This document shows, piece by piece, positions 1 to 64,000 of a stretch of DNA of 64,000 bases. The DNA comes from Dioscorea cayenensis subsp. rotundata. Taxonomy: Eukaryota; Streptophyta; Magnoliopsida; Dioscoreales; Dioscoreaceae. Position numbers and translations under genes: made by a program. How positions within the stretch are numbered: position 1 is the stretch's first letter; every line of letters begins with the position of its first letter. The notes under the pieces were generated by a model. That model was given only the letters and a program-made list of their open reading frames with translations. It was not told where the DNA came from and did no database searches. The stretch is from NCBI RefSeq assembly GCF_009730915.1, contig NC_052488.1:21694305-21758304 (forward strand). The letters are read 5' to 3'.

Positions 1-138
1 NNNNNNNNNNNNNNNNNNNNNNNNNNNNNNNNNNNNNNNNNNNNNNNNNNNNNNNNNNNNNNNNNNNNNNNNNNNNNNNNNNNNNNNNNNNNNNNNNNNN
101 NNNNNNNNNNNNNNNNNNNNNNNNNNNNNNNNNNNNNN
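1..138. other. assembly gap (N run)
   Basis: All bases are N. The FAR1-like remnant that follows is cut by this gap, so its 3' part cannot be judged. Confidence 0.99.
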
Positions 139-1048
139 CATGCTTCAAATAACCACACATGGGCTTCAACAGTATCATCTGAAAGCAAACCACAACCAAG
201 CAACACTAATTGGCCATGATGGTTAACTCCAAGAAAATTAAAAAATAAGAGACAGTTCATACTTATCGGTCAAACAAGTAGTATCCACAAACAGGACATC
301 ACCAAAATATTGATACGCCGTCCTAGACCTGCCATCAGCCCAAAACACATTCTTTAAACAGCCATTACTATTCAAATCCATCAAATGAAAGAAATAGGAA
401 TTCCTTGTTTGCATGTCAACAACAAACCTACTGATAGCATCAATATCTCCTTTTTTGAGTCTCAGTTTCCTTACCCCTTCAATATTCTCTCGCCATACCT
501 TCTCTCTGGAAGGTAAATTTTCCTGCTCACATGCTTGGGCAACTTCCTGGGATGAACTGCCATGTTGAATACTTTCCCCAACATTATCTCCAAAAAAACT
601 TTCTCCTCTTCTTTGACGGATTGGACTGTGCTAGCAAGGGAGTAAGTTCGTGATTATGTTCATCTTTAAACTCCTTGACATGCACTAATCCATCAGCTCA
701 CTTGGCCAGTTTAATGCTTGCCTGGCAATCTGTTTTAACTACTGGTCTTGACAAATGAAAATAAGGTGTCTAGTACTAAGTCTTGCCACTCTTATTACAA
801 GCAGCCATGATAATATGTCTGCATCGCCCATCCTTAAAGTAATTAGAATGTGCAATTCTCACACCAAATCCTCTGCCACGAGCATAGTCCTCATAAAATT
901 CAATAGCTTCCTCAAATGATTTGAATGCAATTGTTTCCCGAGGTATACCCCTATCATCTCCAGTTCTTGCATGCACCAGGTCCGACACATTTTCAGCATT
1001 AGGAGAATCATCAACAAAACTTACTTCCTTGTCCCTGTTCAATGGCAC
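139..1048 (-). pseudogene. FAR1/FHY3-related gene remnant (MULE-derived transcription factor family), 3' end lost in gap
   Basis: On the minus strand, 1048-776 encodes a FAR1 DNA-binding (WRKY-GCM1 fold) start, with FEEAIEFYEDYARGRGFGVR followed by a basic stretch. Bases 760-600 continue the domain with VHVKEFKDEHNHEL, the usual HNH-like end. Bases 520-139 give the start of the transposase-like domain ([38 protein letters not shown]). Family members act in the nucleus on light-regulated and other promoters. Two defects are visible: a TGA at 700-698 where Trp is expected (LAK-stop-ADG), and a +1 frame change near 228-240 between the SLIF and FLGVNHHG segments. The break between SGKT and PVVKTDC may be an intron. 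Most likely a decaying copy; a non-annotated intron could explain the second defect but not the first. Confidence 0.75.
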
Positions 1049-2138
1049 ATTTTCACAGATTTTGAAACCATCCTAGAAGCTTCCGATTGCTCATATCCTC
1101 TTGCTGTTTCACAAAAAGGTTCATAATCTTTTTCGGCAAGGGGTGACTTATCCGTGGATATCACATCCACTTGCTCACACATAGAAATACAAGAGCACCA
1201 AATCAAATTCTGCAATAAAACACAGAAATGCATCATCTTATTCTTTTATAAAAAAGGCGCCTCATCCTTATTCAACAAGAGATAACACATAGACAGAGAT
1301 CATATTCATTTGCTCATACACTGAACTTATCATTGATAAATTTCACAATTTCTTTTAAAACAAGAAAGACACATAAGTTCTGCTACAAATAAAAGAAATG
1401 GATATAGTGAAGGATATATCACAGGCATACCATTACTAACTTTACCAGAATATTGTAGGATTTTACACTCTGCTATTGATTAAATTAACATAATGGACCT
1501 TAGATCAGTAGTATTCCTAAGATAACATAAAATCCAGGGACTCAGAGCTAGATACAACATATACTTAAAACTAGAAAACATTAAACTTAATACATCTTTC
1601 ACTCGATTCCCTTTCCTTAAAGCCCCGAAAAACTTATCAGGATAAACCCAAATCACAATTGAATACACTACAAAAACAATCTAGCTGAATGCAGCACCAA
1701 ATAGGAAATTAATTACCATCTTAAGGGAAATAGAAAGCTCTATTAGCATCAAACTCAGTGGCATAACATTATGGATGACCCAAAAAAAAAAATGAAAGCT
1801 TAATACCAAATCCTAAAAATACAATAAAAAATCGAGACTTTCTTCTCTAAAAATAAAAAAGAGAACGAAATTTCCATCACTTTCCACTTAGATCGTTCCA
1901 AAACAGTAAAAATTCCGCCTTTATCGAACAAAATTGCTTCAAAAAATTTTAGCTAAAATGAACAGAATATCAGAACTGCATGTGACTCTGGATTTAGAAA
2001 TCGAATGCAAATGGAAAAAATAAAATAAAAAATAAAAAATTCAAGAACAAAGAGAGGTTGGATGAGTACCGAGAAGAAGCCGGGGTGGTTTGGGATTCGA
2101 TCGACCGAAGGTCGTATCAGTCTCAAGGCTTTCTTTGT
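1049..2138 (-). other. 5' part of the FAR1-like locus, exons unresolved
   Basis: AT-rich sequence with no convincing long reading frame. A short frame at 1040-1180 (minus) abuts the FAR1 DNA-binding exon and could be its upstream exon. A donor-like GGTACTCATCC on the minus strand near 2075 suggests an untranslated first exon around 2075-2130. Nothing else recognised. Confidence 0.35.
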
Positions 2139-2206
2139 TATGGGCCTGGGAAATTGGGCTCCAAACCCAATTCTAACTGGGCCTCAAAAAACTCCAGCCC
2201 AATTAG
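2139..2206 (-). promoter_or_regulatory. cluster of site II (TGGGCC/AGCCCA) promoter motifs
   Basis: Within about 70 bp there are several TGGGCC/GGGCCT and AGCCCAAT motifs on both strands. In plants such site II elements bind TCP factors and mark promoters of housekeeping genes. The position just upstream of the likely first exon of the FAR1-like locus suggests its (former) core promoter. Confidence 0.5.
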
Positions 2207-3918
2207 TTCTTAGAAAATTTTTAACATAATGATGTTGTGTTTATTGATTTATATATATATATATATTGCCACATAATGCTTCATTAATCATTGGAGTAAA
2301 ACTTATTCATACTATTTCTATTGCAATTTTAGTGTTCTTTATTGACATAAATATATAAATGAGGTTGGAAGCACATAGTAAATTTTATTTTATTTTTTTG
2401 AAGCAAACCTTGCTTTGGGTTGGGATAAGTCATATGTAAACAATTTTTTTTTTTAGTAATAAATAATTAGAATTTTTGCTTACAAAGTTCCATTATTTTA
2501 AAAAAAGAAAAATACTAGAAAGTGAATGAAATATGCATCTTCGTATTATTTTTTCCACCCTCCCCTGTTTCCTCTGTTTCCACTCTCTTTCTCTTGTAAC
2601 TCACGTTTTTCTATAATGAACATAGTGTATCCATTTTTGAAAAAAAAATATTTAAAATTAAAATTATATATATATAATTCCCTAGAAAAGAGATTTATCT
2701 TTTTGTCCGCATAAATGAATAAAAAAATTAAAATTTATTACTTCATTGATCCATCACAACAGTAAGAAATACCAAACTTGGAAGCAAGAGAATTTAAATC
2801 CAGTTGGAAGTTAATTAGTGGCAAGTCTTGCTTTACTTCCTTATTTCTCTTGCACTTATCTCTGCTTCTCTTCACCACCAGATTTCCAAGGTATGGCTCT
2901 CTCAAACAGAAAAAATCTGCTTTTTCTTGCTATTTTTCATTCTAAAAATCATAATTTGTTAAAAAAAAACTAATTCTTGATTACTATTAAACCATCAACT
3001 TAATCAAACTTTGATCTTTATGTATTATGTACTTTCTAATCAGTGTCTTTCTCTCCCAACTTTTGTTGTTTATCACTAATAATATTTTTATTAGGCCTTT
3101 TTTTTATAGAAACAATGTGAGTTTCTGTTCATCTGAGTTCATTCCTATTTATTTCAATTGTTTTTGTCCTGTTTTTCTCTTTCTAGCTTTCAGATTTCTA
3201 CTTCTCCCATTTAAAGCAACCCACCTGCAAAGTTTCTGCTGCATCTGAGCATGTGGTCTTCCAATTAAGTTCTACCAATTTAAGAATTCAAGTCTTGCTA
3301 TTTTAATCTTGAAAATACTTTTCATTTCTGGGGAAATTTTGCAATTTACTTTTTGTCCCAGTAATTTACGTTCATTGAATAGTTTTTCCAGTGAATGTCT
3401 GTGTGTTTGCTTTTGGTTTTCTGAAAGAAAGCTTCAATAAAAGTTTTTGAAAAAAAGAAAACTTTATGAAATTGGAAATCTGGTTGATATTGCTTTATGA
3501 CATAAGACCAACTTGTTTGTCCTCTGTTACCTTATTTGTAAAAGAGAGGCAATGGATGTCATGATTTCTCTGCAGTGTTTGTCTCTCATTCTTCCTTTCC
3601 TAGAGCCAAAAAACTAACTCTATAGATTCCTCTCTTTTCTCTCACTCTCCTCTTTCTTCTACGGTTTTCTCACCTGCTCCATTGTTTCATGAGCTTTTTC
3701 CATTAGCTTTTTTGCAACTTGAGGTGATGGGCATGGCATCCTTTTCTTTATCTTAGCTTTCATACATTCTGCATTTCTCTGTTTACTTCATAACTTTGGC
3801 AAACTCCACAACAAAGATCCTATATTCTCTCTCTTTGTTTCCAGTTTTCTTCTTTCAAGTGATTGTTTTGATTCAAGTACTTGTTTTGACTACACAGTGG
3901 CAGGAAAGCAAAGGAGGG
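2207..3918 (+). other. spacer, then leader and 5'-UTR intron of the ELF4-like gene
   Basis: 2207-2760 is AT-rich with no gene. At 2870-2891 CACCACCAGATTTCCAAG is followed by GTATGG, a plausible end of a non-coding first exon. An acceptor at about 3896 (TGACTACACAG) lies 22 bp before the start codon, so the intron would span nearly 1 kb. An AAAAATCT motif, the CCA1-binding site of clock genes, lies near 2913, close to the donor. Splice positions are inferred by eye. Confidence 0.4.
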
Positions 3919-4248
3919 ATGATGGAAGGCAATGTCAATGGCAACGGCAATGGCAATGGCACCAAAGTGGATAACCAGATCCTGCAAACATACCACAAGA
4001 GCTTTGTTCAAGTTCAAAGCATTTTGGACCAGAACAGACTACTTATCAATGAGATCAACCAGAACCAGGATTCCAGAATCCCAGACAACCTTTCTCGCAA
4101 CGTTGAATTGATCAAAGAGCTCAACAACAATGTCTGGAGAGTCTTTGATCTTTATGCTGATATTTCAAGCTCTTTCATCAACTCCATGGATGCTTCTCCA
4201 GAAGGATCAAATGGCAAGGCTACTCAGAAGAGAATTAGGCCTCATTAG
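3919..4248 (+). CDS. ELF4L: EARLY FLOWERING 4-like protein
   Basis: A 109-residue protein. After an N/G-rich lead, the DUF1313 core is intact: SFVQVQSILDQNRLLINEIN, then DNLSRNVELIKELNNNVWRV and FDLYADISSSF. In the family this forms the small helical protein that joins ELF3 and LUX in the evening complex in the nucleus, repressing morning clock genes. The ATG at 3919 (ATGATG) is chosen because upstream in-frame sequence has no other ATG and is preceded by a splice acceptor. Length and single coding exon match ELF4 family members. The core is closer to ELF4-like proteins than to ELF4 itself as far as I can judge. Confidence 0.9.
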   Translation: MMEGNVNGNGNGNGTKVDNQILQTYHKSFVQVQSILDQNRLLINEINQNQDSRIPDNLSRNVELIKELNNNVWRVFDLYADISSSFINSMDASPEGSNGKATQKRIRPH

Positions 4249-5501
4249 AATCTCAAACTCAAATGTTTTTTTTTTTACAATTGCCTTGTTGCTTTTATTC
4301 TTGCTTTTATTCTAGTAGTATCTCTCTGTGTTTTCTTTTCATGTTTGAAAGTTTCAAACTATGCTCTTCTGAGTTCTTCTTCTCTGTTGTTCTTTACTGT
4401 GTTTCTGCAAGTCTGAATCCACACCATGGATATATATTTTTCTTTTTTTCTTTTTATTTTTTAAAAAGGATTTCAATCACAATGCTCAAAAGAGCAGAAT
4501 CAGAGATAAGAGCAGGATGAACTTTTTGACCACTTTGGGCTTCTTGTGGCCAATGTAAAAGTACCTTGTGCATGCTCTGTATTAAACAAATGAATGGTGG
4601 GAATAGAGAAAGCACAAGTTTAGGGGTAGTCCCACACAAATAGAATCAAGTACTGAGGTAATGCCTAACAGCTAGTGTTGGGTGCTCTAGCCTTTTGCCA
4701 TGTGTGTGGTGAGTAACACTACTTGCAGTTCATTTGTGACACATTCAAATGAGGTGTTAAACAGTTACATTCACTCTGTTTTACTTTTTGTTACTTAATT
4801 TGTGAAAATTTTATAAAAAGAAACAACGAGGTTTATAAATCATTCTCCGGAGTTCAGGGAACTCCGGAGACTCTAATAAGTGACCAAGAAAATAAGATTG
4901 GAAAGATGTACTACGAAAGCCAAAAGCAATTTGGAGTTCTTAAGACACATACAGTTTTAAGCGAAGAACAATCAACTGAGTAGAGAGTGAGGTTTTTAGT
5001 CTTACCTACATTCTAATATTGTGAATCAGGGCCTGTGTGTTCTTTTATCATTATTCTTTTGTTGATTATTATTATTTTTTATATTGTATTTTGTCAATCT
5101 CCATCATTAATGGCATGTTACTATTTTTTTTAAGTTTCAATGCACATGATTTATTCAATTTTTTTTAAAAAAATAAATAATAATTCTCCCATTTTCATTA
5201 GCATGTGAATCGTGGTTTCACCTTAAAAAACCGAATTTATATATAAAAAAAAAATTGTCACTTTTTCATTGTAAAAAAAAATATTGGGAAAAAAAGCATG
5301 TTCATGTTTGAATTAATTAAATGTAATTTTATAAATTGATTGGACTAAGATATAAATCTTTCCGTTGAACTAATCAGGAGGACACATATCACGAGGCACT
5401 TGGTCAAACTCCGGCATGGCGGTGACTGTTATATTAACCAACGACCTTTTCCTGTTTGGTGGTTATCAGCGAGCTCGAATGCCCAAATTCTAGGTTTTTG
5501 C
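4249..5501. other. ELF4-like 3' UTR and AT-rich intergenic spacer
   Basis: 4249-4600 is the probable 3' UTR, with AATAAA-like stretches missing but long T tracts. From 4800 to 5340 the sequence is AT-rich and without coding potential. Nothing else recognised. Confidence 0.5.
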
Positions 5502-5510
5502 AAACCCTAA
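5502..5510 (+). promoter_or_regulatory. telo-box (AAACCCTAA) in the RPA1 leader
   Basis: An exact AAACCCTAA lies about 75 bp before the RPA1 start codon. Telo-boxes near the transcription start are typical of plant genes for replication and translation expressed in dividing cells, which fits RPA1. Confidence 0.55.
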
Positions 5511-5582
5511 TGTCTCACATTTTAATCGAAACATAAGGAATATTTCTCAAATTCTATGTTTTGATTTGCGGATTTGGGTGGA

Positions 5583-7704
5583 ATGGCGCCGACGCTGACT
5601 GCGGGAGCGATATCGGCGGTGGAAGCGGGGGATTTGGAGCTGAGGCCGGTGGTGCAGGTGGTGGAGGTGAAGCCTATTCAGAGCACGCAGGAGAGGTACC
5701 GGGTCGTCTTCTCGGATGGTGCCGCAACGGGGCAGGTGATGCTGGCGACGCAGCTTAATGGATTGGTGAAGGACGGCAAGCTGCGGAGAGGCTCGGTTGT
5801 CCAGCTCTTGGAGTACATCGCCAGCACCATCCAGAGCCGCAGGTTTGTAGACGATGAAATCTTGTTCTCTTTCGAACAACAATGAAAAAAAAATGCTACT
5901 GTTTTTTTAGCAATTACTCACTGTTTAGAAAATTAGGAGCTTTTGGTTTTTTTCATTGATTTTTTACTTATAGGACTTGTTTCATGAATAAGCTTTAATG
6001 GAATCAATTTGAAAGATATAGTGAAAGCTGCTTCGTTTCAGTGATTCTGGTTTTTATTGTCCTTCAGGATCATTGTTGTTCTTAACATGGAAATTCTAAT
6101 CATGGAGTGTGAAATTATTGGCAATCCAAAGCTGTCTGCTAATTTGATATCTCAAAAGGTCTTATCTTCTGATAATTCTGGATATCCAAGAGCTCAATCA
6201 ATCAATGGGGCTTCCGGTTCTGTTAGAAATAACCAGAATTCCATGATAAATGGTAAGAATGCCCCGACTTTTAATCCAACAGCACAACCTTCTTACAAGC
6301 CTCCTCCTAGTTACAAGAACCATGGAGCCATTATGAAAAATGAGGCTCCTCCACGAATAATCCCGATATCGGCCTTGAATCCTTATCAAGGGACGTTGGG
6401 CTATCAAAGCGAGGGTGACTGCAAAAGGTGATCTTAGGCGTTATAACAATGCGAAGGGAGATGGGAAAGTCTTCTCATTTGATCTTCTTGATTCTGATGG
6501 AGGGGAGATTCGGGCTACATGTTTCAATTCTGTTGTTGATAGGTTCTATGATGTTGTTGAGGCTGGTAAAGTGTTTATGATATCAAAGGGGAGTTTGAAA
6601 CCTGCACAAAAGAATTTCAATCACCTCAACAATCAATGGGAGATATTCTTGGAGGCAACCTCTGTTGTGGAACTGTGTCAAGATGAAGACAATTCCATAC
6701 CAACACAACAGTTCAATTTCAAACTGATCAGTGATGTTGAGAATGTGGAGAACAACTCAATTGTCGACATAATTGGTATTGTGGTGTCTGTTAACCCATC
6801 GGTGACCATATTGAGGAAGAATGGCATGGAGACTCAGAGGAGGATTTTGAATTTGAAGGATGCTTCAGGTCGAAGTGTTGAGGTGACACTATGGGGTGAG
6901 TTTTGTAATAGGGAAGGTAGAGAACTACAAGAAATGTTTGATTCCAGCGCTTTTCCTGTTTTAGCTGTCAAGGCAGGAAAGGTTAATGACTTTAGTGGCA
7001 AGTCAGTTGGGACAATTTCTTCAACGCAACTCTTTATAAATCCAAATATTGCTGAAGCTCAGAACTTGAGAGATTGGTTTGATAGAGAGGGAAAGACTGC
7101 CACTTCCCTGTCTATATCCAACGATGTCATGCCAGGTTTTCATAGGAATGAGGTACGGAAAACAGTGGCACAGATCAAAGATGAGGGACTCGGAAGAGGA
7201 GATAAACCTGACTGGATCACCATCAAAGCTACTATATCATTTATAAAGACAGACAATTTCTGTTATACTGCTTGCCCTTTGATGATTGGGGATCGAAAAT
7301 GTAGTAAGAAAGTGACAAAGCAGGGAAATGGGAGATGGTGCTGTGATAGGTGTGATAGGGAACTTGAAGAATGTGATTATCGGTATCTTCTTCAGGCACA
7401 GGTGCAAGACCACACGGGGGTGACATGGGTGACAGCCTTCCAGGAGTCTGGAGAAGAGATCCTTGGTTGCTCTGCAAAGGAGTTGAACACTATTAAGTAT
7501 GAAGTGCAAGATGATAGTAGATTCGGGGAGATCATTCGATGCTGTTTGTTCGAGGAATACATACTGAAGTTAAAAGTCAAGGAAGAACTGTATGGAGATG
7601 AGCAGAAAGTGAAAATCAGTGTTGTTAAGGCAGAGAAAGTTAATCCCTCCCTTGAGAGCAGATACCTACTTGACCAGATTTCTAAGATTTCTGTGTCAAT
7701 GTGA
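5583..7704 (+). CDS. RPA1A: replication protein A 70 kDa subunit, RPA1A-like (one apparent frameshift)
   Basis: RPA1 is the large subunit of the single-stranded-DNA-binding RPA complex used in replication, repair and meiosis. Exon 1 is 5583-5842 (RPA1 N domain, Met-Ala-Pro-Thr start). Exon 2 is 6068-7704, with a spliced codon (AG|G) that keeps the frame. Exon 2 has the linker, then DBD-A (TAKGDLRRYNNAKGDGKVFS), DBD-B (about 6750-7060) and DBD-C with a zinc ribbon (CPLMIGDRKC ... WCCDRC). Conserved NPYQG and WAIKARVTAKGD lie in different frames: one extra base sits at about 6390-6397. Everything before and after is well conserved, so this is a recent lesion or an assembly error. The spliced size would be about 630 residues, normal for the family. 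The next gene is PsbX, convergent. Confidence 0.88.
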
Positions 7705-8738
7705 GAGTTCATCTGTTCAGACAGATTATAGGCTGATAGTTGTAAAGAGATGACACCAGAATTTGCAAAAAAAATATAGGCTTGAGCCCTACAATTGGAC
7801 CTTTGAGGAATTTTATCTCAAGTTCACAGAGGATGAATTGAAGTTCTATATGAACAATATTAATGTTTCTTTTTCATGAGTTGTAACATAATTCTTTGAG
7901 ATTCATTTAGATCTTTGTCTTCGAGTTAATAAAATTGAATTTGAATTTCACTTTCTAGTGTTTGAGCTATGGATCTTTTATGTTAAATGTTTTGGCGAAT
8001 TAGCTCTCCATATGCTTTGAGTAACAGAGGTTTGAAGTATGCATACAAATATACTGGGATATTTTCATAGCCCTTAAGCCACTAATCAACAATCAAAATC
8101 ATACATATAAAATGGAATAAATCTTTGCCTAGATAATATGAACAAACTAGTAGAAAGTACTTTCTACAAGCAAACCATAAAAGTATAGGTGCATCCCTAA
8201 ATTAGACATAGATTAAATCTTTAATATATTTGGCACTGCGTTGTTATTAATAGATGAAGTATCTACAAACATTCAATTTTTGCCATCAGTGCCATCTTAA
8301 TGCACCCCCACCAAAACCAGTAAAAGATTCCAGAAGATTTTGGATGAAATTCTTCTGAGAGTCTTCCAATTGTTGGGGAGATTTAAAGCTTTTCTCTTCC
8401 CTCGTAATTATTATGGACAATTTGAGAATGAATCAACTGTATCACTACTGACAGGATCTTACTTGTGTTCATGAGTTAATCTTACTTGTGTTCATCCTCT
8501 TCTTTTAACTAATTTATTCCAATATGATTATCTATTAAGCTTCATTGCATTTTTAACTTAAACCGGGCTGCATAACTCCTACACTAGAAGAAAATTTTTG
8601 AACAGGTTGAAACTAAAAAAGTTTAGAGACTGGTAAGAAATTAAAAAGCTGAATTACAAATAAACTTGACATGAAGATCAAACAACATCAAGAGAAATAG
8701 AGATATATATATATATATACTGAAGACTTGATGATGTT
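7705..8738. other. 3' UTRs and spacer between convergent RPA1 and PsbX
   Basis: No coding potential. An AATAAAATTGAA stretch at 7928 is a likely poly(A) signal for RPA1. The PsbX 3' UTR should lie in 8500-8738. A short (AT)n run is at 8703-8720. Confidence 0.5.
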
Positions 8739-9107
8739 TCAGCTCCTCTTGACAGGATCAAAATTTGCTACACCAATGACTGCACCAAGGATTGCAGTTA
8801 GTACAACACCACCAGCAGCAATACTCAGCAGGAAATTCTTGAGTGATGGAGAAATCCCTGGTTGCGCCGCCTCTGCCACCTCCGGCACCAGCAGCGCTGC
8901 AGCCAGAGCAGCAGCAGTCAATCCAGCAACCACCTGTTCCTTCCCTATCGATGAGGCTGATGCCCGGACAACAAGACGGTTACTTCCTACACCTTTCTGC
9001 TGTGTGCTAGCTCTCATCTGATTGAAGACAAGGGGCTTGCGCAGTCCGGCCGAAGGCAAGGACATCAATGACATAGTGACTGCTCCCTGAGCCAATGCCA
9101 TTGCCAA
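8739..9107 (-). CDS. PSBX: photosystem II reaction centre protein X, nuclear-encoded precursor
   Basis: A single-exon 122-residue precursor. Residues 1 to about 50 form a Ser/Arg/Ala-rich chloroplast transit peptide, then a hydrophobic lumen-type signal ends in VAEAAQPG, the expected thylakoid processing region. The mature part is [20 protein letters not shown] followed by one membrane span and FDPVKRS at the end, the hallmark of plant PsbX. It is a small one-span subunit of PSII near cytochrome b559 in the thylakoid membrane. Length matches Arabidopsis PsbX. It is convergent with RPA1; the same pair is adjacent in Arabidopsis as I recall. Confidence 0.95.
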
Positions 9108-9261
9108 GAAACAAGTGCTTGCTACTTCTCTCTCTGTGTGCTCTGTTGAATTGAGTGAGTTAGAGGTTGTGTTTGTTTGATAGGTTGATGAAGAGGTTGG
9201 GTTTGTGGTGCCATGTCAGCATGTTGATCCTACGTGGAGGTGTCTGGTTCCTGCAATTGAA

Positions 9262-9281
9262 GATAGGCTTATCTACTTATC
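9262..9281 (-). promoter_or_regulatory. paired I-box (GATAAG) motifs upstream of PsbX
   Basis: On the minus strand two GATAAG motifs lie 8 bp apart (9281-9276 and 9273-9268), about 160 bp before the PsbX start. A CCACGTA core (ACGT type) is close by near 9230. I-boxes with ACGT elements are usual in promoters of light-induced photosynthesis genes. Function is inferred from position only. Confidence 0.45.
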
Positions 9282-9889
9282 TACAACCTCACTGTGTAAG
9301 GATAGCCACAAGTCTTGCAACCTTAAGACTTGTAATTCTCAAACAATATAGATTGCAAATGTTTGGACATTAATTGGCTGCAATGATGGGAAATTTTAGA
9401 TTGTCCACATACATGAAATGAATTCCCAATGATCTGTGTTCTCATGCAATTCATTTTTGCAAAGATAACAGGGAGAAAGGAATGAAAGAAGAGTCACAAG
9501 ACTTAAAGTAGGCATTCATCAACCATTCTTTATAACATCATTAAAAAAAAATTTTGCTTTTTGAATGGACATAGGAATTATCTATTAATAAACCAAAAAG
9601 AACATTACTCAAAGAAAACTACTACTTTTAATTTCATGTGGGATATTCGTTTTGGCCGGCTACAGCGTAAAAGAAAGGAACAAACAATACACAAATCAAC
9701 AGCAATTTCATGCTTTTCAAGAAGAATTTCTAAAAAGAATCTTCTTTGTTTGAACGGGTAAAGAAATTGGCTTCAGATGTAAAAAGAGTTGCAAAAACTT
9801 CAGCAAGTATATGACAAGAAGAACAAGCACTCATGTTATAAGATGGAACAAAGACTCCATGTTTGCAGTGGTCTGCAGTGTGTATCAAG
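9282..9889. other. spacer between divergent PsbX and NIP genes
   Basis: No gene seen. It should contain the upstream promoter regions of both PsbX (minus) and the aquaporin (plus). Confidence 0.4.
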
Positions 9890-11011
9890 ATGTCTAGTGT
9901 AGTACCTTCTACTCCTGAAGTCTCTCCAAAGTCTGTCATGGCAGACTTGGAATTAGGAAAACTCACAGAAATGAAAACACAGGGCTCTCCATCCATATGG
10001 CAAAAGGCATACACCTCTAAAGATTTTTTCTCTCTGATTCTAATGTTCTCTGTATTAAATTTCTCATATTTATTTATTTATTTCAATGAACTAATTAAGG
10101 ACAGGCAATAGCAGAGTTTCTAGGAACATACATTCTGATATTCATAGGATGTGGATCAGCATTCATTGATCAACAGAACAACATAACCATAGTAGGCATA
10201 GCACTGGCTTGGGGAGTGGTCATCACTGCCATGGTCTACACCTTCGGTCACATCTCCGGTGCTCATCTCAACCCCGCCGTCACTCTTGCTTTCGCCTCCG
10301 GCCTTGGATTCCCATTCAAACAAGTATTAATTCTGCACTAACTATATACGAAACTTCATCAGAAACATGTTTGTTTGACATTGTTAATTTTCTCTTCATT
10401 TTCAGATTCCTGTCTATGTGATATCTCAATTCCTTGGTGCCATACTTTCAAGCATAAGTTTGAGAGCTTTGTTCAAAGAAACCAGTCCTGGTGTAATGCT
10501 AACACTCCCAAATTCCTTGCAGAATGATCTCACCGTCATTGCATGGGAGATCATCATATCATTCATCTTAATGCTTGTCATCTGCAGCGCAGCCACCGAT
10601 CACCGGGCGGTACATAAAATTCACTAAAGTTTCACTAAAATCTTTCAGCTTTACCTTCAAAACAAGATTTTTATTTTTTACTGCAGCCAAAAGAGCTTTG
10701 TGGTGTTGCAATAGGAGCAGCCATATTCATCAATGTCCTCATTGCAGGGTAAAAATTCCAGTTTCTAACTTTGAACTTAATTAAATAAACATTGAAAATT
10801 TGAAACTCTCTAAATTTACAGGAAAGTGACTGGAGCTTCCATGAATCCTGCAAGGAGTTTAGGACCAGCCATTGCTGCAAAGAACTACAACAAGCTTTGG
10901 ATGTACATTGTTGCACCAACAATTGGCACAATTACTGCATCCTCAGTCTACAAACTCCTCACTCTGTCTCCAGAAACCATAAACAGGATTGGAAACAAAC
11001 AACAAACTTAA
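9890..11011 (+). CDS. NIP: aquaporin, NOD26-like intrinsic protein (NIP), five exons
   Basis: Exons are 9890-10006, 10105-10323, 10406-10609, 10687-10748 and 10822-11011; together 792 nt, 263 residues, all frames closing. Both pore motifs are intact: [10 protein letters not shown] in exon 2 and [14 protein letters not shown] in exon 5. Six membrane spans follow the MIP pattern. The helix-2 filter residue is Trp (ALAWGV) and the second NPA is followed by Arg, as in NIP group I (W-V-A-R), which move water, glycerol and small metalloids. The first intron starts with GC instead of GT (AAAAG|GCATAC); skipping it joins WQK to AIAEFLGTY exactly as in other NIPs. The protein acts in the plasma or ER membrane. 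The substrate cannot be told from sequence. Confidence 0.9.
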
Positions 11012-11798
11012 GTCTTTCTTGCATAAATAGCATTAATATTTAAAGATGAACAATAAATCAATTCAACAAAGATGAATTATTTGTCTTTTATCACTCCATG
11101 AAATCAAACAGTCAGTCAAATTAGTAACCAGCATTCCAAGAAGAAACGAGCGAGAGAAGTTTTTAAAAAAGAAAAAACCCATGGAAATTAATCATGAGAG
11201 TACGTTAGAGCCACGTCGGCATTGCATGCACCATGAAAATATAGAAACGATCTCCATCGTCCACGTCCTCAAGTAGTACTTCAATGGTCTTCTCAAGAAC
11301 ATGCCTTCCTTCATTGATTCATAGTCAACGTCTTTCATAGTTGACGCCCGCCATTGCCAGAGCTTCAAGAGAAGCAGCCATGACTTCCAAGAATGCTGCC
11401 AAATGAAGGGGTTGGTGGTTCTAGAATTATTTTTTAGGGTTTTAGATAATAACTGCCTGAGTGTTTGTTTAAATTGGTATGTCTGTTATTATTTATCTGT
11501 TTTCATAAATTTTTAAATATATTTTCACATCAAATAAAATATTTACTTTTACATGGATGGAATACACTTCATTTATCAAGTTCGTCTGCATGAAATATAT
11601 TCATCAAATTCAAACAACTCTGTTTATCTTCTGTAATTCATCACAAGAAGAAAAGGAAAAGATTAACAACATGATACACACTACAAAACGTTAGATGTAT
11701 TTTCAATTAAAAGCACCACTCTGACAGAAATTGATCATATCACATACATGAAAATTTAAAACAAAAAACAAAAACAAAATGCATTGTGAGGTTTAAGG
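11012..11798. other. intergenic spacer between NIP and receptor kinase
   Basis: No coding potential. 11700-11798 is the probable 3' UTR of the minus-strand kinase gene. Confidence 0.45.
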
Positions 11799-14700
11799 TC
11801 ATCTTCCACCAGAGAGTTCAATGGCTTCTTGATTGTGTACAGAGTCATCGCCCCAATCGAACCTCCGGAACTGCATTCTCTCGTATTCTTGCCTCCGGTT
11901 GACTTCAACTTGCTGCCACTCTTCCCATTTCTCAGCCAGTCCTTCACCTTCCAGCATTCGAACAACCTCTGACATCGAAGGCCGTTCTTCTGGAGACGCT
12001 TGTGTGCAAAGAAGTGCAACTTGGATCATCATTTCGACCTCCTCACAATCATATTCCTTCTTCAGGTTGCAATCTACAATTGCATCTAGTTTTTTCTCCC
12101 TTTGCAACTTCTTCACCTTCCAGAACAGAATTATGTGATTTAATAACAAAAGACTTTAGTTTGTCATGTCAGATACAAGCTACAAATTCAAAATTTCACT
12201 TTTTAAAAGAATAATTTCAGGCATGCAAAAAAAGAAAGTTAGAACTAAGCTTACATGGTCTAGCAATAAAACATCGTCTTCGTCCTCTAAGCGGGAAAAA
12301 TCTATTGCTCGCTGTCCTGTAACAAGCTCTAGAAGCATAATCCCATAGCCAAAAACATCAGTCCTCTCTGATGACTTACCAGTGGACAAATATTCTGGTG
12401 CTATATGCCCCATCGTACCACGGACTTGAGTTGTAACAGAGGTCTTCCTTACATCAACCAATTTTGCCAAGCCAAAGTCCCCGACAACGGCCTCAAAGGC
12501 CTCATCAAGCAAGACATTTGCGGCCTTTACATCACGGTGAATAATCTTGGGATTGCAATGTTCATGAAGATACTCCAATCCACGAGCGGTGCCTAAAGCC
12601 ACTCGTTTTCTAGAAGGCCAATCCAACACTGGCTCTCCAGGCTTAAATTCTGCACTTATCCCAGTATTGGAAAACTTCATTTGGTAACAAAAGAAAAGGT
12701 GACAATAACAAGGATAGAGTAATTCAGCAAAATTGGGAATTGGCACATAAAATCAACAATCTCTGAAATACGTTAACAACCACAAACATATAAAAGCAAA
12801 CAGCATTAAGGCGTATGTCTCAGAAACATAGGAAAGCATATAATTCAAGCTCCTATAATAAGATTACCAGAGTGAATGACAGTATAGTCATCAAATTTGG
12901 CTTATGGTTCTGAAATTCAATAAGTAACAAGGCAATGCAAATAGCAAACAAAATCAGTATTCACTGTGAATTGAGAATTATCTTCATCATAAATATCATA
13001 AAGCATGTAACTATAAAGAAGCTATGATTGGAGCATCTTTGAAAGGACCGATACCTCGTAAGCGGTAGGCAACACTCAGATTTTGCATGTAGGGATAAAC
13101 GAGAAGTCTTTCGGTAGGTGTTGTACAAAATCCAATTAACCTTAATAGGTTTCTGTGAACAGCAACGCTGATCAACTCAACTTCACGTAGGAAAGCAGCT
13201 TCCCCACCAGGACTTTCATAATCAGTGAGCCTCTTTACTGCAATCTTTGTATTATCTGACAGCACTCCTTTATATACCTTACCAAAGCCGCCTTGACCAA
13301 GGACATTTTTCTCACTGAAGCCGTCTGTAGCAACTTGTAATTCTCGCCAAGGAAATCTTTTCAATTGTCCATATGCAATTCGGCGATCATCATCACCTTA
13401 GTATCAAGCACAATGAGAAACCCATAATAAACTACATCGCCTCTAGGAGAAACTAATTTTGTCATACAAATGATCAAATAGAGGCATTGCTTAACATCTA
13501 ATAGACAGATTTACATAGTCCATAATACTAAACATATATCATAGAAGAGAAGCAGGAAAAGAGAAACAGTATGGAACTATAGGACTGAAAAAATGAAATT
13601 CAATCAAACAGAGGCCACAGAATCTGGATGCTACAACAAATAAGAGTGCAAAGGTAATGAGCGTGTCTCTGGTGCTATCTAGCCTGAAGGGGCATACTGC
13701 AAATACTTCTACTCCATAAGCCGGATTGGTTAACTATTGTGTATTTTGTAATCTCTTAGGTTCTAGAAAAAGCAGACCTTTTTCTATTGACATAGTGGCT
13801 AAGAGTTAAAATTTTTTTTTAAAAAAAATGACACCAACATTGAGAAAACAAAACAGGGGGAAAAAAGGAAAACAAAAACAAAAAGAAAAAAAGTTCTGGT
13901 TATTACTGAAAGAGACTTTGATAGAGATCACAACTAACAATACACCCTTTCCTGCCCTTACAGAACCAAAACATTGAAGCAAGGGAAAACATGAAATAAA
14001 GACTTCCGGAAATCCTCAGTGAAGCAAATCATTTAATGTGTTTTTGCATCCAAATAGTAAGCTTGAAGTACCTGTCAGGAAAGATAGAAAGAAGTTATAC
14101 CAAAATTGGAATTGGAGTCAAGTGTGGGAAGGGACGACAGTTTGTCTGCGTCAAGCATTGATGACAAAAGAATTACTTAATTGAACAAAAAGGAAAACTG
14201 ACCTGGAACATCAACAAATACTTCACGCTTTGTAACCTTTTCTCCTATGCTTGCAGAAAAGAAACAGAATCCCCAGAATGATGAGAGCAATAACACCTCC
14301 AATACTTCCAACCACCACCCCAACCTTTGAACTATGGGACCCTCCTGTGAGACGGATTCAATGAAAATATTAGGTGGGATGTATACAAACGTAAGTACTA
14401 TATATATATATATATATATATTTTAGCTACAAATGGTTGATTTCATCAAGTCAGTAGATATAAGGCAGAAGCTTGCCTAATGGAGAAATGCTGGACGCAC
14501 AAGGAAATGGGAAGCCTATCCCACAAGCAAGATGGTTTCCGGTGAAACTGAACCAAATAACAAAATCAGAAATTAATCTAGGCATGTGTTTAAAATCTCA
14601 ATGACATTTTTTCCATTCTATAACATTTATGGTTTTTATAAATCTACTTCCAGATTTGATATAGATTTAACCACTTACTTGTATCTGGCGACTTTAAATA

Positions 14701-16362
14701 GTTTATTGGGTATCTGACCCTCAAGATCATTATATGCTAGACGACTGCCAATAGATGTCAAATCAGGTGTCAAATTTCAATTGGAAGCCATGATCAAAAA
14801 CTACACACATTGGTATTGCCAAAACTACCTACAAGCTGCCTTTTTAGCAAAACTATATCACATGTTTCTCAAGATACTTACATGTCATTTAGGTTTTCAA
14901 GATTTGAAAGTGAATCGGGAATGGTTCCACTTAGATTATTTTCGCTCAAAATCCTGCTTATGTTTACAAAATACAACTTTAAGCAAGGGAAGTACCAAAG
15001 TTACAATAGACTATTCTACATCGCTCAATGATGGCAGCACTTACAAAGTTTGAAGCTTGGTGAGCTTGCCAAGAGAAGATGGTATTCCTCCGGTCAGAAG
15101 ATTATTGTCCAAGAATAAGCTAGTCAGACTTGATAAATTTCCAAACTGTGGAGGAATTTCACCAGTTATCCTATTGCCTGGCAATGACCTGCAGGATCAA
15201 TGGAGGGAAAACTAGTGAACAACTAGGAAGGAAAAAAAACTTATTTGAATGCCTAAGAAGACAACGATAACTAGTAACCACCAGAAATTCAACAAGACCA
15301 GCAAGTCTTCCCAAGCACAACTTGGAGTCCTGATGGTTAGATTTCAATGGATTTCAAATATTTCATTAAAAAAAAGGATAGATGCATAAATGGAATAAGG
15401 GGAGTATGAAGCTAAAATAAGACTCTGCAAAGATATGACATGCATAAAAAAGAATACCAATGTATTGAAGCTGTTCAAATTTTGGTGGAAGATTTTAACT
15501 CACAGGACAGTAAGATATGTCAACTCTCCAATTCTTGGTGACAGGGTCCCATTGAATCCCATAGAAGGCAGTGTCCTGCAGAAAATGCACATAGCAAATA
15601 GAGATGGCACTGGGCAGACGAAGCAACAGATCTGTCCTAAGAAGTTGGATACTCATTAGATGCATCAATCAATAACTTACACTTGAATGACCTTGCTTCC
15701 ATCACATATAACATTATTCCAAGTGCATGGACTAACTTGATTTTGATTCCAATCAGGTAGTTGATTACCAAATGCATTCAGTTTAACTTTCATATCATAC
15801 AATACATCTCCTGAAAAGCAAAGCAGCATAGCAATTAGAATAAATACTTCACACGGAAAAGCTATGGCAATAAGAATTGAAAAGAATTTTATAGAGCAGC
15901 CATACTCACATCGCTTTGCATTAACAGTTAGTATCATAAAGTCCATTGGTCCAACCAAACATAAGGAAAGGAAATACTAAACTTGAGATCCGGGATACCA
16001 ATTTTAAACAACAGTACCAACTTGATAGTTTAAGGAAAAGAATCACTAATTATGCAGAGACATCAAATATAGGCTAGAGGTTAGCGTTCCAAGTCTCAGA
16101 GTATTGAACTGCTTTCATGCAGTACCACCAAACAGTGGTCATTAAAATGGAACATACAGCATATCTAAGGTTAGAAATTTGAGATATGAGCCAATAACTG
16201 AGCCATGAATACACAAGTTTCTATTCAAGTTTTTATTTTTTTTTAAACAATTAAAAAATAAACAAAAAAAAATATGAGAAGGTGAAAGTAACTACCTTGG
16301 CGGTCTGATGCAGCAGAAGAATACAGAGAAGCCAACACGAACAACAAAAATTTGAAATCCAT
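11799..16362 (-). CDS. LRR receptor-like kinase, subfamily LRR-II (SERK-related, At5g10290/At5g65240 type), 11 exons, one apparent frameshift
   Basis: Exons on the minus strand are 16362-16296 (signal peptide [13 protein letters not shown]), 15810-15681 ([21 protein letters not shown]), 15575-15504, 15188-15045, 14953-14882, 14744-14679 (LRRs), 14547-14477, 14344-14203 (membrane span, [11 protein letters not shown]), 13396-13055, 12649-12255 and 12116-11799 (kinase). The kinase keeps [11 protein letters not shown], the Lys in [24 protein letters not shown] and [11 protein letters not shown], so it is an active-type RD kinase. The C-terminus ELSGGR is typical. The protein would be about 605 residues at the plasma membrane, where SERK kin serve as co-receptors. 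Two oddities: exon 8 has one base too many near 14227-14231 (AAAG for AAG before RGVF-type EVFVDVPG), and the intron after exon 7 starts with GC. The leader extends to about 17140 with a (CT)n tract. Confidence 0.92.
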
Positions 16363-17518
16363 TGTTCTCGGGATTTTTTTTTAAAAAAAATAAACTACTC
16401 AATCACAGGTTCAATGATGAATAAGCGTCATCCTGCAGGCAATCATTCTAAGGTCAACAGAAATCACAAATTCCAAGAAAAACAAGAAATTAAAAAGTAA
16501 AAAATGTGGCAGAGCTGAACATAAGCAAAACCTCAAAGAAATAATTCATAATCAAGGCCACTGCTGGAAAACAGACTAAAACAAATCTGGACGCATACAC
16601 TAATATAAAAGAACAAACTGCAACCAAGCAAGTAATAGAACAACTAAACAAATCTTCGCCCAATTTTGTTCCGTCAAAATAGAAAATTAGTTCAAAAAGC
16701 TTCTGGATTTCCAAACTCCTGTTTTATTCACCTCAAATATAACAAACTTTTCCCCACCTCAAAAAGACAACAAAAAAAGTCGAAAAAGGAAAGATCTTTT
16801 CGCAATTTCCATAAACCATCACCATTCAATTCCGAACCCAAAAGATAGCAACTTTCCTAAGATTTTAACTTGTTACTTTCTTCAGATTCCACCACCAAAA
16901 CCTAATCAATCAAATTAAATGCTACCAAAACGAATTACAAAAACAGAAGCATCTCTGACTTCCAATTTCAACATAAAAAACCAAACTTTTAGATCAAAAA
17001 CCACAGACAAGAGAACCCTTTCATCAGTAAACACAGAGAGCATAAGAGACCACAAGATCCACAAAAGAGAGAGAGAGAGAGAGAGAGAGAAAGGGATAGG
17101 ACCTGAGGATTGGAAAGACGACGCCGGAGAGCTTTTGGATTGAGAGATTCCCGAAAGGGAACTGAGGAAAAGAAGCGAGCCAACCAAGAGAAACAACAAT
17201 GGCAGTAATCATTGTCACTATTAAAGAATCTATTAATATCACCTGTAATTTTGGTTTTAGGTGTATTTTGGGAATAAATTATACACAGACAAGTGTGTTT
17301 CCGGAATAATTCTTGTCGGTCTGGGGTCATTCTCGGAATTCCGTTTCTGCTTTCTAGTGTTACTTAAGATTGTTTTTAATTGTCTTCTGACGTGGCAGTT
17401 TAATATTGAAGGCAGACTTGTTGACCAACTTTCAAACAAGAAAGTTATAAACTTTGACCATAGTGGCAACGTGGAACATATAGTTTGGTACTTTTCCTAT
17501 AGTTTTGATTGAACTTAT
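16363..17518 (-). other. leader, 5'-UTR intron and promoter of the receptor kinase
   Basis: A donor-like CTCAG|GTCCTA (minus) at about 17100 suggests a non-coding first exon at 17100-17200. A (GA)n tract at 17067-17091 reads as CT on the coding strand just after this donor. Upstream 17200-17518 is probable promoter. No other gene. Confidence 0.4.
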
Positions 17519-17640
17519 GAAGTGGTTATTTTATTTTATTTTTTTAAAAATAGATGTTGATAAATCACAGATTATTGAAAAAGAAAGAAACAGTACAAAA
17601 CCAAGAACCTCTCACCAAAAGTGAGGGGAAGTGGTTATTT
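17519..17640 (-). mobile_element. 5'-truncated LINE 3' end with 13-bp target-site duplication
   Basis: GAAGTGGTTATTT occurs at 17519-17531 and again at 17628-17640. The 96 bp between ends, on the minus strand, in GTGATTTATC and an A-rich tail. This is the footprint of a target-primed insertion of a short LINE 3' end. The same GTGGTTTATC tail recurs at 33495 and 49996, so one family is involved. Confidence 0.75.
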
Positions 17641-17920
17641 ACTTAACAAAACCAAATTTAAGTCAGCCAATGAAATTTCAAAAAAAAAAAAAAAAGGCAG
17701 AGGAACAATTTACATAATCACATTTTAAGTTTACCACATGGGTATGTCTACAATGTTGGAAGGAATCCAGAAACAAATGGTTTGAGATTCATAAACTCAA
17801 ACCCATTACAACAACAACAACACAATACATTCAGAATCAAACCATAGGGGGAAAAACAAGATGAAATAGCTCTGTTTTTAGGTGACGATGGCCGGAGTTG
17901 TTGCGGTGATGGCCGATCGA
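17641..17920. other. 3' flank of the 14-3-3 gene
   Basis: No coding potential beyond the 3' UTR expected for the 14-3-3 gene. Confidence 0.4.
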
Positions 17921-20198
17921 CTAGTCCTGCTAAAGAATCAGTAATTGAAAGTTAGCCAAGAAATGAAGGTGAAATGCAAGAGAGGCATGGGAATTATGTG
18001 TTTTAAGAGAACTTTGAGCTACCTCCATGTCGATGCTGGTTCCCTTTGATTGTTCACCTGTAGAGTGGAAACAGAGTTAAAAAACAATGATCGGCTGATA
18101 ATAAAAGTAACGATGAAGGTAGTTAGCGAAAAACAATAACTCGGCTGATAAAAGAAGGTTAGAATCTAAGGGAATTAAGAAACTGCAACAAAGAAGCAAG
18201 TGGCTAAAATAATGGAAGATCATACCATAAGTAACATTTACATCATTGACTTGTTGACATGAGATTGATTTATTTATCTTCCTTTAACACCAAGTGACAA
18301 TATTTATATTTGGTGAGTTCATCATGTGGCATAGTTGGTTGGTGGATAGCCTAAACAAGTGCAATAGTCGATAGGATAAGTAATTTTCCCGTCTACTATC
18401 AAATTGTACAAAGAGTACATAGCAAGACCTCTAAAATTATCAGAATGCGATCAAATTAATATTCAAAACAACCGATCTAAAATTTAAAAGGAATAAAGCA
18501 AACTTTCTTCATCATGTACTTCAAATATATAAGCACCAATTGATCAGTAACTGTTAATTCGTAACATGACAGTTATAAGATTATGGAAAGTTGAAATGAC
18601 TTTACCGCCTTCCTCCGGCAAATCAGAGGTCCATAAAGTCAAGTTATCTTTGAGAAGCTGCATTATCAGTGTACTGTCTTTGTAAGATTCTTCATTGAGG
18701 GAATCAAGCTCAGTTATAGCCTCGTCAAACGCTTGTTTGGCCAAGTGACAAGCTCTGTGAAAAGGTAAAGAAGGTACCTTAATAGGTCTAACTTCTAACA
18801 ATGAGTCATAGTCAGAACGTATTAATGTTTATACTGTACAGAGTTACAACAATATTTGTGTGAACAAATGCCTAGAGTGGTGACATCAAATCACATCCAC
18901 CGTTCTCGTATTAAAAAAAAAAAAAGATTGCAAGAATCCCTGAAACTTTTAATTGTGCATGGCCTTGTTACAGCATGTCATCATCTCAAAAGCCAATTTC
19001 CTATACATACTGAGAAAGAAACATATACTTATTACTCCACTGACACTTCTATACCAATCGAAGAATAACACATACCCTTATTTAGCATCATTAAAATATT
19101 ATGAATAGTACATCATTGGAAAATTGATCTACAATTGTCCAACTCACGTTAAAGATAATGTCTACAGTATTATGAATTCTACTGGATATATAACATTTTA
19201 ACCAGTGTGCTCATGGAAACTGGAAAATAAGCTTCAGTTTCATCATGAGAATGTTTTGTTAGTGCTTGATAATAGGAAAAGATAAAAACAGAAGATCATT
19301 ATTTCTGACCTTTCAGGAGAGTTCAGTATCTCATAGTAAAATACAGAGAAATTCAGGGCAAGACCAAGCCTGATTGGATGAGTGGAAGGCAGTTCAGTCA
19401 TAGCAGTACTAGTAGCAGCCTGCATCATGAGAACAATCCAACTCAAAACCCATTTTAAAATACCACAAAACCACCATATGAAGCATTAAACAAAACCAAA
19501 GGTGAAGTTCAACAAACCTGATAAGCTTTGAGAGACTGATCTGCAGCTTCCTTTCTCTGTTCTCCAGTCTTAAATTCAGACAAATATCGGTAATAATCAC
19601 CCTTCCTGAAATTTGCGTTGTAGTAAATACATACAAATGGTAAGAAAAGTTGAACACAAGACTTCCACAACATATGTGATCATATCCATGGATAAGAATA
19701 TAATTAACAGCCACACAAGTACAGAAGATTTCTGCATGCCACATTGTTGTTTGTCCTTAATAAGTAGGAGACTGCATGGGAATGAAGCAATCCAGAATAG
19801 TTTCCTCTATAAAATTGTTCACAAATATCACAGAAGTTCATGATAGAAGTGAATTATCACAAGGATGGTGGAAACATCACAAGCATAACAGACTAGCAAA
19901 CCTAATAAGTTGACGCAGCATATGGAAAAAAGAGCCTAATAAGCACAACAGAAAACACAACCTAGCCTTTTACAAAACAGAAATTAGTCACTTCAATGTA
20001 ATATAATAACCTGTTAACCAAACCAACCTCCTGAATAATGAACTAATAAATCAGCTTCTTACATGCCGATGAACTTGATGACTTCAATAACAGATGAATC
20101 ATAGTTTACTTAAAAATGAACTCACAATACTTCCATGTAAAGAAGAAAATTTTTCTTGCAATGCTCTAAGGTTCTACATGTTTCTTCAAGTATTTAGT

Positions 20199-20246
<48 letters not shown>

Positions 20247-22104
20247 CATGGAAAACCAAAAAATTATCTGCAGAATATGGGCATAGTTCAAATGTCAAAG
20301 ACTCAAAGGTGAGCTAGTTTATGGGGATGCCAGAAAAAATCACATGCTACTGAACTGTTTCGATAAAAACATGACAAAATTAATCATAAAAACAGAAAGC
20401 AATTTTGATACTTACACCAATGGTGTCAAAGTCGAGATGGTAAGAAAGGAAATCAGTAAAACAAGAGAAAGAAAATCACATCTTGTAGAAGAACACAATA
20501 GACTCGCCAGCAGTGGATGATGGGAGGAGGTGGATGGCAATGATGGACAGTATATCATTGCAAATCTTTGTGAGTTCATCTTCAATTCTTTTCATGTAAT
20601 CCATTATCCTCCTAACATTAGCCTCATTTCCCTTCGCCTCTTCCTTCTGCTCAACCGAAGAGAGTATACGCCAAGAAGCTCTCCTCGCACCAATAACATT
20701 CTTATAGCCAACAGATAGCAGATTTCTCTCCTCCGAGGTCAGTTCAATGTCCATCCGAGCTACCTTCTTCATGTACTCCACCATTTCTGCCATACAAGAT
20801 ATAAGACTGTCATATCCATCTATCAAGAAATGGAGTAGACTGCCATTAAGCTAATGTCTGAAGAAGTATACTAACTATCCATCTTGTTGAGTCCCCATGA
20901 ACTGATTTCTTAATGTCTACAACTTTCTTTTCAGGAAAATTTCAATCCTGATGTTGTTTGAGTCAAACACCTTTCTGTCCAGCAAAACCATTGTTTAAAA
21001 GACCACAAAGAAAGGTTATTATATAGGATAATGTTGGCAAGCAGTTGAAGTCCTCCCCATTGAGTGTCAGTCAGTGAGAAGCAACCACATAAGGTGGGAG
21101 AATAGAACTTCAAAGATAAAACTCCAGGAAAGCAAACAGATGCTAGAAGATGAGATAAAACACACACCAAGCACGAACCTTCTATTAATAGATTAACAAA
21201 TAGAAAATCAACCAAAAATACAAAAAGATCGGACTGGAATCAGGTTTTCTTTATGAAAGGCTGAACATTCAGTCAGAATGAACAGTATGTTTGATGAGCC
21301 CACCTAATTCACCAGTTGGCTTTGCATATAATTCAGAAACCATACAATATGCAGCCAGTTGAATTCTATATAAAAATCCCAACTTTTACCAAATACTATT
21401 AACACTTGGCGAAACAAACGCAACAAGTAAACCACCGAAATTGATTTGATTGGAAAGATCCTTCAAATTTTCTAATTAAACAAAACTATAAAATTTAAAG
21501 CTCAGATTCACCACCCAAGATAATACATATCTACAGATGAATCAGATCCCACTGACTAGCAAATTCAAATAAGAACTCTTCAATGAAAATATTGCAAGAC
21601 ATATCCAATCCATTAGTTCCGGAAGCACAAACCAAAAACAGTAGATCAGAAAAAATAAGTCAACTTTCAGAAGAAAAACAAAATTTACAGAACAACAAAA
21701 TAATCCCAAAAACAAAATAAAAATAAAACAATAACAAAAAAATTTCAGCTATCAACCATTTCCCTTTCTCTTTCAACTTAAGCTTGGAGATTAAAAGCTT
21801 ACACTTTGTCATAAACAAACAACAAAATTTAAGATTCAAACCGCACTCAACGACGATTCCAATGAAAAAAAAAATAAAAATCAAAACCAAAAACTCAAAC
21901 ATATAAAAAAAGCCAACTTTAAAAGTTCAGTCACTAAGAATCATCCCAAAAGATCATTCAATGCATAATTTATCTACAAAAATGAACAACTAGAAATCCT
22001 AAAAATCAGAAAAGAGAATCAAAGAAAATACCATCATATCTCTCAGCCTGCTCAGCCAGTTTGGCCATATAGACATGCTTGTCTCTATCCTCCATGGCTT
22101 CCAT
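17921..22104 (-). CDS. GRF: 14-3-3 protein, epsilon-type, seven exons
   Basis: Exons on the minus strand are 22104-22032, 20786-20480, 19605-19518, 19419-19310, 18754-18606, 18057-18023 and 17926-17921, in total 255 residues with every junction in frame. The protein opens [20 protein letters not shown]. Signature 1 is [15 protein letters not shown] and signature 2 is [20 protein letters not shown]. The phosphopeptide-binding Lys/Arg/Tyr set sits in these helices. 14-3-3 dimers bind phosphorylated Ser/Thr motifs in many cytosolic and nuclear clients. The NDIL..HLLPSS..GES segment and [13 protein letters not shown] point to the epsilon group. The C-terminal tail is short ([12 protein letters not shown]); reading through the last intron would give a different tail. 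The leader has a GA-rich stretch near 22130. Confidence 0.93.
20201..20245. repeat. (CA)n-(TA)n microsatellite in a 14-3-3 intron
   Basis: About 16 CA units followed by TA units within the intron between exons 2 and 3. Confidence 0.9.
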
Positions 22105-24249
22105 CTCTCAAGGCTCAAACTCAGCTCCTTTTCTCTCTCTCTTTCGCAGGAAAACAAGCAAAACTTGGACCTCAAACTGAGATGATTTGCATTCCCAGCT
22201 TCTGATTGATCAATGGATGTCTGAAATGAAGGGTTTTTTTTTTTGGTTTTTCTTCCTTGAGCTCTCAATAAGCACACACTTGCCTGCAACCAAGAAAAAC
22301 ACCAACAAATAACAGACCCAAATGATAGGAAAGCAGGGAAACGCACTCAACCCTTTCTTTTACGTTTCCCCTTTCTTTGTTTTTTATTTTAATATTTTAC
22401 AAATATGGTTTAATATAATACACGCAAAAAAAAAACTTAAATATAAGCTCTACAATACTTGTGCTCTCACATTACATAAAATAAATTTCAAACATTTTTT
22501 TAAAAACACAAACGTCTTACATTAAGGACCTGAATGTATAAAAATTTAACCTTTAAATTTTTTGTATTGAAATATCAACCCTTCTAATGTAAAGGTATTT
22601 TTTAACATTATTATTATTTAGTTTTTATTTTATGACAATGTAAATAAGTCATCATATATTAAATAAATTATCAATTATATCATAAATAGAGTCTAACCCT
22701 CTTTCATCTTCGAGATCGTAGTATTACCACTTAGTTATTATACCATGGAAATATTATTATTAGTCTCAATCTTTTAGTATTAATGTCTTTTCTAATTTTT
22801 ATTTTTAAAAAATAAACCTCATAAATAATAATAATGATAATAATATACTATTGTCGGTGATGAGGATGATTGATGAATGATTCATCCTTATAATACAATT
22901 ACAACGTGTTATTAATATTTTAAGTTTGTTTATTATTTACCTTTTATAGGCCCCCATTGGGTGAAATTTATAGCCTTTCTTTCGTGCTTAATTTTAATTT
23001 TTTTATTATATTATTGTTTATTTGTCAGTAACAATTATTCATTATATTTAATAAAAATTATAATTTATTTATTTTATTAAAAATATTTCTAATATATTAT
23101 ATTTGCAGTACTCTGACAAAAATGATAGATTATTCTAAAAAATATATATATTCTTAATATAATTATTGATGACTGATAGTTTATCCATATTTATCAAAAA
23201 TAAATATTATTAATATAATTTTTTAATTAAATTATAAATGAAATCAAATGTTAATAGTTGCTTTTACAAATGAATAAATTATGTTACCAATAAGTAAAGG
23301 GAATATTTCAAAAAAAGAAGGGTTGGAAATTTATACTATGGGTTGTATAATATATTTTTTAAAAAGTGACATCATTGACTATTTAAGCAAAATGAATTGG
23401 GCCATTAACTAGGAATTTTTCCCCCTAACAAATATCAACAACCCTTGCCCCTAAACGTCACATTAGAGCCAAACTGACTCTTTAATAAGCCCTTTGCTAA
23501 TTTGCTTTAAAAAAACAACAAATTCGCTACTTATACTTCACGCTAATAAGCATGTGTGTAAATTTACATAAAAAAATTTCGGCATAATTATATTCCTAAA
23601 TGATATATTCTAATGTATACAAATATTATTGTAGTATATTCCACTATAATTTGAACAACCCTTTATTATATTTAATTTAATATGATAAAAATAGGATAAA
23701 AAAATTTATTTTTAAAATTACTAATGAATACTTGATTTATTACTATCTTATTTTTTATGTAGAGTGTTTGTATTATGTCAAAAGTCGTATTCAAATATTA
23801 ACTCACACAAGTGAATACACAAGTAAATTGAAATATTAATTTTATATATATTCAACTGATTTGACCCTATTTCATAAAAATAAAATAATCCTCCTAATTA
23901 ATTTTCCTCATAAGACCATAAAGTCTCAATTAAGGAAAAAAATATAAAGAAATAGGAATAATATTTTTTATTATTTGTCTACCTTGTCACAACTTAAATG
24001 GTCAATTTTTATTTGAATGATATTTAAATAACCCTACTAAGTTGTCCATATATTATTATAAAATTAAAAAAATAACCTAAAAAAAGAAAAGAAATTTATC
24101 CCCATAAAGCATAGAGGGTCCCACAACTTTAACCACTTGACTTTATTTGTGGCTATTGAAGACACCAAGTGTAAAATCCAAAAAATCTCCGGCCACAAAG
24201 CGCCCCAAATCTCGCCACGTCTCTTGCCGTTTTCCCATTAATTTTTTTT
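22105..24249. other. 14-3-3 promoter and AT-rich intergenic desert
   Basis: 22105-22330 is the leader and core promoter of the 14-3-3 gene. 22340-24180 is strongly AT-rich, with poly-A/T and ATT-type simple sequence. No open frame with family character and no structured repeat found. Confidence 0.5.
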
Positions 24250-24560
24250 TAAATTTTTATTTATGGAAGCGGAACGGAGAAACGCGTTTAGTATTATAAA
24301 TCGTTTCCCTTAATGGGCATGGTCACTTTCATGGGTCCACTTTTACGGTCTCGAAACGGACAAGGATATACGTGTCACTGAACCTGCGCTCGAGATGTAC
24401 TTGCGAAAGCGACGGGCCAGATTCGAGCGCTCACGATTGGACGGATGCGAAGCGATCTCAGCCGTAGATAGTTTTGAGTTTCTTGGAGGAATCCCAGCCT
24501 TTGGATTCTCGTTCTGTGGGCCCCACCTTCAGATTAGCTTTTGCTTCTACGAATTAAGAT
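24250..24560. other. GC-richer island without an ORF inside the AT desert
   Basis: A stretch of near-even base composition containing several CG dinucleotides and ATCTCAGCCGTAGAT-type words that are common near plant promoters. No reading frame or RNA structure was recognised. It could be the promoter of an unannotated non-coding transcript, a gene relic, or a MITE. Confidence 0.3.
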
Positions 24561-25287
24561 TGGATTAGTGTAAAGCTAATCACTGATCAGAAAATTTGGT
24601 GGCATAATGACACTGGTTAACCATCTCAGTTCCCAAACTTTTTCTATTCTTTATTATATATACATATATTTAATATAATATAATTTTAATTATGATGGAT
24701 AATATTATTCTTAAACAGCATGACAAGGCTCATGAGTCATTAGTTAATATATTAATTAAAAGCATGATAAGAGTGAATTTCAACTTATGAGATCCAATAC
24801 CCGCATTGAGGAATCGAATCTATTTTTCTTTGCGAATAAATCCAAGATCCTTATCGGGTGCGGATGTAACAACCCAGTTTGGTCGGTGACTCGGTGTCCT
24901 TTCACTGATTTCTACATAATAAAGTCATCATTAGTACTAAAACGTGCAGAATAAATCAATTGAAAAATTAATACAAATATTATGTTTATTTTGGATGAGA
25001 TGAGAAAAACAGACAATAACTCTTTATTAATTACATGAATAATATCTTTGAAAGTTGACAAGAGATTCATAATACTTCTTCAATCAATAATGTGCATAAT
25101 AATCTTCAAAGATGTGTACAAACTGTAGACTCATTGCATGGCTGCAACTCTGTAAATTAAAACTGAACTTTGAGATTCATCTATCAACATTTGATTTCTA
25201 GTTACAATGGCAAAGACGATTGACAAAAATGATACAAAACAAGCAAGTTGTAATAAATACTATGTGTTCGGCTCCGGTGAATTGAGT
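24561..25287. other. spacer and 3' flank of the methyltransferase gene
   Basis: AT-rich. The 3' UTR of the minus-strand methyltransferase should lie in 25000-25287. Nothing else seen. Confidence 0.4.
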
Positions 25288-28155
25288 TTAATATTGTTGT
25301 CTTCTAAAAAATGGTTTCTGACAAATGAGTAGCTTCGCGTCGCTGTTACTCTCAAGATCTATCAAGCGTGCATCCCATTTTAATTGCGTCGTCATAGTTC
25401 TTGCTTCTTCGATCAGAGGAACGGTATCATGAAGTATCAACCAACCCTGCAACAACACCAGTGTTTTATTACTTATGTATCTAACTCAATGTAATTTAAG
25501 TCAAAATCCACGTATTCATTCCTTGTAGTGAGTTCAAAGAGTAAAAATTGGTGAAATTAACTACACTGTACCTCGGGTCGAAGAATACGATCCACCTCTA
25601 ATAGTATATCAGTTATAGAGCACCTGCGTCGCGGATGTGCCTCTAGGGAAAGCAATCCTTCAGCATGTACCATATCATATGTTCTCGGATATGTTGGAAA
25701 TGCTTCACACCTAGTAAAAAAATGAAAATCATATGACAAGAAGCAATCATCTTTTGCTTATAAACCAACAAATTCACATGCATAGAAGACAGTTGGTGAA
25801 ACATACCAATCATGCTGAACACCGATGAATCCTCTGTCAAGGATGAGGGGAAGATGGTCAGGACCACTTGTTGGCACCACATTCATGACCCACACAGACT
25901 TGCCAGCATCCAACAAAGCAGCATTTAAACCGCCGAACCTTGCATTCATGTCAAGCACATTCCTGAGCATGTTGAAAGGAGGGGAAGGATCCTCGTCACC
26001 AGGTCTCTTAGGATGATCGGAAAATATCAGAGGTGATAGGAGAGACCAATAATTACGAATGACAGCATTCCAGTATACAGTATCCTCAGCAAAGTCCTCT
26101 GGGTGTACACCTGATGAAGGGCAGAAATTATGTCATTGTCAGTTGTCACAGCAGTAAACAAAAAATTAAATCATCACAATCTTACCATATAAATTGAGTT
26201 CAGTGGAATTCAAGTTAGCTTGCAAAGGCCAAGGTCTTCGGTCTTCAATAGGTATCCATCGTTGACTTCTGGTTCCTCTAATGCAATGCTGTAAAGGTTG
26301 ATAAAAAGGAGATTCAATGTCATGACTCTTCTCACAGAATGTGGGACCAAATTTCCTACAAGATTTCATCATATGATATTTTGTTAAGATACCATTAGAT
26401 CATAAAGCATTACAGAAAAAATTGGATATCGGAGGATTATGTACCGATAGTTGTAACATTTTTTTCTACTAGTCTTCTTCCACACAATAGTTTCGTCTTG
26501 TTGTGACAACATGTCCCAGCAAAGACTCTCAGCGAATTCCCGGATAAATGCCCACTTCTCACTATCTTTATCCCTTGCTGTTCGGTGAGAACTAGCAGCC
26601 GAAGTCCATACAAAGTAACCTCCTGGCCTTAAGAGTCTGTCAACTTCAACTAAGAAAATACCATCTGCAACAATAATTCAGAAATGTGATCCTTATTATG
26701 CATGATCACATACACACTCAAGTCCTGAATCTCAAATAGAAAACAACTCTAATATATTGGTCTGTACCATTCATCTCCCATTCAATTCCACATCTTGTAC
26801 AATGCAGCATATCAAAGGACAGATATGGAAATGGTAGCTGTTTTGATGTGAAAGAAGCAAGGATAGCAGGAATGCCTCTTTCTAGTGTAATTTGAACTTG
26901 ACTACCAGAGGACTCATAGTTAGCGATGCACAGAGTCAGCACTTGTTTTGTGAAGAGGTATGCTCCAAAGCTACCAAATCCACATCCTATGTCTAACACT
27001 GTTCTGACCTGCAGGATCAAAATTGAAACTTGTATCATGAAAAAGATTAAACTCATGTTCAAATGATAAGGAGTCACTAGTTTGAGAAGACAAGTGACAG
27101 TGTGGCCTAAAATTGCTCTAACTTGAGCCAAGCTTTAGAGGAACCTGAAGCATTATCCAAATTCACAAATTTTATACATTATACTATCAGTAATTTTCAT
27201 CAGAAAAGCTTAATTTGATATTGATGAACCTTTGGTTTTCTTTGTGATCTTGTTCCTATATCCTCTTAGTCACCATAAGCACATATATATGGTTACACTT
27301 CAAATTAATCTAACAGATAAAATAAATGAATGTTAAGAAAGGATGAACTCACTCCAGCCTCATTGAAATTTGATTCATTCATTAACCCTATCATTTCTGC
27401 AATTTGATGTGCATAGTCTTCTACTCCATCAACCATAAGAGAATCCGAACGGAATGAGATTTGCTCTTCTTCCACCATCATCCTACAGTAAGAACTCATA
27501 TAAGCTGAATAAACAAAGCTCAATAAGCAAAGAATACCATCAATTGATGAAAAATATACCTCTTCATCAAGCTCCCAGAGGAGAACTCATGCCCTGTGAT
27601 CTTCACATTCTCCTTCCAGATGAAGTCTCTCCCAGTTGGCCACCTCAGTGGAATCCTATAATTCCTTGGAGGCAAAACTAAACAATTGTGATCCCTATTC
27701 GGTCCCTGAATACATGTTCGATCATACTGAACTAGTCTATCTGGATCTACTACATCTGACTTCTCTGAGACATTGCAGTAACAAGGAACATAGTCTTCAT
27801 ACTCAGGTGAGCAGAATTCAAGCTCTCTCAATTTAGTACCTCCAAGTGACATATCACTGATCACTGAGAGTTCGGCAACAAGGTTCTCTTGCAGCCGCCG
27901 ATAACCTCGAAACACATTGCCACCAGATGTAGCAGATATAGAAGCAGCCCAGTAGAGAGAACCTGATAAAGCAAGCACCACAATAAGGAGTACACCAAGC
28001 TTAGGAAAGAAATGAGTTATACCAAGAGGAGTCCGGGGAGCTCCAAATCCATTTTCAAGTGAACCCTTTGTGTAATTCTGATAAAATGGGCAGCCTTGGC
28101 CAGAGATCCGGCTGCCATTGGAGAACCCCCGGGGGAGATGCACTTTCATTCCCAT
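25288..28155 (-). CDS. probable pectin methyltransferase of the PMT/QUA2 (TSD2) family, eight exons
   Basis: Exons on the minus strand are 28155-27560, 27482-27353, 27008-26768, 26664-26445, 26355-26186, 26110-25807, 25710-25572 and 25446-25288: 1959 nt, 652 residues, all phases closing. It is a type II membrane protein: a short cytosolic lead, one span ([14 protein letters not shown]), then a lumenal DUF248 methyltransferase domain. Motif I is [15 protein letters not shown], with [53 protein letters not shown] and [19 protein letters not shown]2 is the closest family member I recognise ([20 protein letters not shown]), a Golgi enzyme needed for homogalacturonan methylation and cell adhesion. 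The leader contains a GA tract (CT on the plus strand, 28757-28785). No defect seen. Confidence 0.93.
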
Positions 28156-28755
28156 AAAGTCTACTCTAAAACCAATCTCAAAGAAAGCTCAAACCTTGAT
28201 TTTGGATATCAAATGCACAAAATCAAAATGATAAGGATCCAAGGAATGCATTTATTGCCGGGGATGGGGCCATCCATGTCACAGACAGCAGGGAAAGAGG
28301 AAAGGAAGGAGCTTTTTCCAAAAGGAAGAGTTATGAAGCCCCATTCCAATCCAATGTTGGAATAGCACTGAGGATTGAGATTTTCACAGAACTCACAGAG
28401 CACCAAAATGATGAAACAAACAAACACAAGAACCCTAGTGAGCAAATCAAGCACAATAAATGCTCCCACCTTTCTTCACGGAAACTGGATCTGGCAAGCA
28501 AGAGAAATACAAAAATTCAAGCTTTTTTCACTTGCTAATGAAGAAGAAGAAGGGAAACCTCCCCTAATTATGCTTCTCTGAAGAAAAAGAGAAACGAATA
28601 CTAAGATTTATTGGAGAAAAGTACCATAAAGATCCGAGCTTTTTCAAAGGAGGAAACACTCTCAAGAGGTGCCTTCAGAGAAGCATTATAAGATTGCACC
28701 TATCAAAGAGACAAGCTTTTTCCTCTTTCTTCTTTCTTGTCTTTGCTGTTGTCCC

Positions 28756-28787
<32 letters not shown>

Positions 28788-29372
28788 AATATATTTCCCT
28801 GGAAATAAGGAAAGGAGGAGATTGAGCTGTGGATCTGGCCATTGGAGGGACGACAAAAGCTTGGATCTTTAGCAAACTAGCAATGCTTGTTAATCATTAT
28901 ATTAATAATATTTACTAATTGTGATTATTATTAGTATAAGTTGTTGGTAATCACTTTTTTTTTGGTGCTTGATTGTGATGGGATGCAAATTTATGTCAGG
29001 ACTTAGGAATGAAGGATGGCATGGTTCAATGAACTGTAGTTATTTGGGAATGAATGTCACTGACATTGGATTGAATGAGATTAGATTTACTGCATGTGAA
29101 TTACTGCATGTGAGGCGCTACTGCAAGTCTGAATGGGTTCATGTGAGTGAACAGTTATGAAGATTGTGAACCTTGTTGTTTTGTGAAAAAAAATAATTTT
29201 ATCGCATGTTTTAAACTTTTAATCGAGTGTTGATTTTCACTATTCATGTTTATTTATTCAAAGAATTAATATTGATTTTATAATTAAGTTTATCTAATGA
29301 ACATGGTCATTTGTTATTATAGCACATTCTTCTTAATTTGGTGAAAATAAAAAATTAAAAAAAATTTGTTTT
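28156..29372. other. leader and promoter of the methyltransferase; spacer
   Basis: 28156-28870 is the likely leader with at least one intron and a (CT)n tract at 28757-28785. 28870-29372 is AT-rich with no gene. Confidence 0.4.
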
Positions 29373-29456
29373 GGGGTGAGAGAGGCTCGAACTCTCGACC
29401 TCAGGATTTCTCTAAAGCTATGAGACCTACGCGCTAGCCAACTGCGCCACCACCCC
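29373..29456 (-). tRNA. trnM-CAU: elongator tRNA-Met (CAT) with intron
   Basis: The minus strand reads GGGGTGGTGGCGCAGTTGG at the 5' end and CTCTCTCACCCC at the 3' end, giving a full acceptor stem. The D arm, T arm (GTCGAGAGTTCGAGCCTC) and anticodon loop CTCATAA are clear once an intron of about 11 nt (GCTTTAGAGAA) after position 37 is removed. Plant elongator tRNA-Met genes carry an intron at this place. The A box (TGGCGCAGTTGG) and B box (GTTCGAGCC) for Pol III are intact, and a T run lies downstream on the minus strand (29361-29372). Confidence 0.95.
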
Positions 29457-29988
29457 GTTGTGATGATGGTCTGTTTTTTCTGTTTTTAATCAAATTGTAA
29501 ATCATTGACTGTCAGCAAAGCAGAGAATGTTAGCAACATAATCAACTTCCAGAGAAGTGAGTTATAGCCGGTTGGATCACCGATCACATCATCAAAATAA
29601 TTACATATTTGCACTATTTCTAGTAAACACTCTATGATCACTAACCTTGATGCACATACCTCTCAATTCCTCTCTTAATCTTTCATACCCAAAGATAGAG
29701 AAAGCAAAGGAGCAGAAGAATTTAATGAAGAAAACCATGGAGGTTGCTTTCCTGCAACCACCACATTCTCCAAGCCTTACTCAATCTAGGTTTTCTTTTA
29801 TTAATCAAACAAAAATCAACATCAAACTCTGCATATCAAGTTCTCATTGCCAGACTTCTCTTCCTAGTTCCTACCACTCACTACCATGTTTAGTTTGTTA
29901 CCAAACAATTAAAATCAATGGCACCTTCTTTCCTAGCTATATATAATCCCAGACACAGTGCATCCATCCATCTAAGCTCTACATCATC
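29457..29988. other. promoter region of the WIP zinc-finger gene
   Basis: No coding potential. A TATATAATCC stretch at 29939-29948, about 40-50 bp before the start codon, may be the TATA region or leader. Confidence 0.4.
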
Positions 29989-30742
29989 ATGGAATCCCAT
30001 AACACTGATCCTGGACCTCTTGAGCCACTCCCTTTAATCAACTACTTCCTCCACTCTTCAACTGTGCATGAGCACCTGGATGTTAATGAAGAAGAAGAAG
30101 GTGATAATGGAGTAGAACTAGAACTAGGCCTTCCTATACTCAGTTCATTCGGAAATTCCGAAAAGCCGGAAACTGGAAAGCAGAAGGAAGAAGAAACCCG
30201 ATGGTATTGGATACCAACTCCTGAGCAAATCCTCACTGAATTCACCACCTTTTCCTGTCATGTGTGCAAGAAAACATTCAACAGATACAACAACTTGCAG
30301 GTATTATATATTAACATAACTAGATATCATGTTATTAGATTGAAAAACTTACTGGTTTGAATGAATTCAGATGCATATGTGGGGGCATGGGTCAGAGTAC
30401 AGGCAAGAGAGCAAGTTAGTAAGAGGAGTTCAACCAAGAGTGGTGGTAGGATTGGCATGCTACTGCTGTGAAGAAGGGTGTAAGAATAATATAAGGCACC
30501 CAAAGGCTAAGCCATTGAAGGATATGAGAACTCTGAGAACACATTATAAGAGGAAGCACGGAGCTAAGAGCTTTGGATGTAGGAGGTGTGGGAGGCTTTG
30601 GGCAGTGAAAGGGGATTGGAGGACACATGAGAAGAATTGTGGTAAAGTTTGGTTATGTCAATGTGGTGCTGATTTTAAGCATAAGAGATCACTTACAGAT
30701 CATATTAAAGCTTTTGGATTTGGTCATGTTAGTATTGTCTGA
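29989..30742 (+). CDS. WIP-type C2H2 zinc-finger transcription factor, two exons
   Basis: Exons are 29989-30300 and 30371-30742, 227 residues, with the intron at the usual WIP position inside the first finger ([11 protein letters not shown]). The N-part is acidic ([18 protein letters not shown]). The namesake motif is [10 protein letters not shown]. The conserved C-terminal half has four finger-like units: CHVCKKTF...[16 protein letters not shown]...[27 protein letters not shown] and [19 protein letters not shown] proteins such as TT1, NTT and DOT5 act in the nucleus on seed-coat, transmitting-tract and vein patterning. This one is shorter than usual (family mostly 300 or more), the N-terminal region being reduced. 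Which WIP clade it belongs to cannot be told here. Confidence 0.93.
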
Positions 30743-32376
30743 TTTCTAGTTGGTGAATTTTCCTTTTTGGGAGGCTTGTGTTTTTAAATATGTATGAACT
30801 AGATATATATAGGCATGTCTCACTGTTTACTGTTATACAGGATTGTAATTTACCCCGACAAAGTACATTGTATTAGCCTGGAAATGAAAGACCAAGATGT
30901 ATGGATGAGGGATAATATGATAAATCCCATCTACTGCATGATCATTCTCACAAGATAATACCTATATATATATATATATATATATAGCAAAAATCACCAA
31001 AATTATATCAAGAACCTGTAAATAGAGAAAGCGTTCATTTTTAGAGGCAAATTTATGGCGTCAAGATCATCAAATATCAAAAAGAACTGTAATAGTAATG
31101 CCACTCCTTCTATGAGTTTTATCTGGGAAATGATTTAAAGAGAAAAAAGGAAAAAACAAAGCACTTCCCCCAGCATTATCAGGCAAAGGGTTTATGCTAT
31201 CCCATCAAATTTGAAGGCCAATGAACACATTTTATGTGAGAAAAACAGCCTCATAAAAATATTAGAGAATGAAAGAATAGCCCCATTCACAAAACTTCAA
31301 ACAGAAATAACAAGAGGTAAAACATTGCCAACATCAACCTAATGAAAAAATCAAGCATAATTGGTATAATTCACAACTCCGCACATGACTATAACAAAGC
31401 ATAATTGCAGACTATAAATCTTAAACAAGGCAAAGCAATCAAATGAACCATCCACTGCCATAACTGTGTTTCTTGCCCATTGATCCACTCCCAATATATC
31501 AGAAATTCCGGTGATCCAGCCTACACTTCAGGAACAAAATTCATCCAACAAATTAAAATACAATATGACAAGGATGATAGCTTCAAGTACGTTAATGTTG
31601 AGCTACATCTAACAAAATCAAATGATTCAAATTCTCACATAAAATCTCTCTAATTCTTTTGTCTAAATCTTTACTATACAAATCACTTTTTCAGTTGCCT
31701 TACCATACAAACGGAGAAAAAAAAAAATTCAAATCAGTTCCCCCAGCAACAAATCCTATCCCATAATAAAACTTTAGGTTATTTGATCTAACTTTTGGCC
31801 ATAAAAACTTCTTACAAGTTCAATAAATCATGTTATCCAAGAGGAAACATTAGCCAACTTCAATCCAATACAGGTAAGGAACTAACATTCTATTGGTTTT
31901 CCTAGTATTTCTTATACAAATCTAAATTTAGGTATATGTAGCAAATGGTCCTAAGCTAAAGCATTCCATTTTGTTGAAGGAATGAATACAATCAATGGCA
32001 ACAACACAAGGAAAAAAAAAATACCAACAATTCTTCTTCTCCAATGAAGAGATGATAATCCACATTATATTTTCCATGAAAAAAATATATATATAAATAA
32101 AAGGCATCATTTTGAAACATAGAAAGGTCATACCACATGGAAACACCCATCAAAGTCTTAATTTGTGATTATATGAAAATTTAATACATGGCATAGAAGT
32201 ACTATGTTCAAGATGACAAACAAATCAAGCCAAGAAATTGGCCATCTGATTAACAGAATTTAGTTACATCAATTCAAAGATACATTTTTTTTTTTCTCAG
32301 TATTCAACGAAACCCTAGCTCCAAGAAAGGATGGATCTAAAGAAATCAAGAAGATACCTTTCCATCAGATGCCGGA
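30743..32376. other. spacer between WIP and PRA1 genes
   Basis: 30743-30900 is the WIP 3' UTR. The rest is AT-rich, with an (AT)n run at 30963-30986 and no gene. 32200-32376 is the PRA1 3' UTR. An AAACCCTA word at 32311 is on the wrong side of PRA1 to be its promoter element. Confidence 0.45.
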
Positions 32377-33021
32377 TCAAACGCGGACAGCGACAGCCGC
32401 AGCAGGAGACGGAGATCCACCGAGGAATGACAAGAAGCCGGTGGTAGCGCTTCCTGATTCCGGATCATCAAGAAACAGGTCCTCCGGCATGCGGAACGCG
32501 CCGTGGGCGCAAATGATCGCGGCTCCGACCATCAGAGCAGATATAATGGTAGATCCCACGGAAGTCAGGAAGACGACGATGATGGTCAAGAGGGTAAGGC
32601 CGCCGAGAGTCTCACGGTCACTGAAGGTGCGACCGAGGAGGACAAGAGGTTGATCGGAGGGGCGGAAAAGGTAGAGGAAGCACCAGGAAGCGAGGAGGAA
32701 GAGGAGGACGAGGAGGGCTCCGGGGTTGGAGAGGAGAGAAAGGCCCAGAGCGGCGGCGAGGAGGGCGGAGTAGTTGGCACGGAAGTAGGGGAGGTTCTTG
32801 CGAAGTCGAGAGGTAGCGTCAGAGAGGGACTCGGGGCGGGAGAAGGCGGAGCGATCGAGGACCTCGGACCAGGGACGACCTTGGGCGAGGACACGGCGGA
32901 CGGAATCGGTGACGCCGGTGATGAATTGGCGGACGGCCGGGGTGGTTGCCGGCGTTGGAGAGGGGTTGGTGGTTATCGGGATCACGGCGGGGACGGAGGC
33001 GGGGGCTGGGGTGGACGCCAT
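32377..33021 (-). CDS. PRA1: PRA1 family protein (prenylated Rab acceptor)
   Basis: An intronless 214-residue protein on the minus strand, like most plant PRA1 genes. A Pro/Thr-rich lead is followed by RPWSEVLDRSAFSRPESL, the plant PRA1 signature, then LRKNLPYFRANY and two hydrophobic hairpins (about residues 85-120 and 135-175), and the AHGAFRMPEDLFLDD motif. PRA1 proteins sit in ER, Golgi and endosomal membranes and help recruit prenylated Rab GTPases. The B subfamily fits best. The gene is clearly GC-rich against an AT-rich surround. Confidence 0.93.
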   Translation of the reverse strand: MASTPAPASVPAVIPITTNPSPTPATTPAVRQFITGVTDSVRRVLAQGRPWSEVLDRSAFSRPESLSDATSRLRKNLPYFRANYSALLAAALGLSLLSNPGALLVLLFLLASWCFLYLFRPSDQPLVLLGRTFSDRETLGGLTLLTIIVVFLTSVGSTIISALMVGAAIICAHGAFRMPEDLFLDDPESGSATTGFLSFLGGSPSPAAAVAVRV

Positions 33022-33478
33022 TGGAGTCCAAGATGCGAAGCTTGGGATTTGAGATCTGGAGAAGAAGGCGGAGGGAAGGTGAAGGATATTTATAAATAAA
33101 TATTTAGAATTTTTCGATGGTTTATTTTAGCTTAACGCGTTCTGGTGGTTCTTTGTTTGCAAATTGCAATGGACGGTGGGGATTTGTTTTAGCTTTTCTC
33201 GTTTGCTGAGATGAGATATTCAGGAACCACCGACTAAATTATATTATTATTTATATTTGTTATTGAATGGTTTTGGGAGTTGGCATTTGTTTTATATTAA
33301 AAAAAATTCTTGAGATCAGTTTGCTGGTCATATCTAATATCTTTATCTTCATATCAGTAACATGATTCTTTGGATATTCAATATATATATATAATAAAAA
33401 ATCAAATGAATTTACAATTCATTAAAAAATAAAAATAGAGAATTTTTTTTTTTGGAAAATTTATGGCAGTAAAGATCT
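33022..33478. other. PRA1 promoter and AT-rich spacer
   Basis: 33022-33200 is the PRA1 leader and core promoter. The rest is AT-rich with no gene. Confidence 0.4.
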
Positions 33479-33546
33479 ATATCCGACTACCCACAGTGGT
33501 TTATCTAAAAAAAATAAAAAAAATAAAAAAATATCTGACTACCCAC
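33479..33546 (+). mobile_element. minimal LINE insertion: about 12 bp of element plus poly(A), flanked by a 16-bp duplication
   Basis: The 16 bp at 33479-33494 and 33531-33546 match at 15 of 16 positions (ATATC[C/T]GACTACCCAC). Between them are only AGTGGTTTATCT and an A-rich tail with interspersed T. The element part is the same GTGGTTTATC end seen in other LINE copies in this window. It is a target-primed reverse transcription event that aborted almost at once. Confidence 0.8.
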
Positions 33547-33992
33547 GCTCATAAATAATATATATGTACATTGCTTTTAAAAAGTTGTCCCATTATTCAT
33601 AATAACGCAAGCATCATCTTAATTTTAGCCCATCTATATTTCCGGTCAAATTCTCCCATTCAAGCAGGCATTGACCCCTTGATTCTAGATTAAATATTCT
33701 ATTTTTCTTTCGCTTCTATCTAAAAAGAAGGTTTGACACTAGAATACTAGTCTACGAGGAACTTTCTCCACATAAGTATTAGCAAGGCTTAATTCCAAAG
33801 TAAGCGACCAAACCCCGATCTCCGCAAAGTCCAATTTCCATGCCCCAATTGCTAGTATTTGGACCTTTGGTATAAATCACCCCGTATACAATATAAATTT
33901 ATTGTCTCAAAATCATTTTAGCATAAAATGTACTATTATAGATCAGATTTTACGAGTGTCGAGAGTTGGTCTAAAATTGTTAAAATATGAAT

Positions 33993-34024
<32 letters not shown>

Positions 34025-35032
34025 TTTTCACACATCAATGAATCCTCTCTAAAATTTTATTTTATGAAAATTTGTAAAATTTAACATAAAAGATCTCGTG
34101 AACAGTACTACAGCATGGGGCTCTATAAGTCAGTCCGCCATCACTCAAATGTATATATAGATGCATACACAGTAACACAGCGCATTATACATCATCGTAA
34201 AAGCAGTGAGAAGAAAGGTCTCATTCTCAGACTCTGATTAATGAGACCGGAATTTATGATGAAAATTCTATGTTTAACCATGTTAAGCATTCAGACACAA
34301 AAGTGGAAAGGCTACCAACTATAAAGAATAAAAAAATAATAATAAACACGATAACGCTTCCAAATGAACCAGCGTGCCATTGCATTTAGAGCCACAACAA
34401 AACCAGGGAAACGTGCCTATGATCCAAAATCCCAAGACAAACAATCACCGACATCGTAAGTCACGAGAAAACCCTTACTACAGAGGCTTATCACAAGCCA
34501 AAATAGCACCCTGCATTTAATAAACATAAGATGAATAGATTTGACAAAGCAAACCACAAGACAGGCAAGGGTCATCAGAACCGAGACAAATACTCTGCGA
34601 GTGCGAATCAATAAGGGAATAATTCTAATTTCCCAAAAAACATAAAGACTACTACTTTGGTGCAACACTAATCTCATCCTCATTAGCATGCCAGGGCCAA
34701 ACTTGCTCATACAAATCAACAATAACATATCTATGACTACCAAGTTTTAACAACATAAAAAAGTTAAACACATCCTGTAACATGTCCATCATTCCACAAT
34801 TTGTTCTCTAACACCTTCATCACCAAAACCAGTCTTATGTTTGGAGCTATTCTATAACCCATTGTTTTCTTATAAAAGACATCACTTAAGATTCACATCT
34901 TGATAACAACAAATCTAATAAGATGAAAAAAAAAATACTTACAAATAAACTACTCATCTAATATTTCCACTCACTAAACAACAACAATATACACCAACTC
35001 CACTAGATGATAACAAACAGCATGCAATCAAA
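33547..35032. other. spacer with (AAT)n microsatellite and EXO70B 3' flank
   Basis: No gene. An (AAT/TAA)n run lies at about 33988-34023. 34800-35032 is the probable EXO70B 3' UTR. Confidence 0.45.
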
Positions 35033-36796
35033 CTAAGGCCTCCGAATACTACTACTCCCTTGAAACAAGTCTCCAATCCTGGTCTCCACATCCTCCACAC
35101 TAAACATCAACAACTGCTTCTCCACCCCTCTCCCACCCTCCACCACCCTCAACCTCCCCAAGAACCCCTCGTACGCCGGCACCACCATCCCCACAGACGC
35201 CTCTCTCAGCTCCTGCCGCAACCGCTCGTCGGGGACTACCCACCCTCGCTGCTCACTCCACACGTCCTCTAAGTACCCATTGAATAATCTCAATCTCTCC
35301 CTCATCGCCTTCCCAGATCCTCCGCCACCGGGGCCGTCCGTTTTCAGCACCGCCACCACCTTCCCCCACGCCATGCGCTGGTACTCCGTCATCCACCGCC
35401 GGAGCCTCGCTGCCTCCCTCCGCGCCCATTCCTCCCCTAACAATGCCCCTAGCTCCCCGTCCCTTGCCTTTTGGCTTATGTACCTCCCGTTGTTCATCAA
35501 GAACACAAGGCTCAAGGATGGATCTTTGTACACCTTGGATTTTGCCTCTAAGTTTGATTGGAGTACTTCCATGATCCATGCGATCTGGACTGCGAGTGAG
35601 GATGATGGACGATCGAGATCGGTGGCGGCCAGGCCACTGCCGCCGTCATCGTCCATGACTTGCTCTAAGGTGCGACGCGAAGCGCAGGCTGCGCGGAGGT
35701 AGTTCATAACGTACCTGGTGATCGGGTGCAGCCCACCGCCGGGGACTGACGCCTTTGCCGGATCTCGCCGGATTAGGTTCTCGAGCTCCATGAATATCCC
35801 GCGTATTGCCGCCCCGAGCCCCTTCCAGATCGCGAAGGCCTCTGATCGGAGAAAGGATGAGTACTGATCTGAGAAGAGGGACTCGATCTCAGGAATGAGG
35901 TCGCGGACAGCTTCGTACATGTCGAGGACCTTGAAGAGCCGTTCCGGCGCACGGCTCACTACGGCGACGGCATCGGCGAAGCCGAGAAGCTGGATCGCTG
36001 TACCGCGGCATGCTTCAGCGAAGGCAAGGTCTGCGGCCTGAGAGAGTCCGGCGAAGACCTTGTCGCAGAGGCGCCGCTCGCTTGGGAAGAGAATCCGCAC
36101 CGCAACGCTCATGGCTCTGACCCAGCGCGCGATCTCGTCTTCAAGTTCGACCCACGGGGTCGCTTGCAGCTCCTCCGAGGTCCGCGCGCGGATCCCGAGC
36201 CGAGAAACACTCTCGTCGAGGAAATCACGGCGGGAGAGCGCGTAAGTGTGCGCGCACTCTTTCGCGAACCCGGCGGCGACCATCCGGGTGGCGATCGAGT
36301 GGAGATCGGCTACGGTGCCCGGCGGGATGGCGTCGATAATAATATCGTAGTCGGCGACGGGGTAAGCCACGGGGATGGGATCCTCCCCGTCTGAATCATC
36401 CTCCTCATCACCGGAGTCAATTGTGCCGGCGGGCTGCTCGATGAGCATCCGGAACTCCTCCTCCAGCCGAAGCATGCACTGCTGAAGAAGATCATCAGCG
36501 CGGGGATGAAGACCCCCAGCAGCGATCAGATCATCAAGGGCGGAAAGGAACTCAGATGCAGCACCGGAGTCAGACCAGATGGGACGATCGGAAGAAACAT
36601 ACGCGCGAAGCCGGCGCTCGAGTGATGACAACGCCGGGTGCTCATCCGAGAGCTTCTCGCGGGAGAAGCGACCATCAAAGTTGGAGAAGATTTGGAGGAT
36701 GTCATCGGCCATGGTGTCAGTACGTCCTAAGGTTCTCGCGATGTGGCGCGCCATGGCAATGAGCTTGTCCTCGCCGTCTTCCCCCATTCTCTCCAT
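35033..36796 (-). CDS. EXO70B1: exocyst subunit EXO70, B1-like
   Basis: An intronless frame of 587 residues from the first ATG at 36796 (MERMGEDGED); a second ATG at 36787 is also possible. The N-end DKLIAMARHIARTLG and MADDILQIFSNFDGRFSREK, then DYDIIIDAIPPGTV, ILFPSERRLCDKVF, FMELENLIRRDPAKASVPGG, HPITRYVMNYLRAAC and VYKDPSLSLVFLMNNGRYI match EXO70B1. The C-terminal CorEx region ends FSVEDVETRIGDLFQGSS. EXO70 tethers secretory vesicles to the plasma membrane via PI(4,5)P2; B1 also acts in autophagy and immunity. The gene is GC-rich and intronless, as EXO70B genes usually are. A telomere-like repeat sits in its leader. Confidence 0.95.
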   Translation of the reverse strand: MERMGEDGEDKLIAMARHIARTLGRTDTMADDILQIFSNFDGRFSREKLSDEHPALSSLERRLRAYVSSDRPIWSDSGAASEFLSALDDLIAAGGLHPRADDLLQQCMLRLEEEFRMLIEQPAGTIDSGDEEDDSDGEDPIPVAYPVADYDIIIDAIPPGTVADLHSIATRMVAAGFAKECAHTYALSRRDFLDESVSRLGIRARTSEELQATPWVELEDEIARWVRAMSVAVRILFPSERRLCDKVFAGLSQAADLAFAEACRGTAIQLLGFADAVAVVSRAPERLFKVLDMYEAVRDLIPEIESLFSDQYSSFLRSEAFAIWKGLGAAIRGIFMELENLIRRDPAKASVPGGGLHPITRYVMNYLRAACASRRTLEQVMDDDGGSGLAATDLDRPSSSLAVQIAWIMEVLQSNLEAKSKVYKDPSLSLVFLMNNGRYISQKARDGELGALLGEEWARREAARLRRWMTEYQRMAWGKVVAVLKTDGPGGGGSGKAMRERLRLFNGYLEDVWSEQRGWVVPDERLRQELREASVGMVVPAYEGFLGRLRVVEGGRGVEKQLLMFSVEDVETRIGDLFQGSSSIRRP

Positions 36797-36871
36797 TCTC
36801 ACAGTCTTGAACTTCAAACCAGGTACGCTTTCCGTCTTCTACTTCTCGTCGTCTTCGTACATGGATGAGAA

Positions 36872-36896
36872 TTAGGGTTAGGGTTAGGGTTAGGGT
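36872..36896 (-). promoter_or_regulatory. TTAGGG x4 tract (telo-box type) in the EXO70B leader
   Basis: Four tandem TTAGGG units on the plus strand, i.e. CCCTAA on the coding strand, about 75 bp before the start codon. Short CCCTAA tracts in plant leaders act as telo-boxes. The unit is TTAGGG, not the TTTAGGG of most plant telomeres. Confidence 0.6.
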
Positions 36897-38563
36897 ATGG
36901 AAGAGAAGAATGAGTGGTTGGAGGAGGAGAACGCGGATAAAGAGAAACGAAGGAGATACGAAAGAGGAGTGGGGATAGGGACAGCGATGACGGTATCGTG
37001 CTCCGCGGATGAGTTGAAAATTAGACTCAGTTCGTTCGTTGTTTGACGCGTGGAACTAAATATTAACAGGTGAAGTAGATGTTAGGTTGGTCTGGCGGGA
37101 GTAGGTTTGAAGATCGAGAAGCTGGGGAGATCTGACCGTTGAAATGGACGGTGAGGATAAAGGGAAGTCGTAGTAGTACTCGGGGGAAGCGAAAGATAAA
37201 AAGGGTGAGGGCGTGGTGGCGTGTACTATGTGTGGTTGTATAATTCCGTATGACCACGTGGAGCTTTCTGATTGGATTCTTTTTTAAGTTTCACTGTTTA
37301 TGCTCAGCCACCAAACCCCCCAAAATCGGATGATAAATATATAATTTCACCCAATCTATTGGCAATGACTGTTGAATCTACCCTTTTAGTTGTTATGGAG
37401 AATTTAAAAATTTCCTTAAAAAAAAAAGAAGAAAATTATAAATCTAAGAATTCAAACCATATGAATACACATGCATTTTGAGTATGTAGTGAATACCTCT
37501 GTGTGAGTAATCAATCACTCAAGTTTTTTTTCTCATCATCTATTTTAAACTCACTTGTATTTTTTTAATTGGACATTCTTCCTAGTTTCGCATCAGAGTT
37601 TTTAAAATTATGAAGAATTTTAAGATAATATTATGTATAAAAAATAAATAATTAAACAACTTCTATAATAAAAACTATTATATATTTTAAGTTTCAAAAA
37701 TTTATAGTCATTTAATGTGCAATTAAAATTTTTTAATTATTATTATTATAAGTGATATAAATAAAAATTTAAATGCAATAAAAAAATAATAATTTATTTC
37801 GTGAATCACTTTAGGAGTAGATTATACATTTACTTTAATAATATATATATAGATGTATAGATTTTTCTTTGTCATTGCTACTCAACCTCTTAATTATATA
37901 GTAAATATAAAATAATAAAAAATAAATATATAGGAAAATTTTGAAGAAATACTTCAATATAAGAGTTAGATAAGTACAATGACGAGAAGAATGAACATGT
38001 GTAGAGACAACAAAGGAGAAGAGCAATTTTGGTATTATATGAATTAAAAAAATTTATTTGATATTTACAGGAGCCAAAAGTTCTTTTCCTCCAAATATAA
38101 ATGTAATTGATGTTGTTTTTTGAGTGTAGAAAAATTTAGATATATAAATTATATATATATATATATATATATTGTAAATTATGTACATTTACCGACATGT
38201 ATGTATTTAATTTAATTTAATCTATGTGACTTAAAGGTCTTCCGTAGACCAAGGATGAAGACCAAATGAATTTTTTGGCCGACAAAAGAGAAGATGGCCC
38301 TGCATGCTTGTTACATTTTTATGACTTTTTCTACAAAATATTAAGTTTATGCATTGAACTTCTTTGAAAGTGTGATCGTGAAGTTATTGATACATGATTG
38401 TGAAGTTATTAATACATTAGGATTCATTTTTAGAACAATTCCAGTAGTACATCATGTGAAAAAACCTTGAATGTTTGACTTTTAGGACTAGCAAATCAAA
38501 TATGGTGCAAAAGTCTTCTCCCACTTAAATCATATGCATTTTGTTAATAATAATTAAACCAAA
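36897..38563. other. EXO70B promoter and AT-rich spacer
   Basis: 36897-37260 is GC-moderate promoter sequence. 37260-38563 is AT-rich, with an (AT)n run at 38147-38172, and no gene. Confidence 0.45.
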
Positions 38564-38572
38564 AAGAAAATA
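38564..38572. repeat. left 9-bp target-site duplication of the MULE
   Basis: AAGAAAATA, identical to 48200-48208. Nine bases is the standard duplication made by Mutator-like transposases. Confidence 0.85.
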
Positions 38573-39199
38573 GTGGAAATTGTTAAAAACCCCTAAATTT
38601 GCCATATTGTCAAAAAAACCCCCATAATTTTTCAATCCCCAAAACCCCCTTCTTTTTACACTCCATGATCTTGCATGAAGTCGTAGTGCAGTCCCATTTC
38701 GATGGTGTAAGAGGAGTTGGGTTAGGTTGAGTCAGGGTGGGGGGTTTCTTAGAGCTACTGACCCATTTGAGCCGTTCATTGTCTTCTCTCAACTCGCGTC
38801 TCCAACCATTTTTGCACATCCTCCTCAGAAAATTCGACTTTTTCCCTCGCCACCGTGTCTCGAAGGAGAAGTCCCGCAAGTATTCGACGATTTCATCGGT
38901 TTGCAATCTAAGGTATTGATTATGGTTTTATGTTAACTATTCTGTTACAAAGAAACATTTTTCGGTTTTGTTGTGTGATTTTGATTTTATTGGAAGACAT
39001 TGAAGCCTGCAGGGGGATTTATCGGCCGGGGTTTTGTTAGTTTGCAGGGAGATTTCTCGGCTAGGGTTTTGTTTTGTTTTACATTTTCGTATGTGTACAC
39101 GATCAAAATAGTTTTTCGATTGTTGTGATTTGTGTAATGTTTATAATGTGCGTTTCCCCTTTCAATTGATATGGTTGCAGTTGTACAAATGAGGTCTCC

Positions 39200-39350
39200 G
39201 TTTAAAGAATGAGCTTTTACCGTTTAAGTTTTGTCGTCTCCGTTTAAATATTGACATCCCTATTTAATAATATAGGTCTCTATTTAACAAGTGATATCAA
39301 TGTTTAAGAATTGAGAGTTTACCGTTTAACAACTTATATTTCCGTTTAAC
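39200..39350 (+). repeat. GTTTAA phased array A
   Basis: Eight cores ([G/A]TTTAA) start at 39200, 39222, 39242, 39262, 39282, 39302, 39324 and 39344, steps of 20-22 bp. The core is often preceded by YCC/ACC and followed by A or C; the rest of each unit is not conserved. It lies directly upstream of the PMD-like gene on the same strand. Confidence 0.85.
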
Positions 39351-39393
39351 AATTTGTGAATACGACTGGCTGAATGTGTTGTTATTGTCGCAG

Positions 39394-40179
39394 GCTTGTG
39401 ATTATAGCGGTCAATCTAGTTAATGGGCGATGCTACTTGACACCGGTAGTGGAGACTGTGGCTGAATTGAAAGTTCACATGATCCCTCGACACTGGGAGA
39501 TCATCCGAAGGACACCGTTTGCAACATTCACTGAGTTGGAAGCTGTATTCCAAGAGCGGGCCCTTCTTGATTCTCTGTTGCAAAGGTACGACAGCCGCAC
39601 CAATAAATTCAGGATCGGGGAAAGCATGCTGACTTTCAGGCTTGAAGATGTGGCCCTTATTCTTGGTTTGTGTTGCGATGGAGATGCAGTCGTGTTTCAG
39701 AATAAGAAAACACACTCAGCTTTCCAAGAGAGATGTTTATCCAAAAAATACGAGAGACACAGAGACTCCATCAGGAGCACTCTTCAGCAACTCGTTGGAC
39801 AGAGGGGAGAAGAAGAAAATTTTGCGAAACTACTGATGGTGTACCTTATGGGTACAATCCTCTTCCCAAATACCTCCTACTCTATTCCTAACTGGATCGT
39901 TGATTATGTCGATGATCTACCTGGCATGGGGCGATACGCATGGGCGCAGGCGACGCACAAGTGGCTTATGGAGGACATTCCACAAGCAACCGCTCGAGTG
40001 CAAGCTAGATGCGAGGGAAGAAGACCAACACAGGGTATATCAAGGGTTGCACGGTCGCGCTTAACATCTGGTTTTACAAGCTGACCGGAACCGGAAAGAA
40101 AGTCTGTTTCTGCAAGATAACAAGCTACGATAGAAACCAGTTTGTCATCTCTCGAAGGAAAAGAGATAATAAATCATGA
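39394..40179 (+). pseudogene. plant mobile domain / DUF1985-like protein of the MULE
   Basis: The frame shows ELKVHMIPRHWEIIRRTPFA, LLDSLLQRYDSRTNKFRIGE, LTFRLEDVALILGLCCDGDA, LLMVYLMGTILFPNTSYS and YAWAQATHKWLMEDIP. This is the PMD-type fold found in Ulp1-carrying MULEs of monocots and also in host MAIL/MAIN proteins. A single base appears to be missing at about 40031-40035, after which YIKGCTVALNIWFYKLTG continues in another frame to the stop at 40179. The first exon boundary is not clear; an acceptor (TCGCAG) at 39388-39393 would give the start used. Role in transposition is unknown. Confidence 0.75.
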
Positions 40180-40186
40180 ACAATGT

Positions 40187-40356
40187 GTTTAACAGTAGAC
40201 GTTAATGTTTAAACATATTATTTACCGTTTAACTTTGTTCATTTACAGTTTAAAAAGTATTCTTTAATGTTTAAAACTCTTGTTCTCTGTTTACGTTTAT
40301 GCTATAATGTTTAAATATATAAGTTCAATGTTTAACTATAGTTTTTATTGTTTAAA
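40187..40356 (+). repeat. GTTTAA phased array B
   Basis: Nine cores start at 40187, 40207, 40227, 40248, 40269, 40289 (GTTTAC), 40309, 40330 and 40350: steps of 20 or 21 without exception. It fills the gap between the PMD-like gene and the next frame. Confidence 0.88.
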
Positions 40357-40409
40357 CTAAATGATTTCGCTAAATTGTTTGGTTTACACATGTTAGTTTC
40401 ATAAGCTGG

Positions 40410-41475
40410 TTCCGGCGAATGTTGATGAAGATATATTTGTTCGGGCCAACTGTCAATTCGATACTATTGCTCCGGAACCACTTGCTCGAAGGCAAGATGA
40501 GAGGGCAACCTCTTCCGTGCGCGCTCGACGCCGGAGAAGCCCTCCCCTACCCCGCCAAATTGCAACACCCCCACCGACGACGACATCAACAGTCCCCCCG
40601 ACCGTGGCAGCGCCCCCAACGGCACTAGGCAAGGATGTCACTGCAACTCTTCTGCAGGCTTGCCAGATATTGATGACCGAGTTCCCTCGGCTTGTCGCTC
40701 GGATTGAGGCATTGAAAGGCCGATCACAATCGACTGCGTCGTCCCTCCGAACAAATGAAGCACCCGGGGCAGACGCGGCGTCGGATTTCGACGACGACGA
40801 CATCATTGGGGAGGTCATTCAAAAAGGCCTCATTCGAAGAGGCTTGCGAAAAAGAGGAAAACAATAATGCATCCGTCTCCACCGCCGGCTGATGATGAAA
40901 CAATAGCAGCACCATCGGCGCCTAATGGTGTTACCGTTGATGACATGGCCGTCACAGTGGAGGAGATCGCAGATGATGTTGCCATTGCCGCGGTTGATAA
41001 GATCAATGACTCTGTCATGAACCCGGTGGAACGGGCAGCTGACAGTGCGACATCAAAGATGTACACAATCCCTGAAGAACAAGAACCAGCTAACATTGTG
41101 TCTCCCATTGATGTTGTTGTCGTGACCACGGTTGAGAAGGTCATTGACTCTATTGTCAACAAAATTATAGTCACGGTGGAACCAACGGCTGATAGTGCCG
41201 CATCGAAGGCAGACACAATCCCACAACAACAAGAAGCATGTAAGGATATGTCTCCGCTTGATGCTTCCGTCGTGCCGCATCGAAGGTAGATGATGCTGGT
41301 GCTAAACACCGACAACCGTCAACAATAGTGCCGCATGATGATCCCAAAACAGCTGTTGACGAGGGTCAAGGGAATGCCGCCGAAATGACGACGAGAGAGA
41401 AGATCAATGCCAATAAAAAATTAGAAGAAGTTCGGAAAGTCTTTATTCCGAAGAAGAGAAAATACGTTGGCTAAT
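40410..41475 (+). pseudogene. acidic, Val/Thr-rich linker gene of the MULE with 50-residue internal repeats
   Basis: 40410-40867 reads through a basic-Pro stretch (RRRRSPPLPRQIATPPPTT), a helical part (TATLLQACQILMTEFPRLVA) and an acidic end (SDFDDDDIIGEVIQKGLIRR). 40867-41289 is Val/Asp/Ser-rich, with a 150-bp (50-codon) tandem repeat: ADSATSKMYTIPEEQE and ADSAASKADTIPQQQE. 41290-41475 ends in a basic KKRKYVG. No domain recognised. In related MULEs the region between PMD and Ulp1 parts is poorly conserved like this. Frames change at least once, so it is broken or unspliced. Confidence 0.5.
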
Positions 41476-41561
41476 CGCGCCTCAACAAGTATGAACAGGA
41501 GTTGATAAGGATCTTCCTCAACTGCCTTATGGACAAGTAAGTTTGAAGTTTTTATGGTATT

Positions 41562-41751
41562 GTTTAAACTATTACTTGTTACCCTTTAAGTTATATATTG
41601 AACGTTTAACTATTCCAGATAGAATTTAAACTATTATATTTTACCATTTAATTTATATAGTAACCATTAAAATATTCGACATAGAATTTAAACGGTTGAT
41701 GTATCAGTTAAATATTTACAATATTGTTTACGTATCTTTGTTACCGTTTAA
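41562..41751 (+). repeat. GTTTAA phased array C
   Basis: Ten cores start at 41562, 41584, 41604, 41624, 41646, 41666, 41686, 41707, 41726 and 41746. Steps are 19-22. It lies where an intron before the Ulp1 domain is expected. Confidence 0.85.
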
Positions 41752-42513
41752 CCGCAACACTGTCGTGTGGAAAAATGATTCTGTCAGCCTCACACGGTCC
41801 AGGTTATTCGATCTGCTTAAGGGGAAGAAGATGGTCGCAGACGATGTGATGGACGCTTTCGTATGTATAATCCAAAATTCGCTGGCGATAGTGCCATATC
41901 GTTATAAGAAGCGTGCCTCCATCACATGACCACTGGCGCTGTTTATGTCAATGCAGGAAGACGCACATGATACCACTATGACTATGATCGGAGATGCCGC
42001 GCGCAACTTGCATGATGTTGAAATTGTCATCCTCCGGATAATTATGAATGACCACTTCCATGTCGTCGTCCTTGACAATGACAAACAAGAATACATGCAT
42101 TATTTTTCATGCCAAAGCAAGGAATATGATAAAGACGCGCTAGACATGGTAAGTGCTTTAATAATTTGTGTTTGAGTAATAGTATTTGGTAAATAACCGG
42201 TATTCTAATATCAACTTGTATACCTCCACAGTGGAACCTATTTGACCTTTGTATCGATATGGAGTTCGGCGAGTCGACGACCGCAAAGTACCCACTTGTT
42301 CATGACATTGAAACCCCACGACAAAAACAAAGAAGTGTCGACTGCGTCGTCTATGTGATGCGGTTTATCGAACAATTACTCGCAGATGAGAAGCTACGGC
42401 TACCGCAGACAGACGTCCCTTATCTGCGATTAAAGTATGTTTCCCGCATACTTAAAGAGGGGAGGGCAGCCGGCATCACTGTCAAAGGGGAGTGTTCGAA
42501 AGCGGGTTCATAG
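41752..42513 (+). pseudogene. Ulp1/C48 SUMO-protease-like domain of the MULE
   Basis: The frame gives WKNDSVSLTRSRLFDLLKGK, then IVILRIIMNDHFHVVVLDND (catalytic His in DHFH), and after an intron (donor GTAAGT at about 42150, acceptor CCACAG at about 42231) PRQKQRSVDCVVYVMRFIEQ (oxyanion Gln and catalytic Cys). The Gly that normally follows the Cys (DCG) is Val. Ulp1-type proteases cleave SUMO; Kaonashi-type MULEs carry such domains. A TGA lies in frame after KKRASIT at about 41927, so the gene is broken unless an intron removes it. Confidence 0.75.
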
Positions 42514-42639
42514 AATACGTTGTCTTAGTTTCAAATGTAAACCAGTTTAAATTCAATTCATTGTTTTCGAAGAACATGACAAATTTTGTCAATGTAAATT
42601 TATATGTATCTATATTTATGTACTTGACTCTTTTTTTAA

Positions 42640-42860
42640 CCTTCCAGTATCATTGTTTAACTTGCACTTTCATTGTTTAATTTTAATTTTAATTGTTTAA
42701 CTATCAATGTCATTGTTTAAATATCCATGTTACAGCTTTAAGAAGAACTAGTCGAGTTGTAAAAAAATAACTATTTAACGTTTAAAATAATAATGTCTCT
42801 GTTTAAATACATGTGTTAACTCGTAAGAATAAGGTTTTTCTCTGTTTAAAAAAATGAAAA
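42640..42860 (+). repeat. GTTTAA phased array D
   Basis: Cores at 42655, 42675, 42695 and 42715 are exactly 20 bp apart, followed by looser copies at 42736, 42781 and 42800 and beyond. It lies downstream of the Ulp1 gene on its sense strand, next to the convergent transposase gene. Confidence 0.8.
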
Positions 42861-43504
42861 AGTTGGCACACAATTAAGTTTGTTTCTTTTTTAAAAAAAT
42901 CACTGCTTTTACAATGGCTAGTCGGTGATGCTTTCATCAGAAGATCTGCGATTGTGACTCAGAGCCGTGGCAGTGCAGCGCAACGTAACTTCATGGACCT
43001 CAAAGGCTTGTGACTCGATCCTCTTTCGCCTAGAATGCCCGTGTTGCCTTCTCGTTACAGGTCATGCGACGCAGCTTCACGATTTCCGTCCATAGGCTTG
43101 TCATCGTCGGATATGGGGAATATAGCTTCCTTATACGCTAGTTTGTAATTGTCGACGGTGAAGTAGCCGCTAATAAATCAATGAACGTTGGTGTCTGTCT
43201 GCATTATTGCAGCGCAAAGCGTGTTTGCATGGGATACCATAAACTTGCCACTTGCGACATGAGCATGTTCTGATGGCAAGATCTACAGAGTAGCTGCACT
43301 AGTCAATCACTTCATAACGATCATCGATATAACAACCAACACGAAGATTTTGGCTATCCTCCACAAGTATCTCCACCTTCGAATGTATGTTCGGGCATAA
43401 GTAGGTCTCCCATTTGTTCGGTTGCTCACGGCGGTTGCATAACATGCGCATTAACTTGAACCTGTACAGCGTACAACACAAATCTCAGACAAGGTTAAGC
43501 GAAG

Positions 43505-43580
43505 ACATTGATATTTAAACATAAACACTCTTTATTAAACAATATTATCATAAATTAAACAATGATATAGATGGTTAAAC
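43505..43580 (-). repeat. GTTTAA phased array E (minus strand)
   Basis: Plus-strand TTAAAC copies end at 43520, 43540, 43560 and 43580, exactly 20 bp apart. The motif is GTTTAA on the transposase sense strand and lies in a probable intron. Confidence 0.85.
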
Positions 43581-44939
43581 GCAGAGAAATATATTTGAAT
43601 ATTTATAAACTATTTTAAAGGATAATACGAATTCTTAAATGAAAATGAACATTCGAATACCTTATGGAGTCGACCATCTTCGTTACCGGCAAATGCCGAG
43701 CTTCTTTAATCCAAACATTGAACGACTCCGCGACATTGGAATACATCTCACCCCAACGTTCACCTCTGAATAGATAATTCGACCAATGTGACATATCCAA
43801 TATATTAATAAACTAGTGATGGGCTTCGGGTGATGTGGCCTGCAGTTCATTCACGGTATCATCGAAATATTTAGCCGTGGATGCCCACGCAATACGAAAG
43901 TATATAGACCAGCACTCCTCTCTCAATGCCTTCCCTAGTCTGACGTTGGCTTTCATGAAATTGACCTCCAAGTGTCGAAGACAGTATGCTTGTGGGGAAG
44001 AAGGGAAGACTCTCGCAATAGCGTTCACAAGGCCCTTGGACCTGTCTGAGACGAATGTAATTATTTTATGATAATCTTCTTCCTCGTATAAAGCATCACT
44101 TAACTTGGATATGAACCAAGTCCAATTGGCATTGGTCTCGTTATCGACAATACCGAAGGCGACGTGGAAGAAACCATTGTTTTCATCTTTGCCTGTAGCA
44201 CCCAGTAGAGTACCCCAATACTTTCCAAGGAGGTGGGTACCATCGACAAACAGCAGCGGCATGCAAGCCTTCTTGAATTCGACAATACACGCTCTGAAAG
44301 AAAAAAATGCACGTTTAAATCGCTCACCGTCTCTTTACACAATCGCAATACTGCCGGGGTTTATCTCAACAACCTTATCCACGTACCAAAGCAAGAAATC
44401 ATAGTTGGAGATGTCGCTGCCGTCGAGCACCACACGGGCATGCTCTTTTCCTAACCAAGCCTGCTTGTATGGAATGTGGACACCATGATCCCGCAACATG
44501 TCCTTCTGATTGTCGATGGCTTTGTACAAGGGTCGGTCTTTGAGTTTCAGAATCACCCGTGCGCTTACCCATTTTTTGGACGCTTTCGGGTGTGAGGTCG
44601 ATCCCACTCCACCACCGCATGTGTGTGACCGATTCATTGTCTTTATTCTGAAAGTATTTTTATTATTTTCTTTTGATGTATGAAGGCGCCATTGACAACC
44701 AATGGCAGCGCATTCCACAGTCACCCGGTGTTTCTCGTTCTTTATGAATTTGAAGTCAAAATTCCGTTTGATTGCAAAATTTCGAATTGCGACCCTGAAA
44801 TGTTCAGTGCCTTCAAAACATTATCCGATATCCAACGACAATACTTCAGAATGATCTGACGAGGAAGGAAGGCATCCCACACCGTCAGGTTCGCCATAGG
44901 GTTGACCGGGAGCGCTCACAGAATCCGAATTTCTGCCAA

Positions 44940-45120
44940 CACTTCAGTTTAAACGAAACCATCCATAAGTTAAACAGAGGCATAATGTGCTTAAATGATA
45001 AAATCATAATTTAAACATTAAGTCAAAGAGTTACACGATGAAGATAAAATTTAATTGCAATCAAAATATATTTAAACAGAGCATGTTAAACTTAAACCGT
45101 AATGAACTTATACAACTAGA
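44940..45120 (-). repeat. GTTTAA phased array F (minus strand)
   Basis: Plus-strand TTAAAC or close variants begin at about 44949, 44970, 44991, 45011, 45031, 45051 and 45072, steps of 20-21. It separates the N-terminal and DNA-binding exons of the transposase. Confidence 0.82.
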
Positions 45121-45679
45121 TAAACATTAAAGAGAATAATCTTACAACGAGAAAAACTCGTTTTCAGTAGGATTCGACAATGCCACATCGTCTTTCTCCA
45201 CAACAAGATCGACTACAGAGCATTTGAAGATCGAGTGAACGTGACACATCCGCTGGAAGTCGACATCATTTTCTATTGGACAAGTCGTTTTATACCCATC
45301 GGGTGTGATAAACTTCACCCTCACACAGGAAACATTGAGACCCCATCGCTCACATATCTCAGCTAACACCGACTCCCAAGAAGTCAGCGCCATGAACATT
45401 AGCACTCTTCCCTCCCCGTTGTATCTAGCAATACTACAAAAACTATCCATAATATAACTACTGAACTCAAATTGAACAAACCAAATGAGAAGACGAAGAA
45501 GAAGAAGAAGTAGATGATGTAAAGAGCCTTCTAAATTGTGTTTCACAAAAAGTACGCAACTATATGCATAAAGTCAGACATGATGTGATTGGGCAGTATT
45601 TTTCCCACCATTTTAAAGGGCAAAAAAGGTATTTTATTACATGGACCCATTTGAAGTGACCAATAAGGGTTAATCCCTA

Positions 45680-46640
45680 GAGACAATCATTACTGGCTCC
45701 TTGGCTCGTAGTTCTTCTTCGTTTTCCACCATTGTCGCTTTCCACCAGTGCGGTTTTCCACCATTGTCTCGAAGTTTTTCTTCGCTGGTAAGGACGATGC
45801 TACAGTGTGAAGTCCTTGCAAGCGACCGGTTGACTGCAAGCGAGAAGCGGCCGGAAGTAAGCAAGTGACGATAGAAGGCAGCTTGTCATCGCTCAAAGGA
45901 AAGTACTCCACTTATCATTATTCTCTCTGTTTAAATATCAATCTTTAATGTTTAACAAATATGATATAGTGTTTAACATATTGGTTCACTATTTAAAATC
46001 ATTTTATATAGTTTAAAAAAATATGTAAACCGTTTAAATATTATCATTTCACTATTTAACAATATATGTTATTGTTTAAATTGAATGTTTTTACTGATAT
46101 TGTGTTCACTGACAGAGCCTCCATGAAGAGAACACTTGAGCAGCTTGCTTGTTCACTATTTAAAATAATTTTTAACTGTCGTTTAAACCAATATGTAAAC
46201 CGTTTAAATATTTTGATTTAACTGTTTTAAAATATATATGTGATTGTTTAAATTCAATGTTTTCCACGACATCGTGTTGAAGATGGATATTTTTCCAAAA
46301 CATTATGTTACAGGCATTCCATCAATCCTCTTGGGTATCTCATGGGTCTCTGTTTAAACGTCAACCTTTTTACGTTTAAACAATTATATATATTCTTTAA
46401 ACTATAGGTTCACTGTTTAAATAATTTGTATATCGTTTAAACATAAACCGTTGTCACTGTTTACACATATTTATTTTTTGTTTAAACACTGTTGTCACTG
46501 TTTAAGTAGTAAGGCGATTTTGTTTAATATTTTGTTTGTTTACAATGCCCTTTTTTTGTTTCTAAAAATGTTTAAATATCAAAAGTTGACACTCAAATAA
46601 CTTTGTTTCATTTATAATATTTAAACATTTACAATGTCTT
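45680..46640 (+). repeat. GTTTAA phased arrays G and H in the region between the two transposase copies
   Basis: Cores at 45929, 45950, 45971, 45991, 46011, 46032, 46054 and 46074 (steps 20-22), then a second run from about 46152 to 46620 with more gaps. The motif is on the plus strand. 45680-45900 has no array and resembles a GC-richer leader; it may be the rest of a second left arm. Confidence 0.75.
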
Positions 46641-46918
46641 CACGGACATCAGAAACTTGCGAGTCTATCCTAGTTCATCTATTAATATTTTGGCTTTCCT
46701 CAACAAGTATCTGTACCTTCGAATGCTCACGGCGGTTGCATAACATGCGCATCAACTTGAACCTATACAATGTAGAACACGAACAGTTAAAAAAGGCAGT
46801 TAAACAGTTAAACGAAGACAATAATATTTGCACACTAAGGAAATTTTTTTAAATGCTGAGAACAATTCTCAAGTGATAAATATCAATTTCGTTTTAAAGT
46901 ATGTGTCATGGTCACCCT

Positions 46919-47092
46919 CTCCGGAGAATCCTCCGCAATCAAGCAATGCGTGAAAACTTTCTTTTCCTGATTAAGTCAAAATACCCCGCTTACTTGCTTG
47001 CCCATCATCCTCCGCATTCAGGCAATTAGGCGGGCTTTCTGACTTGAACAGAAAAAGAAAGTTTAACTTGTTGCGTGATCGATTCTCCAGAA
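46919..47092. repeat. imperfect foldback (inverted repeat) with arms of about 75-80 bp
   Basis: Left arm 46919-47002 and the inverted right arm 47018-47092 share GGAGAATC, CGCAA, AACTTTCTTTT, AAGTCA and CCCGC in the same order, with small gaps. The loop is about 15-25 nt. It lies inside the second mudrA copy. It could be a small foldback element or the seed of a hairpin RNA. Confidence 0.6.
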
Positions 47093-47394
47093 GAGGACGA
47101 TCACGATAAATCCTTCAAACGAATATCCTGGACACATGAAGATGAAACTCATCCGAGAAGAAGCAGAGGAAGAGAAGGAGGGGGTGTTCAGGGGAAGTGG
47201 TCTTCCTTCTCATTTATGGTGTGAAGTCCGTAAGCCGTTTGACGCTTCAGATTCGAGAAAAAAAATGAAAACGCACGAGGGACCGAGCTTTTCTCATTAA
47301 CAAGATAGAATTTAATGCCGTCATTAATTCTTGTGCACGGGATACCATAAATTTGCCATTGGCCACCTGGCAATACTTTAGTTTAAACGGAACA

Positions 47395-47575
47395 GAAAAT
47401 ATTTTAAGCAGAGACATAAAATTTTTAAATGATACATTACAATGTTAAACGGTAATGCAAATAGTTAAATACTGACAAATAAATTAAACGAAGAAGATAA
47501 TTGTTAAATATAAAAATAATGTATTTAAACAGAGACAGACGACGTTAAACGGTAATCAACTTATACAACTAGATA
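47395..47575 (-). repeat. GTTTAA phased array I (minus strand)
   Basis: Plus-strand TTAAAC/TTAAAT copies recur about every 20 bp between the SWIM-like and N-terminal parts of the second transposase copy, in the same relative place as array F. Confidence 0.75.
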
Positions 47576-48199
47576 AACATAAAAGAGAATAATCTTACAA
47601 CGAGAAAAACTCATTTTCAGTAGAATTCGACAATGCCACAACGTTTGTCTCGACAAGATCGACAATGGCACATCCGCTGGAAGTCAACCTCGTTTTCTAT
47701 TGGACAAACCGTTTTATATCCATCGGGTGTGATAAACTTCACCCTGACACGGGAAACATCAAGACCCAATCGCTCACGTATCTTACCTAAGCTAACACCA
47801 ATTCCCAAGGAGTCAGCGCCGTGAACAATAGCCCTCGAATCGAAGAAATTCTAACTTTATTAAGAAACTGGCAAAATTCAAATATAACAAACCAAATGAG
47901 GAGAATAAGAAAAAGAAGAATAAAAAGATGTGATAAGCCTTCTAAACTTTGTTTGACAAAAGGCACCAAAAAAACCAGCAAAATTATATGTACAAAGATT
48001 GGACATGATGTGAGTGACCGTCTTTTCCCGCCATTTTCAAGGGCAAAAATGAATATCATAACATGGTCGCATTTCAAGTGAACGGTAGGGGATAAAAGGG
48101 AAGTTAAACAATAATGGAAGGGTTGTTCGGGGTTTGCCAAAATTGGAGGGGCTGTTTGGGAATTTTTGAAATTCATGAGGGGTAAACAATAATTTTCCC

Positions 48200-48208
48200 A
48201 AGAAAATA
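48200..48208. repeat. right 9-bp target-site duplication of the MULE
   Basis: AAGAAAATA, identical to 38564-38572. Confidence 0.85.
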
Positions 48209-48479
48209 TCATCAAATTAGAAGGAAAAAAAAATTTATATTTTATTATTCAAGCCTCTATCTCATGGTCCAAAACTATGGAATTACATGCCCCATCATAC
48301 CTTATACAATTTGCATATAATTCCTCAAAGTTGGATTATCCTAGGGTCCCAACTCTGGAATTACATGTCCCATTATACATTATACAATTTGCATATAATT
48401 CCTCCCAGTTGGATTGGGAGAGGTTCCATGTTAGCTTAAATTTAATTTAGGGTAATAATTTAAATTTAATTCAAAAAAA

Positions 48480-48525
<46 letters not shown>

Positions 48526-48708
48526 TGTAACAATTAGATGATTCACCAAAGATTTATTACTCTATCAACATAATATTTTTTTTGTGTAGGGTGTTTGTTT
48601 GAATGAAGATCCAAAATTGAACCCCCAAAGTCCAGGCAAGATAAGGGAACATATATCATGAACTATTAACTCCATATCTTCCATGTTTGTGCACATCTTT
48701 GATTTACT

Positions 48709-49820
48709 TGTTAGTTCCGCCGGTGTGATTTGTGGGTTTTAGGGAACACTCAAGCACTCATAGAAATCTCACACAAACCAACAAAGAAAAAGACACACGA
48801 CGTTGGTAACCCAGTTCGGCGTCCACTCGCCTACGTCTGGGGGCCAAGCCCGGAGATAAACAATCCACTAAAAGAGGTGAAAATACATGAGTACAAACAC
48901 TTGTCACTCACACTCTCAAACAATAAAGATCACTACCCTCTCTAGATTGTCTAATGCTCCCACTCTCTCTAGCTCCGGTCACACTTACAATCTACTAGTA
49001 AGGTAGCTTATATAGATGCCTCAACGTCCCAAATATAGCACATATCTCTTTTAGAATCTCCACGACTACTAATTTAAAACCTTCCGAAATTAGATGTTGC
49101 AACTCCTGTTATAACATAAGTTACAACATGGCCCTGACTGCTGACTTGACTGAGTTCTGGTTACGTTGCGGACGACCTCAAGACCTATCAACCTCCCGGT
49201 CATGCTTAGTCTGAGTCGATGCAGCCAAATCTCCCAATCTCGACTGCCGACAACTAGCCTACCTCCTCAGTTCCTCATCACACAGTCCCCTCGTAAGGGG
49301 CGCACGTCCTTGTGCGTCTTCATGGAACTTGCCAAACTTGATCTTCAACCTTCCAAGTTTGGTCTTCAAAGATTCTCCAAACTTGATCTTCAATTCACCC
49401 AAGTTTGGTCTTCAAATCTTGCCGATAATGATCTTCAATCATTCTCATCAAGGATTCTTCAAATCATATCTTCAATTAGCCTTCATTCATACCATTGATA
49501 GATATTTCTTCAATTAAACTCCATCCATATTTAGTCTTTAATCACATCTCATAAATATGGTCTTGATATGATCTTGTCTTCAAGTTGTAAGATATTACCA
49601 AAAATAACTCCACCAAGATCTTCAAGATATTTGCCTCCAAATTATAGACATACTAAAGATAGCTCCACCAAGATCTTCAAGATATTTTGCCTTACAAGCC
49701 AAGTCTTCTTGCCATGTCACCATGCTTTTCCATGTCATCAATTATGCCTTGTCACCATGGTTGCTATATCATCTTGACTATGTGTCAAATCATGTCAATT
49801 ATAGTGTGGTTGCACTAACA
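48709..49820. mobile_element. solo LTR of a retrotransposon (fossil)
   Basis: A 1112-bp block begins TGTTAG and ends CTAACA and is absent from the same place in duplication unit B, so its limits are clear. It has the GTAACCCAGTTCGGCG-type stretch seen in LTRs of several plant Ty1-copia families and a Cys-free, T/C-rich tail with short repeats. No internal coding part is present, so it is a solo LTR left by recombination. No clear target duplication remains, which suggests some age; it inserted after the duplication. Family assignment to copia is tentative. Confidence 0.7.
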
Positions 49821-49995
49821 ATTTTAAATGAAGTGCACTTGTCACTTATTTATTAAAAAAAAAAGACAATTAGAGGATTCGCTGCTTAAAAATAAAAAAG
49901 GTTCATGATCAACACAAAACAACTATATGCTCAAATTTTCCTCTTCTTCACCATAACCATAACTGTTTGCACTTTCTTACATCAATAATAAGAGC

Positions 49996-50385
49996 ATTTT
50001 TTTTTTAAAAGGTGGATAAACCACATCTATTAGCATAAAGAACAGAACAACAAAGAACAACATGGAAGCCCACTAGCTGTGGAACACCAAAAACAAAATA
50101 CAAAATGGAGATAAACCGTCTCCACAAGGCCACTAAGGCCGCATCAGGAGCCCACTAGCCAGCACTGTGATCCACAATCGCCTCAGAGGATGGCTCCCCC
50201 CCAGTCTCCTCTGCAAGTGTATCAGAAAACTCCAAGCTCCGTCACACAATCAACATAGATCCCTCAATCTTCTCCTTAACACCATCAGAAGCTTTCGAGC
50301 TCTCCCTGCCTGTTCCTTTCTTTTTGGTTGATCGTGGTGGCTCGGCCAAAAACCCCGCCTCCTCATTGAACCTAGAGGAAGGAGA
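49996..50385 (-). mobile_element. 5'-truncated LINE 3' end
   Basis: About 390 bp present in unit A but not in unit B. On the minus strand it ends in GTGGTTTATCCACC followed by an A tail (T run on the plus strand at 49997-50008). A short frame at its start reads EEAGFLAEPPRSTKKKG, a basic end typical of LINE proteins. It shares its tail with the copies at 17519 and 33495. No clear target duplication was found. Confidence 0.65.
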
Positions 50386-53281
50386 AGATTGTGAATATTT
50401 TCATTTATTTTGGTTATTGAACTTTCTGATCAGGTAATAAGTGAGGCTTAACTTTCAACTTATATAAAGAGAGGCTTAACTCCACAATCCGTTTTTTCTG
50501 ACTTGATAATTTGTATTTCAGTTTTTTATCTCATAATTTGAGAGTTTAAATTCTATAAATTCATAATCAAGCTTTTAAATAATGACTTGGTGATTTTATC
50601 AATATAGATTTTCTCAATGCCTATTATTTCCATATGAAGTACCTTTCAACACGAAAAAAACAAATATCCTAAAGTGACAAATTCAAACAATTTAGGTTAA
50701 CAAACTATAAATAATAAAAAAAATCTATCTCAAAAACTAAAAACTGATGAGCTTGTTGTCAATTTGTAAATTAAAAAAAAATGATAACCAAGAATAAAGC
50801 TAATTTCTACCTCCATTCTTCTCTTTCTCATGATCTTTGGACTGTTTTAAGTATCGAAGTGCTTGTCTCAAATTGAAGGTCATCAATACATATTTTTTAA
50901 AGAAAAGTGACTAAACTATAAATTATGTGAATACATCATTGGATCATAGATTTGCTTTTATTGTACAAGTTTCCATCTTATATATTTCTCAAAGTGTGGA
51001 ATTACATATTCCACTCCACCATGTATTGTGTAGTTCGCCCATATATAAACTATCTTAATAGGATGAATTGCATGAAAAATTACAAAACTAGCTACATTAT
51101 TACAAAACCACGTACTTATGGTGTTATAAAGAGATCCAGTCTCAAATAAATTGAGATCATTGGTCCATAAATATTGTGGCCTGGTTTTGTTTGTGTATTA
51201 TAGAGTTTTTTTTTCAAAATTTTTTTTAAAGAATGCAAGAAAACACCTTTTCACTTCCCATAAAATATAAATACACATTTATGTTTGTTTTGCTTTGTTT
51301 ATTTTTTTTAAATGAATTAGAGGGATTAATGAGGAATATAAATGTGGACAAAAAATTTCACAAAAATCTTTTTAAAGAAACATGGATAAATCATGGGTAA
51401 TATTCTAATTCTTTGTCTTGAGTTGGAAAAAGAATAAGTAACTCTTTTTTTTTTTGTGAAAAGTAGTCTCTCATAAAAGTTTGTATTTAAGATATTAATC
51501 ATCGTTATTACTATATATTTTTTAATAAAGTGGATGTTATTTTATCTTCGAACTATTGTTTTATTTTTTTCATTTTTGTTTCTGTTTGGAATTTGTCCAA
51601 ATTCCATATGTGATTATATATATATATATATATACTAAATTTTATTTTGTTATAACTTATTGCATCTAATCAGCTTATTTTTCACAATACTGAGAATATA
51701 CCCCGCCTATGCATGATGCAGATTTATTGATAATTCCACATATTTGAATAAAAGAACTTAGAACTCCAATATAGTATATGAATTATTTTTTGTAAGTAAC
51801 CTCGCGAGGTAAAAAAATAATTTATTTTTTTTAAAAAATGAATAAACCACTTAAATTAAATTAAAATAGAGTATAAAAGAGATTATAAAAACAGGAACGA
51901 AATAGAAACATGCATATAATGAACAGTGAAAAAAGTTTATTAATATTGTTAAGATTTCCCCTTCTATTCTTGTTTGATTTTTTAGATAGTTTAACGATTT
52001 ATGATGATAATTTGGAGTATATAAATATTTTTTAATCATATAGATTTATATATTTTTATGCCAATATTTATGTGATTGCTCTTTGGATTTATTTTTAATT
52101 TTTTTGTGATTTTATAAGTATTAATTAAATGGAGATTGTAGGAAGAGCCGCATCATAAAGCTACAATATATTCGGCAAGCCCGAAAAAAACTAAGGGGCG
52201 TTTTGGTTAAACGGTAATTTGGAAAGCTTACCATATTTGGTATCATATTTGGTATTGTAAGAGTTAATTTGGAAAGCTTACCACATCTGGTACTGTAATA
52301 GTTGTAATATTAATGGTAATATGAGATTACCAATAATAATAAGATTTTTGTTTGGGCAGCCCAATGGTTTTTTAATAAGGAATTTGGTATTGTAAGCGTT
52401 CATAAAAAAGGGCGCTTGTCGCCTATTATTCAAAAAAAAAAAAAAATTTGAAAGTCAATCACCCAATTATCTATCAAATTAATATTAACATTGAATATGA
52501 TAGATTTTTAGCAGTAATTATATTATTGAAAATACTTGGGGGAAATAGAGAAGCAAAATGCACAAAATCATTTGGTTTGGAATAATTTTGGAAATTATCT
52601 TTTGTAGGTTGATATTACAAATGAGATAGGCTGGTAATCATCAATGGACTTGAGGGCTTTATTATCATGCTTAGGAATCAATGTGATGAAAGTGTGACTT
52701 CATTCTTGAGGAAATTAATTAGCAGTTTTAAGAAATGGTCAACAATAGCAAAAATCAAAATTCTAACAGTGGGCCAAAACATATGAAGGAAATCAATATG
52801 AAGGCCATCAGGTCTATGATTTATAGCTGCTAAACAGAGGCTGAAAAAACTATATATATATATATTGTTTTAATTAGTGAGAACGCTCAATAAGACACCA
52901 ATGTAACCATAGTTCAGGCAAGACAATGGAGTGCAAAACAAATCATACAACCCTGTGTTGAAGCTGGGCTAAAGGTAAACAAGATATAAGAAAAAGTATG
53001 TGCTCATAAACTTTTTGATCCAATATATAAATCTCATACATTATTCATTGTTTTGTAGTACATAGATAGGCCAATTACATAGAAAAATATCTGCATACTT
53101 GCAAAAAAATAGGCAACTGCTTAGACTAGGAAAACTGGAGAAAGAGGTAATGCATCCTTGCAGACCATGAACTACTAATATACCAAGTTTGCTTAACTTA
53201 TTCTTGACACTTAGTAATGTTTTGAACATCCCACTCCAGTTTGGTAAAATCAAAGCTTATTTCAATTTAATAAACACCACA

Positions 53282-56089
53282 TTCATCAAATCAGAAGGAA
53301 AAAATAACATTTTATTATTCAAGCTTCTATCTTATGGTCCAAACTCTGGAATCACATGTCCCATCATATGTTATGCAATTTGCATATAATTCCTCCAAGT
53401 TGGATTGAGATAGGTTCCATGTTAGTTTACTTTTAATTTAGGGCAATAATTTAAATTGAATTCAGAATAATAAAATTATGTTTTTTTTTTCATGCAACAA
53501 TTAGAAGATTCACCAAAAACCTCTTGGTCTATCAGCACAATATTCTTTTGCATAGAGTGTATGTTTGAGCAAAGATTTAAAATTGAACTCCAAAACATAC
53601 GCAAGAGAAGAGCACATATGTCATGAGCTATTAACTCCATATCTTCCATATTTTATGCACATCTCTTATTTATTTTAAATGAAGCCCACTTGTCACTTAT
53701 TTATTAAAAAAAAAGACAATTAGACGATTCACAAATTAAAAATAAAAAAGGCTCCTAATCAACACAAAACAACTATATGCTCAAATTTTCCTCTTTCTTA
53801 AAATAATTATAATTTTATATACTTTCTCACACCAATAATGAGAGCATTTTGCATTGAATTGTCTATCTTTTCATCTATTTTGGTTATTGAACCCTTCTAA
53901 TTGGGTAATAAGAGTGGCTTAACTTTCAACTTAAATAAAGAGAGGCTTAACTCCACAATCCACCTTCTCTGACTTGATAATTAGTATTTCATTTTTTTTT
54001 ATCTCATAATTTGAGAGTTTGAATTCTATAAATTCATAATCAAGCTTTTAAATAGTGACTTGGTGATTTTATCAATATAGATTTTCTCAATGCATATAAT
54101 TTCCATATGAAGTACATTTCAACATGAGAAAACAAATATCCAAAAGTGACAAATTCAAACAATTTAGGTTAACAAACTATAAATAATAAAAAAAATCTAT
54201 CTTAAAAACTAAAAACTGATGAGGTTGTTGCCTATTTGTAAATAAAAAAATAATAATACCCGAGAATAAAGTTAATTTCTCCCTCCATTCTTCTCTTTCC
54301 CACGATCTTTGGACTGATTTAAGTATCGAAGTGCTTGTCTCAAATTGAAGGTCATCAATACATATTCTTTTAAAGAAAAGTGACTAAACTATAAATTATG
54401 TGAATACATCATTTGATCATAGATTTGCTTTTATTGTTCAAGTTTCCATCTTATATATTTCTCAAAGTGTGGAATTACATATTCCAGTCCACCATGTACT
54501 GTGTAGTTTGCCCATAAACCATCTTAGTAGGATGAATTGCATAAAAGATCATAAAACTAGATACATTATTACAAAACAATGTACTTATGGTGTTATAAAG
54601 AGGTCCAATCTCAAACAAATTGAGAATATGGTCCATAAATATTGTGGCCTGGTTTTGTTTGTGTATTATAAAGTTTTTTTTTTCAATTTTCTTTTCCTTT
54701 ATTTTTTTTTTTAAGAATAGAAGAAAACACCCTTTCACTTCCCATAAAATATAAATGCACATTTATGTTAGTTTTGCTTTTGTAATGAATTAGAGGGATT
54801 AATGCAGAATTTAAATGTGAACAAAAAATTTCACAAAATTCTTTTTAAAGAAAGGATTTTTTTTTTTTCTTGAAAAAGTGGATAAACCACTTACTTGAAA
54901 AGTAAAATTCTAATTCTTTGTTTTGAATTGGAAAAAGAATAAGTAATCAACCTTCTTGTGAAAGGTAGTCTCTCATAAAAGTTTGTATCTAAGATATAGA
55001 ATTTAATCATCGTTATTACTATATATATATACACCACTTATGCATGATGAAAATTTATTGATAGTTCCACATACTTGAAAAAATACCTTAAAACTCAAAT
55101 ATACAATATGGATTATTTTTCATAAATAACCGTGAGAGGTAAAAATAATTTATTTTTGTAAAAAGATGGATAAACTACTTAAATTAAATTAAAAAAGAGT
55201 ATAAGAGAGACCATAACAACAAGAACAAAATAGAAAAATACAACGAAAGGTGAAAAGGGTTTATTAATATTGTTGAAATGTCCCCTTCTATTTTTGTTTG
55301 ATTTTTAAGATAGTTTAATGAGTTATGATCATGATTCGGAGTAGATAAATAGTTTTTAATCATATAGATTTAAATATTTTTATGCCAACATTTATGTGAT
55401 TGTTCCTTGGATCTATTTTTTTAATTTTCTGTGATTATATAAATATTAATTAAATGGAGGTTGTAGAGAAGAGCCACTTTATAAAGCTCCAATATATTTG
55501 GCAAGCCCCAAAAATCTAAGGGACATATTAATTAGCAGTAATGTGAAAATATTATCACACGTTAGGCAATAATTTGGAAAGTTTACCACATTTGGTATTG
55601 TAATAGTGGTAATATTGATGGTAATATAAAATTACTAATAATAATAAGGCTTTTGCTTAGGCAGCCCAATAATTTTTAATAGTAAAGAATTTGAAAGTCA
55701 GACACCCAAGTATCTATCAAATTAATATTAACATTGAATATGGGAGATTTTTAGCAGCAATTATATTATTAAAAATACTTGGGGGAAATAGAGAAGCATC
55801 ATGCACAAAATCATTTGGTTTGGAATAATTTTGGAAATTATCTTTTGGTTGATATTACAAGTGATATAGGCCGGTAATCCTCAATGGACTTGGGGACTTT
55901 ATTATGCTTAGGAATCAATGTGATAAAAGTGTGACTTCATTCTTAAAGAAATTAATTAGCAGCTTTATGGAAATGGTCAACAACAGCAAAAATCAAAATT
56001 CTAACAGTGGGTTAAAACATATGAAGGAAATCAATATGAACGCCATCAGGTCTATGATTTGTAGTCGCTAAAGCAGGTGAAAAAAACAA

Positions 56090-56165
<76 letters not shown>

Positions 56166-56560
56166 ATTAGTGAGAACGCTCAATAAGACACCAATGCAAC
56201 CATAGTCCAGGCGAGACAATGGAGTGCAAAACAAATCATACAACTTTGTGTTGAAGTTGGGCTAAAGGTAAACAAGATAGAAGAAAAAGTATGCACATAA
56301 ACTTATTGCTCCAATATATAAATCTCATACATTATTCATTGATTTGTAGCACATAGATAGGCCAGTTACATAGCAAAATATATGCATACTAGCATGAAAA
56401 TAGCCAACTGCTTAAACTAGGAAAACATGGAGAAAGAGGTAATGCATCCTTAAAGACCATGAAGTAATTTTCCAAGTTTGCTTGACTTATTCCTAAACAT
56501 TTTCATGTTCTGAACAACCCAGTCGAGTTCAATGAAATCAAAGTTTATTCAACACCGCAT
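53282..56560 (+). repeat. direct duplication, unit B
   Basis: The shorter copy (about 3.3 kb) of the segment at 48209-53281, beginning TTCATCAAATCAGAAGG. It lacks the solo LTR and LINE end. It contains an expanded (AT)n run at 56093-56161, where unit A has only about 9 AT units. A T-rich stretch with GTGGATAAACCAC at 54855-54900 looks like another LINE tail. No coding potential. Confidence 0.85.
56093..56161. repeat. (AT)n microsatellite, about 34 units
   Basis: Uninterrupted AT repeat inside duplication unit B; the matching place in unit A (about 52854) has about nine units. Confidence 0.95.
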
Positions 56561-57509
56561 TTAGTTTGATTTGCAACAGAAATAAAATTGCAAAAGAGCC
56601 AATCAACACTGATTGCAAGACTGACAGGAAAAAGTTAATCCATATTTCTTCTCAGATTTGAGTAATGAAATCTTAAACCTCCAGCTGAGTTGCGGTGGAA
56701 TAACAATTGACCCGAATCTCTCAAGAGTGACAGAATATTTATGCTATTAATTCAAATCCAAGCAAAGAGAGTGCCAAGCATTGAGAATTTGCTGGAGAAA
56801 ATTGAATTCCGCTTGCCTTTTCTCCCAGAGACAAAATTATACTCAAATGAAGTCTGCATTGGGTTGAACAAATCATATATAAGATATACTTTTCATTCTT
56901 ATTAGAGAGGGGAAAAAAACGGGTCATCAATTTGCATCATAACTGAAGTGCTTTGAAACAATGACAAAAGTTATGAATGTGGTGGTGAGGCAATAAATTT
57001 TAACTCATGATAAGTGGTGAAGTAGAACATGATTGTAAATTATACACTAACTTAAGACGAACATTTTCCTTAGAAAAGAAAACTTTAAAGAGAGAAGCGA
57101 CAAAACCACAATTTCATTAAAAGAAGATATTAAGTTGTATTAACAAATAAAAATAAAAACACAAGCCATTAAGGCACATACATGATGAACCAACCAGAAT
57201 GAGAAGAGTATTGACAACGATCATGTTCTGATTGAATAAAAATACTACTTTATAGTTAACTTACTTGTATAGTATCAATGTTATAGACAAATTTGTGAGA
57301 GGTTTTTTCATATTCTGCCATCAGCAATCACAATTAATCTGAAGAGCTTCCAACATAGAACGGTTGAGTAGATGTTGATAGAAAAAAAAAGGTGGATTTT
57401 TTCCCTGACATAACTTTAGATTGGTCAAGTGAAATTGGAGGCAATATTATAAACAATTCAAATGAGAAAAACAGAGTGACAAGTGAAGGCAGCATTGGAT
57501 TCATACCCA
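56561..57509. other. spacer downstream of the NLR
   Basis: No gene recognised. The 3' UTR of the minus-strand NLR should lie in about 57100-57509. Confidence 0.45.
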
Positions 57510-60500
57510 TCAGATATACAGTCTATGAGGGATGTGCTGAATCATTTGCCATTCAAGAGATCCCCCTTGCCGACACCGTTCAGTCAAGCTTCGTTCACAT
57601 TGTATCAAGTACAACTTTTTAAGTGAGGATGGAAGGTTGCCCTGCGGCAGTGATTGGATCTTTGGACATGCTTTAATGATCAATTGGTTCAATAAAGGAA
57701 GACGAGGCAACCAAGCAGGCAGAGTTTCCAGATCTTCGCAACAATCTATTTCCATCTTCTGTAGGTTTGGCAGCGGGAATCCGTACTCTGTTATCACCTC
57801 CTCCGCCTCTGTACACCAGGATCTGAATTTGTGACACAATCTAATTGTCAACTCGTTCAATAAAGGAAGACGAGGCAACCAAGCAGGAAGAGTTTCCAGA
57901 TCTTGGCAAGAATCTATTTCCATATATTGTAGGTTTGGCAGCGGGAGTCCGTCCTCTATTATCTCCTCCTCCTCCATACCCCAAGATCTGAATTTGGGAC
58001 AGTCTATAATGATCAATTCCTTTAATAAAAGAAGACGAGGCAACCAAGCAGGCAGAATTTTCATATCTTCACAAGAATATATTTCCATCTTCTGTAGGTT
58101 TGGTAGTAGGAGTCCATCCTCTGTTATCTTCTTCTCCTCCATACCCCAGGATCTGAATTTGGGACACAATCTAATTGTCAACTCGTTCAATAAAGGAAGA
58201 CGAGGCAACCAAGCAGGCAGAGTTTCCAGATCTTCACACCAACTTATATCCATATGTTGTAGGTTTGGCAGCGGGAGTCTGTCCTCTGTTATCTCCTCCT
58301 CCTCCATACCCCAGGATCTGAATTTGGGACAATCCATAATGATCAATTCCTTTAATAAAGGAAGACGAGGCAACCAAGCAGGCAAAGTTTCCAGATCTTC
58401 GCAAGAATATATTTCCATCTTCTGTAGGTTTGGCAGCGGGAGTCCGTCTTCTATTATCTCTTCCTCCTCCATACCCCATGATTTGAATTTGGGACACATA
58501 CTAATTGTCAACTCGTTCAATAAAGGAAGATGAGGCAACCAAGCAGGTAGAGTTTCCAAATCACCGCACACCCTTATTTCCATACGTTGTAGGTTTGGCA
58601 GCAGGAGTCTGTCCTCTGTTATCTCTTCCTCCTCCGTACCCCAAGATCTAAATTTGGGACAGAAGCTAATGATCAATTTCTCCAACAAGGGAAGACGAGG
58701 CAACCAAGCAGGCAGAGTTTCCAAATCTTTGCAAGAATATATTTCCATACGCTGTAGGTTTGGCAGACAGAGTGCATCCTCTGTTATCTCCTCCTTCGTA
58801 TCCCATGATCTGAATTTGGGACAAAAGCTAATGATCAATTTCTCTAACAAGGGAAGACGAGGCAACCAAGCAGGCAGAGTTTCCAGATCGAAGCAAGAAT
58901 ATATTTCCATACGCTGTAGGTTTGGCAGACAGAGTCCATCCTGTGTTATCTCCTCCTCCGTACCCCAGGATCTGAATTTGGGACAATTATTAATGATCAA
59001 TTGGTTCAATAAAGGAAGACGAGGCAACCAAGCAGGCAGAGTTTCCAGAACATTGCAATATATTATTTCCATAAGCTGTAGTTTTGGCAGCGGGAGTCCA
59101 TCCTCTATTATCTCCTCTTCAGTACCCCAGTATTTGAATTTGCGGCAGTTAGAAATAGACAATTGTTTCAGAGAAGGGAGGGCTTGTAAACCCTCCAATG
59201 ATATCAGCTCATTACAAGCAAAAATTTTTAAATTCACGAGTGCGTGCAGAGTGGCCATGATTTTTGCAGGAAAGGTTTGAATCTTTGCCCCATGCAAGAC
59301 CAAATCAGACAGAGAAGAGACGCCATTGAGACATTGATCAAACACCACACGACAATTTTTAATTTTTAGGTACTTCAGTGCTGAAAACAAGGGCAGATGT
59401 AATCCATTCACTTCACTCTCCTTAATTGTGAGGCTGGTAAACTTGGGAAAGTGGGTGTGATTTTGTCCCGTCACTGATGATGATGATGACGACATGTCCT
59501 CAAAAGATAGTGTTGCATGCCATGCATCAAGGGACGTCAGGGATGGATACATCTCAATCACGGAATAATCAACCTCAATTGTCATGTTCTCAATGCTTGA
59601 TAACTCCAGTGATTTAAGGGAGGGTAACAACCCAAGTGCTGCAGGTAGACGTGCCCATTTTCTGCATCCATCTAACTCTATTTTTTCTAGTCTCTGAAGT
59701 TCAGGTGTCATAAGCCAGGTTGGCGATTTGGAACCCATATATCCAGCAATTCTCAAATATTTTAAGTTAGGATGAGGTTGAAGAGCTTCAAGTGTTTGTT
59801 CTTGGAAATCTTGCTTGCAATCATCAAATGCATCTCCCCATCTTAATTGTAACTGCTTGATGTGACGTTTTTCCTTCAAATATTTGGCCTTCATCATTTC
59901 TTCTGTTTTGCCAATGTTCTCCAAGCCTCCAATCAAAAGTTCACCTCTCAGTTCATTCATATTCCTCAATTGTGCAATCTGGTAACCTCCTTCTCTATTT
60001 ACTTGATATATTACATAATAAGATGTTTGAAGGGACCTTATCAAACTGAAGTCAGGCATGCAAAATCTTCGAAGGTTTATGAGATTATGAAATCGATTGG
60101 GCAATCTAGGTGGTGGACACATTAATTTCAATACTCTCAACAAATAAAGCGTGCATAGTGATTCTGGTATTGATTCGATGCTAGTTCCCACCAAATCCAG
60201 ATATTGCAAGTGTTTAAGATGAGCAATATTATCTGAGAGTTTTTGCACATTAGTACGAGAGATGACCAACACTCGAATCCTTTTAAATGCTTCGTGTTTG
60301 AGGATGTCATGTATGTCACCGGCTCCATATAATATGAGTGTGCGCAAGTTATCAGTTTTGCACACGAACTTAACATCAGAAAACCTATGCACACATAAAT
60401 GGCAAACATCTTTTGGGATTTCTTCATCTTTTCGACCCTCATAAATATAAGTTTCTCCATGAGAAACTGATTGAGCTAAATCATGCAATAAGTCATGCAT

Positions 60501-62271
60501 TTTGAAGCCTTCAATAACTTTTACAAATTCAAAACTGTTTTCAAATTCAATAACTTTTTCAAAGAAACACCTTGCTTCTAGTTCGTGCCAATACTCTTCT
60601 CCTATATCTTCCAATGTCTTTGAACTGCCTTTAATTTCTGGTATATAACCATGGGCTATCCACATGTCAATAACATTGAACATATCATACACAAAATCTT
60701 TAGGAAACACCGAACAAAAGGTAAAGCATAACTGAAGAGGATGGGGTAGATGATAGTAACTCAAGGCAAGCGCAGACATAACACCATGTGCATCAGTTTC
60801 TAATTTCCATAAATCACTTTCCAATATGTCCTTCCAATGTTCTTCAGTTAAACAGCTTCCTAAAAGTCTTCCAACTGTCTTTGCTGCCAATGGTGACCCT
60901 TTGAGCTTTCCCACTATCTGCTTTCCTATAGCATGTAGTTCAGGAGAATTGTCAGGATTCTTATCGGCAAAGGCATATTTCACGAAAAGTGACCAGTTGT
61001 CTTTATCAGATAACCCTTTCAAAGTAATTTGATTCTGCCCATCAGCCAGAACTCCTAATACTTCAGGATCTCTGCAAGTGACAATGAGTTTAATAGCCTC
61101 TGCTTGCGCACATCGGAGAAAGTTGAGGAGCTCTCGCCATTCATCAGACCAAACATCATCTAGCACCAATAAAAATTTCTTCCCTGTTACCTGCCTTTTG
61201 ATTTCCCTCTCAAGAACATCACAGCTGGTGGTGATGGTTGAGCTGCTAGCTTCGCCAATGCATAATGAATCTAATATTTCTTTGGTGATTCTGAGCCTAT
61301 TGAAGTAATCTGATACACATATCCATGCTTTCCTCTCAAAATGATATGCTATTTCTGTGTTGTTGAAGACAAACTGAGCTAGAGTGGTTTTGCCAATACC
61401 CCCCATCCCAACTATTGGTACAACAGAAACATTACCACTTTCTTTTGGCTCTTTAAGCAACTTGATCAACTGTTGTTTTTCATGATCCCGGCCATATATC
61501 TTGCTTTCAGATGGTGATGATGTGGTAACACGTTTGTTTTCTGCTGCTTGATGTTGCCCAGATGAATCACAACCGCCCTTCGAAGCATCCACCATAATTT
61601 CAAACCTCATGTCTGAATCAATGCGATTAATTTGTTCTGTAATAGTCCTCATTTTATTCACTATATCATCTGCAATATAAAATTCTAAAGTTTCATTTCC
61701 ATAAGTTAAACCTGGCTTGATTTATCCAGCATGCAAATATATATAGAGGGAGAGAAACATGAAAAATACACTGGATAAATTAAAACAAATATAAAGGCAA
61801 CAAACCTGTTGACTCGGATGAAGAAAGCCGGCGTCTTTTGTCACTTGATTGTCCGGTTGTCCAAGGAATCCAAGACCCAAGTTGTGGTGTTGTAGATGGG
61901 TTGTTGTCAGCAGCTTCATCCTGCAGGTTGATCTCCTCCACCTTTCGCTGCAGCTCCATGTACTCCAAATCATCTTTCAAGTCTTTAATCATGTTACTCA
62001 CATCTCTGAGTTTGTTGTTGATATGGATCAGCCTCATATTTTGTTTATCTCGTTTATGCAACCTTCTGACTTCACTTTGTATAATCTCGAGCTTCAGATT
62101 GGCCTCTGCGAAGGCTTTCCTCTCATTAACCAGTTGTTGAAGCTTATCAACATGACTGGAGGATGATGGCTGGTCTCTAGAAAGATGCTCAAATAAAGAG
62201 TCAAGCAATTTGTTCAGAACAAACTGAGGCAATATCGGTGCAAGAATGGCTCCTGCTATGCCTAAAACCAT
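57510..62271 (-). CDS. CC-NB-ARC-LRR (CNL) disease-resistance protein, two exons
   Basis: Exon 1 is 62271-61806 and exon 2 is 61669-57510; the junction (ACA G|AT GAT) keeps the frame and gives 1541 residues. The start MVLGIAGAILAPILPQF is the usual Rx-N/CC opening. NB-ARC motifs: P-loop GMGGIGKTTLA, RNBS-A FERKAWICVSDYF, kinase 2 LLVLDDVW, RNBS-B LIVTCRD, GLPL as GSPLAA, RNBS-D CFTFCSVFPKD and MHD in MHDLLHDLAQ. All are intact. About 25 LRRs follow. The last 500 residues are nine tandem double-LRR repeats. Such proteins are cytosolic sensors of pathogen effectors that form resistosomes on activation. An upstream in-frame ATG exists, but the one chosen matches CNL starts. The frame is open throughout. 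Confidence 0.95.
57640..59135 (-). repeat. nine in-frame tandem repeats (162-168 bp) in the NLR LRR region
   Basis: The plus-strand word GGCAACCAAGCAGG recurs at 57706, 57874, 58039, 58204, 58369, 58534, 58699, 58861 and 59023 (with small changes). Steps are 168, 165, 165, 165, 165, 165, 162 and 162. Each unit encodes LPNLQ.MEI..C.DLETLPAW, LPRLPLL..L.I..CPKFRSWG and an acidic EEEEI.EDGL linker. Size changes are whole codons within the Glu run. Confidence 0.93.
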
Positions 62272-62275
62272 GATG

Positions 62276-62301
62276 AATGGATGGATGGATGGATGGATGG
62301 A
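62276..62301. repeat. (ATGG)n microsatellite in the NLR leader
   Basis: Six ATGG units on the plus strand just upstream of the NLR start codon; on the coding strand this is CCAT. Confidence 0.85.
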
Positions 62302-63204
62302 TTGGCTGGAACGGTTGCAAGATTGAAGCTTAGGCAGGGAAGAGAAGATACAGAGACTCTCTGTTTTGGACTTTTGTTCGTTGGGGAAGAAAACAATAGT
62401 CTTCCAGCTCATTTTGGAACAAGTTGAAGGAAAGCTGACGAGAAGGTCCACAAACTACTCCAATAATTCATTAACTTAGTCTGCGTGATTAATGAGTATT
62501 TTTAATTAATTTGAAAAAAAAAACTTTAAGATAAAACTGATAAAGTGACTATGATTTTTAATTTAATTAATATTAATCAGTATTAAATAACTTATAATTA
62601 ATTTGTTTTATTAGTATTAAGTCTTTATTAAAAATTATTATTTATAAATAATTAATAAAATATATATTTTTTTAAATTAGGTAATTTAAAATGTTTGGTT
62701 AAAAAATATAGTTAAATCTGTGACCTCATCATCCAAGAGAGATGCCAAGTTCACAAACAATAGCATAATAATATTATTGATTATTGAGTGTTTTATTTTT
62801 AATTTTTAATAACAAACAAAAATGAGTGTTTTTTTTTTTTACAAAGAAACAAATGTATTTTTATATATCATATTAGAAAAATTAATATTAATTTATTATT
62901 TTCATAAGCAAAACATGTTATTTTCTTGTGGTCCATGATAGTATTTAATGGGATGTGTTAAGTTATTTAAATTATTATGCAACTTGCGTGTACATGATAG
63001 CATCTAATTGGATTTATTTAAATTATTATGCAACTTGCATTGTACATGATAGCATCTAATTGGATTTATTTAAATTATTTTGCAACTTCTTAATTTGGCG
63101 TGGTCCATGAATGATCCACTTAATCCAAATGCGTTTCCTAAAATTACTTGCGCTAGTTGGGCATATAATATCAGGAATTATATGTACGTGGTGTAATCAA
63201 GGTT
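62302..63204. other. NLR promoter and AT-rich spacer
   Basis: No gene. A segment of about 60 bp (AACTTGC..GTACATGATAGCATCTAATTGG) is repeated in tandem at 62980-63080. Confidence 0.45.
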
Positions 63205-64000
63205 GTCGGACCCGGACCGGTCAAGCCGGTTCAACCGGAAAAACCGGGAACCGGCCATATGGCCAGCCCGAGTATACCCATTGAACCGGGTATGAAAAAA
63301 CCCGGTATTAACCCGGTTGACCCGGCCGGGTCAATCGGGTCACAATGTTTAATTTTTTTTTTTACAATATTTAATAATTTATTATTATTTTCTCATTAAA
63401 AACCACAAAATCATGTATATTTATTAATATTAATTTATAATTTATAATCAATAAATAAAATTACAATATATATATATATATATCATAAACATACCAACAA
63501 AAATTAACATTTAAAAATAAAATCTATTCATATGTTATGTACATATTTTCTAAAATTTAAATTTATTAAAAAAATAAAACAATAAATGAGTGTAACTTTA
63601 TTATAAAATATAAAAATAAAGTATTCTAATTAAATAAAAAATATAAGAATTTAAAATGAAATAAAAACTCAATTGAGATATAAGAATTAGTGAATTAAAT
63701 TTCTTATTTATTTAACAAAATCAACCAATATACAAACAAATAAATAAATAATGCCGAGAGAAGTTCGATAATTATATATTAATATATTAAATTTGCAAAT
63801 ATTTTAAAAAAGTAAAAATAAATGACATAATTAGAAAACACTACTGTATATAAGGTCATTTATCAATTTAAATATCAAATTTGAGTAGTTTTTTATATTA
63901 TAATTATAGCTTTAATATTATATTTGCTAATTATTAACTATTATAATATTTTTTTATATTTTATTATTGACCCCGGTTCAACCCAAATTCGATCTGGTCG
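63205..64000. mobile_element. CCGG-rich-ended repeat element, cut by the window edge
   Basis: 63205-63350 is packed with CCGGTT/AACCGG/ACCCGG words in both orientations, followed by an AT-rich interior. At 63969 GACCCCGGTTCAACCC begins a similar GC-rich end in opposite orientation. This layout (GC-rich complementary ends, AT-rich centre) is that of a common non-autonomous plant DNA element, probably hAT- or Mutator-like. The true end and target duplication lie outside the window. Confidence 0.5.

Follow-up and report, generated by a model that had tools for sequence, protein, structure and literature searches.

Phased GTTTAA arrays in the non-coding DNA of a Dioscorea MULE, candidate binding sites for its own VANC-like protein

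It is an open problem in transposon anti-silencing how a single protein can recognise its own element over kilobases of sequence yet leave the host alone. A 9.6-kb element of Dioscorea cayenensis subsp. rotundata (NC_052488.1; host genome 584 Mb) bears on this problem. In the 64,000-nt stretch analyzed here, hereafter the window, a preliminary description had reported that a short GTTTAA core recurs in this element every 20-22 bp. What, then, are these arrays for?

The element, a KI-MULE/VANDAL-type MULE, occupies 38573..48199 (no strand assigned) and is flanked on both sides by a perfect 9-bp target-site duplication, AAGAAAATA. Its boundaries are matched by two relatives, L018 and L011, which span the element and stop at the corresponding sequence. 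Perfect 9-bp duplications were also observed at L011, L018, L013, and L023, those of L018 and L023 being less telling as simple A/T-rich sequence. The terminal inverted repeats are short or degenerate; 14 of the 21 outermost bases of the element's ends agreed by eye, and self-comparison of the two ends returned no inverted match. The PMD exon of a putative VANC-like gene, an open reading frame at 39374..40084 (plus strand), matched the DUF1985 profile with 35.6 bits against a cut-off of 35.1, and with 34.3 bits, just below it, in another run. Most listed copies depart from its frame beyond residue ~222, which makes the exon end look frame-shifted in the window and in some copies; family copies in which this exon is free of stops do exist. 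A PDB sequence search gave two matches with E >1, regarded as noise, and a structure model of the PMD exon from 16 sequences (pLDDT 32) did not show a DNA-binding fold. Ulp1/C48 protease exons lie at 41756..42513 (plus strand); the C48 profile match is weak in the window copy (19.9 bits, slightly under the cut-off of 20.7), and tblastn matched Ulp1/C48 in 9 of 16 array loci. On the minus strand, profile search identified MULE transposase exons at 43813..44820 (MULE, 75.5 bits; DBD_Tnp_Mut, 66.5 bits), and an N-terminal transposase exon at 45142..45573, also on the minus strand, appeared PB1-like by eye and had no match in Pfam. The plus-strand Ulp1 (C48) gene is opposed to the minus-strand mudrA-type transposase, which is the KI-MULE layout. 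Judged from its sequence, the anatomy is that of KI-MULE/VANDAL elements, with a MULE transposase facing a predicted PMD/DUF1985-Ulp1 gene of the VANC kind.

At least nine arrays had been claimed in this element; we count ten clear ones and one that is doubtful. On the plus strand, array A (39195..39350, 8 cores) lies in an inferred intron preceding the PMD exon, array B (40180..40360) holds 8 phased cores, array C (41555..41755) combines 5 tightly phased cores with two at steps of 40 and 60 bp, and array D (42628..42852) lies downstream of the Ulp1 stop codon. The minus strand carries array E (43512..43645, 6 cores) and array F (44946..45103), which is homologous to array K. Arrays G (45924..46080), H (46153..46253, a duplicate of part of G), and I (46346..46530) are again on the plus strand, and the doubtful array J (46798..46818, 2 units) and array K (47380..47556, 8 cores, seven at 19-21 bp steps) on the minus strand. 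The array at 40.2 kb includes a 40-bp step, where a slot is without an intact core; two 20-bp steps had apparently been counted there.

Autocorrelation over 38560-48210, with 300 dinucleotide shuffles as the null, confirmed that the arrays are real. GTTTAA pairs 19-23 bp apart numbered 22 (plus) and 8 (minus), compared with 0.01 in shuffles (maximum 1), and [GA]TTTAA pairs numbered 33 and 19, compared with 0.09 (maximum 2). On the sense strand alone, 70 phased TTTAA units form 11 arrays, with steps between successive units of 20 (29 cases), 21 (16), 22 (7), 19 (1), and 23 bp (1) and longer ones of 40 (2), 44, 45, and 61 bp (1 each). In the 54,349 bp outside the element, 43 GTTTAA sites formed no pair at 19-23 bp and 159 [GA]TTTAA sites formed 2. 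The window's other 54 kb holds 4 phased [GA]TTTAA sites, compared with 70 in the element, a total over both strands in which palindromic cores may appear twice. No phased [GA]TTTAA site falls within the 3,674 bp of the element's exons, as assigned here from open reading frames and homology; in the window element the arrays are confined to non-coding DNA.

A core of 6-8 bp with 12-14 bp of free filler had been proposed as the repeating unit. The core is indeed fixed and the filler free in the window arrays, but the conserved stretch covers ~12 bp, T-Y-W-Y-Y-[G/A]-TTTAA-[A/C], so the free filler is only ~8 bp. Within an array, neighbouring units resembled each other in filler no more than distant units did (0.396 versus 0.407; 0.370 versus 0.372). 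Across 30 copies, the core changed less than the filler: mismatch to the consensus was 0.039 in TTTAA, 0.125 in filler, and 0.086 in flank for array A, and 0.014, 0.114, and 0.068 for array B (column permutation p about 2e-4 each). When cores were defined from the window copy alone, constraint was modest in array A (A/T bases: core 0.065, filler 0.101, flank 0.081) and strong in array B (core 0.014, filler 0.097, flank 0.108). Ungapped identity between duplicated window arrays, where the aligner may lean on cores, was 46/54 in core versus 64/104 in filler for F/K, 34/36 versus 50/61 for G/H, and 39/42 versus 57/100 for B/G.

Neutral minisatellites sharing a core by chance would fit the whole-unit insertions and deletions (20, 21, and 40 bp) seen among copies. 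They would also fit the fairly homogeneous tandem repeats of L013 and L023, where the filler, free in the window arrays, is much more conserved, so homogeneous repeats and diverged arrays coexist among the members. Nevertheless, core and spacing outlast the randomisation of the filler; across copies the core has diverged less than either the filler or the flank, and between duplicated arrays it has diverged less than the filler. On this evidence, the explanation was rejected as very improbable.

The same period was found genome-wide. GTTTAA triplets at 19-22 bp occurred 7880+8196 times (16,076) in the 584-Mb genome, compared with 14+19 (33) for the reversed pattern, and no excess was found at 9-12 bp (3+6 versus 17+12 reversed) or at 30-33 bp (9+25 versus 22+13 reversed). 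In 29 paralogs, selected by protein match only and not by arrays (close relatives, not independent), sense [GA]TTTAA pairs numbered 197, 57, and 55 at 20, 21, and 22 bp, with 1 at 10 and 0 at 30; the best period was 20.5 bp (coherence 0.89 over 1252 pairs). Related elements share the 20-bp phase, and all 30 PMD-matched loci, window copy included, carry phased sites. Phased bending, nucleosome exclusion, or sites for host factors could also hold the element open with no need for a protein that it encodes itself, given AT-rich arrays at two-turn spacing. However, one- and three-turn spacings would be equally in phase and show no excess, and the conserved part is a sequence-specific ~12-bp motif. 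Moreover, a TTTAA step breaks A-tract bending. Phased bending, raised earlier, is not supported on this ground and was rejected; this group of explanations appears very unlikely.

Among 16 loci picked by their arrays, 11 matched the element's proteins and 5 had no matching gene. Of the 10 with a PMD match, 6 showed no phased site in the 600 bp preceding the exon, and in two of these (L010 and L021) there was none just downstream either. L013 and L023, which have the same ends and the 9-bp duplications, matched none of the element's proteins and yet retain 26 and 34 phased sites on a single strand. The claim that the array strand follows gene direction was borne out in the window and, in other copies, for the PMD gene (125 sense, 29 antisense; 8 loci), but not for the transposase gene (9 sense, 20 antisense; 7 loci), where antisense exceeded sense in 4 of 7 genes, with the reverse in 1, equality in 1, and no sites in 1. 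An RNA-level signal, also raised earlier, such as intronic branch points or splicing enhancers, would explain arrays in inferred introns on the sense strand of the PMD gene. This is disfavoured because dense arrays survive in two elements without genes and transposase-gene sites are mostly antisense; array D, furthermore, sits past the Ulp1 stop codon. We rejected a splicing signal and see hardly any chance for it.

Subterminal motif clusters shape the transposition complex in Ac and En/Spm, and the arrays could similarly bind the transposase or a protein assisting transposition. The motif is short, repeated, and retained in gene-less elements, and in L013 the arrays lie near both ends; its CCGTTT part also reads, on the opposite strand, as AAACGG, the Ac motif, likely by coincidence. 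In the window, however, the outermost arrays start 622 and 643 bp inside the element ends and the others at least 1.4 kb from the nearer end, and several lie within the PMD gene or next to it, away from the termini. This role is unlikely.

We consider it probable that the arrays act in cis as sites bound by the VANC-like protein that the element itself encodes (PMD/DUF1985, with an Ulp1-type domain at the C-terminus), and that they function in anti-silencing. Core constraint, locked spacing, and arrays in gene-less elements make selection for a DNA-binding lattice, among the earlier suggestions, the best-supported reading. The protein would bind the ~12-bp TYWYY[G/A]TTTAA[A/C] at intervals of two helical turns, within introns and between genes of the element, and bound molecules would probably pack cooperatively as a row on one DNA face. 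It would strip DNA methylation and other silent marks, and with silencing lifted, the element and its gene-less relatives could be expressed and mobile. Arrays may be born by duplication of 20-21-bp units, after which the filler would drift while binding preserved core and spacing. Features of a VANC system are apparent in the sequences: a predicted DUF1985 protein in the element, a repeated non-coding motif, and the same motif in the non-autonomous L013 and L023. Free filler and a locked pitch reveal which bases and which spacing matter, and the arrays offer a ready substrate for testing binding outside Arabidopsis as well as a DNA signature by which such systems could be spotted in other plant genomes.

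Other cores were phased in the same genome. GTATTA, a guess from the published VANC21 motif YAGTATTAY, formed a second array set at ~20-bp spacing (104+112, 216, versus 12+8, 20, reversed) with no excess at 30-33 bp (10+8 versus 16+15), and GTATAA gave 20+21 versus 10+6 reversed. Control words at the same spacing were unphased (GATTTA 2+4, 10+11 reversed; GTTATA 1+3, 6+5 reversed), as was the VANC6 core AGTTGT (3+3 versus 7+13). Three of 29 GTATAA clusters lay within 10 kb of a DUF1985 match, among 150 matches listed (p 3e-4 against a rough null of 0.14, for one of seven sets tested); the DUF1985 loci near GTATAA arrays are at C10 19.75 Mb, C14 14.91 Mb, and C17 9.93 Mb. None of 57 GTATTA clusters, from the first 100 of 216 places, lay near any of the 150 DUF1985 matches listed; among 12 clusters of GTATTA places at 30-33 bp, one lay near a listed match (p 0.06). 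A by-eye comparison of GTATTA places with 150 MULE transposases listed gave nothing clear. The window holds no phased GTATTA; the element core is GTTTAA, so the VANC21-subfamily core is absent. More tentatively, and with less than even confidence, VANC-like proteins might read a contiguous two-turn lattice as a filament. The GTTTAA, GTATTA, and GTATAA arrays (all GTWTWA), which share a 20-bp pitch, would then belong to separate anti-silencing systems of this genome, so that the pitch would be inherent to the protein and only the motif would vary; thousands of copies, some gene-less, would parasitise one protein.

A 2022 EMBO J study of eudicot anti-silencing by Sasaki reportedly found that VANC systems diversify through DUF1985, DUF287, and Ulp1 domains and that motifs act through sequence, density, and helical periodicity. 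Our literature searches found nothing relevant linking VANDAL or VANC to (helical) periodicity, no description of GTTTAA as a tandem transposon motif, and, for DUF1985 with a transposon motif, only the Arabidopsis study and an unrelated screen. The statement that no description was known was nevertheless wrong as to kind: according to the Arabidopsis study, VANC21 and VANC6 bind short-motif arrays in non-coding DNA of VANDAL21 and VANDAL6 (Hosaka 2017, PMC5735166); the motif is repeated in the introns of VANC and VANB and also upstream of VANA. A review states that VANC elements carrying Ulp1 recognise motifs in elements of their own kind (PMC13317346, citing Sasaki 2022). KAONASHI, or KI-MULE, carries an Ulp1 gene reversed to mudrA (PMC2528002), and as a MULE of high copy number with this opposed arrangement it resembles our element; the accessible portions of PMC2528002 and PMC13317346 mention neither the motif nor phased arrays for KI-MULE. 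The element shares with VANDAL21 and VANDAL6 (PMC5735166) the type of a MULE with a DUF1985 gene, a motif repeated in introns and upstream of genes, and array evolution via tandem repeats; the VANC21 core GTATTA also makes 20-bp arrays in the Dioscorea genome. In contrast, the motif here is TYWYYGTTTAAM, not the Arabidopsis one, the filler is largely free, binding is predicted, and spacing is a strict 20.5 bp, whereas the words 'spacing' and 'interval' are absent from the PMC5735166 text. The kind of system was already known; its motif, its strict two-turn lattice, and the scale of that lattice are new.

The preliminary description had claimed a 20-bp phase for GTTTAA, and this phase was retained in autocorrelation against shuffled sequence: at 38560-48210, pairs 19-23 bp apart numbered 22 on the plus strand and 8 on the minus strand, compared with an expectation of 0.01 from 300 dinucleotide shuffles. 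Phased [GA]TTTAA sites, counted on both strands, numbered 70 inside the element versus 4 in the other 54 kb of the window, and none of the 70 fell in exons (3,674 bp, assigned by us from open reading frames and homology). The sense strand alone held 70 phased TTTAA units in 11 arrays; when these units were aligned on the core, information extended from about −6 to +5 as T-Y-W-Y-Y-[G/A]-TTTAA-[A/C], and positions −14 to −8 and +8 to +11 held ≤0.10 bit. Thus, the proposed free filler was borne out, but the proposed 6-8-bp core was too short. Adjacent units were no more alike in their filler (identity 0.396 left, 0.370 right) than units lying far apart within one array (0.407, 0.372), indicating that the free filler is real; these values were little higher than those across different arrays (0.365 left, 0.330 right). 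The dinucleotide at −2,−1 of the core was mainly TG (30), CG (19), TA (6), or CA (4; n = 70).

The arrays are real and genome-wide. In the 584-Mb genome, GTTTAA triplets with 19-22-bp steps numbered 7880+8196 versus 14+19 for the reversed pattern. No excess was observed genome-wide at 9-12 bp (3+6 versus 17+12 reversed) or at 30-33 bp (9+25 versus 22+13). All of these counts may have skipped very common words. A search with the PMD exon gave 5801 candidates at first look; 150 of them were scored, and each of the 150 matched. Phased sites were present in all 30 of the PMD-matched loci examined, window copy included. In the other 29, which are close relatives (78-87% protein identity) and therefore not independent, sense-strand core distances peaked at 20-22, 40-42, and 60-62 bp, and a period of 20.5 bp fitted best. 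Array strand had been thought to follow gene direction. This held around PMD genes (125 sense versus 29 antisense sites, 8 loci) but not around transposase genes (9 versus 20, 7 loci), so the rule belongs to the PMD gene and does not extend to every gene.

We compared core and filler across the 30 copies. Mismatch in TTTAA, filler, and flank was 0.039, 0.125, and 0.086 for array A and 0.014, 0.114, and 0.068 for array B. With cores set from the window copy alone, which avoids picking conserved columns, and at A/T bases, the corresponding values were 0.065, 0.101, and 0.081 for array A, indicating a modest constraint there, and 0.014, 0.097, and 0.108 for array B. Ungapped identities of duplicated arrays, in which the aligner may favour cores, were 46/54 in core versus 64/104 in filler for F/K (429/533 outside the array), 34/36 versus 50/61 for G/H, and 39/42 versus 57/100 for B/G in the window. 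Positions −2,−1 varied frequently across the 30 copies (0.170, 0.110); together with the TG/CG/TA/CA mix, this would fit decay of a methylated CG in the motif. Array indels across copies included 20, 21, and 40 bp besides other lengths, indicating that whole units can be gained or lost with phase preserved.

Sixteen ten-kb stretches, all from the first 3.02 Mb of C1, were picked by their arrays. The element's proteins matched in 11 and were unmatched in 5; PMD matched in 10, with 36-86% exon identity. Of these 10, 4 carried phased sites upstream of the PMD exon at ≤600 bp, and 8 carried them 600-1300 bp past its start. Two of the five unmatched loci, L013 (4123-5853) and L023 (4100-6522), contained elements of 1731 and 2423 bp that share the termini of the window element and are flanked by 9-bp duplications. 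One strand carried 26 phased sites in L013 and 34 in L023, compared with 2 and 4 on the opposite strand. Neighbouring filler identity was 0.61 and 0.57 in these two versus 0.30-0.47 in the other 14, indicating that young repeat arrays coexist with old lattices of free filler. By eye, both looked Pack-MULE-like, with fairly homogeneous arrays either side of a middle that was GC-rich and gene-like in L013.

The window element (38573-48199) is flanked by a perfect 9-bp target duplication, and two other loci, L011 and L018, have matching ends, each with its own target duplication. Pfam identified PMD + DUF1985 and a C48 (Ulp1) remnant on the plus strand and MULE + DBD_Tnp_Mut on the minus strand; in the genome-wide search, DUF1985 scored 35.6 bits, above the cut-off of 35.1. 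PMC2528002 gives an Ulp1 gene opposed to mudrA as the layout of KI-MULE, an arrangement that the window element shares. From its sequence, the window copy looks decayed. Most copies among those listed abandon its PMD exon frame after about residue 222, and at one inferred intron donor the GT is altered in it and one other of the 24 copies readable there (6 of 30 were not). The element also contains an internal duplication (44933-45673 and 47367-48095, 71%) and an inverted repeat (46888-47123, 67%). Directly outside its 3′ end, a short repeat stands in tandem (48258-48400) and recurs 5 kb off (53283-53406). Elsewhere in the window, a 1403-aa open frame (57513-61721, minus strand) encodes a resistance protein of the NB-ARC/LRR type; its LRR region holds an in-frame 165-bp (55-aa) DNA tandem repeat of ~9 copies (57674-59142). 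About four TTAGGG units, the animal-type telomere unit, here in a plant genome, lie at 36872-36896; the run is short and perhaps due to chance.

GTATTA, a guess derived from the VANC21 motif, was phased genome-wide at the 20-bp-type spacing (104+112 triplets versus 12+8), with no excess at 30-33 bp (10+8 versus 16+15). GTATAA was weakly phased (20+21 versus 10+6). The control words GATTTA (2+4 versus 10+11) and GTTATA (1+3 versus 6+5) and the VANC6 core AGTTGT (3+3 versus 7+13) were not phased in the genome. Among the clusters and matches listed, DUF1985 lay ≤10 kb from 3 of 29 GTATAA clusters (p 3e-4 against a rough null of 0.14, as one set among seven tested) and near 0 of 57 GTATTA clusters. 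From these counts, more than one motif has this pitch in the genome; a link to DUF1985 elements exists only for GTTTAA and, tentatively, for GTATAA. The GTATTA-type arrays (C4:4713308-4713433, C3:18795349-18795474, and others) have free filler and a core of ~TTTCCT[G/A]TGTATTA[T/C], from 29 distinct units in 16 strings, sharing its hexamer with Arabidopsis VANC21. GTATAA arrays with 20-bp steps (C10:19752496-19754834, C14:14910527-14914401, C17:9937728), with DUF1985 matches 1.8-6.3 kb off, are possibly a third motif system.

VANC-type motif arrays as a kind are already known. The Sasaki 2022 abstract reportedly names helical periodicity already, which reduces the novelty of the present lattice. 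As far as the literature searched shows, the motif, the quantified two-turn free-filler lattice, and its scale are new here. We propose that the arrays most likely serve a VANC-like anti-silencing system as its docking lattice. PMC5735166 reports that in Arabidopsis VANC21 binds the motif YAGTATTAY in the non-coding DNA of VANDAL21 (gel shift and ChIP) and causes methylation loss, and that VANC6 motifs differ from those of VANC21. The same paper places the motif repeats in introns of VANC and VANB as well as upstream of VANA, and describes their evolution via tandem repeats. Non-coding regions are re-silenced by RNA-directed methylation, according to PMC10398659, and VANC elements with Ulp1 recognise motifs of their own kind, according to a review (PMC13317346). 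The present arrays match the Arabidopsis VANC systems in gene content, array location, and non-autonomous carriers.
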